Below, piece by piece: positions 1 to 64,000 of a stretch of 64,000 nt of DNA. Both the position numbers and the translations under genes were made by a program. Origin of the DNA: a virus; IMG/VR virus record IMGVR_UViG_3300032249_000542, positions 105,778-169,777 of that record; one strand, written 5' to 3'. Numbering within the stretch: the stretch's first letter is position 1; each line of letters starts with the position of its first letter. Below the pieces are notes generated by a model, which did no database searches, was not told where the DNA came from, and worked only from the letters and a program-made list of their open reading frames with translations.

Positions 1-1185
1 ATAAACTTTACGGCTACAGTAATTGGTAATGGTTCTCCTATTGCAGATGCAACGGCAGGAGATTATGCAAATTCATCATTCATAAAAGCGAATAGTGCAT
101 ATACAAGTCAGAATACAACTGGAACATATGCTAATGCTTCATACGCACAAGCAAACTCAGCGGCACTTTATGCTAACGGTGCGTTTATAAAAGCTAATTC
201 TGCAGCACAATATGGTTCAAACACTAGTACCACATCGGCACTTGCATTACCTTATGGAACAACTGCGGAACGTCCAGCAAGTCCTCAAGTTGGAATGCTC
301 AGATACAACTCATCATTGAGTAGAGTAGAAGCATATCTTTCTGCAACTGGATGGGCAAGTGTTATTGCCGACACATATCAAATAGACTATTTGGTTGTTG
401 GTGGTGGAGGTGGAGGAGGTTCTCGTCACGGAGGCGGTGGCGGTGCAGGTGGATTTAGAGCTGTTACAGGATTTCTTGTAACTGGAGGAACTGCATATCC
501 CGTTACTGTTGGTGCAGGTGGTCCGGGAAATAGTGATGCTGGAACTGCAACTGTTGGTACAAGCGGTAGTGATTCTGTTTTCTCAACTGTAACATCACTT
601 GGTGGAGGTGCAGGTGGAGGAAACGCTGCTCCAGGTGGTTTGGTTGGTGGTTCAGGAGGTGGTGGTGGAGCAGGTAGTCCTGCTGGAGCTGCAACAGCAA
701 TAACTCCAGTTTTTGGAGAAACTACAACTGTACAGGGTTATGCTGGTGGAAGTGGTGCAAGTCCGTTTAATCAAGATTATCTTGGTGGCGGTGGTGGTGG
801 TGCAGGTGGAGTTGGACAAGTTGCCAATGGCGGAAAAGCAGGTGGTGCTGGTGCAACATCAGCAATAACTGGTTCAACTGTAACTTACGCTTGCGGTGGT
901 GGTGGTGGTGCGTTCCAAGGACTGGGTGCTGGCGGTCCTGGTGGAGATGGTGGATCCAGTAACGTAAACGGCGGTAGAGGTCAAGGTAACAATGCAGGTA
1001 GTAACGGTACAGCATATACTGGAACTGGTGGAGGCGGTGGTGGTTCTACGGGAGGATTCAATGGTGGATCAGGAGTAGTTATTATTCGTTACACAGGATC
1101 ACAAAAAGGTTCAGGCGGTACTGTAACGTCATCGGGTGGTTATACGATACACACGTTTACAGGCACAGGAACATTCACAGCATAA
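1..1185 (+). CDS. Glycine-rich tail fibre/adhesin, 5' truncated by window
   Basis: The reading frame is open from base 1, so the internal ATG at 295 is not a real start and the gene begins outside the window. The first ~75 residues hold imperfect repeats of the type YAN-x-x-F/Y-x-x-ANSA, which are typical of phage fibre shafts. A short linker with TAERPASP and GMLRYNSS follows, a common motif preceding a fibre tip. The rest is a very glycine-rich domain that opens with DYLVVGGGGGGG and ends VVIIRYTG...YTIHTFTGTGTF, the glycine-rich tip domain common in marine phage fibres. Inferred role: distal tail or head fibre that contacts the host surface. The family is clear. The receptor and the place in the virion are unknown. 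Confidence 0.75.
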   Translation: MNFTATVIGNGSPIADATAGDYANSSFIKANSAYTSQNTTGTYANASYAQANSAALYANGAFIKANSAAQYGSNTSTTSALALPYGTTAERPASPQVGMLRYNSSLSRVEAYLSATGWASVIADTYQIDYLVVGGGGGGGSRHGGGGGAGGFRAVTGFLVTGGTAYPVTVGAGGPGNSDAGTATVGTSGSDSVFSTVTSLGGGAGGGNAAPGGLVGGSGGGGGAGSPAGAATAITPVFGETTTVQGYAGGSGASPFNQDYLGGGGGGAGGVGQVANGGKAGGAGATSAITGSTVTYACGGGGGAFQGLGAGGPGGDGGSSNVNGGRGQGNNAGSNGTAYTGTGGGGGGSTGGFNGGSGVVIIRYTGSQKGSGGTVTSSGGYTIHTFTGTGTFTA

Positions 1186-1188
1186 ATA
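1181..1188 (+). promoter_or_regulatory. T4-type late promoter box CATAAATA before gp13
   Basis: CATAAATA overlaps the stop codon of the fibre gene and lies 7 bp before the gp13 start. It matches the T4 late -10 consensus TATAAATA in 7 of 8 positions, and the phage encodes a gp55 late sigma. The very short distance means any transcript would have an almost absent leader, so its activity is uncertain. Confidence 0.45.
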
Positions 1189-1195
1189 GACGACT

Positions 1196-2149
1196 ATGGC
1201 AAAACCAAGCAACCGCACAGATTTTAAAGATTACTGTTTAAGAAAACTAGGTTTTCCAGTAATTCAAATTAACGTAGATGACGATCAAGTAGAAGATCGC
1301 ATTGACGAAGCACTTCAATTCTGGAATGACTATCACTATGATGGTACAGAAAAGACTTACTTCAAACATCGTATTCAACAGGCAGACATTGACCGTGGAT
1401 GGATTTACTGTCCAGATTCGGTTACATTCGTAACTGGTGTTATCCCTTTTGATGAATCTAATTCGTCAATCAATATGTTTGACCTTCGTTATCAATTACG
1501 TCTGCATGACCTCTATGACTTCACATCGGTATCGTATGTGTCATATGAAATTACAATGCAACACATTCGTACATTAAATCTATTATTTTCTGGTACTCCA
1601 CAATTTAGATTTAATCGTCATCAAAATAGATTACACTTAGACATCGACTGGACAAGAGACTTACAAGTTGGTCAGTATGTTGTTATGGAATGTTATCGTA
1701 GAATGAGTGCTGATGTAACAACATTAACTGGTACAGCAACCGCCAATACTACATCAAATTTTGTAATAGGTACAGGTACATATTTTGATAAAGAAATATT
1801 AGAAAAAGATTTTGTTACTATTGGTACAGAAACAAAACAAATTATTACAATTATTTCTCCAACACAAATGATAGTGGATAGTCCATATAGTTCTAACACA
1901 AGTGGACTAACAATTGTTAAAGAAGGCGATACCGATGTTTGGAATGACCGTTTTCTAAAAAGATATGCGACTGCATTAATCAAACGTCAATGGGGAAACA
2001 ATCTTAAAAAGTTTGGTGGAATACAAATGCCTGGTGGAGTTGTATTAAATGGTAAAGAAATATACGACGAAGCTGAAGAAGAAATAGAAAAGTTAGAGGA
2101 AGATTTAATTAGTACAAATGTGTTACCAGGTGACATGTTTGTAGGATAA
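1196..2149 (+). CDS. gp13: Neck protein gp13 (head completion)
   Basis: 317 aa, close to T4 gp13 (309 aa). The N-terminus (DYCLRKLGFPVIQINVDDDQVEDRIDEA) and the segment ending MECYRRMSADV match the gp13 family, which forms the neck ring joining the DNA-filled head to the tail. Between about residues 168 and 240 there is an inserted beta-rich segment (TGTATANTTSNFVIGTGTYF...) before the conserved DVWNDRFLKRYATALIKRQWG. This insert has the look of a small surface domain absent from T4 gp13. It precedes gp14 with a 6-bp gap. The family call rests on recognised motifs and on gene order 13-14-15-16-17. Confidence 0.9.
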   Translation: MAKPSNRTDFKDYCLRKLGFPVIQINVDDDQVEDRIDEALQFWNDYHYDGTEKTYFKHRIQQADIDRGWIYCPDSVTFVTGVIPFDESNSSINMFDLRYQLRLHDLYDFTSVSYVSYEITMQHIRTLNLLFSGTPQFRFNRHQNRLHLDIDWTRDLQVGQYVVMECYRRMSADVTTLTGTATANTTSNFVIGTGTYFDKEILEKDFVTIGTETKQIITIISPTQMIVDSPYSSNTSGLTIVKEGDTDVWNDRFLKRYATALIKRQWGNNLKKFGGIQMPGGVVLNGKEIYDEAEEEIEKLEEDLISTNVLPGDMFVG

Positions 2150-2155
2150 TGACGA

Positions 2156-3067
2156 ATGTCAACTAATTTTTATTTTAATAATTTTCCTAAAGATCACATA
2201 ACCGAAGAACAACTTTTAGTTGAAGATTTGGTTATTGAGGCAATGCAAATCTATGGCATGGATGTTTTTTATCTTCCAAGAACTAGTCGTGATGTAGTAG
2301 ATACAATCTATGGTGAGGACACATTAAAACAATACATTAATGCCTACCCAATTGAAATGTATCTTGAGAATGTTACGGGTATGGAAGGTGAAGGAGACTT
2401 CATGTCCAAGTTTGGTCTTGAGATTCGTGATGAGATGACCTTACTTGTTTCACGCCGCAGATTTAAATACTCAACAGGTGCATCTAATCTAATTCGTCCA
2501 CGTGAAGGTGATTTAGTTTATGTACCTTTATTACAAAACTTTTTTGAAATAACTTTTGTCGAACATGAAAACGATCAGGCAATGTTCTATACGTTAGGAC
2601 GTGGTCGTGGTGGTAATGTTTATGTGTATGCATTGAAGTTGAAACAGTTTGTATTCTCAGATGAAGTTGTTGATACTGGAGTTACAGAAGTTGATGAACA
2701 AGTGTTTGATTTGTATAGAAGAACGAATGTTCCTTATGCTGAAACTGGTAATAATATTAGATACTTGTTAAATGAAATTGTTTATCAGGGAAGTAGTCTT
2801 GCAAATGCAAATGCACAGGGTATAGTTCATTCAGTTAATACTACAGGTAACAATTATTTGGATCTTGTTCGTGTTCAAGGAAACTTTGCAAACGGAACTA
2901 TTATAATTGGTGCGACAAGTAATGCACGTTACTTAATGCTTGGAACTATAGACGACATGACACCATTTGATACACAAACAGAAGATTTGATTGATAACAA
3001 TGCTATTGAGTTTGAATCAGATGACATCATCGATTTTACTGAAGTTAATCCATTTGGTGAACCATAA
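2156..3067 (+). CDS. gp14: Neck protein gp14
   Basis: 303 aa, longer than T4 gp14 (256 aa). The N-terminal region (QIYGMDVFYLPRTSRDVVDTIYGED) is characteristic of gp14, which assembles with gp13 into the neck so that tails can attach. A beta-rich insertion (about residues 205-265, around GSSLANANAQGIVHSVNTTG) precedes the conserved acidic C-terminal segment. Its stop overlaps the gp15 start as TAATG, which suggests translational coupling. As in gp13, the extra residues sit late in the protein and may be exposed on the neck surface. Confidence 0.9.
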   Translation: MSTNFYFNNFPKDHITEEQLLVEDLVIEAMQIYGMDVFYLPRTSRDVVDTIYGEDTLKQYINAYPIEMYLENVTGMEGEGDFMSKFGLEIRDEMTLLVSRRRFKYSTGASNLIRPREGDLVYVPLLQNFFEITFVEHENDQAMFYTLGRGRGGNVYVYALKLKQFVFSDEVVDTGVTEVDEQVFDLYRRTNVPYAETGNNIRYLLNEIVYQGSSLANANAQGIVHSVNTTGNNYLDLVRVQGNFANGTIIIGATSNARYLMLGTIDDMTPFDTQTEDLIDNNAIEFESDDIIDFTEVNPFGEP

Positions 3068-3840
3068 TGTTAGGTAATGCACACTTTTACAATCGTACCA
3101 TTCGCAAAATTGTTATTGCAATGGGTACAGTTCTAAACGACATTCAATTAGTAAGATATACTAAGGATGGACTGACGGCAAAAGAAAAGTTTAAAGTACC
3201 TTTGTCGTATGGTGCCAAAGAGAAGTACATTGTTCGTATTAATTCAGATCCAACATTAACTAAATCAGTTGCTGTTGTAGTACCACGTATTTCATTTGAA
3301 CTTACTGGTATGAGTTACGATTCATCACGCAAACAACAAACAACATTGATGAATTGTTCTACTGGCACTAATACAACTTCAAAGACACAATATTTGCCAG
3401 TACCATATGACTTTACGTTTGACGCTGCAATCTATGTGCGTAATACCGAAGATGGTACACAAATATTAGAACAGATTCTTCCATTCTTTACACCAGACTT
3501 TACTGTAACAGCAAAGTTGGTACCTAGTTTAAATCGTTCATATGACTTACCTATTATTCTAAATTCAGTTTCAAATGAAGTAGATTATGAAGGAGACTTT
3601 ATGACTACTCGTTTAATTATTTGGAACTTGACATTTACAGTTAAAGGTTACATATTCCCAGGAGTAAAAGACTCCAAGATTATTCGTGGTGCAAATACAC
3701 GTATTGTTGATCTTGCAAACACATCACAAGTTTACGTGAAAATTAATTCACAACCTAATCCTGCAAACACCGCTCCTGGTACTCCGGATGATGAGTTTGG
3801 ATTTGCTGAAATTATAACTGAGGCTCCGTATGCATCATGA
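3067..3840 (+). CDS. gp15: Tail terminator / sheath stabiliser gp15
   Basis: 257 aa against 272 in T4. The N-terminus HFYNRTIRKIVIAMGTVLNDIQ parallels the T4 gp15 start (YFYNSSFRRYATLMGDLFSNIQ), and QILPFFTPDFTVT parallels T4 QILPYFQPHFNTT. gp15 caps the contracted or extended sheath and provides the head-binding end of the tail. It is TAATG-coupled to gp14 and its end overlaps the gp16 start by 4 bp (ATGA). Confidence 0.9.
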   Translation: MLGNAHFYNRTIRKIVIAMGTVLNDIQLVRYTKDGLTAKEKFKVPLSYGAKEKYIVRINSDPTLTKSVAVVVPRISFELTGMSYDSSRKQQTTLMNCSTGTNTTSKTQYLPVPYDFTFDAAIYVRNTEDGTQILEQILPFFTPDFTVTAKLVPSLNRSYDLPIILNSVSNEVDYEGDFMTTRLIIWNLTFTVKGYIFPGVKDSKIIRGANTRIVDLANTSQVYVKINSQPNPANTAPGTPDDEFGFAEIITEAPYAS

Positions 3841-4241
3841 AAAAACTAGACCAAAACTTATCTGATGTTTTTGACATTGAACCACTAGATTCGGTCCAAG
3901 TAAGTCAAGAAATTGTTGCAATAAATAATCCAGTAGTTACAGATGATGCAGACTTTGCCAGAACAAATATTAGGGAACTAATTAATACTGGTAACTTTGC
4001 ATTGAATAATCTTTTAACTGTTGCAAAAGAATCAGAAGCACCTAGGGCATATGAAGTTGCGGCAACTTTAATTAAGAATCTCTCAGACCTGAATAAAGAT
4101 TTGATGGAGATTCAAAAACGCAAACAAGACTTGACAGGTGAGAGTACAAAGAATAAAAATATAAATGTAGACAAGGCAGTCTTTGTTGGTTCTACTACCG
4201 AATTAGTTAAATTTTTAAAAAATAATAAACAGGAAACCTAA
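3837..4241 (+). CDS. gp16: Small terminase subunit gp16
   Basis: 134 aa, shorter than T4 gp16 (164 aa). The central segment APRAYEVAATLIKNLSDLNKDLMEI and the C-terminal VFVGSTTELVKFLK correspond to T4 [23 protein letters not shown] and VFMGSPTELMDEI. gp16 forms the ring that stimulates gp17 and recognises DNA for headful packaging. The acidic N-terminus and helical core agree with the family. It is separated from gp17 by a Dps-like gene, unlike T4. Confidence 0.88.
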   Translation: MKKLDQNLSDVFDIEPLDSVQVSQEIVAINNPVVTDDADFARTNIRELINTGNFALNNLLTVAKESEAPRAYEVAATLIKNLSDLNKDLMEIQKRKQDLTGESTKNKNINVDKAVFVGSTTELVKFLKNNKQET

Positions 4242-4678
4242 TGGAAACATTAATTCAACAATTACGTACTATCCTAGGTACAAATTTTGGTTTGTATTTT
4301 AAAGCACATTCATATCATTGGAATGTTGAAGGACCACACTTTAGCGACTATCATGTATTTTTAGGAGCGTTATATAATGCAGTTTTCGCAAATACAGATT
4401 TGATTGCAGAAAAACTTCGTATGTTAGGTGTTTATGCACCTCCTTCATTGGCACGTATGTTAGAAAACTGTGATATAAGTACAGATGCAGTTACAATTCC
4501 AGATGCACGTATGATGTTTATGGAATTAAAAATAGACAACGACAGATTAATAACACATCTTCGTGCAGGTATTGCTGCAGCAGAAGGTGCAAACGAACCT
4601 GCGATTGGTAACTTTTTACAAGACCTTTTGGATCAACATCAAAAACATGCATGGATGATTAGTAGTATTATAAAATAA
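4241..4678 (+). CDS. dps: Dps-like ferritin (DNA-protection protein) between the terminase genes
   Basis: 145 aa. The segment AHSYHWNVEGPHFSDYHVF and the following D..AEKLRMLG are the Dps/ferritin-like signature. Residues H26, H38, D53 and E57 line up with the E. coli Dps ferroxidase ligands H51, H63, D78 and E82 (constant offset of 25). W27 follows H26 as in other Dps proteins. The long lysine-rich N-terminal tail that E. coli Dps uses for DNA binding is absent. Known family role: a 12-mer cage that oxidises Fe(II) with H2O2 and protects DNA. It starts on TAATG with gp16 and ends on TAATG with gp17, so it is embedded in the packaging operon and probably expressed late. Its role in the phage (iron sequestration, protection of DNA during packaging, virion component) is inference. 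Confidence 0.88.
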   Translation: METLIQQLRTILGTNFGLYFKAHSYHWNVEGPHFSDYHVFLGALYNAVFANTDLIAEKLRMLGVYAPPSLARMLENCDISTDAVTIPDARMMFMELKIDNDRLITHLRAGIAAAEGANEPAIGNFLQDLLDQHQKHAWMISSIIK

Positions 4679-6309
4679 TGAATGACGGATATCTTGGTAA
4701 TGAACGATTAAAACGTGTAGGGATAGAGTTATCCTATACCGAAGAGCAAGTATCAGAAATTTTAAAATGTACTGAAGATCCAGTATACTTTATTAAGACC
4801 TATGTCAAAATTGTAAACGTAGACCACGGACTTGTTCCATTTAATATGTGGAACTTTCAAGAGGACATGGTTCGTGACTTTCACAGCAATCGTTTCTGCA
4901 TCGCAAAGATGCCACGACAAGTTGGTAAGACAACAACTACAGTCGGATATATGTTATGGTGTGTACTTTTTCAAGAAGAATATACAGTAGGTATCCTTGC
5001 AAACAAAGGACAACTTGCACAAGATATTCTTGGAAAGATACAGAAGGCATATGAATATCTTCCTATCTGGTTGCAACAAGGTATCATTACTTGGAACAAA
5101 CGATCACTAGAACTTGAAAATGGTTCTAAGATATTTGCGTATGCAACATCAGCTGCAGGTGTTCGTGGTGGTACGTACAACTTAATCTTTCTTGATGAGT
5201 TTGCATTCGTTCCACATAACATGGCAACTGAATTCTTTACATCAACATATCCTGTTATCTCGTCTGGTAAAACGTCTAAAGTAATTATTGTTTCTACTCC
5301 TAACGGATTGAATCTATTCTACAAGATGTGGAAAGATGCGACAGAAGGACGTTCAAACTATAAGACGCTTGAAGTCCATTGGTCACAAGTTCCAGGGAGA
5401 GACTTTTTATGGAAAGAAGAAACGATACGGAACACTTCTGAAGAACAGTTCCGACAAGAATTTGAAACAGAGTTTATTGGTTCAACGGCAACTCTTATCT
5501 CTGGTTCTAAACTTAAAACTCTGGCTTATTCAAATCCAGTTGAAAGTCAAGAAGGTCTGGATATCTTTGTTAGACCACAACCTGGGCGAATGTATATTGC
5601 ATGTGTTGATCCATCCGAAGGTGTGGAACAAGATTATTCAACGATTAACGTATTAGATGTAACGGAGTCACCCTATGTACAAGTTGCAAAGTATCGCAGC
5701 AACAAAATACCACTACTATTTCTTCCTACAATCATCTACTCCTTGGCGAAAAAGTATAATGAAGCGTTTGTATTAATTGAGACAAACAGTATTGGTAAAC
5801 AAGTTGTAGATATTATGCATTACGATTTGGAATATGAGAACATTTATAAAGTAGAACATCATCACATCAAAGGTCAAAGTATCTCTGGTGGATTTAAACG
5901 TGCCGCATCATTTGGTGTTCGTACAACTAAATCAGTTAAAAAGATTGGTTGTGCCAACTTAAAGACACTAGTGGAAAACGATAAGTTGATTATTCATGAC
6001 TTTGACACTATTGCGGAAATGAATACTTTCTCTCGATATCTGGATACTTATCGAGCAGAAGAAGGAAATAATGATGACTTAGTTATGGGCCTAGTTTTAT
6101 TTTCATGGTTGGCAGCACAAAGTTACTTCCGTGAATCAACGAACATAGATGTTAGAAAGATTATGTTAGAAGAAAATAACATGTTAGTAGATGAAGATTT
6201 GACACCTGTTGGCATCATAGACAACGGTTTACAACCCGAAGAATATGACGATGGACAGGACAAATGGCGTTATGCTGAAAAATTGGGGTATCCAACATCA
6301 AGTTTATAA
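4678..6309 (+). CDS. gp17: Large terminase subunit gp17 (ATPase-nuclease)
   Basis: 543 aa, shorter than T4 gp17 (610 aa). The N-terminal ATPase has Walker A PRQVGKTT (about residues 79-86) and Walker B LIFLDEF (169-175), followed by the coupling motif VSTPNG. The C-terminal RNase H-like nuclease carries the acidic residues in ACVDPSEG (about 308), VLIETNS and NDDLVMG. It powers DNA translocation into the prohead and makes the headful cut. No intron or inserted homing endonuclease is present. It is translationally coupled to the upstream Dps gene. Confidence 0.95.
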   Translation: MNDGYLGNERLKRVGIELSYTEEQVSEILKCTEDPVYFIKTYVKIVNVDHGLVPFNMWNFQEDMVRDFHSNRFCIAKMPRQVGKTTTTVGYMLWCVLFQEEYTVGILANKGQLAQDILGKIQKAYEYLPIWLQQGIITWNKRSLELENGSKIFAYATSAAGVRGGTYNLIFLDEFAFVPHNMATEFFTSTYPVISSGKTSKVIIVSTPNGLNLFYKMWKDATEGRSNYKTLEVHWSQVPGRDFLWKEETIRNTSEEQFRQEFETEFIGSTATLISGSKLKTLAYSNPVESQEGLDIFVRPQPGRMYIACVDPSEGVEQDYSTINVLDVTESPYVQVAKYRSNKIPLLFLPTIIYSLAKKYNEAFVLIETNSIGKQVVDIMHYDLEYENIYKVEHHHIKGQSISGGFKRAASFGVRTTKSVKKIGCANLKTLVENDKLIIHDFDTIAEMNTFSRYLDTYRAEEGNNDDLVMGLVLFSWLAAQSYFRESTNIDVRKIMLEENNMLVDEDLTPVGIIDNGLQPEEYDDGQDKWRYAEKLGYPTSSL

Positions 6310-6312
6310 AAC

Positions 6313-6320
6313 ACTAAATA
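6313..6320 (+). promoter_or_regulatory. Late promoter-like box ACTAAATA before gp18
   Basis: ACTAAATAGAC lies 46 bp before the gp18 start, a suitable distance for a late promoter with a leader. It differs from TATAAATA at two positions, but the same ACTAAATAGA string recurs at 52214, which suggests a phage-specific variant. Confidence 0.45.
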
Positions 6321-6365
6321 GACGATAAAGAAAAAATTTGATCCCTCAACTAAAGGAGAAATCCA

Positions 6366-8282
6366 ATGGCATTTAGAAATCCGCAGTCTGTTCAACTTTC
6401 AGCCGGCGTAAGCGTATCAGAAGTTGATCTGACTACTGTTATACCGTCTACTAGTACCTCTATTGGTGCTTTTGCCGGTCCGTTTTCTTGGGGCCCAGTT
6501 AATGAAGTGATTACTATATCTGATGAAACTCGTCTTGCTGATCGTTTCGGTACTCCAACGTCCAGCAACTATGAATACTGGTTCTCTGCAGCAAACTTTT
6601 TAGCATACTCGAACTCATTACGTGTTGTTCGTTCTGCAAATACAACATCAACACTCAACGCTAGTGCAAATGGCGCAGGTATACTTATTGAGAATGACAC
6701 AGACTATGACTTAAATCATTCCACAGCAAATACACAAAACGGTCCATTTACTGCAAAATACGCAGGAGAGATTGGAAATTCATTAAAGATTTCTATCTGT
6801 CCTACTGCTGCTGCGTTTTCATCTAATCTAACATCAACAACAGGAGTAACATGTAACGCTACTTCTGCTGGAGCAACAACGATTGGTGTTACTGGTTCAG
6901 CAACAGCTAATCTAATAGTGGGAACTCTAATTTCTTTTGACGGTGGAACATCTTATGTTCGTGTTGCTAACCTAACTGCTAACTCAATTGGTATAGGTTC
7001 AGCAGTCGGAACAGGTGGTATTGTTGTAGGTGCTCCACTTCTACGTAAGTGGGAATATGCAGATAACTTTGGTATTGCTCCAGGAACATCTGACTATGCT
7101 ACTTCAGTTGGTGGACTTAATGACGAAATGCACGTTATTGTTATTGACGAAGATGGTAAGTTTACTGGTGCAGCAAATACGATTGTAGAAAAATGGGCAT
7201 TTGTATCTAAGGCATCTGATGCTAAATCAGCTGATGGTTCATCAAACTACTATAAAAATGTTATCAACGATAAATCAAGATATGTTTGGTGGTCAGGACA
7301 TCAACCAGGTGGTACTAATTGGGGTACTGCTGCTGCAGGTTTAACATTCACACAAATTAATACCAACTTTACAGCATCCCTATCTGCTGGTGCAGATGGC
7401 ACAATCGGTAATGCAGATATTATTGCAGGTTATAATAAGTTTGCAAATCCTGATTCAGTAGATATTGGTCTAGTTATTTCTGGCCCAGGTAATCAAACAA
7501 CAGTTACAAGCATGATTTCTTTAGTAGAAAATCGAGGAGATGCTGTATTATTCATCTCTCCAAATAAAGCAAATGCTGTAGACAACGCAGGAGATGAGGT
7601 AACTGATATTGTTGCATATCGTGACAATCTAGCTTCATCATCATATGTTGTTATGGACTCTGCATGGAAATATCAGTACGATAAGTATAATGACGTATAT
7701 CGTTGGGTACCATTAAATGGTGACATCGCAGGTCTATGTGCTCGTACAGATTTAGAACGTGATCCTTGGTATTCTCCAGGTGGTTTCTCACGTGGTCAGA
7801 TCCGTAACAGTATCAAACTAGCATGGAATCCAACACAAACAGAACGTGATGATTTATATATTAAAGGTATAAATCCAGTTGTTACTTTCCCAGGTGAAGG
7901 TACAGTTCTATTTGGCGATAAGACTATGTTAAGTAAGCCTTCGGCGTTTGATCGTATCAATGTTCGTAGACTATTCATTACACTAGAAAAAACTATTGCC
8001 CGTGCTTCAAGATCGTCATTGTTTGAATTCAATGACCAGTTTACAAGAGCTCAATTTGTTTCTATCGTAGAACCATTCTTGCGTGATGTGCAAGGTCGTC
8101 GTGGTATTACAGACTTCCGTGTAGTTTGTGACGAAACAAATAACACCGCAGAAGTAATTGATCGTAACGAATTCCGTGGTGATATCTATATCAAACCGGC
8201 ACGTTCAATTAACTTTATCCAACTAAACTTTGTTGCGGTTCGTACAGGCGTAAGCTTTGAAGAAATCGTTGGCAGATTCTAA
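6366..8282 (+). CDS. gp18: Contractile tail sheath gp18
   Basis: 638 aa against 659 in T4. The N-terminus (QLSAGVSVSEVDLTTVIPSTSTSIGAF) and the C-terminal domain (ARSSLFEFNDQFTRAQF ... IYIKPARSINFIQLNFVAVRTG) are the conserved sheath parts that interlock neighbouring subunits. The middle (about residues 100-300) is alanine/glycine/threonine-rich and variable, as expected for surface-exposed domains. An AAAGGAGAAA ribosome-binding site precedes the ATG. It precedes the tube gene gp19, as in T4. Confidence 0.95.
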   Translation: MAFRNPQSVQLSAGVSVSEVDLTTVIPSTSTSIGAFAGPFSWGPVNEVITISDETRLADRFGTPTSSNYEYWFSAANFLAYSNSLRVVRSANTTSTLNASANGAGILIENDTDYDLNHSTANTQNGPFTAKYAGEIGNSLKISICPTAAAFSSNLTSTTGVTCNATSAGATTIGVTGSATANLIVGTLISFDGGTSYVRVANLTANSIGIGSAVGTGGIVVGAPLLRKWEYADNFGIAPGTSDYATSVGGLNDEMHVIVIDEDGKFTGAANTIVEKWAFVSKASDAKSADGSSNYYKNVINDKSRYVWWSGHQPGGTNWGTAAAGLTFTQINTNFTASLSAGADGTIGNADIIAGYNKFANPDSVDIGLVISGPGNQTTVTSMISLVENRGDAVLFISPNKANAVDNAGDEVTDIVAYRDNLASSSYVVMDSAWKYQYDKYNDVYRWVPLNGDIAGLCARTDLERDPWYSPGGFSRGQIRNSIKLAWNPTQTERDDLYIKGINPVVTFPGEGTVLFGDKTMLSKPSAFDRINVRRLFITLEKTIARASRSSLFEFNDQFTRAQFVSIVEPFLRDVQGRRGITDFRVVCDETNNTAEVIDRNEFRGDIYIKPARSINFIQLNFVAVRTGVSFEEIVGRF

Positions 8283-8288
8283 TAAATA
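8281..8288 (+). promoter_or_regulatory. Late promoter-like box AATAAATA before gp19
   Basis: AATAAATA overlaps the gp18 stop and lies 20 bp before the gp19 ATG (7 of 8 match to TATAAATA). The tube protein is needed in many copies, so an extra late promoter is plausible. Confidence 0.45.
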
Positions 8289-8308
8289 AGAGAAACAGGA
8301 GAAACTAA

Positions 8309-8854
8309 ATGGCATTTTCAGTAAATGAATTCCGCTCTCAAATGCAAGGGGACGGAGCACGTCCTAATCTATTTGAAGTCGCTATGCCCTTCCCAACTTT
8401 TTCATTACCAGCGAACGCACAAACTAAATTAACTTTTATGTGCAAGACGGCGCAGTTACCAGGTTCCACTATTGGTACTGTGCCTGTTCAATATTTTGGA
8501 CGTGAATTAAAGTTTGCAGGTAATAGAAGCTTTGCAGATTGGACAATTTCTATCATCAATGATGAAGATTTTGTTATTCGTAACGCATTCGAAAGATGGA
8601 TGAATGGAATTAACAGTCACAACTTAAACGTAAGAAACCCAGCAGCACTTTTGTTAAGTTCTTACACAGTTGATGCTGATGTTAAACAGTTTGGTAAACG
8701 TGGTAACGAATTAAAGAAATATAAATTCATCGGTGCTTTCCCAACAGATGTATCACCAATCGACGTTGATTGGGGTTCAAATGATGCAATTGAAGAATTT
8801 ACAGTAACTCTATCATATCAATGGTGGGAATCCATTGAAGATGGCGTGGTCTAA
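8309..8854 (+). CDS. gp19: Tail tube protein gp19
   Basis: 181 aa (T4 163 aa). Begins FSVNEFRSQMQGDGARPNLFEV, the classical gp19 start, and contains FMCKTAQLPGSTIGTVPVQYFGRELKFAG and the C-terminal VTLSYQWWE. It forms the hexameric-ring inner tube of the contractile tail. An AACAGGAGAAA ribosome-binding site precedes the start. A strong terminator follows immediately, so this gene ends a transcription unit. Confidence 0.93.
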   Translation: MAFSVNEFRSQMQGDGARPNLFEVAMPFPTFSLPANAQTKLTFMCKTAQLPGSTIGTVPVQYFGRELKFAGNRSFADWTISIINDEDFVIRNAFERWMNGINSHNLNVRNPAALLLSSYTVDADVKQFGKRGNELKKYKFIGAFPTDVSPIDVDWGSNDAIEEFTVTLSYQWWESIEDGVV

Positions 8855-8856
8855 AA

Positions 8857-8890
8857 GGGAGTAGGGGATTTTCCCCTATTCTCTCTTTTT
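8857..8890 (+). terminator. Rho-independent terminator after gp19
   Basis: Left arm GGGAGTAGGGGA (8857-8868), loop TTT, right arm TCCCCTATTCTC (8872-8883, pairing with two G-U pairs), then a T-rich tract ending in TTTTT (8886-8890). It starts two bases after the gp19 stop and separates the sheath/tube unit from the portal gene. Confidence 0.8.
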
Positions 8891-8911
8891 ATAGAATGAG
8901 AGGTACCTAAA

Positions 8912-10528
8912 ATCGCAATCAAACTTTTCGGATTCACCCTAGGTAAATCGGACATTGTTCAGGAACAACCACCTGAACAACCGTCGTTTACTCTACCTAC
9001 TTCTGCGCTTGATGATGGTGCAGTCACAGTCACTTCCAATGCTTATTATGGAACATATGTTGATTTAGAAGGTTCTGTTCGTAATGAACTAGAACTCATT
9101 ACACGTTATCGTGAAATGGCTAATCATCCAGAATGTGAAATGGCAATTGATGAAATTGTTACAGAAGCAGTTTCATTTAATCCAACTGGAAGAATAATCA
9201 ATATTGTCATGGACAATTTGAAACAACCAGACACAATCAAGAAGAAAATTAGAGATGAGTTTGATAACGTCTTAACAATGTTAAACTTTAGTAATCTTGC
9301 TGATGATTTGTTTAAGCGTTGGTATATTGACGGAAGAATCTATTACCATGTAGTTGTCAATGAAAAGGCACCTAAAGAAGGTATTCAAGAACTACGATAT
9401 ATTGATCCACGTAAGATTCGTAAAGTCAGAGAGATTGCAAAAGATCGTGATGCAAAGACTGGCACAATGATTATCAAATCTATTGCCGAATACTATGTGT
9501 ATAATGATCGTGGTACATCAACACAAACATACACCTCACAAGTAAATTCAGGTGTACGTATTGCACCAGAATCAGTTATCAATGTTAATTCTGGTTTAAC
9601 AGACGCAAAGAATACGTTTGTTATTTCTTATCTACATAAAGCAATTAAACCACTCAATCAACTTCGTATGGTTGAGGATGCAATCGTCATCTATCGTATT
9701 TCAAGAGCACCAGAACGCCGTGTATTCTATATTGACGTAGGTAACTTACCTAAAGGTAAAGCAGAACAGTATCTACGTGACGTTATGGTTAAGTATCGTA
9801 ACAAGATGGTTTATGATGCAAACACCGGTGAACTCCGTGATGATCGTAAACATATGTCAATGTTGGAAGATTTCTGGTTACCTCGTCGTGAAGGTGGTAA
9901 AGGTACAGAGATTACTACATTGCCTGCAGGACAAAACCTTGGTGAGTTAGAAGATGTAAAGTATTTCCAAAAGAAACTTTTACAATCACTTAACGTACCA
10001 TATTCACGACTAGAACCACAACAAGGTGGAATGATTGGTCTAGGTCGTGTATCTGAAGTTACCCGTGATGAAATTAAGTTCACTAAGTTTATTCAAAGAT
10101 TGCGTAACAAGTTCTGTCAAATATTTGATAGAGCAATGGAGATGCAACTTGTACTAAAAGGTATTTGTACAAGAGAAGAATGGGCACAGTTTAAAGAGTT
10201 TATTCACTATGACTTTATCAAAGATAATAATTATATCGAGATGCGTGATGCAGAAGTTCTCCGTGAAAGACTGAATCTTGCAATGCAGGTAGATCCATTT
10301 ACTGGTAAATATTATTCACAGGAATGGATTAAGAGAAATGTTCTACGTTTGACCGATGCTGAAATATCAGAGATGGACAAACAGATGCAAAAGGAACAAG
10401 CAGGACCTGTACTTGCACCTCCACCTGAAACGCAGCCGGTTGATAATACACAAGATGATGCGTCTGCAACTACTGAGTCAGCTACTCCGCAACTTGATGC
10501 GGAAGTAGATAAATACTCACTCAAATAA
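8912..10528 (+). CDS. gp20: Portal protein gp20, apparently starting at ATC
   Basis: The conserved portal sequence extends upstream of the first ATG in frame (9116). An in-frame stop lies at 8897-8899 and the only well-placed initiation site in the remaining frame is ATC at 8912. It is preceded by GAGAGG (8898-8903) at 8 nt, an ideal ribosome-binding distance. From ATC the protein is 538 aa, near T4 gp20 (524 aa), with IKLFGF and LDDGAVTVTSN like other gp20 N-termini. Core motifs include IDPRKIRKVRE, IYRISRAPERRVFYIDVGNLPKGKA and NMPY-type LNVPYSRL. gp20 is the dodecameric packaging and assembly vertex. A start at 9116 would delete about 68 conserved residues. Either a rare ATC start or a G-to-C sequence error is possible. 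Confidence 0.85.
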   Translation: MAIKLFGFTLGKSDIVQEQPPEQPSFTLPTSALDDGAVTVTSNAYYGTYVDLEGSVRNELELITRYREMANHPECEMAIDEIVTEAVSFNPTGRIINIVMDNLKQPDTIKKKIRDEFDNVLTMLNFSNLADDLFKRWYIDGRIYYHVVVNEKAPKEGIQELRYIDPRKIRKVREIAKDRDAKTGTMIIKSIAEYYVYNDRGTSTQTYTSQVNSGVRIAPESVINVNSGLTDAKNTFVISYLHKAIKPLNQLRMVEDAIVIYRISRAPERRVFYIDVGNLPKGKAEQYLRDVMVKYRNKMVYDANTGELRDDRKHMSMLEDFWLPRREGGKGTEITTLPAGQNLGELEDVKYFQKKLLQSLNVPYSRLEPQQGGMIGLGRVSEVTRDEIKFTKFIQRLRNKFCQIFDRAMEMQLVLKGICTREEWAQFKEFIHYDFIKDNNYIEMRDAEVLRERLNLAMQVDPFTGKYYSQEWIKRNVLRLTDAEISEMDKQMQKEQAGPVLAPPPETQPVDNTQDDASATTESATPQLDAEVDKYSLK

Positions 10529-10531
10529 ATA
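10524..10531 (+). promoter_or_regulatory. Late promoter-like box AATAAATA before the prohead core genes
   Basis: AATAAATA overlaps the gp20 stop and lies 18 bp before the gene at 10550. A second related box, GATAAATA, is at 10508-10515 inside the end of gp20. Both are near the T4 late consensus. Confidence 0.4.
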
Positions 10532-10549
10532 CATGTTAAGGAGTCTTAA

Positions 10550-10741
10550 ATGGACATAAGAAATTTTATAGATTTAGTTGGTTCAAATCAAAATGCAGAA
10601 GCTAAAGATGCATTAGACGAAATTCTATCAGGTAAAGCTTTTGAAGCACTAGAAGGTCGTAAACAAGAAATAGCTAGTTCCTTATATTCTAGTGAACAAT
10701 CAGAAGTTTCTAATGAGGAACCTGAAACGGAAGAAGAATGA
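10550..10741 (+). CDS. gp67: Prohead core protein gp67-like
   Basis: 63 aa, preceded by TTAAGGAGTC. It follows gp20 exactly where T4 gene 67 lies. The first ~45 residues are helical with a KAFEALEGRKQEIASSLY segment that parallels the T4 gp67 pattern of a short amphipathic start followed by a stretch containing KEEKIAIARNF. The tail is purely acidic (SNEEPETEEE), as in T4 gp67. gp67 is an internal prohead core component that affects head shape and is degraded by gp21 during maturation. The N-terminal module also occurs in the gene at 11508. Confidence 0.6.
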   Translation: MDIRNFIDLVGSNQNAEAKDALDEILSGKAFEALEGRKQEIASSLYSSEQSEVSNEEPETEEE

Positions 10742-11511
10742 AATCGTTATTAGAGTTTAAATCTATTACCGAAGAAGAAAAGGCAGACTACTCTAAGTTT
10801 GATGCCTTGATCCGTGCTGGACTTGCAAACAAAGCACAGGTTCAACGTATTCATAAAATCTTAGATAAGATGGGTGAAGAACGTCCAGTATTTAACAATG
10901 CTGATCGTGCCATCATGCAAAACCTATTCACTAAAATGGTAGATTTAATCTCTAATAATAAACAGATTTTTACACAAGCACGCCGTGCTGTGCGTGAAGA
11001 AATAGAAGAAGGTGTAATTGCAACATCCGATTACAAGATTGGTACAGATGGTCGTAAAGTAAAAGCACATCGTATTCAAGTTGGTAAACGTGATGAACCA
11101 GAAGATCAAAAGATTATGGAAGAACCTTTGGCAATAAAGGATCCTCCTAATGTTCTTCTACTAAAAAGAATTACGACTAGACTGTTTCCTGACGGAACAA
11201 GAGTTGCATTATATTATAACAAATTATTAGATAAGCATTTTACCATACCATATGGTCCTGGTATTAATGCACCATTGCAAGCTGAAGAATTACAAATGTC
11301 GGCATTTGATTCTTTACAGATGGTTCTTGCAAATGGAGAAGATACAGAAATTTCATTTGGTAATGAATACCGTATAGTAAGTTTAGTTGAGGCACAGTCG
11401 TTAATACGTCTATATCATAATTTAAGTGAAGAAAACAAACAACGAATGATTAATCAGTTAGATAATCCAGAGATGTTTGACAAATTTACCGATTATGCAT
11501 TAAAACAATGA
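10738..11511 (+). CDS. Conserved phage protein in the prohead core cluster, function unknown
   Basis: 257 aa, overlapping the previous gene by 4 bp (ATGA) and the next by 4 bp. The N-terminal ~90 residues are helical (SKFDALIRAGLANKAQVQRIHKIL, then NNADRAIMQNLFTKMVDLI). The middle has a basic stretch (KIGTDGRKVKAHRIQVGKRDE), and the C-terminal half is mixed alpha/beta. I have seen similar proteins at this location in T4-like marine phages, but no function is established. T4 has no gene here between 67 and 68. The start MKSLLEFKSITE ends in I-T-E, a possible gp21 protease site, so it may be a core or internal head protein. Confidence 0.6.
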   Translation: MKSLLEFKSITEEEKADYSKFDALIRAGLANKAQVQRIHKILDKMGEERPVFNNADRAIMQNLFTKMVDLISNNKQIFTQARRAVREEIEEGVIATSDYKIGTDGRKVKAHRIQVGKRDEPEDQKIMEEPLAIKDPPNVLLLKRITTRLFPDGTRVALYYNKLLDKHFTIPYGPGINAPLQAEELQMSAFDSLQMVLANGEDTEISFGNEYRIVSLVEAQSLIRLYHNLSEENKQRMINQLDNPEMFDKFTDYALKQ

Positions 11512-11933
11512 ACCTTATAAATGCATTACTAAGTAATGATGTAATTAAATTTAAAGAACTGGTTTATGAGCAGTTAAGTATTATTGCTGCTCGTAAACTA
11601 GAAGAAGAAAAAAAAGAAATTGCTTCTGCTCAATTTGAAGTAGAGTTAGAAGAAGGAAACATTGTTACTTCTGGACGTGTTCAAAGAATACGCCGTCGTA
11701 TTAGAAGAAATAAAAAAGGTAGAATTACAGTACAACGTAATGTACGTAGGTCTGCTATTAAAGGTTATAGACTTTCTGGTGGTACCGTAAGACGCATTCC
11801 TGTTCAACAGAAAATGCACAAGGCCAGAATGTTAAAAAGGTATTGGAAAACTAAAGGTCGTTCAAAATTAAAACGTACCTTAATGAAAAGAAAAATGTCT
11901 TTGAATAGACGCAAATCAATGGGGATAAAATAA
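11508..11933 (+). CDS. gp68: Prohead core protein gp68-like, strongly basic
   Basis: 141 aa. Residues 1-45 (NALLSNDVIKFKELVYEQLS ... EEEKKEIASAQF) are helical and resemble the N-terminal module of the gp67-like protein. From about residue 57 the chain is extremely Arg/Lys-rich (VQRIRRRIRRNKKGR, KRTLMKRKMSLNRRK), consistent with binding packaged DNA or the acidic scaffold. The position before gp21 is that of T4 gene 68. Assignment to gp68 rests on position, size (T4 gp68 is also about 141 aa) and composition. No ribosome-binding site is needed because it overlaps the upstream gene by ATGA. Confidence 0.6.
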   Translation: MNLINALLSNDVIKFKELVYEQLSIIAARKLEEEKKEIASAQFEVELEEGNIVTSGRVQRIRRRIRRNKKGRITVQRNVRRSAIKGYRLSGGTVRRIPVQQKMHKARMLKRYWKTKGRSKLKRTLMKRKMSLNRRKSMGIK

Positions 11934-11934
11934 A

Positions 11935-12297
11935 ATGCCATTAGAGATTACCAACTCGTTAAGAAATCATTCTATTGCAAGGGCTACTGGTCCAGGAACA
12001 TATACGATTGCTCTTAACGATCTAAGAAAAAATACAACAACCGAAGTTGTTAATACGGCTGATATTAAAAGAATAGTTTGGTCAACAAATGCTAGCATTA
12101 CTATTGTACGTAATAGTGTAGAACTTGCATCTTTACATACTGCTGGTGAAATGCGTTTTGATGACTGGAATCACAGTCTTGCAAATAACAATGGTTCAAG
12201 CATTGTAATTACTATTGTAACTGGTGGAACAATTGTTTTAGAGTTATCTAAACAAGCATCGTTTAATGTGGATCCAGTAACAGGAGTAACACTATAA
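11935..12297 (+). CDS. Small beta-rich phage protein, function unknown
   Basis: 120 aa. Starts 1 bp after the gp68 stop and shares a TAATG junction with gp21. The sequence (NHSIARATGPGTYTIALNDLR ... IKRIVWSTNASITIVRNSVELASLHTAGEMRFDDW ... GTIVLELSKQASF) is rich in beta-forming residues with a jelly-roll-like feel. It has no signal peptide or transmembrane segment. Being inside the capsid gene block, it could be a head decoration or structural protein. That is inference from location only. Confidence 0.5.
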   Translation: MPLEITNSLRNHSIARATGPGTYTIALNDLRKNTTTEVVNTADIKRIVWSTNASITIVRNSVELASLHTAGEMRFDDWNHSLANNNGSSIVITIVTGGTIVLELSKQASFNVDPVTGVTL

Positions 12298-12947
12298 TGA
12301 AACTAATTACCGAACAAATTGAGAACGTAAAATATCTCACAGAAAAAACTGAAGATGGTAAAAAGAAGTTGTACATTGAAGGTACATTCTTAGTGGGTGA
12401 TGCAGTTAATAAAAATAACCGCATGTACAAGATGGACACCCTACGCAATGAAGTTAAAAGATATGACGAAGAATATATTAAGACCAATCGTGCATTAGGT
12501 GAACTTGGTCACCCAGATACTCCTTCTTTGAATCTAGAGAGAGTGTCACATAAAATTGTTTCTTTAGCAGAAGATGGTAACACATTCTATGGCAAAGCAA
12601 TGATTCTAGACACACCATACGGTCAGATCGTCAAAAACTTTATTGACTCTGGTGTTAATCTAGGAGTATCATCCCGTGCTATGGGTTCTGTTACCATGAC
12701 TAAAGAAGGATATAATCTGGTACAAGATGATTTAAGGCTTGCAACTGCAGCCGATATTGTTGCAGATCCATCTGCTCCAGGCGCATTTATCAACGGCATT
12801 ATGGAAAATAAAGAGTGGTTGTTTGTCGAGGGACGTTTTGTGGAAATGGATATTGATAACGCCAAAAGACAGATCAAACAGGCATCTAAACAACAAATAG
12901 AACATGTAGCTCTGAATCTATTTGAAAATTTTCTCAGAAAACTTTAA
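12297..12947 (+). CDS. gp21: Prohead core maturation protease gp21
   Basis: 216 aa (T4 212 aa). GELGHP places the catalytic histidine at H72, and LGVSSRAMGS contains the catalytic serine (S125 or S126). The following DLRLATAADIVADPSAPGAFI is the conserved third block. This family cleaves prohead proteins after (I/L)-x-E and also processes itself. Its own N-terminus contains LITE and YLTE. It starts on TAATG with the upstream gene and is followed by a late promoter and gp22. Confidence 0.92.
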   Translation: MKLITEQIENVKYLTEKTEDGKKKLYIEGTFLVGDAVNKNNRMYKMDTLRNEVKRYDEEYIKTNRALGELGHPDTPSLNLERVSHKIVSLAEDGNTFYGKAMILDTPYGQIVKNFIDSGVNLGVSSRAMGSVTMTKEGYNLVQDDLRLATAADIVADPSAPGAFINGIMENKEWLFVEGRFVEMDIDNAKRQIKQASKQQIEHVALNLFENFLRKL

Positions 12948-12950
12948 TTT

Positions 12951-12958
12951 TATAAATA
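12951..12958 (+). promoter_or_regulatory. Late promoter TATAAATA before gp22
   Basis: Perfect match to the T4 late -10 element TATAAATA, 25 bp before the gp22 start and 3 bp after the gp21 stop. AAAGGAGATCC provides the downstream ribosome-binding site. Confidence 0.75.
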
Positions 12959-12983
12959 TTCAATCATAAAAGGAGATCCTTAA

Positions 12984-14051
12984 ATGGCAACCAACAAATT
13001 ACTAGAAGCAGCTGCTGATATTCTTGCCGGAAGCAAGAAGTCTGCCCCAGCTATGCCGACAGCAAAACTTTCAGGTACAGAAATGGACTTGGGCGGACCA
13101 ACACCACAAAATGGCAAACCAGACGACGATTCGAATAAAATCGATTCGACTAAGGGTGCTAAGTCTGCAACTGCTCCAACAACAAAACCATCTGCTGCAT
13201 CTTCGGATACTCAGAACCATCCACAAGGTGGAACTAAGACAATGAAGGAAGATGACGAACAAGACGAAGAATTAATTGCTGAAAAAATGCATGACGAAGA
13301 AAAGAAAGAAATGATGAAGAAGAAAATGAAAGAGGACGTTAATGCTCTTTTCTCTGACGATTCTACCATTTCCGAAGAATTCAAATTTAAAGCAGCTACA
13401 ATTTTTGAAGCACGTATTAATGATCGTATTCAACAAATTGAAGAAGAAGTAGAAGTTAGATATGCTTCTATGTTCGAAGAAGCTGTAGAAGAAATCAAAA
13501 ATGATTTGACGACTAAAGTAAATGACTACCTAGAGTATGTTGTTGAACAATGGTTGGCAGATAACGAAATCGCAATTGAATCCGGTTTACGTTCAGAAAT
13601 TACTGAAGAATTTATCGCAGGACTACGTAATCTATTTGCAGAACATTACATCGATGTTCCAGAAGATAAAGTTGACCTAGTAGATGAACTAGCAGGACAA
13701 GTTGAACAACTGGAAGACAAACTTAACGAAGAAATGCAATATGGCATTGAGTTAAGAAAAGCTTTAATTGAATCAACTAAAAATGAAATCGTTCACAATG
13801 TGTGTGATGGTTTAACGGCAACTCAAGTTGAAAAGATCAGATCACTCGCAGAGAGTGTAGAATTCTCCACAGAGGAAGAATACACAGAGAAACTTGAAAC
13901 AATCCGTGAAAACTATTTCCCATCAGGAATTAGAAAAGCTGATGTAACACATTTGCAAGAACAATATGAAGATGCTGACAACGAAAAGAAAGTCATTCAT
14001 GACCCTTACGTTGCAATGGTATCCCAAGCAATTTCAAAAACAAAAATTTAA
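12984..14051 (+). CDS. gp22: Prohead scaffold core protein gp22
   Basis: 355 aa, longer than T4 gp22 (269 aa). The N-terminal ~90 residues are low-complexity (KPSAASSDTQNHPQGGTK). An acidic/lysine-rich helical block (DEEKKEMMKKKMKEDV) follows, then a long acidic coiled coil (about residues 110-290) containing IQQIEEEVEVRY, DLVDELAGQVEQLEDKLNEEMQY and SLAESVEFSTEEEY. It ends PYVAMVSQAISK, a conserved gp22 terminus. It forms the assembly core around which gp23 polymerises, and gp21 then degrades it. Position between gp21 and gp23 is diagnostic. Confidence 0.9.
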   Translation: MATNKLLEAAADILAGSKKSAPAMPTAKLSGTEMDLGGPTPQNGKPDDDSNKIDSTKGAKSATAPTTKPSAASSDTQNHPQGGTKTMKEDDEQDEELIAEKMHDEEKKEMMKKKMKEDVNALFSDDSTISEEFKFKAATIFEARINDRIQQIEEEVEVRYASMFEEAVEEIKNDLTTKVNDYLEYVVEQWLADNEIAIESGLRSEITEEFIAGLRNLFAEHYIDVPEDKVDLVDELAGQVEQLEDKLNEEMQYGIELRKALIESTKNEIVHNVCDGLTATQVEKIRSLAESVEFSTEEEYTEKLETIRENYFPSGIRKADVTHLQEQYEDADNEKKVIHDPYVAMVSQAISKTKI

Positions 14052-14058
14052 ATAAACA
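14051..14058 (+). promoter_or_regulatory. Degenerate late promoter-like box AATAAACA before gp23
   Basis: AATAAACA sits at the gp22 stop, 11 bp before the gp23 ATG. It matches 6 of 8 bases of TATAAATA. It may be weak, and gp23 probably also depends on the perfect TATAAATA at 12951. The ribosome-binding site is AAGGAGAC. Confidence 0.25.
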
Positions 14059-14069
14059 AGGAGACTTAT

Positions 14070-15410
14070 ATGTATTTGTCAGAAGGCCTACAAACCAAAT
14101 GGGAATCGGTGCTTAATCACCCAGAACTCCCAGCAATTAAAGATCCATACCGTAAAGCAGTTACGGCTTTGATTCTAGAAAACCAAGTTCAATCGATGCA
14201 AAAGGAAGGTCAAATCCTTACCGAAGCATCACCAACTAACTCTGCTGGTACAGGTGGTTTTGGTGGTGGCGCTACTGCAACAGGTCCTGTTGCTGGTTTC
14301 GACCCAATCATCATTTCTTTGGTTCGTCGTTCACTACCTAACCTAATCGCTTATGACGTTTGCGGCGTTCAGCCAATGACTGGTCCTACAGGATTAATTT
14401 TTGCAATGCGTACACGTTTTGGTACACAATCAGGAGACGAAGCATTCTATAACGAAGCTAATACTCGTCACTCTGGTGCTGAATCCGCTGTTGCAACAAC
14501 TTATGCACTACAAGCTGATACAGCTGCATCAGACAACGTATTCGCAAACACAATTCTTGCAGGTCCTTCAATGGCTACAGCATCTGCTGAAGCTCTTGGT
14601 ACTTCAGGTGCAGTTGCATTTGAAGAAATGGCATTCTCAATCGAGAAAGTTACTGTAACTGCTAAGACCCGTGCTCTAAAAGCAGAATACTCAATGGAAC
14701 TTGCACAAGACTTGAAAGCAGTTCATGGTCTAGACGCAGAAACAGAATTGGCTAACATCCTTTCTTCTGAAATTCTTGCTGAAATCAACCGTGAAGTTGT
14801 TCGTACAATTTACACAGTTGCAAAAACTGGCGCACAAATTGGTACAACTACTGCTGGTACATTCAATCTTGACACCGACTCAAACGGTCGTTGGATGGTT
14901 GAAAAGATCAAAGGTCTAGCATTCCAAATCGAACGTGAAGCTAACTTCATCGCTAAGACAACTCGTCGTGGAAAAGGTAACATGGTTATCTGTTCTTCAG
15001 ACGTAGCTTCTGCTCTAGCAATGGCTGGTATTCTTGACTATCAATCAGCATTGCAAGGTCAAGTATCATTGACAGTTGATGATACTGGTAACACATATGC
15101 TGGTACATTGTTCGGTCGTATGAAAGTGTACATCGATCCATACTTCCCAACTGGCTCTTCAACCGAGTTCGCTGTTGTTGGTTACAAAGGTTCGAATGCT
15201 TATGACGCTGGTATCTTCTACTGCCCATACGTTCCTCTACAAATGGTTCGTGCAGTTGATACAGGTTCCTTCCAACCAAAAATTGGTTTCAAGACTCGTT
15301 ACGGAATGGTTGCAAACCCATTCGCAGAGGGTACAACCCAAGGTTCAGGAAACTTGAATCGTCAATCGAACTTCTACTATCGTGCAATCAAGATCGCAAA
15401 CTTGATGTAA
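14070..15410 (+). CDS. gp23: Major capsid protein gp23
   Basis: 446 aa, shorter than T4 gp23 (521 aa). Diagnostic blocks are LVRRSLPNLIAYDVCGVQPMTGPTGLIFAMR, the E-loop/A-domain stretch KTRALKAEYSMELAQDLKAVHGLDAE, and the C-terminal FKTRYGMVANPF. The N-terminal delta region is glycine-rich (SAGTGGFGGGATATGP) and contains ILTE near residue 51. That is a likely gp21 cleavage site, homologous in position to the T4 site that removes 65 residues. It is HK97-fold and forms the hexamers of the head. A strong terminator follows. Confidence 0.96.
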   Translation: MYLSEGLQTKWESVLNHPELPAIKDPYRKAVTALILENQVQSMQKEGQILTEASPTNSAGTGGFGGGATATGPVAGFDPIIISLVRRSLPNLIAYDVCGVQPMTGPTGLIFAMRTRFGTQSGDEAFYNEANTRHSGAESAVATTYALQADTAASDNVFANTILAGPSMATASAEALGTSGAVAFEEMAFSIEKVTVTAKTRALKAEYSMELAQDLKAVHGLDAETELANILSSEILAEINREVVRTIYTVAKTGAQIGTTTAGTFNLDTDSNGRWMVEKIKGLAFQIEREANFIAKTTRRGKGNMVICSSDVASALAMAGILDYQSALQGQVSLTVDDTGNTYAGTLFGRMKVYIDPYFPTGSSTEFAVVGYKGSNAYDAGIFYCPYVPLQMVRAVDTGSFQPKIGFKTRYGMVANPFAEGTTQGSGNLNRQSNFYYRAIKIANLM

Positions 15411-15448
15411 TCAGTAGACAAAACATAATAATAACTATAAGATGTTTT

Positions 15449-15476
15449 AGAGGGATCTTCGGATCCCTCTTTTTTT
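15449..15476 (+). terminator. Strong Rho-independent terminator after gp23
   Basis: Perfect 9-bp stem AGAGGGATC / GATCCCTCT around a TTCG tetraloop (15458-15461), followed by six T (15471-15476). UUCG-type loops are exceptionally stable, fitting the need to stop transcription after the most abundant late gene. Confidence 0.92.
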
Positions 15477-15480
15477 CGCA

Positions 15481-15488
15481 CATAAATA
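15481..15488 (+). promoter_or_regulatory. Late promoter-like box CATAAATA
   Basis: CATAAATA lies directly behind the gp23 terminator and 36 bp before the gene at 15525 (7 of 8 match). It restarts late transcription for the gp3-like tail gene. Confidence 0.6.
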
Positions 15489-15524
15489 TATGCATCAGTT
15501 TCACTCAACCATAGAACATAACAT

Positions 15525-16052
15525 ATGAGTTCAAGTTTAATAGGCGGAGAAGGTACGTCATTCTTACATGGGAATAAGTTTCAATTAAACTTTGCCCGTG
15601 TACCATATCTTCAATATTTCTGTCAAGCAGTCAATCTCCCAGGGATATCTCTTGGTGAGATACAAAGGAACACCCCTTTTGTTGACATCTATTCTCCAGG
15701 TGAAAAGGCAATCTATGATATATTGAATGTAACTTTTATTGTTGATGAGAATTTAAAGTCTTGGTGGGAAATACATGACTGGATTCGTGCAATGACATTC
15801 CCAACTACCTTTGAAGAATATAAAGGTTTAAACCAACTATCACCTCTTGCAGATAAAGACTTTCCGCAATTCTCTGACGCACATTTAAGTATTTTAACAA
15901 CGGCAAACAATCCAAACTATCGTGTTAAGTTTGTGGATTGTTTCCCAATATCATTATCGTCTATAATGTTTTCCGCAATGGATACTCCAGACAATATCAT
16001 TACTGCCGATGCATCATTCAGATTTTCTTATTTTAATATTGACAAAATGTAA
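15525..16052 (+). CDS. gp3: Tail-tube family protein, probably tail completion protein gp3
   Basis: 175 aa, near T4 gp3 (176 aa). Motifs NKFQLNFARVPYLQYFCQAVNLPGI and VTFIVDENLKSWWEIHDWIRAMTFP belong to a tail-tube-like family that T4-like cyanophages carry between gp23 and uvsY, where it is usually called gp3. gp3 terminates the gp19 tube and lets gp15 bind. The match to T4 gp3 itself is weak by eye, so another tube or baseplate-tube role (gp48/gp54-like) remains possible. A late promoter precedes it, and its last codons contain an early-type promoter for uvsY. Confidence 0.55.
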   Translation: MSSSLIGGEGTSFLHGNKFQLNFARVPYLQYFCQAVNLPGISLGEIQRNTPFVDIYSPGEKAIYDILNVTFIVDENLKSWWEIHDWIRAMTFPTTFEEYKGLNQLSPLADKDFPQFSDAHLSILTTANNPNYRVKFVDCFPISLSSIMFSAMDTPDNIITADASFRFSYFNIDKM

Positions 16053-16067
16053 CAAATAGTATATACT
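16039..16067 (+). promoter_or_regulatory. Sigma70-type promoter TTGACA-17-TATACT before uvsY
   Basis: TTGACA (16039-16044), 17-bp spacer, TATACT (16062-16067). The -35 lies inside the end of the gp3-like gene. This matches host sigma70 promoters and would start the early/middle recombination operon. Transcription would begin near 16075, leaving a leader that carries ATAGGAGA. Confidence 0.85.
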
Positions 16068-16088
16068 CTCCACATAGGAGATTACTTT

Positions 16089-16523
16089 ATGAAACAACTT
16101 GATGAACTATTAGAAATGTGGCGCAAAGACTGTGACATTGATCGCACAGAACCAGGTAAAGCACTTCTAGACATACCCAAACTACACAGTAAATATTTGA
16201 CTATTCTTTCCAAACATAGAATGTTAGGGAAGGATGCTGAGTTTCAACTTAACCGTTGGAAGAAAACTAAATGGGAATATTATACTGGTAAGTTAGATGA
16301 TGATGACTTGAAGAAGTATGGTTGGGAACCATTTCCATATACTCTCAAATCTGATCTTAATACATACTTAGATGCAGATGAAGATATTGCAAAGTACAAA
16401 GCAAAAAAATTAATACATGATGAAGTTGTAGATGTCTGTACATTCATTCTTAAAGAGTTAAACTCTCGCACATATCAATTACGTGACTTTATAACATGGG
16501 AAAGATTTATTCAAGGTGTCTAA
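16089..16523 (+). CDS. uvsY: Recombination mediator UvsY
   Basis: 144 aa (T4 137 aa). The pattern WRKDCDIDRTEPGKALLDIPKLHSKYL ... WEYYTGKLDDDDLKKYG ... SDLNTYLDADEDIAKYKAK parallels T4 UvsY (KDVFIDSTKLQYEAANNVMLYSKWL, DYYSGRGDG, KTVLSADKDVLK). UvsY loads the UvsX recombinase on gp32-coated single-stranded DNA. It overlaps uvsW by 8 bp, as a tightly coupled pair. Confidence 0.9.
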   Translation: MKQLDELLEMWRKDCDIDRTEPGKALLDIPKLHSKYLTILSKHRMLGKDAEFQLNRWKKTKWEYYTGKLDDDDLKKYGWEPFPYTLKSDLNTYLDADEDIAKYKAKKLIHDEVVDVCTFILKELNSRTYQLRDFITWERFIQGV

Positions 16524-17979
16524 TATAATTCTCCACAAGCGTAACGAAGCATTCATACATTTTGAATGTGACCGTGGTACAGCACAAGAGTTAAGTGATT
16601 ACTTTACTTTTTTTGTCCCAGGTTATCAGTTCATGCCTGCATTTAAAAATAGAATCTGGGATGGGAAGGTACGACTTGCAGACCTTCGTAACTTTACCAT
16701 CTATCATGGACTAGTACCTTACATTCAACAATTCTGTGAAGAAAGAGATTATGAATTAACAATTGATCCTAAAGTTAATTCTACAATAAATTACTCTGCG
16801 ATAGAAGCAAAAGAATTTATTGATACGTTAAATCTACCGTATGAAATTCGTGACTATCAATTAAAATCATTTATACAAGCAGTAAGAAACAAACGTATAA
16901 TGATTCTCTCACCTACTGCATCTGGCAAATCACTTATCCTTTACATGATACTTCGGCATCTACAACACACAGATCATCAAAAAGGTTTGTTGATTGTACC
17001 AACCACATCGTTGGTAGAACAGATGTATAAAGACTTTGAAGATTATGGATTTGATTCAGATCAATATTGTCACCGTCAATATTCTGGTAAAGAAAAACAT
17101 TCAGATAAATTTTTAACGATTACTACGTGGCAATCTATCTACAAGAATCCTAAAGAATATTTTGAACAGTTTGATTTTGTATTAGGTGATGAGGCACATC
17201 AATTTAAAGCAAAGTCATTAACCACAATTATGTCTGGTCTAGAAAATGCATCGTATCGTATTGGATGTACAGGAACACTAGATGGAGCGCAGACACACAA
17301 GTTAGTATTAGAAGGATTGTTTGGTCCTGTATATAAATTTGTGACTACTGCGGAACTGATTGAACAAGGTCACCTAGCAGAATTTAAAATTAAATGTTTG
17401 ATACTTGAATACCCAGAAGAAGTTAGGAAGATGGCAAAGGGTTGGGACTATCAATCTGAGATCGAATATATAGTTAAGAACCCGAAAAGAAATGAGTTTA
17501 TTCGTAATCTAGCACTCTCACTTGAAGGTAACACTCTCATACTATTCCAGTTCGTTGAAAAACACGGAAAGGATTTGTATGCATCAATTAAAGAACACTC
17601 AAAAAATAGACAGGTGTTCTTTGTCTATGGCGGAACAGATGTTGAGATCCGTGAATCTGTACGCTCCATTACTGAAAAAGAAAACGATGCAATTATTGTC
17701 GCATCCTACGGCACTTTTAGTACAGGTATCAACATTCGCAATCTTCATAATATTGTTTTTGCATCTCCTAGTAAGTCAAGAGTACGTAACTTACAATCTA
17801 TTGGTAGAGGATTAAGAATAGGAGATAATAAAGAATCAGCAACTTTGTTTGATATTGCAGATGATTTTCGTATTGGTAAATATACCAACTACACCTTGCA
17901 TCATTTCATAGAACGTGTTAAAATATACGATGAAGAAAAGTTCAAATATAAGTTTTATAACATAGAGATAAAAAAATGA
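16516..17979 (+). CDS. uvsW: DNA helicase UvsW
   Basis: 487 aa (T4 502 aa). N-terminal UvsW-specific domain (GYQFMPAFKNRIWDGKVRLADL). SF2 helicase motifs: Q-like RDYQLKSF (about 112), Walker A SPTASGKS (132-139), DEAH (225-228), GCTGTLDG (motif III), and ASYGTFSTGINIRN plus SIGRGLRIG (motifs V and VI). It remodels branched DNA and R-loops during recombination-dependent replication and shuts off origin-dependent initiation. Start at 16516 overlaps uvsY. Confidence 0.93.
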   Translation: MSNIILHKRNEAFIHFECDRGTAQELSDYFTFFVPGYQFMPAFKNRIWDGKVRLADLRNFTIYHGLVPYIQQFCEERDYELTIDPKVNSTINYSAIEAKEFIDTLNLPYEIRDYQLKSFIQAVRNKRIMILSPTASGKSLILYMILRHLQHTDHQKGLLIVPTTSLVEQMYKDFEDYGFDSDQYCHRQYSGKEKHSDKFLTITTWQSIYKNPKEYFEQFDFVLGDEAHQFKAKSLTTIMSGLENASYRIGCTGTLDGAQTHKLVLEGLFGPVYKFVTTAELIEQGHLAEFKIKCLILEYPEEVRKMAKGWDYQSEIEYIVKNPKRNEFIRNLALSLEGNTLILFQFVEKHGKDLYASIKEHSKNRQVFFVYGGTDVEIRESVRSITEKENDAIIVASYGTFSTGINIRNLHNIVFASPSKSRVRNLQSIGRGLRIGDNKESATLFDIADDFRIGKYTNYTLHHFIERVKIYDEEKFKYKFYNIEIKK

Positions 17980-18389
17980 CTATTAAAATAATCCGTATGC
18001 AATCAGGTGAAGATATATTAGCTGATGTTCATCATGAACCGAATCATGTTAAGATAGACAATCCTATGCGTTTAGTATTTCGTAGATTACCTACTGGTCA
18101 AACGATGATGTTGTTAGCACCATGGTTACCAAATGAATTAGTAGAAGAAGATTATGCAACTATATCTAATAGTGATATCCTAACTATATTTAATCCTAAG
18201 ATGAAGTTAGTTGAATATTACAATAAGATGGTAGAAATTCAGATGAAAAGAAAACAAGAGTTTGGAAAGGTAATCGATGAATACTTACAAGATGAAATGG
18301 ATGATGTAGATAACCTTGAAGAACCAGATGAATTAACAGCAGAGATATTAGAAGCATTGAATGATGTCACTAGAGATAAACTTCATTAA
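17976..18389 (+). CDS. Putative Sm-like (LSm-fold) small protein
   Basis: 137 aa, overlapping uvsW by 4 bp. The N-terminal ~80 residues (KIIRMQSGEDILADV ... VKIDNPMRLVFRRLPTGQTMMLLAPWLP ... SNSDILTIFNPKMKLVEYYNKMV) have the five-strand Sm-like layout in which a short barrel begins with '..GEDI.ADV' and ends '..I..IF.P...L..YYN'. An acidic helical tail follows. A paralogue lies at 35781. Similar proteins are common in T4-like marine phages, usually hypothetical. RNA binding is inferred only from the fold resemblance. Confidence 0.5.
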   Translation: MTIKIIRMQSGEDILADVHHEPNHVKIDNPMRLVFRRLPTGQTMMLLAPWLPNELVEEDYATISNSDILTIFNPKMKLVEYYNKMVEIQMKRKQEFGKVIDEYLQDEMDDVDNLEEPDELTAEILEALNDVTRDKLH

Positions 18390-18447
18390 TCACACAACCA
18401 TTATACAACAAATTTTAAAAAAGTCAAGTACAATCTAAGGCAATCAT

Positions 18448-18987
18448 ATGGCGAACGCAAAACATTATGTAAATAACACAGACTTCCTGAATGCTCTTAT
18501 AGAGTATAAAGCTAAATGTGATGAGGCAAAGGCAAACAATAAACCAGATCCACAAATTCCGAATTACATTGGAGAATGTTTTCTAAAGATCGGTGAACAC
18601 TTGTCTAGAAAACCAAACTTTATATCTTATTCTTTCCGAGATGAGATGATTGCCGACGGTATTGAAAATTGTTTAATGTATTTCAGAAACTTTGATCCTG
18701 ATAAATCAAAGAATCCATTTGCATACTTTACTCAGATTATTTACTATGCATTCTTGCGAAGGATTATGAAAGAGAAGAAACAGCTATATGTGAAGTATAA
18801 AGCAACAGAACAGTTTGGTATTCTGGATGAAGCAGAAATGTTTGAAGATGAGAACGGTAACTATAAACAGTTCGAGATGTATGAAAATATATCTGAATTC
18901 ATTCAAACATTTGAGGAAAACAAGAAGAAGAAAAAGGCAAAAGTGATAAAAGGAGTTGACAACTTCATAGAAAATGATATAGAATAA
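18448..18987 (+). CDS. gp55: Late-transcription sigma factor gp55
   Basis: 179 aa (T4 185 aa). The conserved core is EHLSRKPNFISYSFRDEMIADGIENCLMYFRNFDPDKSKNPFAYFTQIIYYAFLRRI, corresponding to sigma region 2. There is no region 4, as expected for gp55, which recognises only the -10-like late element. With gp33 and the gp45 clamp it activates late promoters, matching the TATAAATA boxes found here. The lysine-rich tail (ENKKKKKAK) probably contacts core polymerase. The gene follows a 58-bp gap with no clear promoter. Confidence 0.92.
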   Translation: MANAKHYVNNTDFLNALIEYKAKCDEAKANNKPDPQIPNYIGECFLKIGEHLSRKPNFISYSFRDEMIADGIENCLMYFRNFDPDKSKNPFAYFTQIIYYAFLRRIMKEKKQLYVKYKATEQFGILDEAEMFEDENGNYKQFEMYENISEFIQTFEENKKKKKAKVIKGVDNFIENDIE

Positions 18988-18991
18988 GATT

Positions 18992-20062
18992 ATGAAAATT
19001 GCGATTCTTGGTGACACGCATCACGGTATGCGTGGTGACTCTTTAGACTTTCATAGATACTATGAGAAGTTTTATTCTGAAATATTCTTTCCATACCTCA
19101 AAGAGAATGGAATTGATACTGTATTTCAATTAGGTGATTTATTTGACCGCAGGAAGTTTATTAACTTCAACTCTCTTTATTTGGTACGTAAGTATTTCTT
19201 TGAAGCACTTAGAGAACATAATATACAGTTTCATACGTTACTTGGTAATCATGATGTTGCATTTAAAAATACACTAGAGGTAAACTCCTCTCAACTACTA
19301 TTAAACGAATATGGTAACATTACTGTATACGATTCTTTTACTACACTTAACTTTGACGGCATTGATGTTGATGTGGTACCTTGGATATGTGATGATAACC
19401 AAGTTGAAATCTTTGATAAAGTAAAAGAATCAAAATCACAAATTTGTTTCGGTCATTTTGAAATCGCAGGATTCGAAATGGATCGTGGTAATGTTTGTCA
19501 TGAGGGTATTGACAAATCACAATTATCCAAGTATGATGTAGTATTATCTGGTCACTTTCATCACAAATCAGATGATGGACATATCTTTTATGTTGGTACA
19601 CCTGGAGAGATGACATGGTCCGATTATAATGATCCTCGTGGATTCCATATCTTTGATACCTCTACAAGAGAATCTACATTCATTCAAAATCCATACAGTA
19701 TGTTTTATAAAATAACATACGATGATACCAAACAAGATTTTGAATATTGGAAACAACACGACTACACACAATACAAAGAAACCTATATAAAAGTAGTAGT
19801 ATTAAACAAACAAAATCCATTTATGTTTGACACCGTTATTGATAACTTATATAAATGTGGAGTGTCAGACCTTTCAATCGTTGAAGATTTTTCTGAAATA
19901 ACTTTTGACCAAGATCAAGAAATTATAGATCAAGCAGAAGATACTATGACTATTCTTTCTAAGTATATTGATGGGTTAACATTAAATGTTGAATCAGAAA
20001 AACTTAAAACACTAATGCGTGAACTATATGTTGAAGCATTGAACTTGGAGAAAATAGAATGA
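18992..20062 (+). CDS. gp47: Recombination nuclease subunit gp47 (Mre11/SbcD type)
   Basis: 356 aa (T4 339 aa). Metallophosphoesterase motifs in order: GDTHHG (D8, H10), QLGDLFDRR, LLGNHD, CFGHFEIAGF and LSGHFHHKSD. With gp46 it forms an Mre11-Rad50-type complex that resects ends for recombination and degrades host DNA. The start follows gp55 by 4 bp. The end overlaps a 2OG oxygenase gene by 4 bp, which separates it from gp46. Confidence 0.93.
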   Translation: MKIAILGDTHHGMRGDSLDFHRYYEKFYSEIFFPYLKENGIDTVFQLGDLFDRRKFINFNSLYLVRKYFFEALREHNIQFHTLLGNHDVAFKNTLEVNSSQLLLNEYGNITVYDSFTTLNFDGIDVDVVPWICDDNQVEIFDKVKESKSQICFGHFEIAGFEMDRGNVCHEGIDKSQLSKYDVVLSGHFHHKSDDGHIFYVGTPGEMTWSDYNDPRGFHIFDTSTRESTFIQNPYSMFYKITYDDTKQDFEYWKQHDYTQYKETYIKVVVLNKQNPFMFDTVIDNLYKCGVSDLSIVEDFSEITFDQDQEIIDQAEDTMTILSKYIDGLTLNVESEKLKTLMRELYVEALNLEKIE

Positions 20063-20691
20063 GTAGATCGATTTATCTATTCCCTAAAGAAAGAATGGGA
20101 GTGACTTATCCTTATGTATTTTGGGATGGACTTTTTACTGATGAAGAACTTGATAGAGTAAAAGATTATTGTCGTGGTCTTGAATTGGCAACTGGAACTA
20201 CAGTTGGAAAAGATGGAGAACAGGATGATAAAAATGAAGCAAGAAAATCTGATATCGCATGGGCTAACCCAGGTGACGATAACATGTGGATATTTGACAG
20301 ACTTTCATGGGTAACTGAAAAAATCAATGATAGATTCTATGAATTTAATCTGAATGGATTTTCTGTTTTTCAATACACAGTTTATGACGGTAAGAAAAAA
20401 CAAAAGTATGATTATCACATGGATACAATCCTAGGTACAGATAAACCGGTTGACATGGCAGAAACAAGAAAGTTGTCTATGTCATTGATACTTTCCGACC
20501 CTAAAGATTATGAGGGTGGAGAGTTTTATATTCAAAGTGGATCACCTGAACAAGAAAAATTATTAAAGATGGAACAACTTAAAGGTCGTGTACTAGCCTT
20601 CCCATCATTTATGATTCATGGTGTTGCACCAGTAACTAAAGGTAAAAGAGAATCTATAGTCGTATGGGTTGAAGGACCTAAGTTTAAATAA
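20059..20691 (+). CDS. 2OG-Fe(II) oxygenase (PKHD/prolyl-4-hydroxylase type)
   Basis: 210 aa. Double-stranded beta-helix oxygenase with iron ligands H120-x-D122 (YDYHMDT) and H187 (FMIHGVAP), and the 2-oxoglutarate arginine R197 (KGKRESIVVWVEGP). GGEFYI precedes the second histidine, as in PiuC/YbiX-like hydroxylases. Family enzymes hydroxylate protein side chains or small molecules using O2 and 2-oxoglutarate. The phage substrate is unknown. It is ATGA-coupled to gp47 and TAATG-coupled to gp46, so it is co-expressed with the recombination nuclease. T4 lacks it, and T4-like cyanophages carry several such oxygenases. Confidence 0.88.
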   Translation: MSRSIYLFPKERMGVTYPYVFWDGLFTDEELDRVKDYCRGLELATGTTVGKDGEQDDKNEARKSDIAWANPGDDNMWIFDRLSWVTEKINDRFYEFNLNGFSVFQYTVYDGKKKQKYDYHMDTILGTDKPVDMAETRKLSMSLILSDPKDYEGGEFYIQSGSPEQEKLLKMEQLKGRVLAFPSFMIHGVAPVTKGKRESIVVWVEGPKFK

Positions 20692-22397
20692 TGATATTTT
20701 TCCGTAATGTACGTTGGAAGAATCTTCTTTCAACGGGAAACTATTTCACAGAAATAAAGTTAGATAGTACATCCAATACTTTGATAGTTGGCAATAACGG
20801 ATCAGGCAAATCAACAATGCTTGATGCGTTATGCTTTGCATTGTTTGGTAAAGCATTTCGTAGTATCAATAAACCAAACCTTGTCAATTCTATCAACGGA
20901 AAAGATTGTGTGGTTGAAGTTGAGTTTGATGCTGCAAATAAATCATACAAAGTTGTTCGTGGTATTAAACCCAACGTATTCGAAATCTATCAAGATGGAA
21001 TACTACTCAATCAAGATTCTGCCGCAAGAGACTATCAAGAATTTCTAGAGAAGTTCATTCTCAAACTAAACTATAAATCGTTTACACAAATTGTTATTCT
21101 TGGTTCTGCATCATTCACACCGTTCATGCAGTTGTCTGCATCTGACCGTCGTGCAATCATTGAGGATTTGTTAGATATTCAAATATTTTCTTCAATGAAT
21201 GGTGTTGTTAAAGAAAGAATGTCTGGTAACAAAGATTTTATTCAATCAACAAAGAATGATCTTGAAGTTACAAAGAAAATCTACGATGTCAAGAAGAAAC
21301 ATCACGATGAACTTCAACAAGATAAACAAGCAAAGGTAAACGAATATGAGAGTGAGATACAAAGTTGCAGAGAAACCATTGGCACCCTTTGTGGAGAAAT
21401 TGACGACTTGGGGAGAACGCAAAGCACACTTGCCGAAGTCTGCTCGCAAATTCCTGAAAATGAAAAGAAGATTGCTTCGCTTAAAAAAATTGAATCCAAA
21501 ATTGAAAGCAAGATATCCCAAGTGGGAACAGATAGAGAATTCTATGAACACAATGCTGATTGCCCAACGTGTAGGCAGGCCATTACCTTGGAGTCTAAGG
21601 AACGGCACATGGGCGATCTACTATCAAAACAACAGGAACTTGATAGTGGTCTAACAGAACTTCAAGGAAAAATAACAGAGCATGAAACTCTGTTGGCATC
21701 TCTGCGTTCCGATGAACAGAAGCTTCATACTGTACGAATAGAACTTGCTACCAAACAAACTGGCAAAGCCGGACTAGAAGCATCAATTGTAAAATTAGAA
21801 AAGAAGATTACAGATTTACAAAACACACAACACACACAAGACGGAAGCGAATTAAAAGAACTACAGGACACCTATGAATCTTTACAAGGTCAATTAAAAG
21901 AGTTGTTGGATGAGAAGTCTTATTATGAAGCTGCCGCAATACTATTAAAAGATTCTGGTATTAAAACCAAAATCATCAAACAATATTTACCAATTATAAA
22001 CAAGTTGGTAAACAAATACTTGGCATCATTGGATTTCTTTGTTAATTTTACGCTTGACGAATCGTTCAAGGAAGTGATAAAATCTAGACATAGAGATGAT
22101 TTTAGTTACCACAATTTCTCGGAAGGTGAAAAACAACGTATCGATATGGCATTGATGTTGACATGGAGAGCGGTTGCTAAACTAAAGAACTCTGCAAATA
22201 CTAACCTATTATTATTAGATGAAGTGTTTGATTCGAGTTTAGATACTGGTGGTACAGAAGAATTGATGAAAATTTTACACATGTTGGATGATGTTAATCT
22301 ATATGTCATTAGTCATAAAGGTGATATTCTACATGATAAGTTTGCCAATGTTATTAAATTTGATAAAGTAAAAAACTTCTCAAGGATGGTGAAATGA
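20691..22397 (+). CDS. gp46: Recombination nuclease ATPase subunit gp46 (Rad50/SbcC type)
   Basis: 568 aa (T4 560 aa). Walker A GNNGSGKS (35-42), long coiled coil, zinc hook C291-P-T-C294, second coiled coil, signature FSEGEKQRIDMALML and Walker B LLLLDEVFD with ISHKGD. It is the SMC-like partner of gp47. Bases ~21345-21610, encoding the coiled coil and hook, use more GC-rich codons than the flanks. The stop overlaps a small downstream gene by ATGA. Confidence 0.94.
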   Translation: MIFFRNVRWKNLLSTGNYFTEIKLDSTSNTLIVGNNGSGKSTMLDALCFALFGKAFRSINKPNLVNSINGKDCVVEVEFDAANKSYKVVRGIKPNVFEIYQDGILLNQDSAARDYQEFLEKFILKLNYKSFTQIVILGSASFTPFMQLSASDRRAIIEDLLDIQIFSSMNGVVKERMSGNKDFIQSTKNDLEVTKKIYDVKKKHHDELQQDKQAKVNEYESEIQSCRETIGTLCGEIDDLGRTQSTLAEVCSQIPENEKKIASLKKIESKIESKISQVGTDREFYEHNADCPTCRQAITLESKERHMGDLLSKQQELDSGLTELQGKITEHETLLASLRSDEQKLHTVRIELATKQTGKAGLEASIVKLEKKITDLQNTQHTQDGSELKELQDTYESLQGQLKELLDEKSYYEAAAILLKDSGIKTKIIKQYLPIINKLVNKYLASLDFFVNFTLDESFKEVIKSRHRDDFSYHNFSEGEKQRIDMALMLTWRAVAKLKNSANTNLLLLDEVFDSSLDTGGTEELMKILHMLDDVNLYVISHKGDILHDKFANVIKFDKVKNFSRMVK

Positions 22398-22570
22398 TAG
22401 AAATAAGTGGACACATGGATAAAGATCGCAAAGCGATTGTATCTTTGGACGAAGAAACAAGAAAATATATTGTGACATGTACAGATGGTTTTGGTGCAAG
22501 ATATACCTCAGACTTTTTAACTTTACATGCAGCAGAGAACTTTGCTGAAGATTGGGTGCTACAGAAATGA
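22394..22570 (+). CDS. Small protein, function unknown (58 aa)
   Basis: A 58-aa frame starts at ATG 22394, overlapping the gp46 stop (ATGA), and ends at TGA 22568-22570, overlapping the deformylase start (ATGA). The product begins MIEISGHMDKDRKAIV and has DGFGARYTSDFLTLHAAENFAEDW: two beta-like stretches and a helix, acidic. The double overlap and regular composition make it a real gene rather than noise. No function recognised. Confidence 0.65.
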   Translation: MIEISGHMDKDRKAIVSLDEETRKYIVTCTDGFGARYTSDFLTLHAAENFAEDWVLQK

Positions 22571-23181
22571 GTGAAATGATTAGTATTAATACCGAAGAAG
22601 GTATTACGTCATCTGTCAAAGATACAGAATTAGATGTACTTCCAGTTTATCCAGATGCATTCCCAATGCTTCAAGAAAAGGTTCCTGAGTATAAAGATGC
22701 ATTACCTAGTGGAACTATGACTGTTCTAGTCAAACGATTGAAGATGACAATGAAAGCATACAACGGTTTAGGATTGTCTGCAAATCAATGTGGAGTCTTT
22801 GAACGAGTTTTTGTAATGCGTATGCAAGATAGAAATGAAATAAAAAATGTTGCATGTATCAATCCAAAAATTATTGATGAATCTGATGAAATCATAAGAG
22901 ATAAAGAAGGTTGTCTTTCATACCCAGGAATGTTTCTTACAGTACCTAGATCACAATGGATTACTGCTTCATGGTATGATGAGAACGGTGAAGGTTATGA
23001 AGCAAGACTTGATGGCATACAAGCAAGAGTATTTGCACATGAACTAGATCATCTAAACGGTGTTAAGATGACTGACTATGTTGGTCCTGTTGCAGTTAAG
23101 ATGGCAAGAGATAAACAAGCAAAGTTGATGAAAAAAATTAAGCGACAAATGAAAAACGGAAAACTCCAAAACCCTATATAA
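22567..23181 (+). CDS. def: Peptide deformylase
   Basis: 204 aa from ATG 22567, chosen over an upstream in-frame TTG (22552) because it overlaps the preceding stop as ATGA. All three deformylase motifs are present: GLGLSANQCG (67-76), EGCLS (114-118, metal ligand C116) and HELDH (158-162). It removes the formyl group from nascent N-formyl-methionine peptides. Phage deformylases are known from T4-like cyanophages, where they are thought to speed maturation of abundant phage or photosystem proteins. The N-terminus has ~25 extra residues compared with the smallest phage enzymes. Confidence 0.93.
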   Translation: MSEMISINTEEGITSSVKDTELDVLPVYPDAFPMLQEKVPEYKDALPSGTMTVLVKRLKMTMKAYNGLGLSANQCGVFERVFVMRMQDRNEIKNVACINPKIIDESDEIIRDKEGCLSYPGMFLTVPRSQWITASWYDENGEGYEARLDGIQARVFAHELDHLNGVKMTDYVGPVAVKMARDKQAKLMKKIKRQMKNGKLQNPI

Positions 23182-23185
23182 TATT

Positions 23186-24367
23186 ATGAAATACAAACCA
23201 TACACACTTGCAGATATGAATGCTGCATCTGAACAAAATCTATTTACTGTCATCAGTACCTTTGCAGGTGCAGGTGGATCATCTACTGGATATAAACTTG
23301 CCGGTGGTAAAGTGCTTGTGTCTAACGAATTCGTTGACCATGCATATGAATCATACAAGTTAAATCATCCCGGGACAGTTGTATTGACTGGTGACATTAA
23401 AGAGATTGAAGGTTCTCGGTTTTTAGATGCTGCGAATCTATCTCCAGGTGAATTGGATATCTTTGATGGTTCTCCACCATGTACTCACTTTTCTATGTCA
23501 GGCAAACGTGAGAAGTCATGGGATAAAGAAAAGAACTATCATGGACATAAACAGTTTCAGATTGAGAAACTAACTTTGGAAATGATTCGTATTGCAAAAG
23601 ATTTACGACCAAAGACTATTGTTATTGAAAATGTGAAAGCATTATCATCAGGTAAGGCAATCAATTATTTAAATTCATTCAAATACGAGTTAGAAAAAAT
23701 TGGTTATAAGTGTATATCACATATTCTAAATGCATCACACTTTGGTGTACCTCAAGGACGTGAAAGAACATTTATCATCGGTGTTCGTAATGATGTTGCA
23801 GAGAAACTTGGTATTGAAGATTATAATTTATTTCAAACATTGTATCCTGAACCATCAGGAAAGAAGTTGTCACTACTAGGTGCGTTTGATGGATTAGATG
23901 ATGATCCTAACTATGCAATCGAATGTCAGAATGAAAGAGATAAACTTGCAAAAGGAAACATTGTTGTACGTGAAGTATTAAAGAAGATACCACACAATCC
24001 ACATAGACAAATGCAGTTCTGTAACTTTTTAAAAGATGTTGCAAAAGAAAACTCAGACATACCTAAACTTGCAAAGTTTAAAGATAAAGAATCGTACTTC
24101 AACTATTTCAGGTGTTCATGGGATGTACCATCTCCGACAATTACAGGAAGATGTCACTCTTACTTTCATCCATCTGAGGACAGATGTTTCACTTTGAAAG
24201 AATTGATGCGTATCATGAGTTTGCCTGATGACTTCAAGTTTGCTCCAGGTAGTGAAGAAGCAATGGAAGAACGTATTGGATTAATGGTTGCACCTAAAGT
24301 CATGCAAGCTATATCATCTAATCTTTACAACAAAATACTTAAACCTTATAAAGAGATGCAGCAATGA
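23186..24367 (+). CDS. dcm: DNA C5-cytosine methyltransferase
   Basis: 393 aa. Motif I STFAGAGGSSTGY (24-36), motif IV DGSPPCTHFS with catalytic C99, motif VI IENVKAL (148-), motif VIII GVPQGRERTFIIG, and motif IX/X SPTITGRCHSYFHP plus FTLKELMRIMSLPDDF. This is a complete m5C methyltransferase. No restriction endonuclease partner is adjacent. Instead a TET/JBP-like dioxygenase overlaps its stop by 4 bp, and a glycosyltransferase follows. That context suggests it makes 5-methylcytosine as the first step of DNA hypermodification, possibly at many short sites. The target sequence cannot be read from the protein. Confidence 0.92.
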   Translation: MKYKPYTLADMNAASEQNLFTVISTFAGAGGSSTGYKLAGGKVLVSNEFVDHAYESYKLNHPGTVVLTGDIKEIEGSRFLDAANLSPGELDIFDGSPPCTHFSMSGKREKSWDKEKNYHGHKQFQIEKLTLEMIRIAKDLRPKTIVIENVKALSSGKAINYLNSFKYELEKIGYKCISHILNASHFGVPQGRERTFIIGVRNDVAEKLGIEDYNLFQTLYPEPSGKKLSLLGAFDGLDDDPNYAIECQNERDKLAKGNIVVREVLKKIPHNPHRQMQFCNFLKDVAKENSDIPKLAKFKDKESYFNYFRCSWDVPSPTITGRCHSYFHPSEDRCFTLKELMRIMSLPDDFKFAPGSEEAMEERIGLMVAPKVMQAISSNLYNKILKPYKEMQQ

Positions 24368-25287
24368 AAGAGTTTTTTATAGACACCGACCTTGGCTTCG
24401 ATGAAGCGCAAAAGTTTCATGGTCGTGTTCCTACAGAAGATGATTATGATTTAGTTGTTGATGCCGATGAAGTTGATGATGACTTTCGTGTATGGGGTCC
24501 TGCAAATATGTTCGGCGAAAGAGAACTACTTGCAGGTGTAGCACGTAAAGTATTTCCAAAAGATGTTTACGATGATTGTGTAAAGACAATGATGGAAATA
24601 AATCACACTTCCGATCTACGTACTGCACAAGCAGGACCATGGGATCCTGACGAACTACTTAAAAAGTTTGGATGGGTAGAAGGTGAACACTATAAGTTCA
24701 AAGGTAAGACAAGAAACGCATTGATACGTAAAAAGAAAGATGGTACATGGGATACTGTCGCAAGAGGTAAAGCAATTCATAGTGTTCTACTTGGATACAA
24801 GAAGGGTAGATTTACTGGAGAAGTAGAATTAGATGCATGGTCAAAGAAGAATCCAGAAAAACAAAAAGTATTCTTTGACATGAACTTCTATGCTGCAAAA
24901 TCATACAACTTCATTGCACCAAAAGAATATACTAATCAAGTAATGTTTGCAGACAAGTATATTAAAAAAGAAAATAGATTGAATGATACAATCTTTACTA
25001 CAATGTCAGCAAATAAATATACTGAGAACGATACATCCATGATGGGTTATCATATCGATGCAGGTGATTTGAACTCAAGTCTAACATGCATATCTGTATT
25101 TAAAGTTGGTGATTTCAAAGGTGCATACTTTATTCTACCACAACATCGTGTAGCAATATCAGTTGGTGATGGTGATGTATTTGTTGGTGACAGTCGTAAA
25201 CAACATGGTGTAAGCGAACTTGAAGGACCAGGGACTAGATTATCTTGTGTCTCTTATTGTGATACTAGGATGGCGAATGTTAAATAA
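24364..25287 (+). CDS. TET/JBP-like 5-methylcytosine dioxygenase
   Basis: 307 aa. The C-terminal double-stranded beta-helix has the Fe(II) motif GYHIDAGD (H230-x-D232), the distal histidine in SRKQHGVSEL (H281), and the 2-oxoglutarate arginine in GPGTRLSCVSYCD (R292). The order and the SSLTCISVFKVGDFKGAYFILPQ strand pattern fit the phage TET/JBP family better than PKHD hydroxylases. The N-terminal ~100 residues are acidic and family-specific. Known phage TETs oxidise 5mC to 5hmC in double-stranded DNA. ATGA overlap with the methyltransferase and a short overlap with the next glycosyltransferase indicate one pathway. A different DNA- or protein-directed 2OG oxygenase is not excluded. Confidence 0.68.
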   Translation: MKEFFIDTDLGFDEAQKFHGRVPTEDDYDLVVDADEVDDDFRVWGPANMFGERELLAGVARKVFPKDVYDDCVKTMMEINHTSDLRTAQAGPWDPDELLKKFGWVEGEHYKFKGKTRNALIRKKKDGTWDTVARGKAIHSVLLGYKKGRFTGEVELDAWSKKNPEKQKVFFDMNFYAAKSYNFIAPKEYTNQVMFADKYIKKENRLNDTIFTTMSANKYTENDTSMMGYHIDAGDLNSSLTCISVFKVGDFKGAYFILPQHRVAISVGDGDVFVGDSRKQHGVSELEGPGTRLSCVSYCDTRMANVK

Positions 25288-26077
25288 TTTCTTTATACCA
25301 ACATATAAAAGACATGATGCACAAATAACTTTTAGTAATCTACCAAAGTCTTGGCAAGATAGAACATTCTTAGTTGTACAACGTGACGAACGACATTTAT
25401 ATAATGACTATCCGCACATTGTGTTACCTGATGATATAACTAAGGTGCCAGAGAAACGTGAGTGGATTGCAAAACAAAATCTTGACAAACGATTTGGTGT
25501 CTTTGATGATGACTTGAAGTTCTTTAAAACCAAAATGATTAATGATGATTATGAAAAGTCAAAAATCAAAATGGAAGATAAAGATTTTGATGACCTAGAA
25601 GAATTATTGTGTGGTTGGATGGATGAAGGTATTGTGTTTTGTGGTATGGATGTAACATCTAACATACCTGATCGTGAAAAAGAATACAAAGAGATTACTA
25701 GACAATGGTCTAACTTTTTCTTTGATGGTCCGAACTTTCCTGCGAATGAATTGGATTGGACTAGTATACGATATGCAGAAGATTTTCATGTTACCCTACA
25801 GTTATTTAAGATGGGGTATAAGAATCGTCTAAGTAATAGGTATAGAGTTGACCCAGGACCTGTTCAATCAGGCGGTGGATTAACTGATGAAAGAACTATA
25901 CAAGCACATAATGAATCTATGCAAAAACTTGCTTTAGCACACCCAGGACTAGTTGCGTTATATGAAAAAGAAACTACCGCTGGTGAGTGGAAAAATACTG
26001 CAAAAGTAGCAGCAAATATCTCATGGAAGAAAGCATTTAAAGATGCCAATTCGACAACACTAGAAAGTTTCTTTTAA
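25277..26077 (+). CDS. TET-associated-type glycosyltransferase (GT-A fold)
   Basis: 266 aa from ATG 25277, an 11-bp overlap with the dioxygenase gene; an upstream TTG at 25220 would lie deep in that gene. MLNNFFIPTYKRHDAQITFSNLP and REWIAKQNLDKRFGVFDDDLKFF give the pattern of the phage TET-associated glycosyltransferase family, with an acidic DDD (77-79) as the expected metal/nucleotide-sugar site. Later blocks are ANELDWTSIRYAEDFHVTLQLFKMGYKN and an Asn/Ser-rich end. Known members add sugars to TET-made 5hmC in phage DNA. The call rests on motif and neighbourhood together. Confidence 0.65.
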   Translation: MLNNFFIPTYKRHDAQITFSNLPKSWQDRTFLVVQRDERHLYNDYPHIVLPDDITKVPEKREWIAKQNLDKRFGVFDDDLKFFKTKMINDDYEKSKIKMEDKDFDDLEELLCGWMDEGIVFCGMDVTSNIPDREKEYKEITRQWSNFFFDGPNFPANELDWTSIRYAEDFHVTLQLFKMGYKNRLSNRYRVDPGPVQSGGGLTDERTIQAHNESMQKLALAHPGLVALYEKETTAGEWKNTAKVAANISWKKAFKDANSTTLESFF

Positions 26078-26086
26078 GACAACTGC

Positions 26087-26115
26087 TTGACATAAAGCGG
26101 GTTACCATGTATAAT
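26087..26115 (+). promoter_or_regulatory. Near-perfect sigma70 promoter TTGACA-17-TATAAT
   Basis: TTGACA (26087-26092), 17-bp spacer, TATAAT (26110-26115): both hexamers are full consensus at ideal spacing. It is in the 73-bp gap after the glycosyltransferase and drives the gene at 26151 and probably beyond. The strongest host-type promoter in the window, so an immediate-early unit is likely. Confidence 0.93.
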
Positions 26116-26150
26116 GTAATTTAAGTTGGTAAATCAAGAAAGGAAACCCA

Positions 26151-26342
26151 ATGTCAATTTGGCAACAAATGTCTAAAGAGGAAGAAATGCATTTTCACAC
26201 CTCGGTAAATGATGTTATTTCTGCATTTAAATACCACGGTATGCCAGCCGTACTAGATGAAGTATTCAAGGATGCGGCAATTCGGCAACAATTCTATACA
26301 TACTTGACAAATACAGCAAAATCTGTTAATATATCAGTCTAA
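26151..26342 (+). CDS. Small early protein, function unknown
   Basis: 63 aa with ribosome-binding site GAAAGGAAA. First gene behind the consensus sigma70 promoter, so probably among the earliest expressed. It looks all-helical: MSIWQQMSKEEEMHFHTSVNDVI, then KYHGMPAVLDEVFKD and QFYTYLTNTAKS. No cysteine, no membrane segment. A second promoter for the following gene lies within its last codons. Early small phage proteins often target host machinery, but nothing specific is recognisable here. Confidence 0.65.
   Translation: MSIWQQMSKEEEMHFHTSVNDVISAFKYHGMPAVLDEVFKDAAIRQQFYTYLTNTAKSVNISV
26304..26332 (+). promoter_or_regulatory. Sigma70-like promoter TTGACA-17-TAATAT
   Basis: TTGACA (26304-26309), 17-bp spacer, TAATAT (26327-26332), within the 3' end of the preceding gene and 30 bp before the CobT-like start. 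Consensus -35 and a partial -10. Same -10 variant as at 43543. Confidence 0.6.
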
Positions 26343-26361
26343 ATCAATTTTAGGAACTAAA

Positions 26362-28608
26362 ATGCAGATTACCGCTGAAAGTAAATCACAGCTTGCTAAA
26401 CTAATGGCAAGCGAAAATCTAACGGTGCAACACCGTAAAACCTCAACCGCATATTTTCTACCTAAAGAGCGTGTCCTCGTATGTCCTATCTGGCAAGATA
26501 TGGCAGGTGACCTTTATGACCTTTGCATGGGTCATGAGGTTGGTCATGCTTTATATACTCCTGTCGAAGGTTGGCATAATGCTGCTTCGAACAAAGGCAA
26601 GAACTATAAGCACTTCCTGAACATTGTGGAAGATGCCCGTATCGAGAAAAAAATCAAACGTAAATACCCAGGGTTAACTCGCCAGTTTTCTAGTGCATAT
26701 AAAAAACTAGTTGACCGTGATTTCTTTGGTATCGAAAAACGTATAGCACCTTTAACATTTATTGACCGCATCAATCTTGAAACAAAGGTTGGTCAATATA
26801 TTAATACTGAATTTCAAAACGAAATTGAAAAGCAATTACTTGCTGAAGTAAATGCTCTGGAAACATGGGATGATGTTGTTCGTGTTACAGATAAAATCTG
26901 GGAATACTCAAAATCCGAACAACAAGAATTGATGGAAGAATGGTATAAGAGTAATCCATCATATCCTGTTGGTGATGATGGTGAGGACCTTGATGATGAT
27001 TCGTCAGAATTTGGTGATGCTGATTTTGATTCTGATGAATTCGATGAAGGCGATTTTGCTGAAGGTGGTCAATCCGATAAATCTGAAAACCAAGAAGATG
27101 ATGATGGTTCTGGTGAGTATGAGGATATCAAAGATAGTACACCATCTGAATCCGACAAAGGTTTTCAACCTCGTGCTGAAACCGATGAAAATTATCGCCG
27201 TAATGAATTAAGTCTTTTGGATGAATCATCTAAAGAATATGTTTACGTGAGTGTTCCATCAAAAATTAATCTAAATCAAATCATTACACCTGCAAAGCGT
27301 GTACATGAATTGATGATGGAATTCTACACACACTATTATAATGGAAATGTAGAAAGTATAACAAACACATACCTTAACGATTTCAAACAAAAGAATGATC
27401 GTTACATATCATTACTTGCAAAAGAATTTGAAATGCGTAAGGCAGCATCTAAGTTTTCCAAAGCAAAAATATCTGAGACTGGTGATATTGATATTAATAA
27501 AATTTACAAGTATCAAATCGATGATACCATCTTTAAAAAGATGATGCGAGTACCTAAAGGTAAATCACACGGTCTGGTTTTGTTGTTAGACAAATCTGGT
27601 TCTATGTCAGATAATATGGCAGCATCGGTTGAACAAATTTTGGTGCTTGCATCATTCTGCCGCAAAGTGAGTATTCCATTTGTAGTCTATGGTTTTGGTA
27701 ATTCTATGGACGCACGTAAGATAGATTTTCCTAATGAAAACTGTTATACCAACGAATGGTTACAAAGTCAGTTCAGCCAAAACACCGGAGAAGTTTTTTT
27801 GAAACCAGTATTCCTTCGTGAGTATCTGAATTCAAACATGGGTGCTGCTGAGTTTCAAAAGTCTTTCAAAAGTCTTTTGTTGTTTAAGAGTTCATTTGTA
27901 TCTTCAGGTAGATATGGTAGATTGCCGTATCCTCCAAGTGAATCATTATCTAATACACCTTTGACAGAATCTATTTTTGCATTAAAAGAAGTAATTGTAG
28001 AATTCCGTAAAAAGTATAACTTGGATATTGTGAATACGGTTGTTGTGCATGACGGTGATGCTGATGCAGTTCGTCACCAACATGCAGATGGTAGACACCA
28101 AATGATTGCACCAGAGAATACTAATTGTTTCTTGGTTGACCGTAAAAACAAATTTCAAGTAAAGATTGATAATTGTCACAACGGTATGCGTGCTGCATCT
28201 ATGAAATGGTTGACTAAAATAACTGGTGCAAAAATTCATGGTTTCTTTATTACAGAATCTAACCTGCGCCAATTACGTTTGTCAATTGAAACTAAGTATG
28301 AAACCGACGAACTCAAAGAAATTTTGAAAATTCAAGATCGTTGGGAACAGAACAGAAAGTTGCAAGAGTATTCTGACAAGTATGCTAAACTTTTGAGAAA
28401 GCAAAAATTGTTGGAATGTGAAAGAGATGGGTATGGTAATTTCTTCCTTATCCCAGGCGGTGATGATTTGAAAGTTGCCGACGAAAGTTTGAATGTAAAC
28501 GGTAAGATTACAACAAGTAAACTTACCAACGCATTCATGAAAATGAACAAGTCTCGGAAGATTAATCGGGTACTTGTATCTAAGTTTATTGGTGGGATAG
28601 CGGTATAA
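26362..28608 (+). CDS. CobT-like protein: HExxH metalloprotease-like domain plus VWA domain
   Basis: 748 aa. An N-terminal metallopeptidase-like region has GHEVGHALYTP (H58, H62) followed by NIVEDARIEKKI (E90). An acidic low-complexity linker spans about residues 204-262. A von Willebrand A domain has the MIDAS motif LLLDKSGSMS (D410, S412, S414). A basic C-terminus follows. The layout is that of phage CobT-like proteins, which pair with a CobS/MoxR-like AAA ATPase, here the next gene. By analogy with MoxR-VWA pairs, a chaperone-like or metal-insertion complex is likely. True cobalamin synthesis is doubtful because no other cob gene is present. Whether the HExxH site is proteolytic is untested. 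Confidence 0.82.
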   Translation: MQITAESKSQLAKLMASENLTVQHRKTSTAYFLPKERVLVCPIWQDMAGDLYDLCMGHEVGHALYTPVEGWHNAASNKGKNYKHFLNIVEDARIEKKIKRKYPGLTRQFSSAYKKLVDRDFFGIEKRIAPLTFIDRINLETKVGQYINTEFQNEIEKQLLAEVNALETWDDVVRVTDKIWEYSKSEQQELMEEWYKSNPSYPVGDDGEDLDDDSSEFGDADFDSDEFDEGDFAEGGQSDKSENQEDDDGSGEYEDIKDSTPSESDKGFQPRAETDENYRRNELSLLDESSKEYVYVSVPSKINLNQIITPAKRVHELMMEFYTHYYNGNVESITNTYLNDFKQKNDRYISLLAKEFEMRKAASKFSKAKISETGDIDINKIYKYQIDDTIFKKMMRVPKGKSHGLVLLLDKSGSMSDNMAASVEQILVLASFCRKVSIPFVVYGFGNSMDARKIDFPNENCYTNEWLQSQFSQNTGEVFLKPVFLREYLNSNMGAAEFQKSFKSLLLFKSSFVSSGRYGRLPYPPSESLSNTPLTESIFALKEVIVEFRKKYNLDIVNTVVVHDGDADAVRHQHADGRHQMIAPENTNCFLVDRKNKFQVKIDNCHNGMRAASMKWLTKITGAKIHGFFITESNLRQLRLSIETKYETDELKEILKIQDRWEQNRKLQEYSDKYAKLLRKQKLLECERDGYGNFFLIPGGDDLKVADESLNVNGKITTSKLTNAFMKMNKSRKINRVLVSKFIGGIAV

Positions 28609-28620
28609 TTCAAATATCGC

Positions 28621-28649
28621 TTGACATATATCCCGTATTGTGTTATTAT
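28621..28649 (+). promoter_or_regulatory. Sigma70 promoter TTGACA-17-TATTAT before the AAA ATPase
   Basis: TTGACA (28621-28626), 17-bp spacer, TATTAT (28644-28649), in the 71-bp gap before the start at 28680. Consensus -35 and 5 of 6 in the -10. Confidence 0.88.
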
Positions 28650-28679
28650 AGTTGTTCATTGTGATTAGGAGTTTATATT

Positions 28680-29852
28680 ATGGCAAGTCGTTCAGAGAGT
28701 CGTCAGAAGTTTTTGAATGCTGTTATCGCACTCGGTAAAACCGAAGTGACCCGTCCAGAAGTTTTCGCAATCGCTGAAAATATTGGAATCCCAGTACCTC
28801 AATGGTTTTTAAAAGAAGATGAATATCGTGCAGGTCGTGGTTTATATCGTGTACCACAATTAACTGCAAAAGTTTTAGCAATGCCTATTAAGGAAGAGCC
28901 TGTAATGGAAACTAAGTCTGGTCACCGTATCACCAATGTTACTACTGACCTTGAGACTGAGGACCTAGTACCTAAGGTTCATCCAAACTATGTTCCTTTC
29001 GGAAACTTTGATGATATCCTGAATATCGTTAAGTCAAATACTTTTTATCCCGTATTCATCACAGGTCAATCTGGTAATGGTAAAACCATGTCAGTTGAAC
29101 AGGCTTGTGCAAAAGCAAAACGTAAATTCGTTTGCGTATCAATGACACCTGATACCGATGAATCTGATTTGCTTGGTAACTACGTTTTGATTAACGGTCA
29201 GATGGAATGGCGTGACGGTCCTGTTACCGTTGCAGCACGACAAGGTGCTGTATTGTGTATCGATGAAATTGACTACGGTGCAAACAATCTTGCATCATTG
29301 CAACGTGTCCTCGAAGGCAAACCATTCTTGTTGAAGAAAAAGAATGAACTAGTTGCACCTGCTCCTGGGTTTACTGTTATAGCAACTGCTAATACCAAGG
29401 GTAAAGGTTCAGAGGATGGTCGTTACATGTACACCAACGTACTAAACGAAGCGTTCCTTGAGCGTTTCATTAATACGATGGAACAAGATTGGCCAACAAC
29501 TATGATCGAACGCAAGATCATCAAGAAAGAACTTGCTTCGGTTGGTCGTAGCGATGATGAGTTTGCAGAGAAACTTGTTACTTGGGCAGATGTTATTCGT
29601 AAAACATTTGCAGAAGGCGGTGTTGACGAAGTGATTTCTACTCGCCGTTTAGTACACATTACTCGCACCTTTGGTGTGTTCGGTAACAAGATGAAGGCAA
29701 TCGAATTGTGCTTGAATCGTTTTGACATTGATACCAAAACATCTTTCTTAGACTTGTACACTAAGGTTGATGCAGGTGCTAATACCGAAACTATCTTGGC
29801 ACAAACTCAGGAAGAAACAACACCTGAAACAACTACAGATATACCTTTCTAA
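28680..29852 (+). CDS. cobS: CobS/MoxR-like AAA+ ATPase
   Basis: 390 aa. N-terminal winged-helix-like segment (VTRPEVFAIAENIGIPVPQWFLKEDEYRAGRGLYRVP), then an AAA+ core with Walker A GQSGNGKT (129-136), Walker B VLCIDEID (191-198), sensor-1 VIATANTKGKG and arginine-containing AFLERFINTME. Close to proteins called cobS in T4-like cyanophages. It has its own sigma70 promoter. It lies directly after the CobT-like VWA gene, which supports a two-component AAA-VWA machine. The substrate is unknown and the name cobS is by homology only. Confidence 0.85.
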   Translation: MASRSESRQKFLNAVIALGKTEVTRPEVFAIAENIGIPVPQWFLKEDEYRAGRGLYRVPQLTAKVLAMPIKEEPVMETKSGHRITNVTTDLETEDLVPKVHPNYVPFGNFDDILNIVKSNTFYPVFITGQSGNGKTMSVEQACAKAKRKFVCVSMTPDTDESDLLGNYVLINGQMEWRDGPVTVAARQGAVLCIDEIDYGANNLASLQRVLEGKPFLLKKKNELVAPAPGFTVIATANTKGKGSEDGRYMYTNVLNEAFLERFINTMEQDWPTTMIERKIIKKELASVGRSDDEFAEKLVTWADVIRKTFAEGGVDEVISTRRLVHITRTFGVFGNKMKAIELCLNRFDIDTKTSFLDLYTKVDAGANTETILAQTQEETTPETTTDIPF

Positions 29853-29867
29853 TCAACATGATTACCA

Positions 29868-29895
29868 GAGAGAGTATTGACTTACTCTCTCTTTT
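29868..29895 (+). terminator. Terminator hairpin with a promoter -35 in its loop
   Basis: GAGAGAGTA (29868-29876) pairs perfectly with TACTCTCTC (29883-29891) around the loop TTGACT, followed by TTTT. The stem is AT/GC mixed and moderately strong. The loop is the -35 hexamer of the next promoter, so the terminator of the ATPase gene and the promoter of the next gene share bases. Confidence 0.7.
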
Positions 29896-29905
29896 GTAGT
29901 ATGAT
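29877..29905 (+). promoter_or_regulatory. Sigma70 promoter TTGACT-17-TATGAT before the winged-helix gene
   Basis: TTGACT (29877-29882), 17-bp spacer, TATGAT (29900-29905). Expected start near 29912 gives a ~64-nt leader containing two possible hairpins: CAGAG/CTCTG (29916-29920 with 29930-29934) and GACTGC/GCAGTC (29924-29929 with 29950-29955), which exclude each other. Confidence 0.8.
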
Positions 29906-29975
29906 GTACATATTGCAGAGAAAGACTGCCTCTGTGATGTTTCTAAAGCGCAGTCATATTTTATGGAGTTTTTGA

Positions 29976-30251
29976 ATGAAGTCAGCTAAACAAAAAGTGC
30001 TTGCATATCTTTCTAAAGAAGATGGTTACAACACACTAACACCAAACAAAATGCAATCACTCTACGGTATTGCAAATCCATCAGCAACCATCAATGAGTT
30101 GCGTAACGATGGTCATGCGATCTATTTCAATAGCCGCATCAACAGCAACGGCGAGAAAGTTTCTTTCTACCGTTTAGGCACACCTACTAAGCGTATCGTT
30201 GCTGCAGGTATTGCTGCTATTCGTGCCCAAGGCGAACGTGCTTTTGCCTAA
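29976..30251 (+). CDS. Winged helix-turn-helix DNA-binding protein
   Basis: 91 aa. SAKQKVLAYLSKEDGYNTLTPNKMQSLYGIANPSATINELRNDGHAIYF is a typical winged-helix layout: helix 1, turn, recognition helix beginning ANPSATINELR, and wing NSRINSNGEKVSFYRLG. A basic alanine-rich C-terminal helix follows. Small regulators of this kind are common in T4-like cyanophages. It stands alone between its own promoter and a terminator, so it is separately controlled. A transcription regulator role is inferred, and the operator is unknown. Confidence 0.75.
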   Translation: MKSAKQKVLAYLSKEDGYNTLTPNKMQSLYGIANPSATINELRNDGHAIYFNSRINSNGEKVSFYRLGTPTKRIVAAGIAAIRAQGERAFA

Positions 30252-30270
30252 TTTCTAGGCGAAAAATCTG

Positions 30271-30311
30271 GAGAGTGGAGATATATAATAGTGTCTCCCT
30301 CTCTTTTTTTT
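30271..30311 (+). terminator. Rho-independent terminator after the winged-helix gene
   Basis: GAGAGTGGAGA (30271-30281) pairs with TCTCCCTCTC (30294-30303) with one bulged base, followed by eight T (30304-30311). The loop contains TATAAT (30284-30289), but no -35 is found 16-18 bp upstream. Confidence 0.82.
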
Positions 30312-30322
30312 ATGGATAAACT

Positions 30323-31117
30323 ATGGAAATACAAGTAAAAATAGATGAATTGAGAAAAAATAAACTGTTTGTTGCAACCCCAATGTATGGTGGTATGGCA
30401 AATGGCTTGTATGTCAAGTCCAGTCTTGATCTACAGGCAGTCATGTCAAGATACGGAGTTGAAACTAAGTTTTCTTTCCTATTCAATGAATCACTAATCA
30501 CACGAGCAAGAAATTATCTAGTAGATGAATTCCTCCGCTCTGAATGCACACACTTACTCTTTATCGATTCTGATATTCATTATGATCCACGTGACGTTAT
30601 CGCATTGATGGCACTTGATAAAGATGTTATTGGTGCTCCTTACCCTAAGAAGTCAATCAACTGGGGTAACATTGCAAGCGCAGCTCGCAAGCATCCAAAC
30701 CTTGATCCCAAAGAACTTGAAACCCTTGTTGGTGAATATGTTTTCAATGTGGTTAAAGGTACATCACAATTTCAAGTTACAGAACCACTTGAAGTGATGG
30801 AAATTGGTACAGGGTTCATGATGGTAAAACGTGAGGTATTCGGAAAGTATGCGGAAGCATATCCAGAGTATCGTTACAAACCAGATCATGTTGGTCAAGC
30901 AAACTTTGATGGTTCAAGATACATTCATGCGTATTTTGATACAGTCATTGATCCTGAATCTGAGCGTTACTTGTCAGAGGATTACATGTTCTGTCAATGG
31001 TGGCGTAAAATCGGTGGACAGATTTATCTTTGTCCATGGATGAAAACGCAACACATCGGTACCTATGCTTTCTCTGGCAATATGCCAAAGGTAGCGGAAC
31101 TAACTGGTAAACTGTAA
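30323..31117 (+). CDS. Glycosyltransferase, GT-A fold
   Basis: 264 aa. LFVATPMYGGMANGLYV opens a nucleotide-sugar-binding Rossmann-like half. HLLFIDSDIHYDP carries the DxD metal motif (D82-x-D84), and MEIGTGFMMVKREVF and DYMFCQWWRKIGGQIYLCPWM are the acceptor-side motifs of Anp1-like/phage GT-A enzymes. The ribosome-binding site is weak. It could act on phage DNA together with the TET cassette 5 kb upstream, or on a surface glycan. The sequence does not decide. TAATG junction with the next gene. Confidence 0.78.
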   Translation: MEIQVKIDELRKNKLFVATPMYGGMANGLYVKSSLDLQAVMSRYGVETKFSFLFNESLITRARNYLVDEFLRSECTHLLFIDSDIHYDPRDVIALMALDKDVIGAPYPKKSINWGNIASAARKHPNLDPKELETLVGEYVFNVVKGTSQFQVTEPLEVMEIGTGFMMVKREVFGKYAEAYPEYRYKPDHVGQANFDGSRYIHAYFDTVIDPESERYLSEDYMFCQWWRKIGGQIYLCPWMKTQHIGTYAFSGNMPKVAELTGKL

Positions 31118-31461
31118 TGGAACAGATTGGCCGTAAGTTTGATGGTGAGAAACTAGAGTATGGTTTATTGCCACCGCTTGCATTAAAGGCCACGGTTGAC
31201 GTATTGACGTTTGGTGCTCAGAAGTATGAACGAGGTAATTGGAAGTACGTTTCTGAATCCAAACGAAGATATTTTGATGCATTGCATCGGCACATATGGG
31301 AATGGAAAGAAGGTGAACAACTAGATCCTGAATCTGGTAAACATCATCTAGCTCATGCCATATGTTGCTTGATGTTTTTGTATGAACATGATATACTCTA
31401 TTCTATTGATGACAATTTTAATAATGAGGCAAAAAATGAAGCTATCCAAAGAAACAGTTGA
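31117..31461 (+). CDS. DUF5664-like dNTP diphosphohydrolase
   Basis: 114 aa. KFDGEKLEYGLLPPLALKATVDVLTFGAQKYERGNWKYV and HRHIWEWKEGEQLDPESGKHHLAHAICCLMFLYEHD match the family Pfam names dATP/dGTP diphosphohydrolase N-terminal (DUF5664), a helical MazG-like pyrophosphohydrolase with His/Asp/Glu metal sites. Likely role: adjusting nucleotide pools. In some phages relatives act in alternative-base metabolism, but no PurZ is in this window. The gp45 promoter and start lie within its end. Confidence 0.72.
   Translation: MEQIGRKFDGEKLEYGLLPPLALKATVDVLTFGAQKYERGNWKYVSESKRRYFDALHRHIWEWKEGEQLDPESGKHHLAHAICCLMFLYEHDILYSIDDNFNNEAKNEAIQRNS
31369..31397 (+). promoter_or_regulatory. Sigma70-like promoter TTGATG-17-TATACT before gp45
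   Basis: TTGATG (31369-31374), 17-bp spacer, TATACT (31392-31397), inside the upstream gene and 38 bp before the gp45 start. Same -10 as the uvsY promoter. It would start the replisome operon. Confidence 0.65.
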
Positions 31462-32116
31462 GATTCTTAAAAACTACGGTGCTATCAATCAAGGTATGTA
31501 CTTCCGTCAAGGTAAGTTTTTAAAGACTGTCAACTCCCACAAAAACATTCTAACAAGCGCACAGATTGACGAGGATATTCCAGTTAATTTTGGTGTGTAT
31601 GATATCAACAACTTCCTAAGTGTTATATCACTTGACGAATCACCAGAGTTTGAATTCAGTTCAAATGATGTTAAGATTAAGTGTAAAGGTGGTCGTAGCA
31701 TCATCAAGTATGGATTCTGCCAACCAGACTTAATTGTTTGTGCTCCAGAAAAAGACTTGGTAATGCCAGATCCAGAAATTCAATTCAATCTTTCACAAGA
31801 TGACTTGAAGTGGATTCTACGTAGTGCAAGTGTATTATCTACACCGCAAGTTGTTGTTGAATCTGATGGTGCAGATATAAATGTTACTGCAACCGATCTT
31901 TCTAATGACGCTACTAATGTCAACACACTAAGAGTTGGTGACGGTAACGGTAGTGCATACAAAATGATTTTCAAGGCTGAGTTCCTTGAGAAACTTATGT
32001 CTGGTAATTACGAAGTGAAGATTTCTTCTAAAGGTATCTCACATTTCAAAAACACTGGCCGTAAGATTGAATACTGGATTACTACTGAAACTGGTAGTAA
32101 ATTTTCTGCATCCTAA
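31436..32116 (+). CDS. gp45: Sliding clamp gp45
   Basis: 226 aa from ATG 31436 (T4 228 aa). An upstream ATG at 31382 would add 18 residues unrelated to the family and lies in the previous gene. MKLSKETVEILKNYGAINQGM parallels T4 MKLSKDTTALLKNFATINSGI. The body has the clamp beta-alpha repeats, e.g. FGVYDINNFLSVISL and LMSGNYEVKISSKG. The trimeric clamp tethers polymerase gp43 and, with gp55, activates late transcription. GAGG upstream is the ribosome-binding site. Confidence 0.93.
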   Translation: MKLSKETVEILKNYGAINQGMYFRQGKFLKTVNSHKNILTSAQIDEDIPVNFGVYDINNFLSVISLDESPEFEFSSNDVKIKCKGGRSIIKYGFCQPDLIVCAPEKDLVMPDPEIQFNLSQDDLKWILRSASVLSTPQVVVESDGADINVTATDLSNDATNVNTLRVGDGNGSAYKMIFKAEFLEKLMSGNYEVKISSKGISHFKNTGRKIEYWITTETGSKFSAS

Positions 32117-32131
32117 TAGGACATTTATATT

Positions 32132-32299
32132 ATGAAACAATTCTTTACTCCTAAAGAAGAATACATTGCTGTTCTCCAAACAGAAATGGAAACATTGTTG
32201 CGTTATTACTTTAATCCAAATAAAGAAGGTACAGGACACTACAACACAGCAGCAAGTGTCCTGTCCGAAAGAATTAAAGAATTACAAGCGCAAGTTTAA
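32132..32299 (+). CDS. Small protein between clamp and clamp loader (55 aa)
   Basis: 55 aa from ATG 32132. MKQFFTPKEEYIAVLQTEMETLLRYYF, then NPNKEGTGHYNTAASVLSERIKELQAQV: two helices joined by a loop. The predicted amphipathic helices and fit between gp45 and gp44 support a real gene. No function recognised. It could bind the clamp or loader, judging from location only. Confidence 0.6.
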   Translation: MKQFFTPKEEYIAVLQTEMETLLRYYFNPNKEGTGHYNTAASVLSERIKELQAQV

Positions 32300-32324
32300 A
32301 TTATGATTTTTGTGAAAGGTTCTA

Positions 32325-33257
32325 ATGGAACATATATTATGGACAGAGAAGTATCGTCCTCAAACGATAGAAAACTGTATCCTACCAGAACGATTGAAAA
32401 AACCATTTCAGGAATACGTCAATCAAAAGACTATTCCGAATCTTCTATTGAGTGGTGGCCCAGGAGTCGGAAAGACAACTGTAGCCAAAGCAATGTGCAA
32501 CGAGATAGGATGCGATTATCTAGTAATCAATGGTTCTGACGAATCTGGTATTGATACATTCCGCACTAAAATAAAGCACTACGCTTCTTCTATGTCATTT
32601 GATGGTAATCGTAAGGTTATCATCATTGACGAAGCGGATTATCTAAATCCTAATTCTACACAACCTGCTCTGCGTAATGCGATTGAAGAATTCGCAGGAA
32701 ACTGCTCATTCATCTTTACTTGTAATTTCAAGAATCGTATTATTGATCCACTTCATTCACGGTGTGCTGTGATTGAGTTTGGTATGAAGAACGGTGAGAA
32801 AGAAAAGATGGCTTCGCAGTTTTTCAAGCGAATTCAGGAGATTTTGCAAAGTGAAAAAATCGAGTTTGATAAGGCAGTTGTTGCCGAGTTAGTCAAGAAA
32901 CACTTTCCAGACTTCCGTCGTGTCGTTAATGAACTGCAAAGGTATTCAAAGTTTGGTGAGATCAATCAAGGTATCCTTGCACAGATATCATCAACAAAAA
33001 TTTCTGACATTGTAAAACACATTTCTGCAAAAGACTTTGGTTCCATTCGTAAATGGGCAGCGACAGAAGATATCGATCCTACTACAGTTTTCAGAATGAT
33101 TTACGATAACATGTATGATATATTGAAACCAAATTCAATTCCAAAAGCAGTTTGTATTCTTGCTGACTATCAGTACAAGAATGCTTTTGTTGCTGATCCT
33201 GAAATCAATATGGTTGCATGTTTGACTGAACTGATGGTTGAATGTGAATTTCAATAA
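32325..33257 (+). CDS. gp44: Clamp loader large subunit gp44
   Basis: 310 aa (T4 319 aa). WTEKYRPQTIENCILPERLK start, Walker A GGPGVGKTTVAK, Walker B VIIIDEADYL, sensor-1 FIFTCNFKNRI and SRC motif LHSRCAVIEF. It is the AAA+ subunit that with gp62 opens and loads gp45. AAAGG precedes the ATG. TAATG overlap with gp62. Confidence 0.95.
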   Translation: MEHILWTEKYRPQTIENCILPERLKKPFQEYVNQKTIPNLLLSGGPGVGKTTVAKAMCNEIGCDYLVINGSDESGIDTFRTKIKHYASSMSFDGNRKVIIIDEADYLNPNSTQPALRNAIEEFAGNCSFIFTCNFKNRIIDPLHSRCAVIEFGMKNGEKEKMASQFFKRIQEILQSEKIEFDKAVVAELVKKHFPDFRRVVNELQRYSKFGEINQGILAQISSTKISDIVKHISAKDFGSIRKWAATEDIDPTTVFRMIYDNMYDILKPNSIPKAVCILADYQYKNAFVADPEINMVACLTELMVECEFQ

Positions 33258-33643
33258 TGAGTAACCCTTTTGATTATGTTAAAGAAATTCTTCAAGGCAA
33301 GAAGAATATCATAAAAGATGCAGAGTCAGAAAAAGACTATGTTCCATATCTGGTCAACCGTAGTATTTCGTATCATTATGATTGTGTCATGTGGGCAAAT
33401 GAGATGAATATTCGTTCATCTGCTGACAAAAAGATGCAATTTGACTTTTTACTAAATACTGTACGGTCAACGAAAAGACCATTTGCTAAGTGGATTAAGC
33501 GTGAATCAAGTGACGATATAGAATGTTTGAAGTTACTTTATGGATATTCCAATCAAAAAGCCCTTGAAGCTCTACGCCTACTTAGTGATGAACAAATCCA
33601 AGAACTAAAAGAAAAAACTCGAAAGGGTGGATTAAGGAAATGA
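33257..33643 (+). CDS. gp62: Clamp loader small subunit gp62
   Basis: 128 aa, much shorter than T4 gp62 (187 aa) but like cyanophage gp62. Motifs LVNRSISYHYDCVMWANEMN, QFDFLLNTVRSTKRPFAKW and a helical C-terminus. It completes the gp44-gp62 loader. The order 45-44-62-regA-43 is that of T4. Confidence 0.88.
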   Translation: MSNPFDYVKEILQGKKNIIKDAESEKDYVPYLVNRSISYHYDCVMWANEMNIRSSADKKMQFDFLLNTVRSTKRPFAKWIKRESSDDIECLKLLYGYSNQKALEALRLLSDEQIQELKEKTRKGGLRK

Positions 33644-33644
33644 T

Positions 33645-34049
33645 ATGGCTGATATTTCTAAGTTTGTTGAAGTCGAACTAGGTGAAGAAGATGACTTTCT
33701 GAAGGTACGTGAAACTCTAACAAGAATTGGTGTTTCATCACGCAAGGAAAGAATCCTCTATCAATCTTGTCACATTTTACACAAACAAGGTAGATATTAT
33801 ATAGTACACTTTAAAGAACTTTTTGCATTAGATGGCAAACCATCTAATATTTCAGAGAACGATATTCAACGTAGAAATACGATTGCAAATCTTTTGGAAC
33901 AATGGGGATTAGTGAAGATTATGAATTCACAAGTTGTCAAAGATAACATGGCACCTATCCATCAGATTAAAATTATATCATTTAAAGATAAAGACGATTG
34001 GGACTTAGTAACTAAATATAATATAGGTAAGAAGAAATCTGATTACTAA
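33645..34049 (+). CDS. regA: Translational repressor RegA
   Basis: 134 aa (T4 122 aa). EDDFLKVRETLTRIGVSSRKERILYQSCHILHKQGRYYIVHFKELFALDG is almost block-for-block T4 RegA (EDFLKVKETLTRMGIANNKDKVLYQSCHILQKKGLYYIVHFKEMLRMDG). It binds ribosome-binding sites of early mRNAs and shuts off their translation. About 12 extra residues are in and after the middle. AAGGAAATGAT precedes the ATG at 33645. Confidence 0.95.
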   Translation: MADISKFVEVELGEEDDFLKVRETLTRIGVSSRKERILYQSCHILHKQGRYYIVHFKELFALDGKPSNISENDIQRRNTIANLLEQWGLVKIMNSQVVKDNMAPIHQIKIISFKDKDDWDLVTKYNIGKKKSDY

Positions 34050-34063
34050 AATGGTGATTAATC

Positions 34064-34246
34064 ATGCACAAAGCGAAAGTAAATCCAACGAAGTTGGTAA
34101 ACAAATATACTAAAGAAGAAGTATATACTAGAAATTACGATGATGTGATTAGAGAAGGAGCTAACGAATTCGTTCGTGTCTTTACTCAATCAAATCCTCA
34201 AAGAACTTATCTTGTCAATCGCACAGCGTTTGAGATTGCCAAGTAA
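34064..34246 (+). CDS. Small basic protein after regA, function unknown
   Basis: 60 aa: MHKAKVNPTKLVNKYTKEEV, DDVIREGANEFVRVFTQSNP, QRTYLVNRTAFEIAK. Basic start, one amphipathic helix, then a beta-like end. It has no strong ribosome-binding site (TGGTGATTA). Position between regA and hsp20 and coding-like codon choice support it moderately. After the stop a short GC hairpin (CGTGA.GCC/GGG.TCACG, 34249-34269) lacks a T tract, so its role is unclear. Confidence 0.5.
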   Translation: MHKAKVNPTKLVNKYTKEEVYTRNYDDVIREGANEFVRVFTQSNPQRTYLVNRTAFEIAK

Positions 34247-34299
34247 GTCGTGATGCCTTCGGGGTCACGTATTTTAACTTGCTTAATAAGGAGAGTAAC

Positions 34300-34770
34300 A
34301 TGGTAGGACGCATTTCATTTGGACCTTTGTTCCATCAAACACTTGGCTTTGAAAACTTTATTCGTGATGTTGAGAAAATGCTTGACAATGAAGTTAAACC
34401 TTCAACATTTCCACCACATAACATCATCAAAGCAGATGAGAACAAATATGTGGTAGAACTTGCTGTTGCAGGTTTTGCAAAAGACGAAATCGATATCTCA
34501 CTACAAGATGGTAACCTAACCATCAAGGGTGACAAGAAAGATAAAGATGAATCCAATTATCTATATCGTGGTATCGGCACTCGCTCTTTTACCAAAGTCA
34601 TTACAATCGCAGACACCATTGAAGTAAAGGGTGCTGAGATCAAAGATGGTATTCTACGTGTTGGACTTGAGAACATCATTCCAGAACACAAGAAACCACG
34701 CAAGATTGAAATCAGCAATGAACTAAAAGAGTTTAAGCCACAACTTCTACAAGAAAAAGTTGCAGCATAA
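34300..34770 (+). CDS. Small heat-shock protein Hsp20
   Basis: 156 aa from ATG 34300, preceded by AAGGAG; an upstream TTG at 34279 is unlikely. The alpha-crystallin domain spans about residues 40-135 (NIIKADENKYVVELAVAGFAKDEIDISLQDGNLTIKG ... YLYRGIGTRSFTKVITIADTIEVKGAEIKDGILRVGLENIIPEH), and the C-terminal IEI tail can bind neighbouring subunits. Hsp20 is a signature gene of T4-like cyanophages, thought to protect phage proteins or scaffolding during infection. A terminator follows. Confidence 0.93.
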   Translation: MVGRISFGPLFHQTLGFENFIRDVEKMLDNEVKPSTFPPHNIIKADENKYVVELAVAGFAKDEIDISLQDGNLTIKGDKKDKDESNYLYRGIGTRSFTKVITIADTIEVKGAEIKDGILRVGLENIIPEHKKPRKIEISNELKEFKPQLLQEKVAA

Positions 34771-34773
34771 ACG

Positions 34774-34797
34774 GTGGGGCTTCATGCCCCACTTTCT
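34774..34797 (+). terminator. Rho-independent terminator after hsp20
   Basis: GTGGGGC (34774-34780), loop TTCAT, GCCCCAC (34786-34792), then TTTCT. Perfect 7-bp GC-rich stem with a short T tract. Confidence 0.75.
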
Positions 34798-34809
34798 GAA
34801 AGATATATT

Positions 34810-34992
34810 ATGAAAAAATCAAACAGTCAATACAAAATGCCTAAAGAGACTAAGCGTTTGCTTATGGGAATGTCAGGCGATCACAAAAGTAATTATCGCA
34901 AAGCAACAATACAAGCAGATGTTCAACCTAAATTAGACTTCATGTTTAGAGACAAGAAGAAAAATAAAGGTGAGTCTAAAAATGAAGAATAA
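34810..34992 (+). CDS. Small basic protein, function unknown
   Basis: 60 aa from ATG 34810; an alternative upstream GTG would fall in the terminator. KKSNSQYKMPKETKRLLMGMSG, then SNYRKATIQADVQPKLDFMFRDKKKNKGESKNEE: Lys-rich, probably helical at the start and disordered at the end. It overlaps the deaminase start by 11 bp. A nucleic-acid-binding role is possible from charge only. Confidence 0.55.
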   Translation: MKKSNSQYKMPKETKRLLMGMSGDHKSNYRKATIQADVQPKLDFMFRDKKKNKGESKNEE

Positions 34993-35419
34993 ATTTGTAA
35001 ATGCACACATGAAGGTTGCAGAAACTTATGCTCAACTTTCTAGTGCTAGACGATTACAAGTTGGTTGTGTTATAGTAAAGAATGACACTATCATTGGTAT
35101 CGGTTACAACGGTATGCCTTCTGGTTGGGATAACAAATGTGAGGATGATGTTTATGTGGATGATATGCATGTAAAACTAGTCACTAAACCAGAAGTGATT
35201 CATGCAGAGGCAAATGCACTTGCAAAGGTAACCCGCTCAACTAATTCTTCAGAAGGTGCTTCCATATTTGTTACACATGCTCCTTGCATGGATTGTGCAA
35301 AACAAATCTATCAAGCGGGAATTTCGGAAGTGATTTTTAAACATCTCAACTTAAAAAACAATGATGGGATAGACTTTTTAACAAAATGCAATATTCCAAT
35401 TCGCCAATATGAACCCTAA
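34982..35419 (+). CDS. cd: dCMP/cytidine deaminase
   Basis: 145 aa from ATG 34982. Zinc motifs HAEANAL (H and catalytic E) and APCMDCAKQI (C-x-x-C). GYNGMPSGWDNKCEDD and TKPEVIHAEAN match T4 dCMP deaminase (193 aa) over the core. It makes dUMP from dCMP and so supplies dTMP synthesis. It also controls the dCTP pool, of interest beside a cytosine-modification pathway. It overlaps small genes at both ends. Confidence 0.88.
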   Translation: MKNKFVNAHMKVAETYAQLSSARRLQVGCVIVKNDTIIGIGYNGMPSGWDNKCEDDVYVDDMHVKLVTKPEVIHAEANALAKVTRSTNSSEGASIFVTHAPCMDCAKQIYQAGISEVIFKHLNLKNNDGIDFLTKCNIPIRQYEP

Positions 35420-35534
35420 TGATGTTATTCGTTTGTTGACAAGAATTCTTCCATGGATACCAAGTATTAACGACGGAATTCGAAATGAGATACAACAAAT
35501 AATTGACCAACTTAAAGCACAACAACGCCAATAA
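35409..35534 (+). CDS. Very small protein (41 aa), function unknown
   Basis: 41 aa from ATG 35409, overlapping the deaminase end by 11 bp: MNPNDVIRLLTRILPWIP, then NDGIRNEIQQIIDQLKAQQRQ. Helical, with a Pro-Trp turn. It fills an otherwise empty gap before the ATG at 35557. Real-gene status is uncertain because of its size. Confidence 0.4.
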   Translation: MNPNDVIRLLTRILPWIPSINDGIRNEIQQIIDQLKAQQRQ

Positions 35535-35556
35535 TTTATTAACTGAGGAAAAATAT

Positions 35557-35781
35557 ATGAACATTCGTGAGCTCGCAAAAAACATCGCATCACAAAAGAA
35601 CGCACCTAAGGCATACAAGTATGACTTGTTCCTTCGTGACTTTGACAACAAGGTAGAGTTGTTGGGTCTTGTTGATGACCCAACGTATGATATGAAAGAC
35701 TTTGTTGGAAGGGAAATGTTATTCCCTCGCAAGTGGGTAACCCTAAGAGTTTTAGATGCTGATATGAAGGTGGCAGTATAA
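35557..35781 (+). CDS. Small conserved phage protein, function unknown
   Basis: 74 aa from ATG 35557, with TGAGGAAA as ribosome-binding site; the upstream in-frame ATG (35503) has none. NIRELAKNIASQKNAPKAYKYDLFLRDFDNKVELLGLVDDPTYDMKDFVGREMLFPRKW: a helical start, then beta segments. It shares a TAATG junction with the Sm-like gene. Confidence 0.6.
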   Translation: MNIRELAKNIASQKNAPKAYKYDLFLRDFDNKVELLGLVDDPTYDMKDFVGREMLFPRKWVTLRVLDADMKVAV

Positions 35782-36080
35782 TGATAAAACTACTCACACT
35801 AAAAACAAATCATACCCTAATGGGGAATGTTGAAGATTTACCAGAATTTAATTATGTGACTATTAAAGAACCTGTACAGGTGGTACAGATTCCACCACGT
35901 GCGGCAAACGATACTGGAAGTATTGCTTTTTCTCCATTTTTAGATTATACTAATGAATTCAGAAGTGGAATACAGATTATAAAAAATGATATTCTAACCA
36001 CTACTACGCCTATACTTGAATTAGAAAATCAGTATAACTCTATCTTCGGATCCGGAATACAAATTGCAAAAACACTTTAA
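35781..36080 (+). CDS. Putative Sm-like (LSm-fold) protein, paralogue of the 17976 gene
   Basis: 99 aa. KLLTLKTNHTLMGNVEDLPEFNYVTIKEPVQVVQIPP ... FSPFLDYT ... IQIIKNDILTTTTPILELENQYNSIFG has the same order of elements as the protein at 17976: a strand with a short turn, 'V.I..P..V', a 'P(W/F)L' segment, and 'I...DILT...P...L...YN'. It ends on TAATG with polymerase gp43. RNA-binding Sm-like function is an inference from fold pattern. Confidence 0.45.
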   Translation: MIKLLTLKTNHTLMGNVEDLPEFNYVTIKEPVQVVQIPPRAANDTGSIAFSPFLDYTNEFRSGIQIIKNDILTTTTPILELENQYNSIFGSGIQIAKTL

Positions 36081-38611
36081 TGAGTAAATACTACACAAAC
36101 ATAACGGTATATGGTCCTCATATACTTTATCGAGGTGTAAAGAATGGTAGGCGCATAAAAGAGAAAATCAACTATGCGCCTACTCTCTTTTTACCTGCCA
36201 AGAAAAAGACCGACTACAAAACTCTGTTCGGTGAATATCTAGAACCCATGCAGTTTTCCAATATTAGAGAGGCAAGGGACTTTGTTAAACGATATGAATC
36301 CGTAGAGAATTTTAAAGTCTATGGTAATGATCGTTACGCATATGCATTTATCGCAGACAACCACAAAGGTTTGATTGATTGGAATATGGATGAACTATCA
36401 ATTGTAATCATCGATATTGAGGTTGGTTCTGAGAATGGTTTCCCTGATCCTTACAAAGCATCCGAACCAATTACTGCAATTGCTGTTCGTCAATTGAACG
36501 GTGGCACTACTGTTTATGGTTGTGGTCACTATGATAATAACGATGAAACTGTTAGTTATGTTCGATGCCAAGATGAAATTGATCTATGTAAGAAATTTCT
36601 AAATGATTGGCAACACAACTATCCTGATGTGATAACTGGTTGGAATACTGAAGGATTTGATATTCCTTATCTGATTAATCGTTTCACTAAACTATTTGGT
36701 GAGAAGGAAGCACGTAAGTTATCTCCATGGGAAGTAATCAATGAGAGGGTTTACAATTTCAAAGGTTCAGAGAAGAAGTCTTATGATATCTTTGGTATTG
36801 GTCAACTAGATTATATTGAACTATACAAATGGTATGCGCCTAATGGTAAGTCACAAGATTCATACAAGTTGGACAACATCGCAAGTGTAGAACTTGGTGA
36901 GAACAAACTATCCTATGATGAATATGATACCCTTCATCAATTGTACAGATTAAACTATCAGAAGTTTATTGAGTATAACATCAAAGACGTTGAACTGATT
37001 CTGAAACTAGAAGAAAAGTTAAAGTTGATTCAGTTGGCATTGACTATGGCATATGATACCAAGTGTAACTATGCTGATGTCTTTGCACAAACTCGCATGT
37101 GGGATGCATTGATTTACAATCATCTACTAGAACAAAAGATCATCGTACCACCAAAAGAAGTTTCACATAAAGGTGAAGCATTTGAAGGTGCGTATGTTAA
37201 AGAACCACAAGTTGGTAATCACGATTGGGTTGCATCGTTTGACTTGAATTCTCTGTATCCACACTTGATTCAAATGTACAACATATCTCCTGAGACGTTG
37301 ATTCCTGTATCAGAACATACAGAAGAAATGCGTAAGGTAATACATGATGGTGTAACCGTAGATAAACTGTTAGAAATGAAAGTTGACACTTCAAAGATAT
37401 CGAATGTCATCCTAACACCTAATGCTCAATACTTCCGTAAAGGTGTACAAGGATTCTTGCCAAAGATGATGGAAGAAATGTATGAGGATCGTAAGAAGTT
37501 TAAGAAGTTAATGCTCAAGGCTGAACAAGAGTATGAAAATGAAACTGATGTAACTAAGAAAAAAGAACTAGAGAATTTAATCTCAAGATATAACAATCTA
37601 CAACTTGCAAAGAAATTATCTTTGAACTCTGCTTATGGTGCATTGGGTTCACAGTATTTTCGATTCTTTGATTTGCGAATGGCACTAGCAGTAACCATGT
37701 CGGGTCAACTAGCAATCCAGTGGATTGAAAGTAAACTTAATACCTACATGAATGATATTTTAAAAACGAAAAAAGATTATGTTATTGCTTCAGATACGGA
37801 TTCGATATATCTCAACCTTGGCCCACTTGTACGCAAAGTCTATAAAGAAGAAACGGATCCTAACAAAATTATCACCTTCATGGATCGTGTCTGTGAAGAT
37901 AAGATACAACCGTACATTAATAAGAGTTATCAAGAACTTGCTGATTACATCCACGCCTACGCACAAAAAATGCAAATGAAACGTGAAGCACTTGCAAGTA
38001 AAGGTATATGGACTGCAAAGAAACGATACATCCTCAATGTGTATAACAATGAAGGTGTACAGTATGCAGAACCGCAGATGAAGGTTAAAGGTCTAGAGAT
38101 GATTAAATCTTCTACACCTTATGCTATTCGTGAAAAGATGAAGGAGATGGTTAAACTTGTAATGAATGGTACAGAGAGTGACGTACAAGACTTTATTGCG
38201 AAATTCCGAGAAGAATTTAAATCCTTACCAGTCGAAGATATATCGTTCCCACGTGGAGTGAATAATCTTGCTGAGTATCGTGATTCTGTTGGTATATACA
38301 AGAAAGGTACACCTATTCATGTAAAGGGTGCGTTACTATATAATCATTTCTTAAAACAAAAGAATCTAACAAACAGTTACCCATTGATACAAGAAGGTGA
38401 GAAATTAAAGTTCACCTATCTAAAATCACCGAATCCAATAAAGGATACAGTCATATCTTTTCCGACAAGACTCCCGAAAGAGTTTGACTTGCAGAAGTAT
38501 ATCGACTATAATATTCAATTCGAGAAGGCTTTTATTGAACCAGTTTCGGTTATTCTAACCTGTATGGGATGGGAGTCTGAAAAATCTAATTCGTTGGAGA
38601 GTTTCTTCTAA
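36080..38611 (+). CDS. gp43: DNA polymerase gp43 (family B)
   Basis: 843 aa (T4 898 aa), uninterrupted. 3'-5' exonuclease motif IIDIEVGSENGFP (about residue 110) and GWNTEGFDIPYLINR. Polymerase motif A ASFDLNSLYPHLI (about 385), motif B KKLSLNSAYGALGSQYFRF and motif C ASDTDSIYL (about 570). The C-terminal LESFF is a clamp-binding peptide for gp45. Replicative polymerase. The same terminal -LESFF ends the glycosyltransferase at 25277. Confidence 0.97.
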   Translation: MSKYYTNITVYGPHILYRGVKNGRRIKEKINYAPTLFLPAKKKTDYKTLFGEYLEPMQFSNIREARDFVKRYESVENFKVYGNDRYAYAFIADNHKGLIDWNMDELSIVIIDIEVGSENGFPDPYKASEPITAIAVRQLNGGTTVYGCGHYDNNDETVSYVRCQDEIDLCKKFLNDWQHNYPDVITGWNTEGFDIPYLINRFTKLFGEKEARKLSPWEVINERVYNFKGSEKKSYDIFGIGQLDYIELYKWYAPNGKSQDSYKLDNIASVELGENKLSYDEYDTLHQLYRLNYQKFIEYNIKDVELILKLEEKLKLIQLALTMAYDTKCNYADVFAQTRMWDALIYNHLLEQKIIVPPKEVSHKGEAFEGAYVKEPQVGNHDWVASFDLNSLYPHLIQMYNISPETLIPVSEHTEEMRKVIHDGVTVDKLLEMKVDTSKISNVILTPNAQYFRKGVQGFLPKMMEEMYEDRKKFKKLMLKAEQEYENETDVTKKKELENLISRYNNLQLAKKLSLNSAYGALGSQYFRFFDLRMALAVTMSGQLAIQWIESKLNTYMNDILKTKKDYVIASDTDSIYLNLGPLVRKVYKEETDPNKIITFMDRVCEDKIQPYINKSYQELADYIHAYAQKMQMKREALASKGIWTAKKRYILNVYNNEGVQYAEPQMKVKGLEMIKSSTPYAIREKMKEMVKLVMNGTESDVQDFIAKFREEFKSLPVEDISFPRGVNNLAEYRDSVGIYKKGTPIHVKGALLYNHFLKQKNLTNSYPLIQEGEKLKFTYLKSPNPIKDTVISFPTRLPKEFDLQKYIDYNIQFEKAFIEPVSVILTCMGWESEKSNSLESFF

Positions 38612-39498
38612 TGTTACAATCGTTATTTCCATTCTTAACTGCTATTGCTTTGTCTGCTGTTGCAGCATACTATTCAGTCATTGGTCTTGCACAGATATTC
38701 CCAGGTTCATACTGGCCGATTATTATCATGGGTTCGGTACTTGAGATGGCTAAGTTGGTAACAGTATCTTGGTTATATAACAATTGGAATGTTACAACAC
38801 GATGGATGCGTTATTACTTTTTAATCGCTGTTCTTTTACTCATGGGTATTACATCCATGGGTATCTTTGGCTATCTGTCAAAAGCACACATCGAACATTC
38901 AACAAGTTTATCTCCATTGATTGAGAAGGAATTTATTTATGATGAGAAGATTAAAGTCCAAAAAGAGACCATCGAAGCTAATCGCAAAAATCTTTTACAG
39001 TTGGATGCGGCTGTCGACCAAGTCATGGCACGCTCGACGGACGAAAGGGGGGCTGAGAGGTCGAACCAAATCCGCAAAGCCCAACAGAAGGAGCGTCTAC
39101 GAGCGGCTGATGAGATTGCTAGGGCGCAGACCGAAATACAGAAAATTACGGAAGAAAAGTCTCCTATCTCCTTGGAAATCAAAAAGGCTGAATCAGACTT
39201 GGGGCCTATAAAATATGTTGCTGAAGTAGTTTATGAAACGCAAGATCGTGACCTTATAGATAAAGCAGTAAGACTAGTAATCTTTATCATCATTGTAGTG
39301 TTCGATCCATTGGCAGTATTGTTATTGATTGCTGCCAATCAAACATACCGTAAGAGTATCAAAGATAAAAAGCAAAAGGTAAAGGTTCGTAAGTCTATTG
39401 ACGTTCCTCCAGTAGCTAGTGTAGAATCATTCATAGACGAAAAAAATACAGTAATATCTAAAGACAAAATTGCAAACATGACCGGAGAATTTAAATGA
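38611..39498 (+). CDS. Membrane protein with long cytoplasmic or periplasmic coiled coil
   Basis: 295 aa, TAATG-coupled to gp43. Three N-terminal membrane segments (about 5-30, 32-56, 66-90), a charged coiled coil (about 107-195) with YDEKIKVQKETIEANRK and ERLRAADEIARAQTEIQKI, then a fourth membrane segment (about 221-244, RLVIFIIIVVFDPLAVLLLIAA) and a basic tail. Similar proteins sit in the polymerase region of T4-like marine phages without known function. Bases ~39000-39140 are clearly more GC-rich and use different codons from the flanks. An anchor for replication at the membrane or a host-membrane function are both speculative. Confidence 0.6.
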   Translation: MLQSLFPFLTAIALSAVAAYYSVIGLAQIFPGSYWPIIIMGSVLEMAKLVTVSWLYNNWNVTTRWMRYYFLIAVLLLMGITSMGIFGYLSKAHIEHSTSLSPLIEKEFIYDEKIKVQKETIEANRKNLLQLDAAVDQVMARSTDERGAERSNQIRKAQQKERLRAADEIARAQTEIQKITEEKSPISLEIKKAESDLGPIKYVAEVVYETQDRDLIDKAVRLVIFIIIVVFDPLAVLLLIAANQTYRKSIKDKKQKVKVRKSIDVPPVASVESFIDEKNTVISKDKIANMTGEFK

Positions 39499-40559
39499 GT
39501 GGCATACTTGATAAGTTAAAGAAAAATTCAACAATCGCACAGACAGCGATTCTATCTAAATCAACACTATTTGGTAACAAGGATATGATTCAAACATCCG
39601 TACCAATGATTAATGTTGCATTGTCTGGAAGTCTTGAAGGAGGATTGACTCCTGGTATTACTGTACTCGCAGGTCCATCTAAACATTTTAAAACTGCATT
39701 TGCATTATTGATGGCAGCATCATATCAAGCAAAGTATCCTGATTCAGTTGTTCTATTCTATGATTCAGAGTTTGGTTCACCGCAAGCATACTTTGAAACA
39801 TTTGGTATCAACATGGATCGTGTATTGCATACACCTATTACTGATATTGAAGAACTGAAACATGACTTGATGAATCAAGCAGCACAGATTGAAAAAGGTG
39901 AGAAAGTAATTATCGTTATTGATTCTATTGGTAATCTTGCATCAAAGAAAGAGATTGACGATACGATGGAAGGTAAGTCTGTTGCAGACATGACCCGTGC
40001 TAAACAATTGAAATCTTTGTTTAGAATGATTACACCACATCTGGCACTCAAAGATATTCCAATGGTTGTTGTTAATCACACATACATGGAAATTGGAATG
40101 TTCCCTAAGGCAATCGTTTCAGGTGGTACTGGTATTGTTTATTCAGCAGATACAATCTGGATTCTTGGTCGTCAACAAGAAAAGACCGGAACAGAACTTA
40201 CTGGATACAACTTCATCATCAATGTTGAGAAGTCACGATTCGTTAAAGAGAAATCAAAGATTCCTATCACAGTATCATTTGAAGGTGGTATCCAAAAGTA
40301 TTCTGGTTTGATGGATATTGCACTTGAAGGTAACTTTGTAAGTAAACCATCGAATGGTTGGTATGCAAAGGTAGACCAAGATACTGGTGAGATTGGTGAG
40401 AAACATAGATTCTCTGATACACAAACAAAAGGATTCTGGGAAGATATACTTGAGAGTGAAAAATTTAAAGAATTCGTAAGGAGACGATATGAGATTGCCT
40501 ATGGAAACATTATGGGAGAAACTCCAGTTCTGGAACAAGAAGAAACCGAAGATGCTTAA
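39495..40559 (+). CDS. uvsX: RecA-like recombinase UvsX
   Basis: 354 aa (T4 391 aa). Walker A GPSKHFKT (about 65-72) is the UvsX variant form of the motif, Walker B IIVIDSIGNL, loop region SVADMTRAKQLKSLFRMITPHL and VVVNHTYMEIG. Catalyses strand exchange with UvsY loading. Overlaps the membrane gene by 4 bp. Confidence 0.95.
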   Translation: MSGILDKLKKNSTIAQTAILSKSTLFGNKDMIQTSVPMINVALSGSLEGGLTPGITVLAGPSKHFKTAFALLMAASYQAKYPDSVVLFYDSEFGSPQAYFETFGINMDRVLHTPITDIEELKHDLMNQAAQIEKGEKVIIVIDSIGNLASKKEIDDTMEGKSVADMTRAKQLKSLFRMITPHLALKDIPMVVVNHTYMEIGMFPKAIVSGGTGIVYSADTIWILGRQQEKTGTELTGYNFIINVEKSRFVKEKSKIPITVSFEGGIQKYSGLMDIALEGNFVSKPSNGWYAKVDQDTGEIGEKHRFSDTQTKGFWEDILESEKFKEFVRRRYEIAYGNIMGETPVLEQEETEDA

Positions 40560-40866
40560 AGAAGGCGAAGATTATATCTTTTTTGATTCCGATGACAAAT
40601 CAATTACTGGAATCGCACTCACTAAAGGTAAGTACGAAGGTGTACTGTATCACTATCATAAGGCAAAGATAGTTGAAGAAGGTGAACTCGCAAGGTTACA
40701 ATTCGGGTTCACCATCATCGACCCAGGACAACATGATATTGATGTATTGACAAATGACGAAGAATTCTCTACAATAATGGGAGACATTCTAACAACTATA
40801 CTACTGGCAAAAGCAGAAAATGAAAAAACTGGAAACGACGATCCTGAGGAATTTATTCTACAATGA
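40552..40866 (+). CDS. Conserved protein after uvsX, function unknown
   Basis: 104 aa from ATG 40552, 8-bp overlap with uvsX; an upstream ATG at 40489 would overlap it deeply. MLKEGEDYIFFDSDDKSITGIALTKGKYEGVLYHYHKAKIVEEGELARLQFGFTIIDPG looks like a small beta-barrel, and the C-terminus is acidic and helical. A gene of this kind regularly follows uvsX in T4-like marine phages. It overlaps gp41 by 47 bp in another frame. Confidence 0.6.
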   Translation: MLKEGEDYIFFDSDDKSITGIALTKGKYEGVLYHYHKAKIVEEGELARLQFGFTIIDPGQHDIDVLTNDEEFSTIMGDILTTILLAKAENEKTGNDDPEEFILQ

Positions 40867-42196
40867 GGAATTTACTCGCAAGACTTTGCCTTTCATAAAA
40901 GAAGAATACTTTACCGACAAAACAGAAAAGATTTTATTCAAAGAAATCAATTCATTTGTAAACGAATATAACAATCTACCAACGTATGAATCCGTCGTTA
41001 TTAATTTGTCGGATTCTAAATCAATTACCGAACAAGATTTAAGGCTAACCACAGAACTACTTGACACCATCAAAGAAGAAAAGGATGTGTCAGTAGAACT
41101 GAGGTGGTTGACTGAACAAACTGAAAAGTTTTGTCAGGATCGTGCTATATACAATGCGATCATGGAATCTGTTCAAATCCTAGATAGTAGTACAAAAGCA
41201 AAAGGTGAGATACCAAAGTTATTGAGTGATGCACTAGGTGTATCATTTGATTCAAACATTGGTCATGACTATATTAATGATTCTGAAAACCGATTTGACT
41301 TCTATCATCGTAAAGAAGAAAAGATTAGATTTGACCTTGACCTATTCAATAAGATCACCAAGGGTGGATTGCCTGCAAAGACTTTGAACATTGCATTGGC
41401 AGGTACAGGTGTTGGTAAATCTTTGTTTATGTGTCACGTTGCTGCTTCTTGTTTATCGCAAGGAAAGAATGTGTTGTATATCACGATGGAGATGGCAGAA
41501 GAAAAGATTGCAGAACGTATTGATGCGAATCTATTGAACATCGACATATCCGAACTACATGCAATCAGTAAAGCAGATTATGAGAGAAAAATCGACATAC
41601 TGAAAGCAAAGACAGATGGCAAACTTATCATCAAAGAGTTTCCAACTGCATCTGCATCTGCACTCCACTTCCGTGCATTGTTGAGTGATTTGCAATTAAA
41701 AAAGAACTTCAGACCAGATATGATATTCATCGACTATCTTAATATCTGTGCCTCTGCAAGAATCAAACCAGGGTCTAATGTAAATTCATATAGTTACATT
41801 AAATCTATTGCAGAAGAACTCCGTGGACTTGCAGTAGAACAAAATGTTGCAATCGTATCTGCTACACAAACAACAAGGTCAGGGTTCACAAGTTCTGACC
41901 CTGGACTTGAAGATACTTCAGAATCATTTGGTCTACCTGCAACTGCTGATTTTATGTTTGCATTGATTAGTACAGAGGAACTAGAACAACTTGGTCAGAT
42001 CATGGTGAAGCAATTGAAGAATCGATACAACGATCCTAACTTATATAAACGATTCGTTCTTGGTATTGATCGTGCAAAGATGAGATTGTATGATGCTGAA
42101 CAGTCTGCACAGATTGATATTGTAGATTCAGGTGCTCCTAGTATTCCAAGTAAACCAAATAAATTTAGTAGAAACTTTGAGGGGATTAAGGTATGA
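40820..42196 (+). CDS. gp41: Replicative DNA helicase gp41 (DnaB-like)
   Basis: 458 aa (T4 475 aa). N-terminal helical domain, then RecA-like core with Walker A AGTGVGKS, YITMEMAEEKIAERID, Walker B MIFIDYLNIC, and ATQTTRSGF plus DTSESFGLPATADFMFAL. Hexameric 5'-3' helicase of the replisome. Its start at 40820 overlaps the previous gene by 47 bp. No in-frame later ATG preserves the domain. Confidence 0.93.
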   Translation: MKKLETTILRNLFYNEEFTRKTLPFIKEEYFTDKTEKILFKEINSFVNEYNNLPTYESVVINLSDSKSITEQDLRLTTELLDTIKEEKDVSVELRWLTEQTEKFCQDRAIYNAIMESVQILDSSTKAKGEIPKLLSDALGVSFDSNIGHDYINDSENRFDFYHRKEEKIRFDLDLFNKITKGGLPAKTLNIALAGTGVGKSLFMCHVAASCLSQGKNVLYITMEMAEEKIAERIDANLLNIDISELHAISKADYERKIDILKAKTDGKLIIKEFPTASASALHFRALLSDLQLKKNFRPDMIFIDYLNICASARIKPGSNVNSYSYIKSIAEELRGLAVEQNVAIVSATQTTRSGFTSSDPGLEDTSESFGLPATADFMFALISTEELEQLGQIMVKQLKNRYNDPNLYKRFVLGIDRAKMRLYDAEQSAQIDIVDSGAPSIPSKPNKFSRNFEGIKV

Positions 42197-42447
42197 GTGA
42201 TAACGTATTTTCTTTTGCACAAGTTGAAAGCAAACACAAGGAAGCAGAAAAACAAAACCTATTGGATACAGTCGAAGAAGTTCGAAAGAAAATCGAAGAT
42301 GGTGAAATCACAGAACTTGTTTTTTCTTGCTTAACTACAGATGGTGACGTTGATATCAATGCATCAGTAAAAAATAGATTAAGTGCAATCGCATTATTAG
42401 AAGCAGGTAAGATGATACTTTTTAGAGATGTTAATTCAGAAGAATGA
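42193..42447 (+). CDS. Small acidic protein, function unknown
   Basis: 84 aa, ATGA-overlapping both neighbours. A helical acidic start (FAQVESKHKEAEKQNLLDTVEEVRKKIEDG), then an alpha/beta segment ITELVFSCLTTDGDVDINASVKNRLSAIALLEAGKMILF. Location after gp41 suggests a replication accessory protein. No motif identifies it. Confidence 0.55.
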   Translation: MSDNVFSFAQVESKHKEAEKQNLLDTVEEVRKKIEDGEITELVFSCLTTDGDVDINASVKNRLSAIALLEAGKMILFRDVNSEE

Positions 42448-43559
42448 ATTTGACTAAAGAACAGGCACTAGTGTGTGCCAAGATGTTCTCTGATTATTTC
42501 GATAAACATGCAAATGTCGAAGAATACATGAGAGAACAGAAATTGAATTCTATGAATGATAGACCAGTTACTCTACCTGGGATGGGACCAGAAGATGACT
42601 TGTTCTCTGATTTTGCTATGCATCCAAATAACATGGAATTTAAAGTGGTGGAGATATCTTCAGATAAATGGGATAACTATATCTCAATTATTTCATCACA
42701 TTCTAATATGACTAGTATCCCTGGTAGAAATATTAAGTTTGCAGTCAAAGAAGTCAAGAGTGATAAGTGGGTTGGATTCATTCGTTTGGCATCACCTATG
42801 ATGAATATGAAACCACGTAATGATATGTTGGGTGGTGCTTTTATATCTGATCCTGTAACTGCAAAATCATTTAATAATTCTGCAATCATGGGGTTTGTTA
42901 TCGTACCTGCACAACCATTTGGATTTAATTATCTTGGTGGTAAACTACTTGCGGCAATATGTTGTTCACATTTTGTCAGAGAACGTGTAAATGAAAAGTA
43001 TGGTATGAATTTGTGTTTGTTTGAAACTACAAGTCTATATGGTAGTTCTAAAACAGTCTCACAGTATGATGGTATGAAACCATACATTCGTTATAAAGGT
43101 TTGACTGAATCTAATTTCATTCCCATGATGCACGGTAAACCATATGATGACCTGATTAATTATGTTGAAGGATTGATTGGTGTGTTTGTTGCACCAGACG
43201 CATCGTCCAGAAAATTGACAATGCAGACTAAAATCATTTCAATGATAAAGGCAACATTGAAAGGTGAACCAGAATATCAGTCCTTTACAAAAACTCTGGA
43301 TAACGCACTCAATCTGATGGAAAAGAAACGATACTATATTTCTGACTATGGATTCAGTAACATGGAAGATGTTGCTATGGGACGTACTACAGAACTGATT
43401 CCAAACAAAGAAAACTACGACAAGTTTCATCTTGAAAACATTATAGAATGGTGGCGTAAGAAGGCTGTTAATAGATATGAAACTCTGAAGTCCGAGAATA
43501 GAATACGGACTGAACAAGAAGTCTGGACAAGTGGGAAAGATATTGACATAATTCGGTGA
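42444..43559 (+). CDS. DUF4338 / Druantia DruA-like protein
   Basis: 371 aa. The core VGFIRLASPMMNM ... RNDMLGG ... AIMGFVIVPAQPFGFNYLGGKLLAAICCSHFVRERVNEKYGMNLCLFETTSLYGSSKTVSQYDGMKPYIRYKG has the DUF4338 pattern: 'lGGKLlA', '...vre....YG..L.L.eTTSLyG.Ss..'. DUF4338 includes DruA of the Druantia antiphage system and many phage homologues. The biochemical activity is not firmly established. It shares ATGA with the previous gene and ends the replication block just before an early/late double promoter. Primase gp61 is not this gene. Confidence 0.68.
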   Translation: MNLTKEQALVCAKMFSDYFDKHANVEEYMREQKLNSMNDRPVTLPGMGPEDDLFSDFAMHPNNMEFKVVEISSDKWDNYISIISSHSNMTSIPGRNIKFAVKEVKSDKWVGFIRLASPMMNMKPRNDMLGGAFISDPVTAKSFNNSAIMGFVIVPAQPFGFNYLGGKLLAAICCSHFVRERVNEKYGMNLCLFETTSLYGSSKTVSQYDGMKPYIRYKGLTESNFIPMMHGKPYDDLINYVEGLIGVFVAPDASSRKLTMQTKIISMIKATLKGEPEYQSFTKTLDNALNLMEKKRYYISDYGFSNMEDVAMGRTTELIPNKENYDKFHLENIIEWWRKKAVNRYETLKSENRIRTEQEVWTSGKDIDIIR

Positions 43560-43571
43560 TCGTGGTAATAT
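43543..43571 (+). promoter_or_regulatory. Sigma70-like promoter TTGACA-17-TAATAT overlapping a late promoter
   Basis: TTGACA (43543-43548), 17-bp spacer, TAATAT (43566-43571). Its -10 shares TAT with the perfect late box at 43569-43576, so host-type and gp55-type polymerases would compete for nearly the same start site. Confidence 0.6.
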
Positions 43572-43576
43572 AAATA
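43569..43576 (+). promoter_or_regulatory. Late promoter TATAAATA before the accessory region
   Basis: Perfect T4 late consensus, 24 bp before the ATG at 43601, in the only intergenic gap of this area. It puts the genes from 43601 onward under late control. Just downstream, CTCCA-ATAACCA-TGGAG could form a hairpin in the leader (43577-43593), sequestering GGAG. Confidence 0.78.
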
Positions 43577-43600
43577 CTCCAATAACCATGGAGTTTTTTA

Positions 43601-44683
43601 ATGGCTTACACATTTTTTCCAAAGTCTGCAACTGAGATAAAAACGACTTTAAAGGGAGATTCAAAAAAAATTGATGATATTGTAAAATTATATCTTTTTT
43701 TGAGTAAGAAATTTCCTAAAACTGAAGCGCCAATTAATATTGATCCGGATTCAATTTCTAAAGTCAATATTTCCCGTGACCTTCAAAAAACTGTAAACTT
43801 AGCTAATATTAAAGCACAATCAAAAGCAAGTTCTATTACAATAAAATTTGGTTCAGGTTCTTCTGGTGGACGTGGTGTTAAGAATAAAGGTAATGCTTAT
43901 GAAGGAGAACTAGCTAATGCCATAAGACAATGGTGGAGTGGTGAACTTCCAGATGATCCAGATTTATTAGATCCGATTGAAAAGATTTGTAATATATACG
44001 ATTTAGAAAAATGGTCAACATTAGATGTTGTTGAAGTTGGTGAATTGAATAACAAACGTCCTTTCATTTATTCTCCACAAGTTTTAATTTCATCACAGAT
44101 TCCAGTTACTAATAATAACTTAGGACCAATTGTTACTGATATTACACTTCAATCTGGAAGAAAAAAAGAATACCTTAGTCTTAAAACTGGAGGAACTGTA
44201 ACATTTTTCAATTCTGGTATTAAAAAAGTTTTGACTCCACAAGAAATTAAATCCGGTCAAATAACAAATTTAAATGGATTAAAAATACTTGATATGTTCA
44301 ATATTGATAATCATATATTCTGCGACATTTTTAATGGCAACTTGAAAGAGTCCATTGTGGTTGATGTTTGGAAAACAATGTCAGTTAAACAGAAAAGTCA
44401 ATTAAAAATATTTTTAAAATCTGGAATTGGACATGGATATACTATTGTACATAAACTAACAAATAAAACTAAAGTTTATGTTGTAGATGAAAAATATATG
44501 AATGAAGCTGCAACTCCAAAATCATGTACAATTTATTACGGAGGAAAATCCGGTACAGGTAAACGTATTGATATGGAAATTGAAACAGGTCACTATACAC
44601 TTAAACTAAACATCCGTGACACACAAGGTGGAGATGGTTATCCAACCCGTATGATGTGTGATTATTCATACCTAAAAGAGTAA
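43601..44683 (+). CDS. Possible PD-(D/E)XK nuclease-like phage protein
   Basis: 360 aa. GNAYEGELANAIRQWW is a helix with a conserved Glu. It is followed by PIVTDITLQSG and EYLSLKTGGTVTFFN, i.e. E ... D ... S-x-K on successive elements, the arrangement of restriction-endonuclease-fold nucleases. The middle is rich in GSGSSGGRGVKNKG. The C-terminus (SIVVDVWKTMSVKQKSQLKIFLKSGIGHGYTIVHK) looks like a separate domain. First gene behind the double promoter at 43543-43576. Could degrade host DNA or act in virion assembly. The nuclease call is inference from motif spacing only. Confidence 0.4.
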   Translation: MAYTFFPKSATEIKTTLKGDSKKIDDIVKLYLFLSKKFPKTEAPINIDPDSISKVNISRDLQKTVNLANIKAQSKASSITIKFGSGSSGGRGVKNKGNAYEGELANAIRQWWSGELPDDPDLLDPIEKICNIYDLEKWSTLDVVEVGELNNKRPFIYSPQVLISSQIPVTNNNLGPIVTDITLQSGRKKEYLSLKTGGTVTFFNSGIKKVLTPQEIKSGQITNLNGLKILDMFNIDNHIFCDIFNGNLKESIVVDVWKTMSVKQKSQLKIFLKSGIGHGYTIVHKLTNKTKVYVVDEKYMNEAATPKSCTIYYGGKSGTGKRIDMEIETGHYTLKLNIRDTQGGDGYPTRMMCDYSYLKE

Positions 44684-44686
44684 AAA

Positions 44687-45913
44687 ATGAAATTTAATCA
44701 ATTCATAACAGAAGCAAAAGAAGATAAGAATGTTCATCTAGAACATATTGAAGATGAAATCATTAATCGTGGTGTTGCAGGTGCTCGTGATGCAGTAAAC
44801 TTCTTGCGTTCATTACGTGACATGCTTGCAGGTCACTCACAATCTAAAGTAAACGTAACAACAAAGTGGGATGGTGCTCCTGCAATCTTTGCTGGCATCA
44901 ATCCAGAAAATGGAAAGTTCTTTGTTGGCACTAAATCTGTATTCAATAAAAGTGCAAAACTAAACTACACCGATGAAGATATCGATGTGAATCACCCAGG
45001 TGAAGGTTTAAATGATAAACTAAAAGTCGCACTTGCCTTCCTTCCTAAACTTGGAATCAAAGGTGTACTGCAAGGTGACATGATGTTTGCAAAAGGCGAC
45101 ATACAAGAAAAAACAATTGATGGTGAAAATTACATAACATTCCAACCAAACACAATTGTTTATGCAGTCCCAGCAGAATCTAAACTCGCAAAGATTATGT
45201 TGGCAGCACAACTTGGTGTTGTATTCCATACTGCATACATAGGTAAGACACTTGAAACAATGAAAGCGTCATTTAACATTGACATCGGACATCTACAAAC
45301 AACAAAAGATGTTTGGTTTCGTGACGCATCTTTCACCGATGCATCTGGTTCTGTAACATTTACAATCGAAGAAACAAAAGCAATTACAACTATTCTATCA
45401 GATGCAGGTAGATCATTGGCAACTATTAATCCAATGACATTAAACAGAATTTCTGCAAGTGACGTTTATTCCACATATATCAAAACATTTAATAATACAA
45501 AGATTCGTGAAGGTAAGAAGATTACTAACACAAGAGAACATACTAGAGAATTGTTGGCGTGGATAGAAGCAAAACTAAACAAAGCGATACAAGAATCAAA
45601 AAGAGATGACACCAAACAAAAAAGAATCACAGAGAAAAATGAGATAATGCGTTTCTTTCGTGGTTCTGCAAATGATATCGTTTCGATGCTTGACTTTATG
45701 AACCATTTGGTGGATGCAAAACTAATGATAGTTCGCAAGTTAGAATCTATCCGTTCGATAGGTACATTCATTCGCACAGACGATGGTTACAGAGTAACTG
45801 CACCAGAAGGGTTCGTAGCAGTAGATAGATTACAAGGTAATGCAGTCAAGTTAATTGATAGACTTGAATTTGCACATGCCAACTTTAATGCAGCAAAGAA
45901 CTGGAGCAAGTAA
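44687..45913 (+). CDS. DUF6267-like protein with ligase-type KxDG motif
   Basis: 408 aa. VTTKWDGAPAIFAG (K60-x-D62-G63) matches motif I of the covalent nucleotidyltransferases (DNA/RNA ligases, capping enzymes). Later GVLQGDMMF and TFQPNTIVYAVP could be motifs III-IV. The C-terminal half is helical and basic. The first residues MKFNQFITEA resemble the T4 capsid-targeting peptide MKTYQEFIAEA, with I-T-E before Ala as a gp21 site. It may therefore be a packaged, injected enzyme. T4 DNA ligase gp30 is not obviously this gene. Family members are common in marine T4-like phages without known activity. Confidence 0.55.
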   Translation: MKFNQFITEAKEDKNVHLEHIEDEIINRGVAGARDAVNFLRSLRDMLAGHSQSKVNVTTKWDGAPAIFAGINPENGKFFVGTKSVFNKSAKLNYTDEDIDVNHPGEGLNDKLKVALAFLPKLGIKGVLQGDMMFAKGDIQEKTIDGENYITFQPNTIVYAVPAESKLAKIMLAAQLGVVFHTAYIGKTLETMKASFNIDIGHLQTTKDVWFRDASFTDASGSVTFTIEETKAITTILSDAGRSLATINPMTLNRISASDVYSTYIKTFNNTKIREGKKITNTREHTRELLAWIEAKLNKAIQESKRDDTKQKRITEKNEIMRFFRGSANDIVSMLDFMNHLVDAKLMIVRKLESIRSIGTFIRTDDGYRVTAPEGFVAVDRLQGNAVKLIDRLEFAHANFNAAKNWSK

Positions 45914-46185
45914 TGTCATACGATATAAACAAAATCATGGCAGAATATGGTGAAGAAGATTTTGGATTCACCGCAGTTGATGAAGCAGAATATGAAGCGG
46001 TAATAGCAGAGAAAAATGAAACGGTAGAAGAATACAAAGCAAGATTAACTCAGGTAGAAAAGATTATTATGCCTTTTCTAACCAATCTTTTAAAATCACA
46101 AGCACAACCTTACATTCATTGGCCCAATCGTGGTCCTATCATTGAGAAACAAATACAAAAGATCCTGACATTAACAAGAGGATAA
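45913..46185 (+). CDS. Small acidic conserved phage protein, function unknown
   Basis: 90 aa, TAATG-coupled to the upstream gene. MAEYGEEDFGFTAVDEAEYE, then a coiled-coil-like helix (YKARLTQVEKIIMPFLTNLLKSQ) and YIHWPNRGPIIEKQIQKIL. The last block recurs widely in small proteins of marine phages, including podoviruses, without known function. Confidence 0.6.
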   Translation: MSYDINKIMAEYGEEDFGFTAVDEAEYEAVIAEKNETVEEYKARLTQVEKIIMPFLTNLLKSQAQPYIHWPNRGPIIEKQIQKILTLTRG

Positions 46186-46193
46186 TAACAATA

Positions 46194-46937
46194 ATGCAAT
46201 CATTTGATAGTTTCCTGTACGAATCAAAAAGTAAAGACCTTGGTGGCTTGACAATCTTTGATATTGATGATACACTATTTCATACAACAGCACAGATTGC
46301 TGTAATGAAAGACGGTAAAAAGATAAAAGATTTAACTAACCAAGAGTACAACACCTATAAGTTAAAACAAGGTGAGTCTTACGATTACTCACAGTTTAGA
46401 GATTCGAAAAAGTTTAAAGAAGAATCTAAACCAATCGAGCGTATGTTGACAAAGGCAAAAGTTATTCTACGTAATGCTGAGTCAAATCCAAAAAGTAGAG
46501 TAATCATTGTAACTGCAAGAAGTGATTTCAATGATAAAGAAACTTTTCTTTCTACATTCAAAGACCATGGACTAGATATAGATAAGATTCGTGTTGAACG
46601 TGCTGGTAAGTTGGCAGGAAGTGTATCTGATCCTGCGACAGCAAAAGCAATCATCATCTATAACTATCTAAAGACTGGCCAGTTTGGTCGTGTTAGGTTG
46701 TTTGATGATAGTATGGCAAACCTAAGAGCATTTTTGAAATTGAAACAACACTTCAAAGATGTTACGTTTGAAGCATACTTTGCAAAACCAAATGGATCAA
46801 TACAAACAATAAAAGAAGAACAAGAGTTTGTTTCAAAGGCAGGTGCTGGTGAATGGGGTAGACCAGAACTTAGAGACAAATATGTTAAAGATACTCCTGG
46901 TCAAAGTAAGAAACTATATAAGAAGTATACGAATTAA
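46194..46937 (+). CDS. HAD-superfamily phosphatase
   Basis: 247 aa. GLTIFDIDDTLFHT contains the nucleophile motif D23-x-D25 preceded by hydrophobics. RVIIVTARSDF is motif II, a lysine lies in the middle, and VRLFDDSMANLRAF holds the final acidic pair. The layout resembles the phosphatase half of polynucleotide kinase. The start MQSFDSFLYE ends in L-Y-E before Ser, so it may carry a cleavable capsid-targeting peptide. The C-terminal ~45 residues (FVSKAGAGEWGRPELRDKYVKDTPGQ) form an extension common in phage internal proteins. Confidence 0.75.
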   Translation: MQSFDSFLYESKSKDLGGLTIFDIDDTLFHTTAQIAVMKDGKKIKDLTNQEYNTYKLKQGESYDYSQFRDSKKFKEESKPIERMLTKAKVILRNAESNPKSRVIIVTARSDFNDKETFLSTFKDHGLDIDKIRVERAGKLAGSVSDPATAKAIIIYNYLKTGQFGRVRLFDDSMANLRAFLKLKQHFKDVTFEAYFAKPNGSIQTIKEEQEFVSKAGAGEWGRPELRDKYVKDTPGQSKKLYKKYTN

Positions 46938-46956
46938 TTTTTAATATGGAGTGTTG

Positions 46957-47802
46957 ATGGATGATTTAATTATTGGATGTTCAACCAACTATGATTGGTC
47001 CAAGATAAAGTATTGGATTAACTCAGTCAATCAAAGTGGTTTCAAAGGCAAGAAAGTCATGATTCTTATGAATTGTGATGTTGAAACTGCTACTAAAGTT
47101 TTAAAAGCAGGATTTGAAATAATTTCATTTGGAACTGATGCGATGGGTAATCTCACGCATCAAAGTCCATTCATGGTTCATGTGGAACGATTCTTGCATA
47201 TCTATAATTATTTGAAAGATAATGAGTTTAGGTACGTTATAACTACGGATGTTAAGGATGTTATATTTCAAAAGAATCCATCTGAATGGTTAGAAGAATG
47301 GTTAGGAAATGAGTCCTTCGATGATGATTTAGTATTCTCATCTGAGAGTATATTATATAAAAATGAACCATGGGGTGATAACAATCTAATGGAAACATTT
47401 GGTCCATACATTCATAACATATTCAAAGAGAATGAGATTTATAATGTTGGTGTTCTTGCTGGCCGTGGTTATGCGATGCGAGACTTAGTATTGAATATCT
47501 TCTTGGCATGTGTTGGTAAACCAATTAAGATTTGTGACCAATCAACATTCAACTTCCTAATATCACAACATCCGTATCTGAAAACATCCAAGTATGCAAA
47601 ATCAGAAGATGGTTGGGCATGTCAGTTAGGTACAACTGTTGATCCAAGTAAAATAAACGAATTCAAACCATTCTTACTTGAACCATCACCAATAATGCAA
47701 GATGGTAAAGTCGTTACATCAACAGGAAAAGAATTTTCAATTGTTCACCAGTATGATAGAGTACCTGAGTGGAAAAATATTATAGAGGCAAAATATGAGT
47801 GA
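46957..47802 (+). CDS. Glycosyltransferase-like protein (nucleotide-sugar fold)
   Basis: 281 aa from ATG 46957 with GGAG 5 nt upstream; an in-frame GTG at 46951 is less likely. DLIIGCSTNYDWSKIKYWINSV and FRYVITTDVKDVIFQKNPSEWLEEW give a GT-A-like fold with D-V-K-D as the acidic motif. VGVLAGRGYAMRDLVLNIFLACVGKP and CDQSTFNFLI follow, as in phage and bacterial glycan transferases. First of a sugar-related cluster to 52208. Overlaps the methyltransferase by 8 bp. Confidence 0.65.
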   Translation: MDDLIIGCSTNYDWSKIKYWINSVNQSGFKGKKVMILMNCDVETATKVLKAGFEIISFGTDAMGNLTHQSPFMVHVERFLHIYNYLKDNEFRYVITTDVKDVIFQKNPSEWLEEWLGNESFDDDLVFSSESILYKNEPWGDNNLMETFGPYIHNIFKENEIYNVGVLAGRGYAMRDLVLNIFLACVGKPIKICDQSTFNFLISQHPYLKTSKYAKSEDGWACQLGTTVDPSKINEFKPFLLEPSPIMQDGKVVTSTGKEFSIVHQYDRVPEWKNIIEAKYE

Positions 47803-48370
47803 TACATTTACAATAGACACCGTAGCACAAGCATTTGGTGGACAACAGCAACAACCACAATTTAAACCTGCGGGATATCATTTTGTTGAGTTTATGAAAC
47901 AAATGGAAAATCCTGTGGTATTAGAGATTGGGTGTGACATTGGAGACACATCACAACTACTATTGGACTGCAATGAAAGTTTAAAATTGTATGTCATTGA
48001 TCCATACGATGATTATGTTGATTGGAATGGTAACAACCTAAACGAAAGACAAAAACTTTACGAACAAGCAAGAGAACGATTTGCACCATATGGTGATAGA
48101 TTCAAACTGTATCGTTTGACATCCGATGATGCCGCAGATGAATTTGAAAAAGACTTCTTTGATTTAATATTCATCGATGGATTGCATACGTATGAACAAC
48201 TAACAAAAGATTGTGCGAACTATTACTCTAAACTAAAAACTGGTGGAATATTTGCTGGACATGATTACACAGTCATTGAAGGTGTTAATCGTGCAGTTAA
48301 TGAGTTTGCTGCGAAGCAAGAAAAAGAAATTCATCAAGGTGATTGTGATACATGGTTCTGGATCAAATGA
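47795..48370 (+). CDS. Class I SAM-dependent methyltransferase
   Basis: 191 aa. VVLEIGCDIGDTSQLLL is motif I, YVIDPYDDY the acidic ribose-binding loop, DLIFIDGLHTYEQLTKD motif IV and LKTGGIFAGHDYTVIEGVNRAV the following region. This is the Methyltransf_24-type family that often methylates sugars or small molecules in glycan clusters. Its place among glycosyltransferases points to sugar O-methylation rather than DNA methylation. ATGA overlap with the next gene. Confidence 0.8.
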   Translation: MSDTFTIDTVAQAFGGQQQQPQFKPAGYHFVEFMKQMENPVVLEIGCDIGDTSQLLLDCNESLKLYVIDPYDDYVDWNGNNLNERQKLYEQARERFAPYGDRFKLYRLTSDDAADEFEKDFFDLIFIDGLHTYEQLTKDCANYYSKLKTGGIFAGHDYTVIEGVNRAVNEFAAKQEKEIHQGDCDTWFWIK

Positions 48371-49056
48371 GAAACTGTATAGTTTTTTCTGGTCAGTTCC
48401 GTACTCTACGTGATACACTTCCAAGCATTAAAGAGTTTATTAGTGTTAATGCATTGGATGTGTATTGCCAACTATGGGGTGACAATCCAGATGAGAAACG
48501 ATTTATACTAGACCATCTAAAACCAAAAGACTATTGGTTTGATAAGTATACAGCACACAAAGATGTGTTTGATGGTATAGAAACTAGAGTTCGTGCAACG
48601 CATCCAAAGAATGCTCCTAACGATAAGATTGCTGGTAATGCATCAATGAACTATGCTAGAAAGATGGCATATAATTTGGTAAAAGAAAAGTATGATAACA
48701 TTATCTATTGCAGATACGACATAGAGTTTGTTCAACAATTTTTGGTAGAACAACAACCAGATGTTATTCTAACTCCTTTAGAAGAATCATACAATCTTAT
48801 CTCCGATATATTTGCAATCATACCAACGCAATATGCAAAGTCATATTTTCTTTATGATGAATATGAAAGATTACATTCAACACAATTTGAACCAGAGTTT
48901 GTAGATTGGTTGCGTGATATTAAAAAGTATGGTGATGATAATATCAACATACATATGTTTGAGAGATACTGTCCTCATATGATGTTGTTACGTAATCTAT
49001 TTACAGACAAAACTCCATTTGTAACAATGGACATACCCGTGAGATTAAAACGATGA
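48367..49056 (+). CDS. Glycosyltransferase-like protein A ('SGQFR' family)
   Basis: 229 aa from ATG 48367 (ATGA with the previous stop). NCIVFSGQFRTLRDTLPSIKEFI opening and IIYCRYDIEF acidic motif. Paralogue of the next gene: both have 'cxSGQxR', a central 'R.SMxxAxxM' region and a 'R(S/Y)D' motif. The family is seen in algal-virus and phage glycan loci and is probably GT-A-like. Acceptor unknown. Confidence 0.6.
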   Translation: MRNCIVFSGQFRTLRDTLPSIKEFISVNALDVYCQLWGDNPDEKRFILDHLKPKDYWFDKYTAHKDVFDGIETRVRATHPKNAPNDKIAGNASMNYARKMAYNLVKEKYDNIIYCRYDIEFVQQFLVEQQPDVILTPLEESYNLISDIFAIIPTQYAKSYFLYDEYERLHSTQFEPEFVDWLRDIKKYGDDNINIHMFERYCPHMMLLRNLFTDKTPFVTMDIPVRLKR

Positions 49057-49769
49057 AAATTGCACTATGTCTATCTGGTCAAGCCAGATCATTCAAACAA
49101 GGATTCGAATATTACAAAAAGAATCTACTAGACCATTATGATGTTGATGTATTCATTCACACATGGGAGTTTGATGAATGGAAAGAATACGTAGACTTAT
49201 ATAATCCTGTAGAATTTAAAATGGATCAATCGGTTACTGTAGATTATGGTAAGACGATTGATGAGATGTATATAAGAACTCCTAACAAAGAAAAGTTTCC
49301 ACCACGTTTCACGTATGCGATGTTACATTCTATGGATACATGTGCTACTATGTTGTCAAAGCATGTATTCACCGCACACAAGAATTATGATTGGGTAATT
49401 CGTTCTAGAAGTGATTATGCATTGAATGTAAAGATTTCATTTGCAGAACTAGATAATTCAAAACTATACATTCCTAACTGTCGCATGGTACCAGAACGTG
49501 ACTTTGGTAATGACCAGTTTGCATTTTCATCTCTTAAAAATATGTTGAAGTATATGTCAACATATAGAATGATGGATCACTATTATACTGACCTTAATGC
49601 AACATACATTGGTGAAAATCTGATGCAAGCAAATTTACATCAGCACAGTTTACATGGAGAAAATCTTGTCTACGTTGACATGAATAATCCATTCCCGCCT
49701 GGAAAACATAATGGAACTTGGCACTCCCTCATTCGTGATGACTATGAACAATGGACGGAAAAATCTTAA
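49053..49769 (+). CDS. Glycosyltransferase-like protein B ('SGQAR' family)
   Basis: 238 aa. MKIALCLSGQARSFKQGFEYYKKNLLDHYDVDVFIHTW is the family hallmark, then YDWVIRSRSDYALN as the acidic (R-S-D) motif and DFGNDQFAFSS. Tandem duplicate relationship with gene A, but diverged. ATGA-coupled to it, and its end overlaps the kinase gene by 19 bp. Confidence 0.65.
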   Translation: MKIALCLSGQARSFKQGFEYYKKNLLDHYDVDVFIHTWEFDEWKEYVDLYNPVEFKMDQSVTVDYGKTIDEMYIRTPNKEKFPPRFTYAMLHSMDTCATMLSKHVFTAHKNYDWVIRSRSDYALNVKISFAELDNSKLYIPNCRMVPERDFGNDQFAFSSLKNMLKYMSTYRMMDHYYTDLNATYIGENLMQANLHQHSLHGENLVYVDMNNPFPPGKHNGTWHSLIRDDYEQWTEKS

Positions 49770-50500
49770 AAGAATTAAAAGGTCATTCAGGAAATAAAAT
49801 CTATCTATTAGAATCAGACAATCAATTCATTGTACACAAGTCTGGTGATGTAAAAAGAAACGTAGAGAGATTGCAAGATTTGTTTCGTGAATTCTATGAT
49901 GTACCTTTTATATTAAATACTGACGGTGAGACTTTTATGGATATGGAATATATTCATGGTCTCGATATGAAAGAGTATTTAAAAATGAATACCATCAATA
50001 AACTTGCTGGGTTCATCATTGAAACACTTAATAACTTTGCAAAAAGTTCGGTACTGTATGACTATACTGGTGTGTACCATCAAAAGTTGGATTGGGTAGA
50101 CTCTGCAACAGACCTACCTTTTTCCAAAGATGAGTTGATTACTCGATTACCTAAACAACTTCCACGATCACAATATCATGGTGACTTTACCTTAGAAAAT
50201 TTGATGTTTTCTGAAGATAAGTTTATAATGATAGATGCAGTCACGATTGAATATGATTCCTACATATTTGACATTGCAAAACTTCGGCAAGATTTAGAAT
50301 GTAAATGGTTCCTAAGAGACGATACGCTTAAACTAGACGTTAAGTTAAGAAATCTACAGGACAAAGTATTAGAAAGATTCCCACTTGCAAAGAATGATTA
50401 TATTTTGATTCTCATGTTGTTGCGAGTATATCGTCACACACAACCCGGTGATAGTAACCATCAATTTATTATGAAAGAGATTAACAGATTATGGAAATAA
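49751..50500 (+). CDS. APH/choline-kinase-like phosphotransferase
   Basis: 249 aa. Protein-kinase-like fold of the aminoglycoside/choline phosphotransferase family: SQYHGDFTLENLMFS is the catalytic loop (H-G-D ... N) and FIMIDAVTIEYDSYIFDIAKL the metal-binding D followed by the family DIAK. An N-terminal lobe with NKIYLLESDNQFIVHKSG fits the ATP lobe. The next gene is a nucleotidyltransferase, so kinase plus cytidylyl/nucleotidyltransferase could activate an amino alcohol or sugar, as LicA/LicC do. Substrate not deducible. Confidence 0.75.
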   Translation: MDGKILKELKGHSGNKIYLLESDNQFIVHKSGDVKRNVERLQDLFREFYDVPFILNTDGETFMDMEYIHGLDMKEYLKMNTINKLAGFIIETLNNFAKSSVLYDYTGVYHQKLDWVDSATDLPFSKDELITRLPKQLPRSQYHGDFTLENLMFSEDKFIMIDAVTIEYDSYIFDIAKLRQDLECKWFLRDDTLKLDVKLRNLQDKVLERFPLAKNDYILILMLLRVYRHTQPGDSNHQFIMKEINRLWK

Positions 50501-51516
50501 TTGTACCTGCGGCAGGAGCATCTACTAGATTCCCTGACATGAAACCAAAGTATTTGTTGTATGACTATGGTCATAAGATGATGATACAAAGAGCATTAGA
50601 ACCATATCAGGGTCACAACATTACGATTGGTATTCTCAAAGATCATGATGCTCACCATTCTGCATCTGATTATTTGAAACATGAATTCAAAGACACAGCA
50701 AAAATTTGTATCATGGACAAGATGACAAAAGGTCCTGCTGATACAGTCTATCAAATAATCAAGAGTTCAAATATTGATCCTGATGCAGAACTATTGATTA
50801 AAGATTGTGATAGTTTCTTTGACCATGAAATGTCAGAGGGTAATTATATTTGCGTATCAAACATTGCACAACATGAAGTATTAAAAAAACTATCTTCCAA
50901 GAGTTTTGTTATTGCGAACGAACAAGGTATCATTACAGATATCATTGAGAAGAATGTGGTGTCAGATACATTCTGCGTTGGTGGTTATAAATTCTCAAGT
51001 GTTAGATTGTTCTGTGAAGCATTTGAAGAACTAAAATTGCATAGTGAAATATTTGTTTCAGATGTCATTCAACGATGCTTGCACAAAGGTGAAATCTTTA
51101 CAGAAAAATTAGTATCAAACTACATTGACGTTGGTACTGCACAAGATTGGTTTGAATACAACGACAGACCAGTAATCTTTTGTGATATAGATGGTACACT
51201 AATTGAATCACAAGGTCGTGTTGGTGGTAAGAGTTTTGACTCACCAATCGTACCAATGCGAAAAACTCTAGATAAACTTTTAGAATATCAAAAGAATGGA
51301 GCACAGTTTGTATTCACAACAGCAAGACCAAAAGATGTAGAAGGAATAACTCATAGTATGTTAGGGTCACTTGGATTCCGTAACTTCGAATTGATTATGG
51401 GACTACAGAACTCAAGACGCATATTAATTAATGACTTCAACAATTCAAATCCATATCCTCGTGCTACTGCAATTAATGTAGAGAGAGACAAAGACCAAGT
51501 GGCGAATTATCTATGA
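50491..51516 (+). CDS. Nucleotidyltransferase-HAD phosphatase fusion
   Basis: 341 aa. Residues 1-220 are a sugar-1-phosphate/phosphocholine nucleotidyltransferase: VPAAGASTRFPDMKPKYLL (5-23), ADTVYQII, LLIKDCDSFF (acidic metal motif) and YIDVGTAQDW. Residues 225-341 are a HAD phosphatase with VIFCDIDGTLIES (D232, D234), FVFTTARPKDV and LINDFN. The two activities in one chain suggest synthesis of a nucleotide-activated sugar or alcohol with removal of a phosphate in the same pathway. Overlaps the kinase gene by 10 bp. Confidence 0.82.
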   Translation: MEIIVPAAGASTRFPDMKPKYLLYDYGHKMMIQRALEPYQGHNITIGILKDHDAHHSASDYLKHEFKDTAKICIMDKMTKGPADTVYQIIKSSNIDPDAELLIKDCDSFFDHEMSEGNYICVSNIAQHEVLKKLSSKSFVIANEQGIITDIIEKNVVSDTFCVGGYKFSSVRLFCEAFEELKLHSEIFVSDVIQRCLHKGEIFTEKLVSNYIDVGTAQDWFEYNDRPVIFCDIDGTLIESQGRVGGKSFDSPIVPMRKTLDKLLEYQKNGAQFVFTTARPKDVEGITHSMLGSLGFRNFELIMGLQNSRRILINDFNNSNPYPRATAINVERDKDQVANYL

Positions 51517-52208
51517 AACCAAATAGACCTTTATTCATTATAACATCAGCACTCAGACCAACGATGGGTGTGTTCTCATTCAAAGAACGATACGACCAAA
51601 CGATAAAAACTATTAAATCCATTAGAAGTAAATGTCCTAATGCATACATTCTATTTGCAGATGCATCTATTGGTGATGTTCCTGCTGTTGAATTTATGAT
51701 TATATCCAAGATGGTTAACTTCTTTATGAAAATGAATGAGAAGTATAACCGAGATGTTATAGAGTTGAGTAAAGCAAAGTTGAAAAGTCAAGCTGAGACT
51801 GCATTACTGTATCACATACTTGTAATGATGAAACGTGATCCTAATCTACAGAAAGCATTGTATTCAACCAATCGCATATTCAAGATTAGTGGTAGATTAG
51901 AATTGGATATGGACTTTGATCTTAAAGAATATGACGAATTGTTTGGAAAGTATGTGTTCAGAAAACGTATTCCAACATGGATGAATCCACCTAAAGTGAG
52001 TGATTTATTCGTCACCAGATTGTACTCTTTCTGTCCATCCCTTATCGATGACTATATTGGTGTACTGCAACGCAACTTTCAAATGTTAAATGACGTTGAC
52101 ACAGAACATGCACATTTTGCGAATATTGACCCAAAATACTTGGTAGAATTCGAAAAAGTTCATTGTAAAGGGCAAGTTGCATCTACCGGAGAGTGGCACT
52201 ACGATTAA
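51513..52208 (+). CDS. Glycosyltransferase-like phage protein
   Basis: 231 aa, ATGA overlap with the fusion gene. FIITSALRPTMGVFSFKERYDQTIKTIKSIRSKCPNAYILFADAS and RIFKISGRLELDMDFDL follow the pattern of phage/cyanobacterial sugar transferases with a Rossmann-like half. It lacks a clean DxD; ELDMDFD could serve. Last gene of the sugar cluster, followed by a late promoter. Confidence 0.5.
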   Translation: MKPNRPLFIITSALRPTMGVFSFKERYDQTIKTIKSIRSKCPNAYILFADASIGDVPAVEFMIISKMVNFFMKMNEKYNRDVIELSKAKLKSQAETALLYHILVMMKRDPNLQKALYSTNRIFKISGRLELDMDFDLKEYDELFGKYVFRKRIPTWMNPPKVSDLFVTRLYSFCPSLIDDYIGVLQRNFQMLNDVDTEHAHFANIDPKYLVEFEKVHCKGQVASTGEWHYD

Positions 52209-52213
52209 AAAAG

Positions 52214-52221
52214 ACTAAATA
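52214..52221 (+). promoter_or_regulatory. Late promoter-like box ACTAAATA
   Basis: ACTAAATAGA, identical to the box before gp18, 29 bp before the start at 52251. The downstream leader contains GGCGGAGAAA as ribosome-binding site. Confidence 0.45.
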
Positions 52222-52250
52222 GAAAGTCAACTGCTGTAGAGGCGGAGAAA

Positions 52251-53834
52251 ATGAACTTTATAGACTTTCTAACTGAACAAACCGAAAAACACGCTGTCCT
52301 TGCATTTGGGAGAATGAACCCAATTACTTCCGGACATCAAACGCTTATCAATAAAGTTAAAGATGTTGCACAAGACTATGGTGCATCACATCATATAGTT
52401 CTGTCCCACACTACAGACCCTAACAAGAATCCTCTTACTGGCACACAGAAACTAAAGCACGCTAAACGTGCATTTCCTAAGACTAATTTCTCAGTCTCAA
52501 CTCCAGAACATCCTACATTTCTTCAACAAGCAGCTAAGTTACACCAACAAGGTGTGACACATCTACACATGGTAGGTGGTTCTGATCGTGTTGAAGAATT
52601 TCATAATCTATTGCACAAGTACAATGGTAAGAAAAAAGGTTCATTGTTTAACTTCAAAGATATACAAGTACATTCTGCTGGTGAACGTGATCCAGATGCA
52701 GAAGGTGTAACTGGTATGTCAGCATCTAAGATGCGTGAACATGCAAGTAAAAACAATTACAAAGAATTCAGAAAGGGTACACCTTCAACGATGGCTGACG
52801 AACATGCTAAAGATTTATACAACGATGTTCGTAAAGGCATGGGAATTAAAGAAGATATTAACTTTGGTTTTGAAATGTTACTTACCGAAGGTGTACATGA
52901 TAAAGGTATATTCAAAGCAGTATTCTTAGCAGGTGGTCCTGGTTCTGGTAAAGATTATGTGTTAAGTAATACATTAGATGGTCAGGGATTAACAGAAATT
53001 AATTCCGACAAGGCACTAGAGTATTTGATGGATAAGAATCAACTCGACAAAAGAATGCCTAAGAATGAAAAAGATAAGAGAGATATCATTCGTGGTCGTG
53101 CAAAATCAATTACAGATATTCGTGAACGATTAGCATTGGAAGGACGTAACGGTCTTATCATCAATGGTACGGGTGATGATTATGAGAAGATTGCAAGTAT
53201 CAAAGAAAAACTTGAAGCACTAGGTTACGAAACAAAAATGATTATGGTTAATACTGCCGATGAAGTTTCCCGTGACAGAAATGTTGAACGTGGAAAACTT
53301 GGTGGACGTACAGTACCAGAAGATGTTCGTAAACAGAAATGGGATTCGGTTCAAGCATCAAGAGCACAGTTAGCAGAACTATTTAAGAGTAACTATGTTG
53401 AGTTTGATAATTCAACAGATTTGAGAAATGCTGATGATGCAACAAGAAAAGCAAAACAAGATGAAATGGACGAAATCTTCAAAGATATTCAGAAATTTGT
53501 ATCTAAACCCCCAAAGAACGATGTTGCAAAAGAATGGGTAGCATCTGAATTAGATAAAAAAGATAGTACACCATTGATGAGAGCAAATGAAGCAATGCCA
53601 CATACAGAATCTGGTGCTGCTGAAAAAGCAAGAGAGATGGGATTAGATTATTATGGATTTGGACGTTACGGTAAAGATGGCACAGTATTGTATCGTTCGG
53701 TACATGATAAACTAGTTGATATGCGTAAGAGTGGTGCAAAAGAATCTACCAGTTCTTCAAGTTCGTCTAAACCAAAACCAAGAACTAAAACACCTGAACC
53801 TATTGAAGTTGATTACGAAAAAGATCCACAATGA
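52251..53834 (+). CDS. Nucleotidylyltransferase-P-loop kinase fusion, putative injected enzyme
   Basis: 527 aa. Domain 1 (about 12-200) is a cytidylyltransferase-fold enzyme: LAFGRMNPITSGHQTLI (variant of the H-x-G-H motif), HMVGGSDRVEEF and GMSASKMREHA (variant of the I-S-x-S-x-x-R motif), as in NMN adenylyltransferases. Domain 2 (about 220-400) is a P-loop kinase with AGGPGSGKD (227-235), like zeta-toxin/nucleoside kinases. The tail is low-complexity (Ser-run, Pro/Lys-rich). MNFIDFLTEQ ends in L-T-E before Gln, and LLTE separates the two domains; both fit gp21 cleavage. Possibly NAD-related, like NadR-type fusions. Late promoter supports a virion role. Confidence 0.68.
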   Translation: MNFIDFLTEQTEKHAVLAFGRMNPITSGHQTLINKVKDVAQDYGASHHIVLSHTTDPNKNPLTGTQKLKHAKRAFPKTNFSVSTPEHPTFLQQAAKLHQQGVTHLHMVGGSDRVEEFHNLLHKYNGKKKGSLFNFKDIQVHSAGERDPDAEGVTGMSASKMREHASKNNYKEFRKGTPSTMADEHAKDLYNDVRKGMGIKEDINFGFEMLLTEGVHDKGIFKAVFLAGGPGSGKDYVLSNTLDGQGLTEINSDKALEYLMDKNQLDKRMPKNEKDKRDIIRGRAKSITDIRERLALEGRNGLIINGTGDDYEKIASIKEKLEALGYETKMIMVNTADEVSRDRNVERGKLGGRTVPEDVRKQKWDSVQASRAQLAELFKSNYVEFDNSTDLRNADDATRKAKQDEMDEIFKDIQKFVSKPPKNDVAKEWVASELDKKDSTPLMRANEAMPHTESGAAEKAREMGLDYYGFGRYGKDGTVLYRSVHDKLVDMRKSGAKESTSSSSSSKPKPRTKTPEPIEVDYEKDPQ

Positions 53835-54037
53835 AAAATTTAAAACAACACATCAGCGATTTACACGGTAAATCCTTAAAACACGGAATTACAGGTCATG
53901 AATTCACTCTAAAAAAAGATGGACCTAATGAGTATGATATTTACAAAGGTAATAAGTTCATAGGTTCCATTAATGGTAAAAGTGAAGAAGCCGTTTTACA
54001 TGTCCTACAGCAAAAAGGATATGAAATCAATGACTAA
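53831..54037 (+). CDS. Small protein, function unknown
   Basis: 68 aa, ATGA overlap with the upstream gene. MKNLKQHISDLHGKSLKHG, then a beta-rich stretch HEFTLKKDGPNEYDIYKGNKFIGSINGKSEEAVLHVLQQKGYEI resembling a small alpha/beta DNA- or protein-binding domain. Overlaps the next start. The opening MKNLK- is also used at 55970. Confidence 0.55.
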   Translation: MKNLKQHISDLHGKSLKHGITGHEFTLKKDGPNEYDIYKGNKFIGSINGKSEEAVLHVLQQKGYEIND

Positions 54038-55973
54038 CTTATTCTTAGAACAGTATAATTTAATTACAGAAAAACAAGCTGGGGCTGCAACGTCTAGTGC
54101 TAATGCATTGGCAACACATAGATCAAATGTGAACGAATATTTGTTGGCTCAAGAATTAGCAAAAATAGCAGGTCATAAAGATATTCGTCCGGGTGAGTCA
54201 GAAGAAGAAAAACGACAAGCTAAAGCTAAACATGATACGTCAAAACTTTTGTTAGACAAAACTGAGTATGGCCATCAATCGGAACGTGCTAAACATATGG
54301 CACAAGCTGCATATAAAACGTATAAAAAAAGAGGTATAGATTTAAAGAAAGCTACTAGTTTTCACGTTAGTGCTACTGGTGGTGCTATTGGTAAGCTTAC
54401 TGGTTCAGAAGTCAAAAGTTCTGAAAATACTTCCGATGTTGTTGCAAAAATTCCTGGTAAAAAGGGATCTCCAGCAAAGTTTCCTGGAATTTCAGCAAAA
54501 TCAAATATAAAAAGTACAGAAGCTGGTGGAGAAAGATTTTCTAATATATTTCTAAGTAGTATTTCAAACTCACTTGGAGTAGATTGGCATGATCGTGCTA
54601 ATAAAGCCATGGACAAATTCGCTAAGAGAAAAGGAATAGGTCATTTACCTTTATCAAGTGTAAAAGAAGAAGGTGGTAGAAAAGAATGGTTAAGAAAAAA
54701 ACAGAATTCTAGACATTTAGCGGAAGCTGAAGAAGAAGGAAACAAATTAAGAACTGGTATACGTAATGATTATATGAAACATATTAATCAACACGGTTCT
54801 GATCCAGAAAATAAAGAAGGTGTTGAAAGAATTAGAAATCATCTTTTGAATCAGCATTTTAGATCAAATGCTAGTGAACATGAATCGACTCCGTTTATTG
54901 TGGTTTCTGGTCATGGAACAAGTAAGGATGAAAATAGTAAAAATGCTTACGCTGCTCACGCACATTTTATGGATGAACATCCTCATGTCGAAGCTGTTAA
55001 GAAGGCAACACATTTTACCAGTACAGCAGCAAAAGGCAAAGACGGTCAAGGTGGATTTGGTTTAAATGTTTATGCTCATACGCATGAACATCCAAACGGA
55101 GTTCATGTAATGAAAGTAGATACTAAGTGGAATTCACAGGGAATGGCTAGCGGAATTAAAGCAGTTGGCACCGAAGGTTCTTTAAAACCAAAACCAACTG
55201 ATGTTGCAAGAAAACCAGTTGCAAATAAACCTGCTGTGAAAAAAGCTGTTGTAAATAAACCTGTTGTGAGAAAAAGAATCGTTGAGGGTTATGAATTTTC
55301 TGGTGACGATGCATTTCAAATGCTTTCACTTGGAACTGGAATGGATGAAATAGACTTAAATGAAAATCACAAAAACTATCTAAAAGATAGTAAAGGTAAT
55401 GTACGAATTTTCGTAATCAGAGGAGCTGCTGCAAAAGAAGCTCACGTAAAAGGTGGTACAGTAGTTCCATATGGTAAAGGATATGCCGTTTTATTAGAGG
55501 AGAAACAAAATGATTATCACGTTTTTGAAAAATTTATTAAATCCCAAAGTGCAGATCACAGAGGACAAGAAACATCCATTAGAAGCTCCTTCCTTGTTGA
55601 ATCAGCCAAAAGAGAAAGTGTTACCAATAGCGGAATTGAAGCAAGAGAAACCAGTCAGCAAAGCAATGCAGAACGCAAAAAAACGATCACCCTCAAAGAA
55701 ATCCGTGAAAAACAACTTTCAAAAGAAACAGAAAAAGTAATGTTATCTGAGGCAGGAATAAATGATGGAGAGTCTGGTCTTTCAATGGCAACGTCTGGTG
55801 AGAACATGGGTAGAGATTCTACTAGAGTAAAAATTCTAAAGAGACCGTTGGAAAGATCATTGGAGGAATTAACTGGTGATGAAACAACTGCATCTATTGG
55901 CGATCAAAAAGAAGATGAGTTGAAGAAAAAAGGTATATCACTAACATCATTTAAAAAGAGAAATTACATATGA
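54030..55973 (+). CDS. Large putative internal virion protein, nuclease-like segment
   Basis: 647 aa from ATG 54030, overlapping the previous gene by 8 bp; an earlier TTG/ATG frame at 53973 lies inside it. Starts MTNLFLEQYNLITEKQ, with I-T-E as a possible gp21 site near residue 14. NTSDVVAKIPG ... FPGISAKSNIKS (about residues 133-155) has D ... S-x-K spacing seen in PD-(D/E)XK nucleases. A repeated linker (KPVANKPAVKKAVVNKPVV) joins two halves. The C-terminal ~100 residues are charged and include STSFKKR-type basic tail. No homologue recognised. Size, basic/acid mix and neighbours suggest a protein carried in the head. Confidence 0.45.
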   Translation: MTNLFLEQYNLITEKQAGAATSSANALATHRSNVNEYLLAQELAKIAGHKDIRPGESEEEKRQAKAKHDTSKLLLDKTEYGHQSERAKHMAQAAYKTYKKRGIDLKKATSFHVSATGGAIGKLTGSEVKSSENTSDVVAKIPGKKGSPAKFPGISAKSNIKSTEAGGERFSNIFLSSISNSLGVDWHDRANKAMDKFAKRKGIGHLPLSSVKEEGGRKEWLRKKQNSRHLAEAEEEGNKLRTGIRNDYMKHINQHGSDPENKEGVERIRNHLLNQHFRSNASEHESTPFIVVSGHGTSKDENSKNAYAAHAHFMDEHPHVEAVKKATHFTSTAAKGKDGQGGFGLNVYAHTHEHPNGVHVMKVDTKWNSQGMASGIKAVGTEGSLKPKPTDVARKPVANKPAVKKAVVNKPVVRKRIVEGYEFSGDDAFQMLSLGTGMDEIDLNENHKNYLKDSKGNVRIFVIRGAAAKEAHVKGGTVVPYGKGYAVLLEEKQNDYHVFEKFIKSQSADHRGQETSIRSSFLVESAKRESVTNSGIEARETSQQSNAERKKTITLKEIREKQLSKETEKVMLSEAGINDGESGLSMATSGENMGRDSTRVKILKRPLERSLEELTGDETTASIGDQKEDELKKKGISLTSFKKRNYI

Positions 55974-56374
55974 AAAATTTAAAAACATTTCTACAAGATT
56001 TAGATGAAGCAGGACGTTGTTGGAAAGGTTACAAACCAACTCCAGGTAAAAAAGCGTATTCCGATGATTCTTGCATGAAAGAAGAAATCGAACTTGACGA
56101 AGGTGAAGCATGGACACGCAAAGAAGGTCAGTCTGAGGCTGGTGGTTTGAATCGTAAAGGTATCGCTTCTTATCGTGCTGCAAACCCTGGGTCAAAGCTA
56201 TCCATGGCAGTAACAACTAAACCATCTAAACTTGATCCAGACTCTAAAGCAGCAAAAAGAAGAAAATCATTCTGCGCCAGAATGGGTGGAATGAAGAAAA
56301 GATTAACTTCAGCAGAGACGGCACGTGATCCAGATTCACGTATTAACAAAGCATTGAGAAAGTGGAATTGCTAA
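55970..56374 (+). CDS. Small Cys/Lys-rich putative internal protein (DUF6321-like)
   Basis: 134 aa. MKNLKTFLQDLDEAGRCW with L-D-E before Ala as a likely cleavage site; a CWKGY-PGKK-Y-SC module; then IELDEGEAWTRKEGQSEAGGLNRKGIASY and a basic C-terminal RRKSFCARMGGMKKRL ... RDPDSRINKALRKWNC. The last two modules are recurrent in T4-like marine phages (DUF6321-type, from memory). The second L-D-E lies exactly between modules. ATGA overlap upstream; the next ATG follows the stop directly. Confidence 0.6.
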   Translation: MKNLKTFLQDLDEAGRCWKGYKPTPGKKAYSDDSCMKEEIELDEGEAWTRKEGQSEAGGLNRKGIASYRAANPGSKLSMAVTTKPSKLDPDSKAAKRRKSFCARMGGMKKRLTSAETARDPDSRINKALRKWNC

Positions 56375-57628
56375 ATGGCACAGTGGAAAGCAGATACACA
56401 AACATTTGACCAACTCATATCACGTAGATATGAAGTAATGATGTTGGCTAACAATGCCAACGGTGACATCGTGTCTACTGCTAATCCATTACCAGTAACA
56501 TTAGGTTCAGAGAATATTACAATTACTGGTAATGTGAATTTTGTTGATACAGTTAATGTTGCTAGTTCACCAGAGAATCCAGTTCATACTCATATTACAG
56601 AAGTTGGAACAAGTGGGTTATTAAATATACCTTATCTTCCAATTGGTGGTAATGTCAATGTGACGAATATTGTTGCAGTCACAGGAAATGTAACAACAAA
56701 CGGAACAATAAACATTGGAAACTTTCCATCAGTACAGACAGTAAATGGCACAATAAACATTGGTAATAGCGTTCAAGTTAATGTTACTAATTTTCCAGTT
56801 ACACAAAATGTAACCATTATGAAGAACGGTCTGGCTGTCAGCGACACAGTAGGTCTTCCAACTCGTGTTATCAATGATGAAGCATTGATATCCTATGCCC
56901 GTGGTAAGCCTGTAACAGAAGCAGATGTATTAAATGCTTATTTGATTGACAAAAGTGGTGCCACAGAAACCTTAGGTGTATCATCCAATACTATGAGCAC
57001 GGTGTGGGGAGGAACCGGATTGTATCCATGGACTACCTTCACAGGTACCGGTGATAAAATATACATTAAATCTGTCACCAACGATCCTAAAGTTCAAGGT
57101 AAGAGTGTGACCATTGAAGGCTTAGACAGTAACTACGACATCTTGATAGAAACAGTCACCTTACATCCAACTGACACCACAACACCTGTAAGCACAGTCA
57201 ATAACTTTTACAGAACTAATAAAATGTATTTGACTGGTAACAATACCAACTCTTTACCACACGATTACAATATTGAACTTAGATATGGTAGTAGCAGTGG
57301 TACGATTATTGGTCAATTTAATGCTCCTTGGGGTCGCGGTCAAAACTGTTTTTATACTGTGCCCCGTGGCTATGAAGGATTTGTATTGAGCATCAATGGT
57401 AATAGTGGTAAGATGGATGAAATCACCAGTTCATTGTGGTTTCATCCCTATGGTGGCACCTGGACACTACAAAAAAGTTTTAAGTTTATTTCAGGAACAT
57501 TCGACCACAACTTTAGAACACCATTGCGTATAACAGAAAAATCAGACATTGAGATTCGTGCGTTTGCTTTAGTTGAATCCAGTCGTATTGGCACAGAGTT
57601 CCAGATGTTAGTTCTACCTAAGGCGTAA
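56375..57628 (+). CDS. Virion fibre-like structural protein with beta repeats
   Basis: 417 aa. An N-terminal anchor MAQWKADTQTFDQ ... MLANNANGDIVSTANPLPVT is shared with the next gene. A repeated beta region (about 45-150) follows, with units such as NGTINIGNFPSVQTV and VNVTNFPVTQNV, suggesting a beta-helix or triple-stranded fibre. The C-terminal domain (about 160-417) is a globular beta structure (SLWFHPYGGTWTLQKSFKFISGTFDHNF). Probably a capsid or tail fibre. No enzyme motif. Confidence 0.65.
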   Translation: MAQWKADTQTFDQLISRRYEVMMLANNANGDIVSTANPLPVTLGSENITITGNVNFVDTVNVASSPENPVHTHITEVGTSGLLNIPYLPIGGNVNVTNIVAVTGNVTTNGTINIGNFPSVQTVNGTINIGNSVQVNVTNFPVTQNVTIMKNGLAVSDTVGLPTRVINDEALISYARGKPVTEADVLNAYLIDKSGATETLGVSSNTMSTVWGGTGLYPWTTFTGTGDKIYIKSVTNDPKVQGKSVTIEGLDSNYDILIETVTLHPTDTTTPVSTVNNFYRTNKMYLTGNNTNSLPHDYNIELRYGSSSGTIIGQFNAPWGRGQNCFYTVPRGYEGFVLSINGNSGKMDEITSSLWFHPYGGTWTLQKSFKFISGTFDHNFRTPLRITEKSDIEIRAFALVESSRIGTEFQMLVLPKA

Positions 57629-57631
57629 GAT

Positions 57632-58288
57632 ATGGCACAGTTTAATAAAGACTCACAAACCTATGTTGACGGACGTAGAGTCCTACACGATATTCAAATG
57701 ATTGCCAACAAGAATGGCGATATCGTTACCACAGACAATCCTTTTCCTGTTACTGGTGTATTTTATCCAGAAACACATAAACCAGGTCTACATTATTCGT
57801 TCAACAATCATGCAATAAATGTTCGTAGAGGTTGGACGATAGAATCAGATGCAATGGTACCAATGATGAGTATTCGTTGCAAGTCTAACATAAGTGCTAG
57901 TGCCCTTAGTGAGTTAGAAGATTATGAATTAGGAAACAATAACGCAACCTCAAGTACAATTGTTTATGAATGGTGGTTAGGTTCTTTAACATTTGGTGGA
58001 GCAGCAGTTCCAGCATTTACATCAGTAGGTACAAGATTAGAATACAGGTTCTATACGGATTGGTTTGGTAATCAAAATGGATCTACCGTGACTAGTTTTG
58101 CTGGTTGCACAATGATTCATTCAGGAATCATTATTGGTCGCACACAAGGTGGGGATAGTGTTCATACTGCATTGAATGGAACAGGAACAGCCACGGCAGG
58201 TACTTTGCTTACACTCATGGCAAAAAGAGTTGATAGTAGCACCAAATTAGATTTATGGGGCACATTTAACTTAATAGAATTCACTTAA
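57632..58288 (+). CDS. Virion structural protein sharing the N-terminal anchor
   Basis: 218 aa, starting 3 bp after the previous stop. MAQFNKDSQTYVDGRRVLHDIQMIANKNGDIVTTDNPFPVT parallels residues 1-45 of the preceding protein. The C-terminal part is different: beta-rich (STIVYEWWLGSLTFGGAAVPAFTSVGTRLEYRFYTD). The shared anchor with different heads suggests both dock at the same virion site. Confidence 0.62.
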   Translation: MAQFNKDSQTYVDGRRVLHDIQMIANKNGDIVTTDNPFPVTGVFYPETHKPGLHYSFNNHAINVRRGWTIESDAMVPMMSIRCKSNISASALSELEDYELGNNNATSSTIVYEWWLGSLTFGGAAVPAFTSVGTRLEYRFYTDWFGNQNGSTVTSFAGCTMIHSGIIIGRTQGGDSVHTALNGTGTATAGTLLTLMAKRVDSSTKLDLWGTFNLIEFT

Positions 58289-58314
58289 ATTTACTAAAAA
58301 CTAATAGGAAAAAA

Positions 58315-59838
58315 ATGAAACCTTTAAACGAAAAAGAGTATCAAGATAGGCCAGAAGATTATAAAGCTAATGATCCAAAAATGCTTAACAAATTGAATGA
58401 TCCAGAGACTGGTCTTAAAGCTGTGCAAGCAGCACAAAACGATGCAATAGCTACACGAATGGCAAAAGACACGGCAAGTTCTTTTGGTAAATCACCACCA
58501 AAACCCATACCATACATGCCACCGTATAAAAGAATAAATCAACAATCAATCAGCGGTCCTGTGACCAAAGCTAACGAGGAGAACACAATGTCACTTATTC
58601 ACGACAAAAAAACAATGAGTGTAGCAGATGCAGTATATAAGATTATGGAAGCAGAAAAGATGGCAAACAAAGATCACGATCAAGATGGTAAGATTGAGAG
58701 TGGTAAAGATGAATATCTTGGTTCACGTATTCGTGCTGCTAAAGCAGCAGGGAAACTGAAAGAAGAACTAAAAGGTAATCAACATAAAATTGATGCCAAC
58801 AAAAATGGTAAAATTGATGCTCACGATTTCAAACTTTTACGTGGTAAAAAAACCATGAAAGAAGAAGAACAAATTGATGAAGGTGGTATGCCATCAAGTG
58901 TTATCAAGCACAAGCAGTCATTGGCTTCTAAATCACCTGAAGAACTTCATGCTGGATTTAAAGAAGTTGCGAAAAGAATGGGTAAATCTATAGAACACGT
59001 AGCAAGAAGTACCGCTTGGAGTCATGGATATGGTAAAGGTCAAGGTCAAGGTAGTTCTCACTATTATGATAAAATCAAACATCTAGGAGAATCATTTGAA
59101 CTAGATGAAGCATTCCCAACAGTAGCAGATGGCGAAAAAAGTCTACGTGCCAAAGAAGGTAAGACTTCAATGGGTACAGTATCTAAAACTAAAACTGGTT
59201 TAGTTCATACCCGTGATTATGAAGATGATTCAGACGATACTCCTGCAAAGAAGGGACGTCCTACAGGTGGTGGCGCAGGTAAGTCTACAAAGAAAAAGAA
59301 ACTAACAGAAATGATTGCTGCATATAAAGAAAAAGGAATCGATTCTTTGTATGAAGAACCAGATAACGCAACTTTTACAAAAGAGTTGGAAGATCAAAAA
59401 GCAAAGTTTGATGGTAAGAAAAAAGGTGGAGATGTTGCAAAGCCATCAGTACAAGCAGTAAAGGTAGAACAATACGAAGAAGATGATGGTCCATTGTCAG
59501 AAGAACAGTTAGATGAATTGAGTAAATCAACTGTTAAATCCTATGTCATGAAAAAAATGGACAAAATGAGTGATGAACCAGTTTCAAAAAATCAATATGG
59601 ATATGCCAAAAAAGATGTTAAGGGTATGACAAATGCATATAATCGTTTGAAGGGTTACAAACCAACATCAGAAGAAGTTGAACTTGAAGAACGTACATTA
59701 ACACCTGCTGAAACTAAAGAAAAAGAAAAGAATGTAAAAGGTATGAAGAAAAAACTTTCTGGTTTTAAAGAGCGTTATGGTGATCGTGCAAAAGAAGTAA
59801 TGTATGCAACAGCAACTAAAATGGCTAAAAAGGATTAA
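58315..59838 (+). CDS. Modular putative internal head protein with EF-hand-like motifs
   Basis: 507 aa, highly charged. Two EF-hand-like loops: D120-x-D122-x-D124-G-x-I and D160-x-N162-x-N164-G-x-I. Short conserved modules seen across marine phages follow, each after an (I/L)-x-E site: QIDE-GGMPSSVIKHKQ (187-190), ELDE-AFPTVADGEK (263-266), QLDE-LSKSTVKSYVMKKM (399-402) and ELEE-RTLTPAETKEKEK (457-460), ending FKERYGDRAKEVMYATATKMAKK. This punctuation equals the gp21 protease consensus, so the chain may be cut into peptides during head maturation. No enzyme domain. ATG follows AATAGGAAAAA. Confidence 0.62.
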   Translation: MKPLNEKEYQDRPEDYKANDPKMLNKLNDPETGLKAVQAAQNDAIATRMAKDTASSFGKSPPKPIPYMPPYKRINQQSISGPVTKANEENTMSLIHDKKTMSVADAVYKIMEAEKMANKDHDQDGKIESGKDEYLGSRIRAAKAAGKLKEELKGNQHKIDANKNGKIDAHDFKLLRGKKTMKEEEQIDEGGMPSSVIKHKQSLASKSPEELHAGFKEVAKRMGKSIEHVARSTAWSHGYGKGQGQGSSHYYDKIKHLGESFELDEAFPTVADGEKSLRAKEGKTSMGTVSKTKTGLVHTRDYEDDSDDTPAKKGRPTGGGAGKSTKKKKLTEMIAAYKEKGIDSLYEEPDNATFTKELEDQKAKFDGKKKGGDVAKPSVQAVKVEQYEEDDGPLSEEQLDELSKSTVKSYVMKKMDKMSDEPVSKNQYGYAKKDVKGMTNAYNRLKGYKPTSEEVELEERTLTPAETKEKEKNVKGMKKKLSGFKERYGDRAKEVMYATATKMAKKD

Positions 59839-59840
59839 TC

Positions 59841-61031
59841 ATGGCTACCGGCAAAATTAAAGTCAACTTCAAGATGCCAACACCATCTGCTGCTGACAGG
59901 ATGTATGCCAAGCATCAAATAATCAGGAAGGCTGCTGGTCTTCCTGATGTTGACAACAATCCTGACAGACCAGATGCTGGTAAATATAGTTCTGGTTCAT
60001 CAAAACCAGTCAAACGTGTAACTCCTGTTGCAACACCAAGTGTTAATGAATCAGATATTACGGTAGTTAAGAAAGGTACTGGTATAAAGAAGAAAATTTC
60101 TGACATATCGTATGATGTATTCAAGTCACATGGTTTTGTTAAAGAAGAAGAAGTTGTAGTGGAGATGGACAATCGTACATCAAGGGATGACAGTATAGAA
60201 CGACGTAAATATAGTCCAGAAGGAATGGCAAGACAAGATAAAGAACAACAAAAACGCTTAAAAGATATTAGTGCTGAGATGCGTAAAAAATTACGATTAC
60301 CAGAACCAAAAAAAGTTGAAGAAAGTTTCAGAATTGGTGGTATGGCTAGTGGTGGTCGTGGAAACATTCACATGTATGACAGAAACCCTGGACCAAGAGA
60401 TGATGAGTCAGATCACGTTCCTTACGTTCCTAAGACGGATAAAGATAAAAAATTAGCGGCTGCTTTAACGGACGTTGGTAAGACGTTTCCTAAATCAATA
60501 ACTGCTCGTCCTAAGTATCCAAAACTAAAAGAAGCAAAAGATTCTCAAGAGTATGATTATGAAGGCGACATGGCTAAATCGGATTTGCGTTCGATTATTC
60601 ATAATGCACAAACTCTCCATGACATGATAGATGATGACACAAATCTTGCAGAGTGGTGTCAATCAAAGATTACTCTTGCTGAAGATTACATTTCTACTGT
60701 TACCAACTACATGCGTTCAGAAATGAAAGAAGAAGTTCAGTTGGATGAGAAAAAGAAACTTCCTGGTCTATGGGCAAACATTCATGCTAAACGCAAACGT
60801 GGAGAACCTCCTGCAAAACCAGGAGACAAAGATTATCCAAAGACTCTGAATATAGAAGGTGTTCAAGATGATCCAAAAGCAGATCAAATGACTACTGATG
60901 ATACAAAGTTTCCAAAGAAATCTCGCAAAGCATCAATTGTTAAAGCTGCAGCGAAAAAGATGCCATCTGAGGATCAGTTTCAAGATAAACCAGTCTTAGA
61001 TTCACAGGTAGCTCAACAAACGAATAAATAG
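59841..61031 (+). CDS. Modular putative internal head protein
   Basis: 396 aa, starting 2 bp after the previous gene. Low-complexity basic N-terminus (MPTPSAADRMYAKHQIIRKAAGLPD). Then charged linkers, and the recurrent phage module YDYEGDMAKSDLRSIIHNAQTLHDMI ... LAEWCQSKITLAEDYISTVTNYM (about 240-292), a helical hairpin. EVQLDE-KKKLPGLWANIHAKRKRGE (about 299-320) is another recurrent module preceded by L-D-E. The C-terminus is Lys-rich. The module set suggests the same processed-head-protein class as its neighbour. Confidence 0.6.
   Translation: MATGKIKVNFKMPTPSAADRMYAKHQIIRKAAGLPDVDNNPDRPDAGKYSSGSSKPVKRVTPVATPSVNESDITVVKKGTGIKKKISDISYDVFKSHGFVKEEEVVVEMDNRTSRDDSIERRKYSPEGMARQDKEQQKRLKDISAEMRKKLRLPEPKKVEESFRIGGMASGGRGNIHMYDRNPGPRDDESDHVPYVPKTDKDKKLAAALTDVGKTFPKSITARPKYPKLKEAKDSQEYDYEGDMAKSDLRSIIHNAQTLHDMIDDDTNLAEWCQSKITLAEDYISTVTNYMRSEMKEEVQLDEKKKLPGLWANIHAKRKRGEPPAKPGDKDYPKTLNIEGVQDDPKADQMTTDDTKFPKKSRKASIVKAAAKKMPSEDQFQDKPVLDSQVAQQTNK
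61023..61030 (+). promoter_or_regulatory. Late promoter-like box AATAAATA
   Basis: AATAAATA at the stop of the preceding gene, 28 bp before the ATG at 61059 (7 of 8 match). TTTAGGAGAAA follows as ribosome-binding site. Confidence 0.55.
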
Positions 61032-61058
61032 TAAATAACTCATTTTAGGAGAAAACAA

Positions 61059-61640
61059 ATGGCTTTATGGGGAAATCTAGATGCATCTAACAATGCACCT
61101 GTTTTTGCTGATACTGGTGGTTACGGCGTTACTGCTAACACCCAGGACGCAACAATTTTTGGTAATGTAACTATCGGTGCTACACGTGCCGATGTAGCAA
61201 TGGGTATGTTTGGTGTTGACACAATAGAAGAAGCGGTAACAACTGGTGACGGTTCTAAAGCTACACACACTGGTTGGGTACTACGTACTGCGTACACAGG
61301 ACCAGTAGTTTCAATTACTGCAAATGCTGGTGCTGTTGGTACAAACAGTTATATTACATTTACTGGTGGTTCATCTGGTGCTGCAGATGGAAAAACAGGT
61401 AACACTTCAGCAAACGCAATCGTTTCTGTTAATTCAACAGGACACATTGTCTCTGTTACCGTGCTATCTGGTGGCGAATATGCAAATACACCAGTAGCTA
61501 CACCAGCAGCAGGTAACGCAGCATTTACATTAACAATGGGTGGTCGTGCTAACCGTGTATTCCAAGAAACATTAGTTGCTATGGGATCTATCTACGGTGA
61601 CGCACCAGCAGCAGAAGATACTAACTATCCTGACGCATAA
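61059..61640 (+). CDS. Virion structural protein, conserved in T4-like phages
   Basis: 193 aa. MALWGNLDASNNAPVFADTG opening and THTGWVLRT ... GRANRVFQETLVAMGSIYGDA ending are features of a common structural protein in marine T4-like phages, usually near neck/fibre genes. The middle (about 80-160) is an inserted beta domain with VSITANAGAVGTNSYITFTGG. Probably a surface head or neck component. TAATG coupling to the next gene. Confidence 0.6.
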   Translation: MALWGNLDASNNAPVFADTGGYGVTANTQDATIFGNVTIGATRADVAMGMFGVDTIEEAVTTGDGSKATHTGWVLRTAYTGPVVSITANAGAVGTNSYITFTGGSSGAADGKTGNTSANAIVSVNSTGHIVSVTVLSGGEYANTPVATPAAGNAAFTLTMGGRANRVFQETLVAMGSIYGDAPAAEDTNYPDA

Positions 61641-61921
61641 TGAATTTTGGTGGCTTTATTAGTTTGGACGGTCAGTCAAATGATCGTCCAAATTATCCAG
61701 ATCAACTGTTAGTTGTTTTATCTGATTACGGTATAGATATATCGCAGATGAATGATTTAGATCCACTTGAAGATGAGGGGATTGTAGAGTTGCATCCTGG
61801 GAAATATTTGTATTTTGTGTATGCTAAAAACGATGATGGTAGTTATGATTTTCATTCTGAAGTAACCGATGAAGATGGATTGGAAGACATACTATCAGAC
61901 GAGGAAGAAGATAACGATTAA
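61640..61921 (+). CDS. Small acidic protein, function unknown
   Basis: 93 aa. MNFGGFISLDGQSNDRPNYPDQLLVVLSDYGIDIS, then a beta segment GIVELHPGKYLYFVYAKNDDGSYDFHSEV and a strongly acidic end (DILSDEEEDND). TAATG-coupled on both sides. No family recognised. The acidic tail may indicate an assembly or DNA-mimic role, but that is conjecture. Confidence 0.5.
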   Translation: MNFGGFISLDGQSNDRPNYPDQLLVVLSDYGIDISQMNDLDPLEDEGIVELHPGKYLYFVYAKNDDGSYDFHSEVTDEDGLEDILSDEEEDND

Positions 61922-62313
61922 TGTCCTTTGATAATTTGACTGATGATAATGTCATGTTGTACGCAATTAAAGCATATGACAAACCAAACTGTATTATGAG
62001 TGAATTCTCAGAGGACATGAAACGATTTAATTACCTTAAACGATTATTTCGTAGGTATCGTAAACACAATGAGTTGCGTGAACGACTTATATTAAATCAT
62101 TTGGTCGTATTGAATAATGTATTTGGAGTAGAAGTTACCACTAGATTGTTGTTTTATGAAATGAGTCCAAACGACTACCCTCAATTAAAAACTTATTTGC
62201 TTTTTTTAAGTTGTATGCCAGATGTAATAGTTGGTATTAAAGGTAATAATATTTTGTCATCAAGTATAGAAGTTAATATGGAAATAGCAAACGTATTGAG
62301 AACCCTAAAATGA
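61921..62313 (+). CDS. Conserved T4-like phage protein (DUF7207-like), function unknown
   Basis: 130 aa. YAIKAYDKPNCIMSEFSEDMKRFNYLKRLFRRYRKHNELRERLILNHLVVLNNVFGVEVTTRLLFYEMSPN is a strongly conserved all-helical pattern in T4-like marine phages. It lies in the neck-gene region of such genomes. No catalytic motif. Family name is recalled and should be checked. ATGA overlap with the next gene. Confidence 0.62.
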   Translation: MSFDNLTDDNVMLYAIKAYDKPNCIMSEFSEDMKRFNYLKRLFRRYRKHNELRERLILNHLVVLNNVFGVEVTTRLLFYEMSPNDYPQLKTYLLFLSCMPDVIVGIKGNNILSSSIEVNMEIANVLRTLK

Positions 62314-62975
62314 TAAAAGAATCCAACGAACTAAGCCAATCATGTGGTGCAGGAATGTATTGGTGCAACACCGACAAAAAATGTAAGCCTATGCCTAAAG
62401 AAGATGCACCAACCATGTCAGCTGGTAGTGGTGCTGTTGCGGGTATTGGTGTTGGCGCACAAGGAGAACCGGGTTTCAAGAAAAGAAAGATAGTACCGCT
62501 CATCTCTTTCATTAGGCGAGGACAAAAGACATCAATTAAAGAATCAGTTGTATACAAAGAACCAGATCATAGTAGACTCTCAGATGAGGAGCATGGTGAA
62601 AATACGCATCAAAGTAATGCAATGAAGTCTGGACAAATGGATGATGTTCATCCTGCAATAGCGTCTGCAATTCATAAATTTTCGAAAGATAAAAAGTCGT
62701 TTACTGCTGCTTTATCCTCATCAAAAATTGAGAAAATAAAACCTGGAACAAATGTTGGTAATTCAGAAATTGGGCAAGGGGTAGATGCAGTTGAGAATAA
62801 AGATAAAGTAAATAGAGTAAAATCCCAAATGAAACCTGGAGGTGGTGGGATAGATAGACCAATAGTTCTTAGACATACTGACAAACAGGGACAAACACAT
62901 CATCATCTCTTAGCGGGTAATACTAGAGCAACTACAGTTGGTTATGGTGTTGAGGCGCATCACATTGATGTGTAA
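62310..62975 (+). CDS. Putative internal protein with ParB-like C-terminal segment
   Basis: 221 aa. N-terminal cysteine module CGAGMYWCNTDKKCKPMP followed by SAGSGAVAGIGVGAQGEPGFKK, both recurrent in marine T4-like phage proteins. The C-terminal RPIVLRHTDKQGQTHHHLLAGNTRATTVGYGVEAHHIDV resembles the ParB-like nuclease/adenylation core motif (.HLLAGNTR...). The middle is charged and helical. Its role is unknown; the ParB-like match is weak but recognisable. Confidence 0.5.
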   Translation: MIKESNELSQSCGAGMYWCNTDKKCKPMPKEDAPTMSAGSGAVAGIGVGAQGEPGFKKRKIVPLISFIRRGQKTSIKESVVYKEPDHSRLSDEEHGENTHQSNAMKSGQMDDVHPAIASAIHKFSKDKKSFTAALSSSKIEKIKPGTNVGNSEIGQGVDAVENKDKVNRVKSQMKPGGGGIDRPIVLRHTDKQGQTHHHLLAGNTRATTVGYGVEAHHIDV

Positions 62976-62984
62976 AATTAAAAC

Positions 62985-64000
62985 ATGACAATTACAATTG
63001 GTCCTGGAATATCTATTGGCGCTGGAGTATATGTGAATAGTGGCGCAGGCGCACCCTCGCCTTCACCAGCACCTGCTGATTATGGTGGTAGTGGATCGTT
63101 TAATGTTACTGCGACCAATCAAATTTTTAGACTTCCAATCAATTCGGCATTTACTTATGGAACAGATGATTTTACTGTTGAATGGTGGTCAAGACAAAAT
63201 TCAGCGAGTGGTGTTCAAGGTATTTGGAGAAATAGCACTGGTGATGCAACCAACTCCATAGGATTTTGGACTATTACTCAACCGAGTGGTAGACTTACCA
63301 TAACTTTAGGTAATGGTGTTAGTAGCAATACGATTCTATCGAATGCCGTAATTTCAACAAACAGTTGGAAGCACTATGCAGTTGTTCGTAATGGTACACT
63401 TTTCAAACTGTATGTGGATGGTGTTGCACAAACTCAAACAATAACTTCTAGCATCAACATTCCAGCACAAGTGGGCATAATGCAAATTGGTAATGCTGGT
63501 GGACTGTATAGTGGTTTCATAACTAATTTTAGAATTGTCAAAGGCACCGCAGTTTATCTCAATGACTTTACACCACCAACAACACCATTGACCGTAATTG
63601 CAAATACTTCACTATTACTTTCTTTTGCTAATTCATCTTCATTTGCAACAGATAGTGGCCCAAATAATATTACAATAACCAACAATGGTGGTGTTACATA
63701 TAATGTCGCAACACCGTTCTCAAGTGGTGTGGTGACAACTGGTCTGCAATTTAATTTAGCAACTGCACCATCAACTGGTTCAACATGGACTGATTCGAGT
63801 GGTAATGGTCGTAATGCAACACTCCAAGGTTCTCCATCGTATGTGTCAAACAATGGTGGTGGTATAAGATTGAACAATGAGGATTTAAATGGTACGAATT
63901 ATATTAGTGTTCCTTACAATATTGCTTCAAATACTGTAACAGTTGAAGTGGTTGCTTCATTTAATCCAACATCATTTTGGGGAACTATTTGGAGTAATGA
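62985..64000 (+). CDS. LamG-type lectin fibre/adhesin, 3' truncated by window
   Basis: Open from ATG 62985 to the right edge (at least 338 aa). A signal-less start MTITIGPGISIGAG and short proline linker (GAPSPSPAP) precede a concanavalin-A-like LamG_3 domain: DDFTVEWWSRQN, IGFWTITQPSGRLTI, TNSWKHYAVVRNGTLFKLYVDGVAQT and GGLYSGFITNFRIVKGTAVY, ending FTPPTTPL. A second LamG-like unit begins at TGLQFNLATAPSTGSTWTDSSGNGRNATLQG. Such domains bind sugars on host envelopes. The end and total length are outside the window. Confidence 0.8.
   Translation, partial: MTITIGPGISIGAGVYVNSGAGAPSPSPAPADYGGSGSFNVTATNQIFRLPINSAFTYGTDDFTVEWWSRQNSASGVQGIWRNSTGDATNSIGFWTITQPSGRLTITLGNGVSSNTILSNAVISTNSWKHYAVVRNGTLFKLYVDGVAQTQTITSSINIPAQVGIMQIGNAGGLYSGFITNFRIVKGTAVYLNDFTPPTTPLTVIANTSLLLSFANSSSFATDSGPNNITITNNGGVTYNVATPFSSGVVTTGLQFNLATAPSTGSTWTDSSGNGRNATLQGSPSYVSNNGGGIRLNNEDLNGTNYISVPYNIASNTVTVEVVASFNPTSFWGTIWSN

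Follow-up and report, generated by a model that had tools for sequence, protein, structure and literature searches.

How would a T4-like phage with no recognisable route to hydroxymethyl-dCTP (HMdCTP) modify its cytosines? The question is raised by three overlapping genes in a 64,000-nucleotide stretch of viral DNA, called the window here, which comprises bases 105778-169777 of a 169,777-bp IMG/VR record. An earlier note had read the genes as a complete m5C methyltransferase, a TET/JBP-type dioxygenase and a TET-associated glycosyltransferase (TAGT), modifying DNA after replication rather than through HMdCTP as in T4. The relevant features, in window coordinates, are:

20691..22397, + strand: T4 gp46 homolog, marking the insertion slot (phmmer to T4 gp46, 6.4e-89)
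23186..24367, + strand: CmoX-family C5-cytosine transferase, 393 aa (Pfam DNA_methylase 4.9e-57; PDB 8YF3 2.6e-79)
24364..25287, + strand: TET/JBP 2OG-Fe(II) dioxygenase, 307 aa (Pfam Tet_JBP 1.3e-11)
25277..26077, + strand: TAGT, 266 aa (Pfam TAGT 3.3e-9; PHROG 842 4e-34)
34970-35419: dCMP deaminase homolog (phmmer)

The gene order at this slot is gp46, peptide deformylase, methyltransferase (MTase), TET and glycosyltransferase (GT). The overlaps are as first described, 4 bp between MTase and TET (ATGA at 24364-24367) and 11 bp between TET and GT, the latter with the GT starting at ATG 25277; a longer GT start, TTG 25220, was a mechanical ORF call and was set aside in favour of this ATG. Such overlapping frames suggest coupled translation, and the arrangement is not a chance one of open reading frames, since the MTase-TET-GT order is kept in other contigs. 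Each Pfam match exceeds its curated cut-off (194 versus 22 bits for DNA_methylase, 44.5 versus 34.9 for Tet_JBP, 37.4 versus 27.5 for TAGT), and the identity of the cassette and the classes of its enzymes, as read from sequence, are secure.

The first and last 114 bases of the record are identical, and because of this exact terminal direct repeat the record is probably a closed assembly and a complete genome. Searches with phmmer recovered homologs of T4 gp41, gp43, gp44, gp45, gp46, gp47, gp55, gp61, gp62, gp32 and gp59, of uvsX, uvsW, uvsY, regA and rnh, and of numerous T4 head and tail genes. No homolog of gp42, gp56, agt, bgt, alc, denA, denB or ndd was found by phmmer at E <= 1e-3 in the 169,777-bp record, and the claim that the window has no dCMP hydroxymethylase thus extends to the whole record. 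When the T4-route genes were searched against all ORFs with the phmmer filters off, the matches listed were noise (best 0.13); in a positive control for these settings, gp42 recovered the hydroxymethylase of another phage at 3.4e-7. Family-profile scans of the record missed the Tet_JBP control gene, and their negatives were replaced by the filters-off searches. On this evidence the phage is T4-like and lacks a detectable HMdCTP route, which supports the proposal of a post-replicative TET route. Dinucleotide composition was rejected as a marker of modification: the observed/expected ratio of CpG is 0.74 in this genome, 0.53 in TET loci and 0.80 in Cmo loci, the corresponding GpC ratios are 0.96, 0.77 and 1.01, and these values are not diagnostic.

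The window also holds two genes of a type that occurs in marine T4-like phages, for Hsp20 (34279-34770) and the peptide deformylase (22552-23181). A DruA-like protein, related to a component of the anti-phage system Druantia, is encoded near the gp41 helicase gene (42444-43559; Pfam DruA 1e-9, above cut-off; PADLOC DruA 2.5e-6), and the gp47 and gp46 homologs flank a gene for a second 2OG-Fe(II) oxygenase, not of TET type (20059-20691; PF13640 4.5e-13, PHROG 61).

What the first enzyme of the cassette transfers is less obvious than its fold family. It has the SPPC nucleophile (PPC), ENV and QxRxR motifs of the C5-cytosine DNA methyltransferase superfamily, and to that extent the original reading stands, but it missed the kinship of the enzyme with CmoX. 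Among solved structures its best match is 8YF3 rather than M.HhaI. This is the SpCmoX of Synechococcus phage S-B43, which uses Cx-SAM to carboxymethylate the cytosine of a GC motif and binds the carboxylate through Arg350, a position equivalent to Asn304 of M.HhaI (PMC12783734). The window MTase retains SpCmoX F25, E47, F48, D69, the SPPC motif and C98, and has Leu366 in place of Arg350. By phmmer, neither the Cx-SAM synthase CmoA nor CmoY has a homolog in the phage genome (for CmoA, two phage CmoAs were searched against all ORFs), and a host CmoA is possible. We predict a SAM-dependent 5mC methyltransferase, with GpC, by homology to SpCmoX, as its probable target; because the enzyme is a CmoX family member in which the diagnostic Arg is Leu, the m5C label and methyl transfer itself are what we infer. 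Loss of the arginine is on its own no proof of SAM use, since SpCmoX R350N took neither SAM nor Cx-SAM (PMC12783734). The inactivity of this variant with SAM, the CmoX kinship and a selector with Leu where M.HhaI has Asn would all be accommodated by a transferase that uses a non-standard SAM derivative, neither SAM nor Cx-SAM, and a dioxygenase that acts on a larger C5 group to give a novel handle before glycosylation. We consider this decidedly unlikely, as the genome has no CmoA and no other recognised SAM-modifying gene, Tet_JBP enzymes act on methyl groups, and the T4-type alpha-glucosyltransferase (AGT) that follows TET in a related locus, described below, fits a hydroxymethyl group.

The selector residue follows the company that the transferase keeps. 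All 72 TET-linked MTases, including that of the isolated phage Melnitz, have Leu. A TET-independent check, a viral-contig search seeded by an MTase alignment, gave 78 loci for analysis: 73 have Arg, with TET in none and CmoA on the fragment in 59, and all five with Leu have TET, these five being re-fetched stretches of contigs already in the TET set. Ten more CmoX contigs and S-CRM01 have both Arg and CmoA, and TET and CmoA were not found together in any locus examined. Leu therefore co-segregates with TET, and Arg with TET-less and mostly CmoA-bearing loci. Given shared descent, the association of Leu with TET represents one or two evolutionary events and not 72 independent ones; after reduction at 85% identity to 16 Leu and 39 Arg sequences, a set that leaves out the outgroups, five other positions alone separate the groups without overlap. 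A quick tree with extra long branches splits two Leu lineages. A convergent origin of Leu is nonetheless disfavoured, since a careful tree, with the longest branches removed, joins both lineages on one side of a branch (94/77), and a single origin is favoured by these trees, though not proven. Leu may be the derived state, because the distant outgroup phage enzymes of Mcat8 and TurkishDelight carry Arg, on branches that are long.

The two modules also fill common genomic slots. The slot after gp46 holds the window family and many CmoX-CmoY-CmoA loci (for example L141-L156), and the slot from gp43 to uvsX/gp41 holds Melnitz-type MTase-TET loci and CmoX-CmoA loci (for example L166-L193), so that one residue tracks the phage's choice of handle. 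With about equal belief and doubt, we propose that marine phages of the T4 type exchange two chemistries for placing a handle on cytosine in these slots, both built on one transferase family whose cofactor would depend on a single residue: Arg, together with CmoA, would lead to 5-carboxymethylcytosine and its amides, and Leu, together with TET, to 5hmC and its glycosides. If the family is rooted on the distant Arg-type phage enzymes, the TET-linked MTases would have gone back from transferring carboxymethyl to transferring methyl. A literature search of incomplete coverage found no report of this Leu/TET versus Arg/CmoA rule. At several loci two CmoX-type transferases, which may have differing target sites, stand back to back within a single operon (L128, L129, L131, L132, L136-L140, L157, L161, L167, L174, L178 and L184). 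The Arg-selector transferase of Streptomyces phage TurkishDelight (L202) lies between ParB-like and glutamine amidotransferase-domain genes, an arrangement that resembles a cluster with a glutamine-hydrolysing ligase reported in PMC12783734.

The assignment of the second enzyme was borne out by the HMM search that had been suggested, Tet_JBP being matched by 31 of 31 homologs as well. Its active site is intact, with H-x-D, H and R in TET/JBP order (iron ligands H230, D232 and H281; 2OG binder R292) and conserved across the 31 aligned homologs, except in a truncated one that stops short of the Arg. No PDB sequence match to solved TETs was detected, and AlphaFold gave pLDDT values of 39 for the TET and 42 for the GT, too low for the models to be of use, from shallow alignments of 7-8 close relatives. 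The TET is predicted to oxidise 5mC to 5hmC. T4 AGT glucosylates 5hmC in DNA, and in one relative (L084) an enzyme of this type (PF11440 3.6e-66) directly follows TET in the run MTase-TET-AGT-TAGT (L084:3336-7496), for which reason 5hmC is the likely product in this TET family. In L084 a T-even sugar pair is in effect attached to the TET route.

TET/JBP covers thymine hydroxylation too, and the dioxygenase could in principle be a JBP-like thymine hydroxylase leading to a 5hmU sugar, with the MTase an unrelated protective methylase. Six closer TET loci have no MTase on the fragment (L047, L057, L090, L091, L098 and L102; some may have one elsewhere in the genome), and no C5-MTase was detected near the distant TETs of Caulobacter phage Cr30 and Stenotrophomonas phage DLP6, but MTase and TET are adjacent, and mostly overlapping, in ~70 contigs and the MTase Leu/Arg state tracks the presence of TET, which together make thymine a very improbable substrate here. 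The DLP6 and Cr30 homologs themselves (L011:7353-8699 and L012:7326-8654), annotated as SNF2 DNA repair, may act on thymine because no C5-MTase accompanies them; the TAGT-like gene near each is a strong match in DLP6 and a weak one in Cr30.

The third enzyme is a TAGT (PF20691), as claimed, with a DDD at residues 77-79 whose first two aspartates are invariant across 12 divergent TAGTs, and its PHROG 842 match corresponds to the T-even beta-glucosyl-HMC-alpha-glucosyltransferases. It is predicted to glycosylate 5hmC in DNA. In T2 and T6 the TAGT attaches a second glucose once the alpha-glucosyltransferase has acted, and TAGTs that stand alone, with no function assigned, are common, occurring in 288 of 753 phage genomes (PMC13216743). 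That characterised TAGTs extend hmC that is already glucosylated, and that no first-sugar GT was found here, counts against a glycosyl-hmC product; the solitary window TAGT probably adds the first sugar, because the genome has no AGT or BGT homolog.

Relatives of the window fall into two haplotypes. Two of them (L019 and L021) are 88-98% identical to the window from gp46 to TET and 55-78% identical in the GT, the next large gene and an AAA gene, and since the switch extends into genes downstream of the GT, these identities place a recombination breakpoint at the TET/GT junction and rule out swapping of GT alleles only. In L017, TET is 96% identical, and identity at 4-fold sites is 0.78 for TET against 0.63 for gp46, 0.57 for the MTase and 0.37 for the GT, which suggests that TET was exchanged between haplotypes. 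Between haplotypes the MTase is 94-96% identical at its N-terminus and 72-74% in its target-recognition half, so specificity may vary. This speaks for a rival reading in which the same chemistry is confined to rare sites, giving orphan site-specific protection and not genome-wide modification. We think that reading unlikely, given that the homologous SpCmoX requires just a GC dinucleotide and that ~75% of GC sites are estimated to be modified in S-B43 (PMC12783734).

The reading we favour, and consider likely, is that the phage makes glycosyl-hmC post-replicatively on polymer DNA, from 5mC through 5hmC, probably at GpC. The Leu-bearing CmoX-family C5 transferase would use ordinary SAM to methylate double-stranded phage DNA at cytosine, with GpC as the most likely site; the TET/JBP dioxygenase, using Fe(II), O2 and 2-oxoglutarate, would turn the 5mC into 5hmC; and the TAGT would put a sugar on the hydroxymethyl group, blocking further oxidation and host nucleases. 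The dCTP pool would stay normal, because no dCMP hydroxymethylase or dCTPase was detected. Two phage DNA chemistries are in this way connected via one enzyme family, and the selector offers a directly testable one-residue cofactor switch. Outside the T-even group, T4-like phages often have a TET route that works on polymer DNA in place of HMdCTP; Melnitz is an isolated phage whose virion DNA is measurable now, and glycosyl-hmC writers at GpC would serve as tools.

A T4-like phage using the TET route had been called an unusual hybrid, but the module is recurrent, MTase-TET pairs lying inside T4-like replication clusters in ~70 IMG/VR contigs and in Melnitz. Phage MTase-TET-GT clusters are not new as a kind: in PNAS in 2021, Burke et al. 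reportedly described phage TET clusters from viral metagenomes, whose C5-MTase, TET dioxygenase and glycosyltransferases are said to act post-replication with a GpC preference. What the window cassette may add is its place in a probably complete T4-like genome, at a defined slot, and the tie of its MTase to the CmoX family. Melnitz, a T4-like Methylophilales phage of the Kyanoviridae (MZ577097, loci _5 and _6), shares the overlapping MTase-TET pair and the Leu selector, but its pair, an MTase and a hypothetical protein, comes after gp43 and has no TAGT detected adjoining; its publication names just a type II DNA methylase (PMC9004378). With the T-even pathway and the T2/T6 TAGT the window shares a TAGT homolog and, as the likely end product, glycosylated hmC, whereas in T4 hmC arises as a nucleotide and the window TAGT is solitary. 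The CmoX/CmoA/CmoY system of S-B43, which yields 5-carboxymethylcytosine, has a homologous C5 transferase (~40-44% identity) with the SPPC motif and SAM-pocket residues in common, and both systems use the same slots in T4-like replication clusters; in the window, Leu stands for Arg350, CmoA and CmoY are absent, and TET and GT replace the amide ligase.
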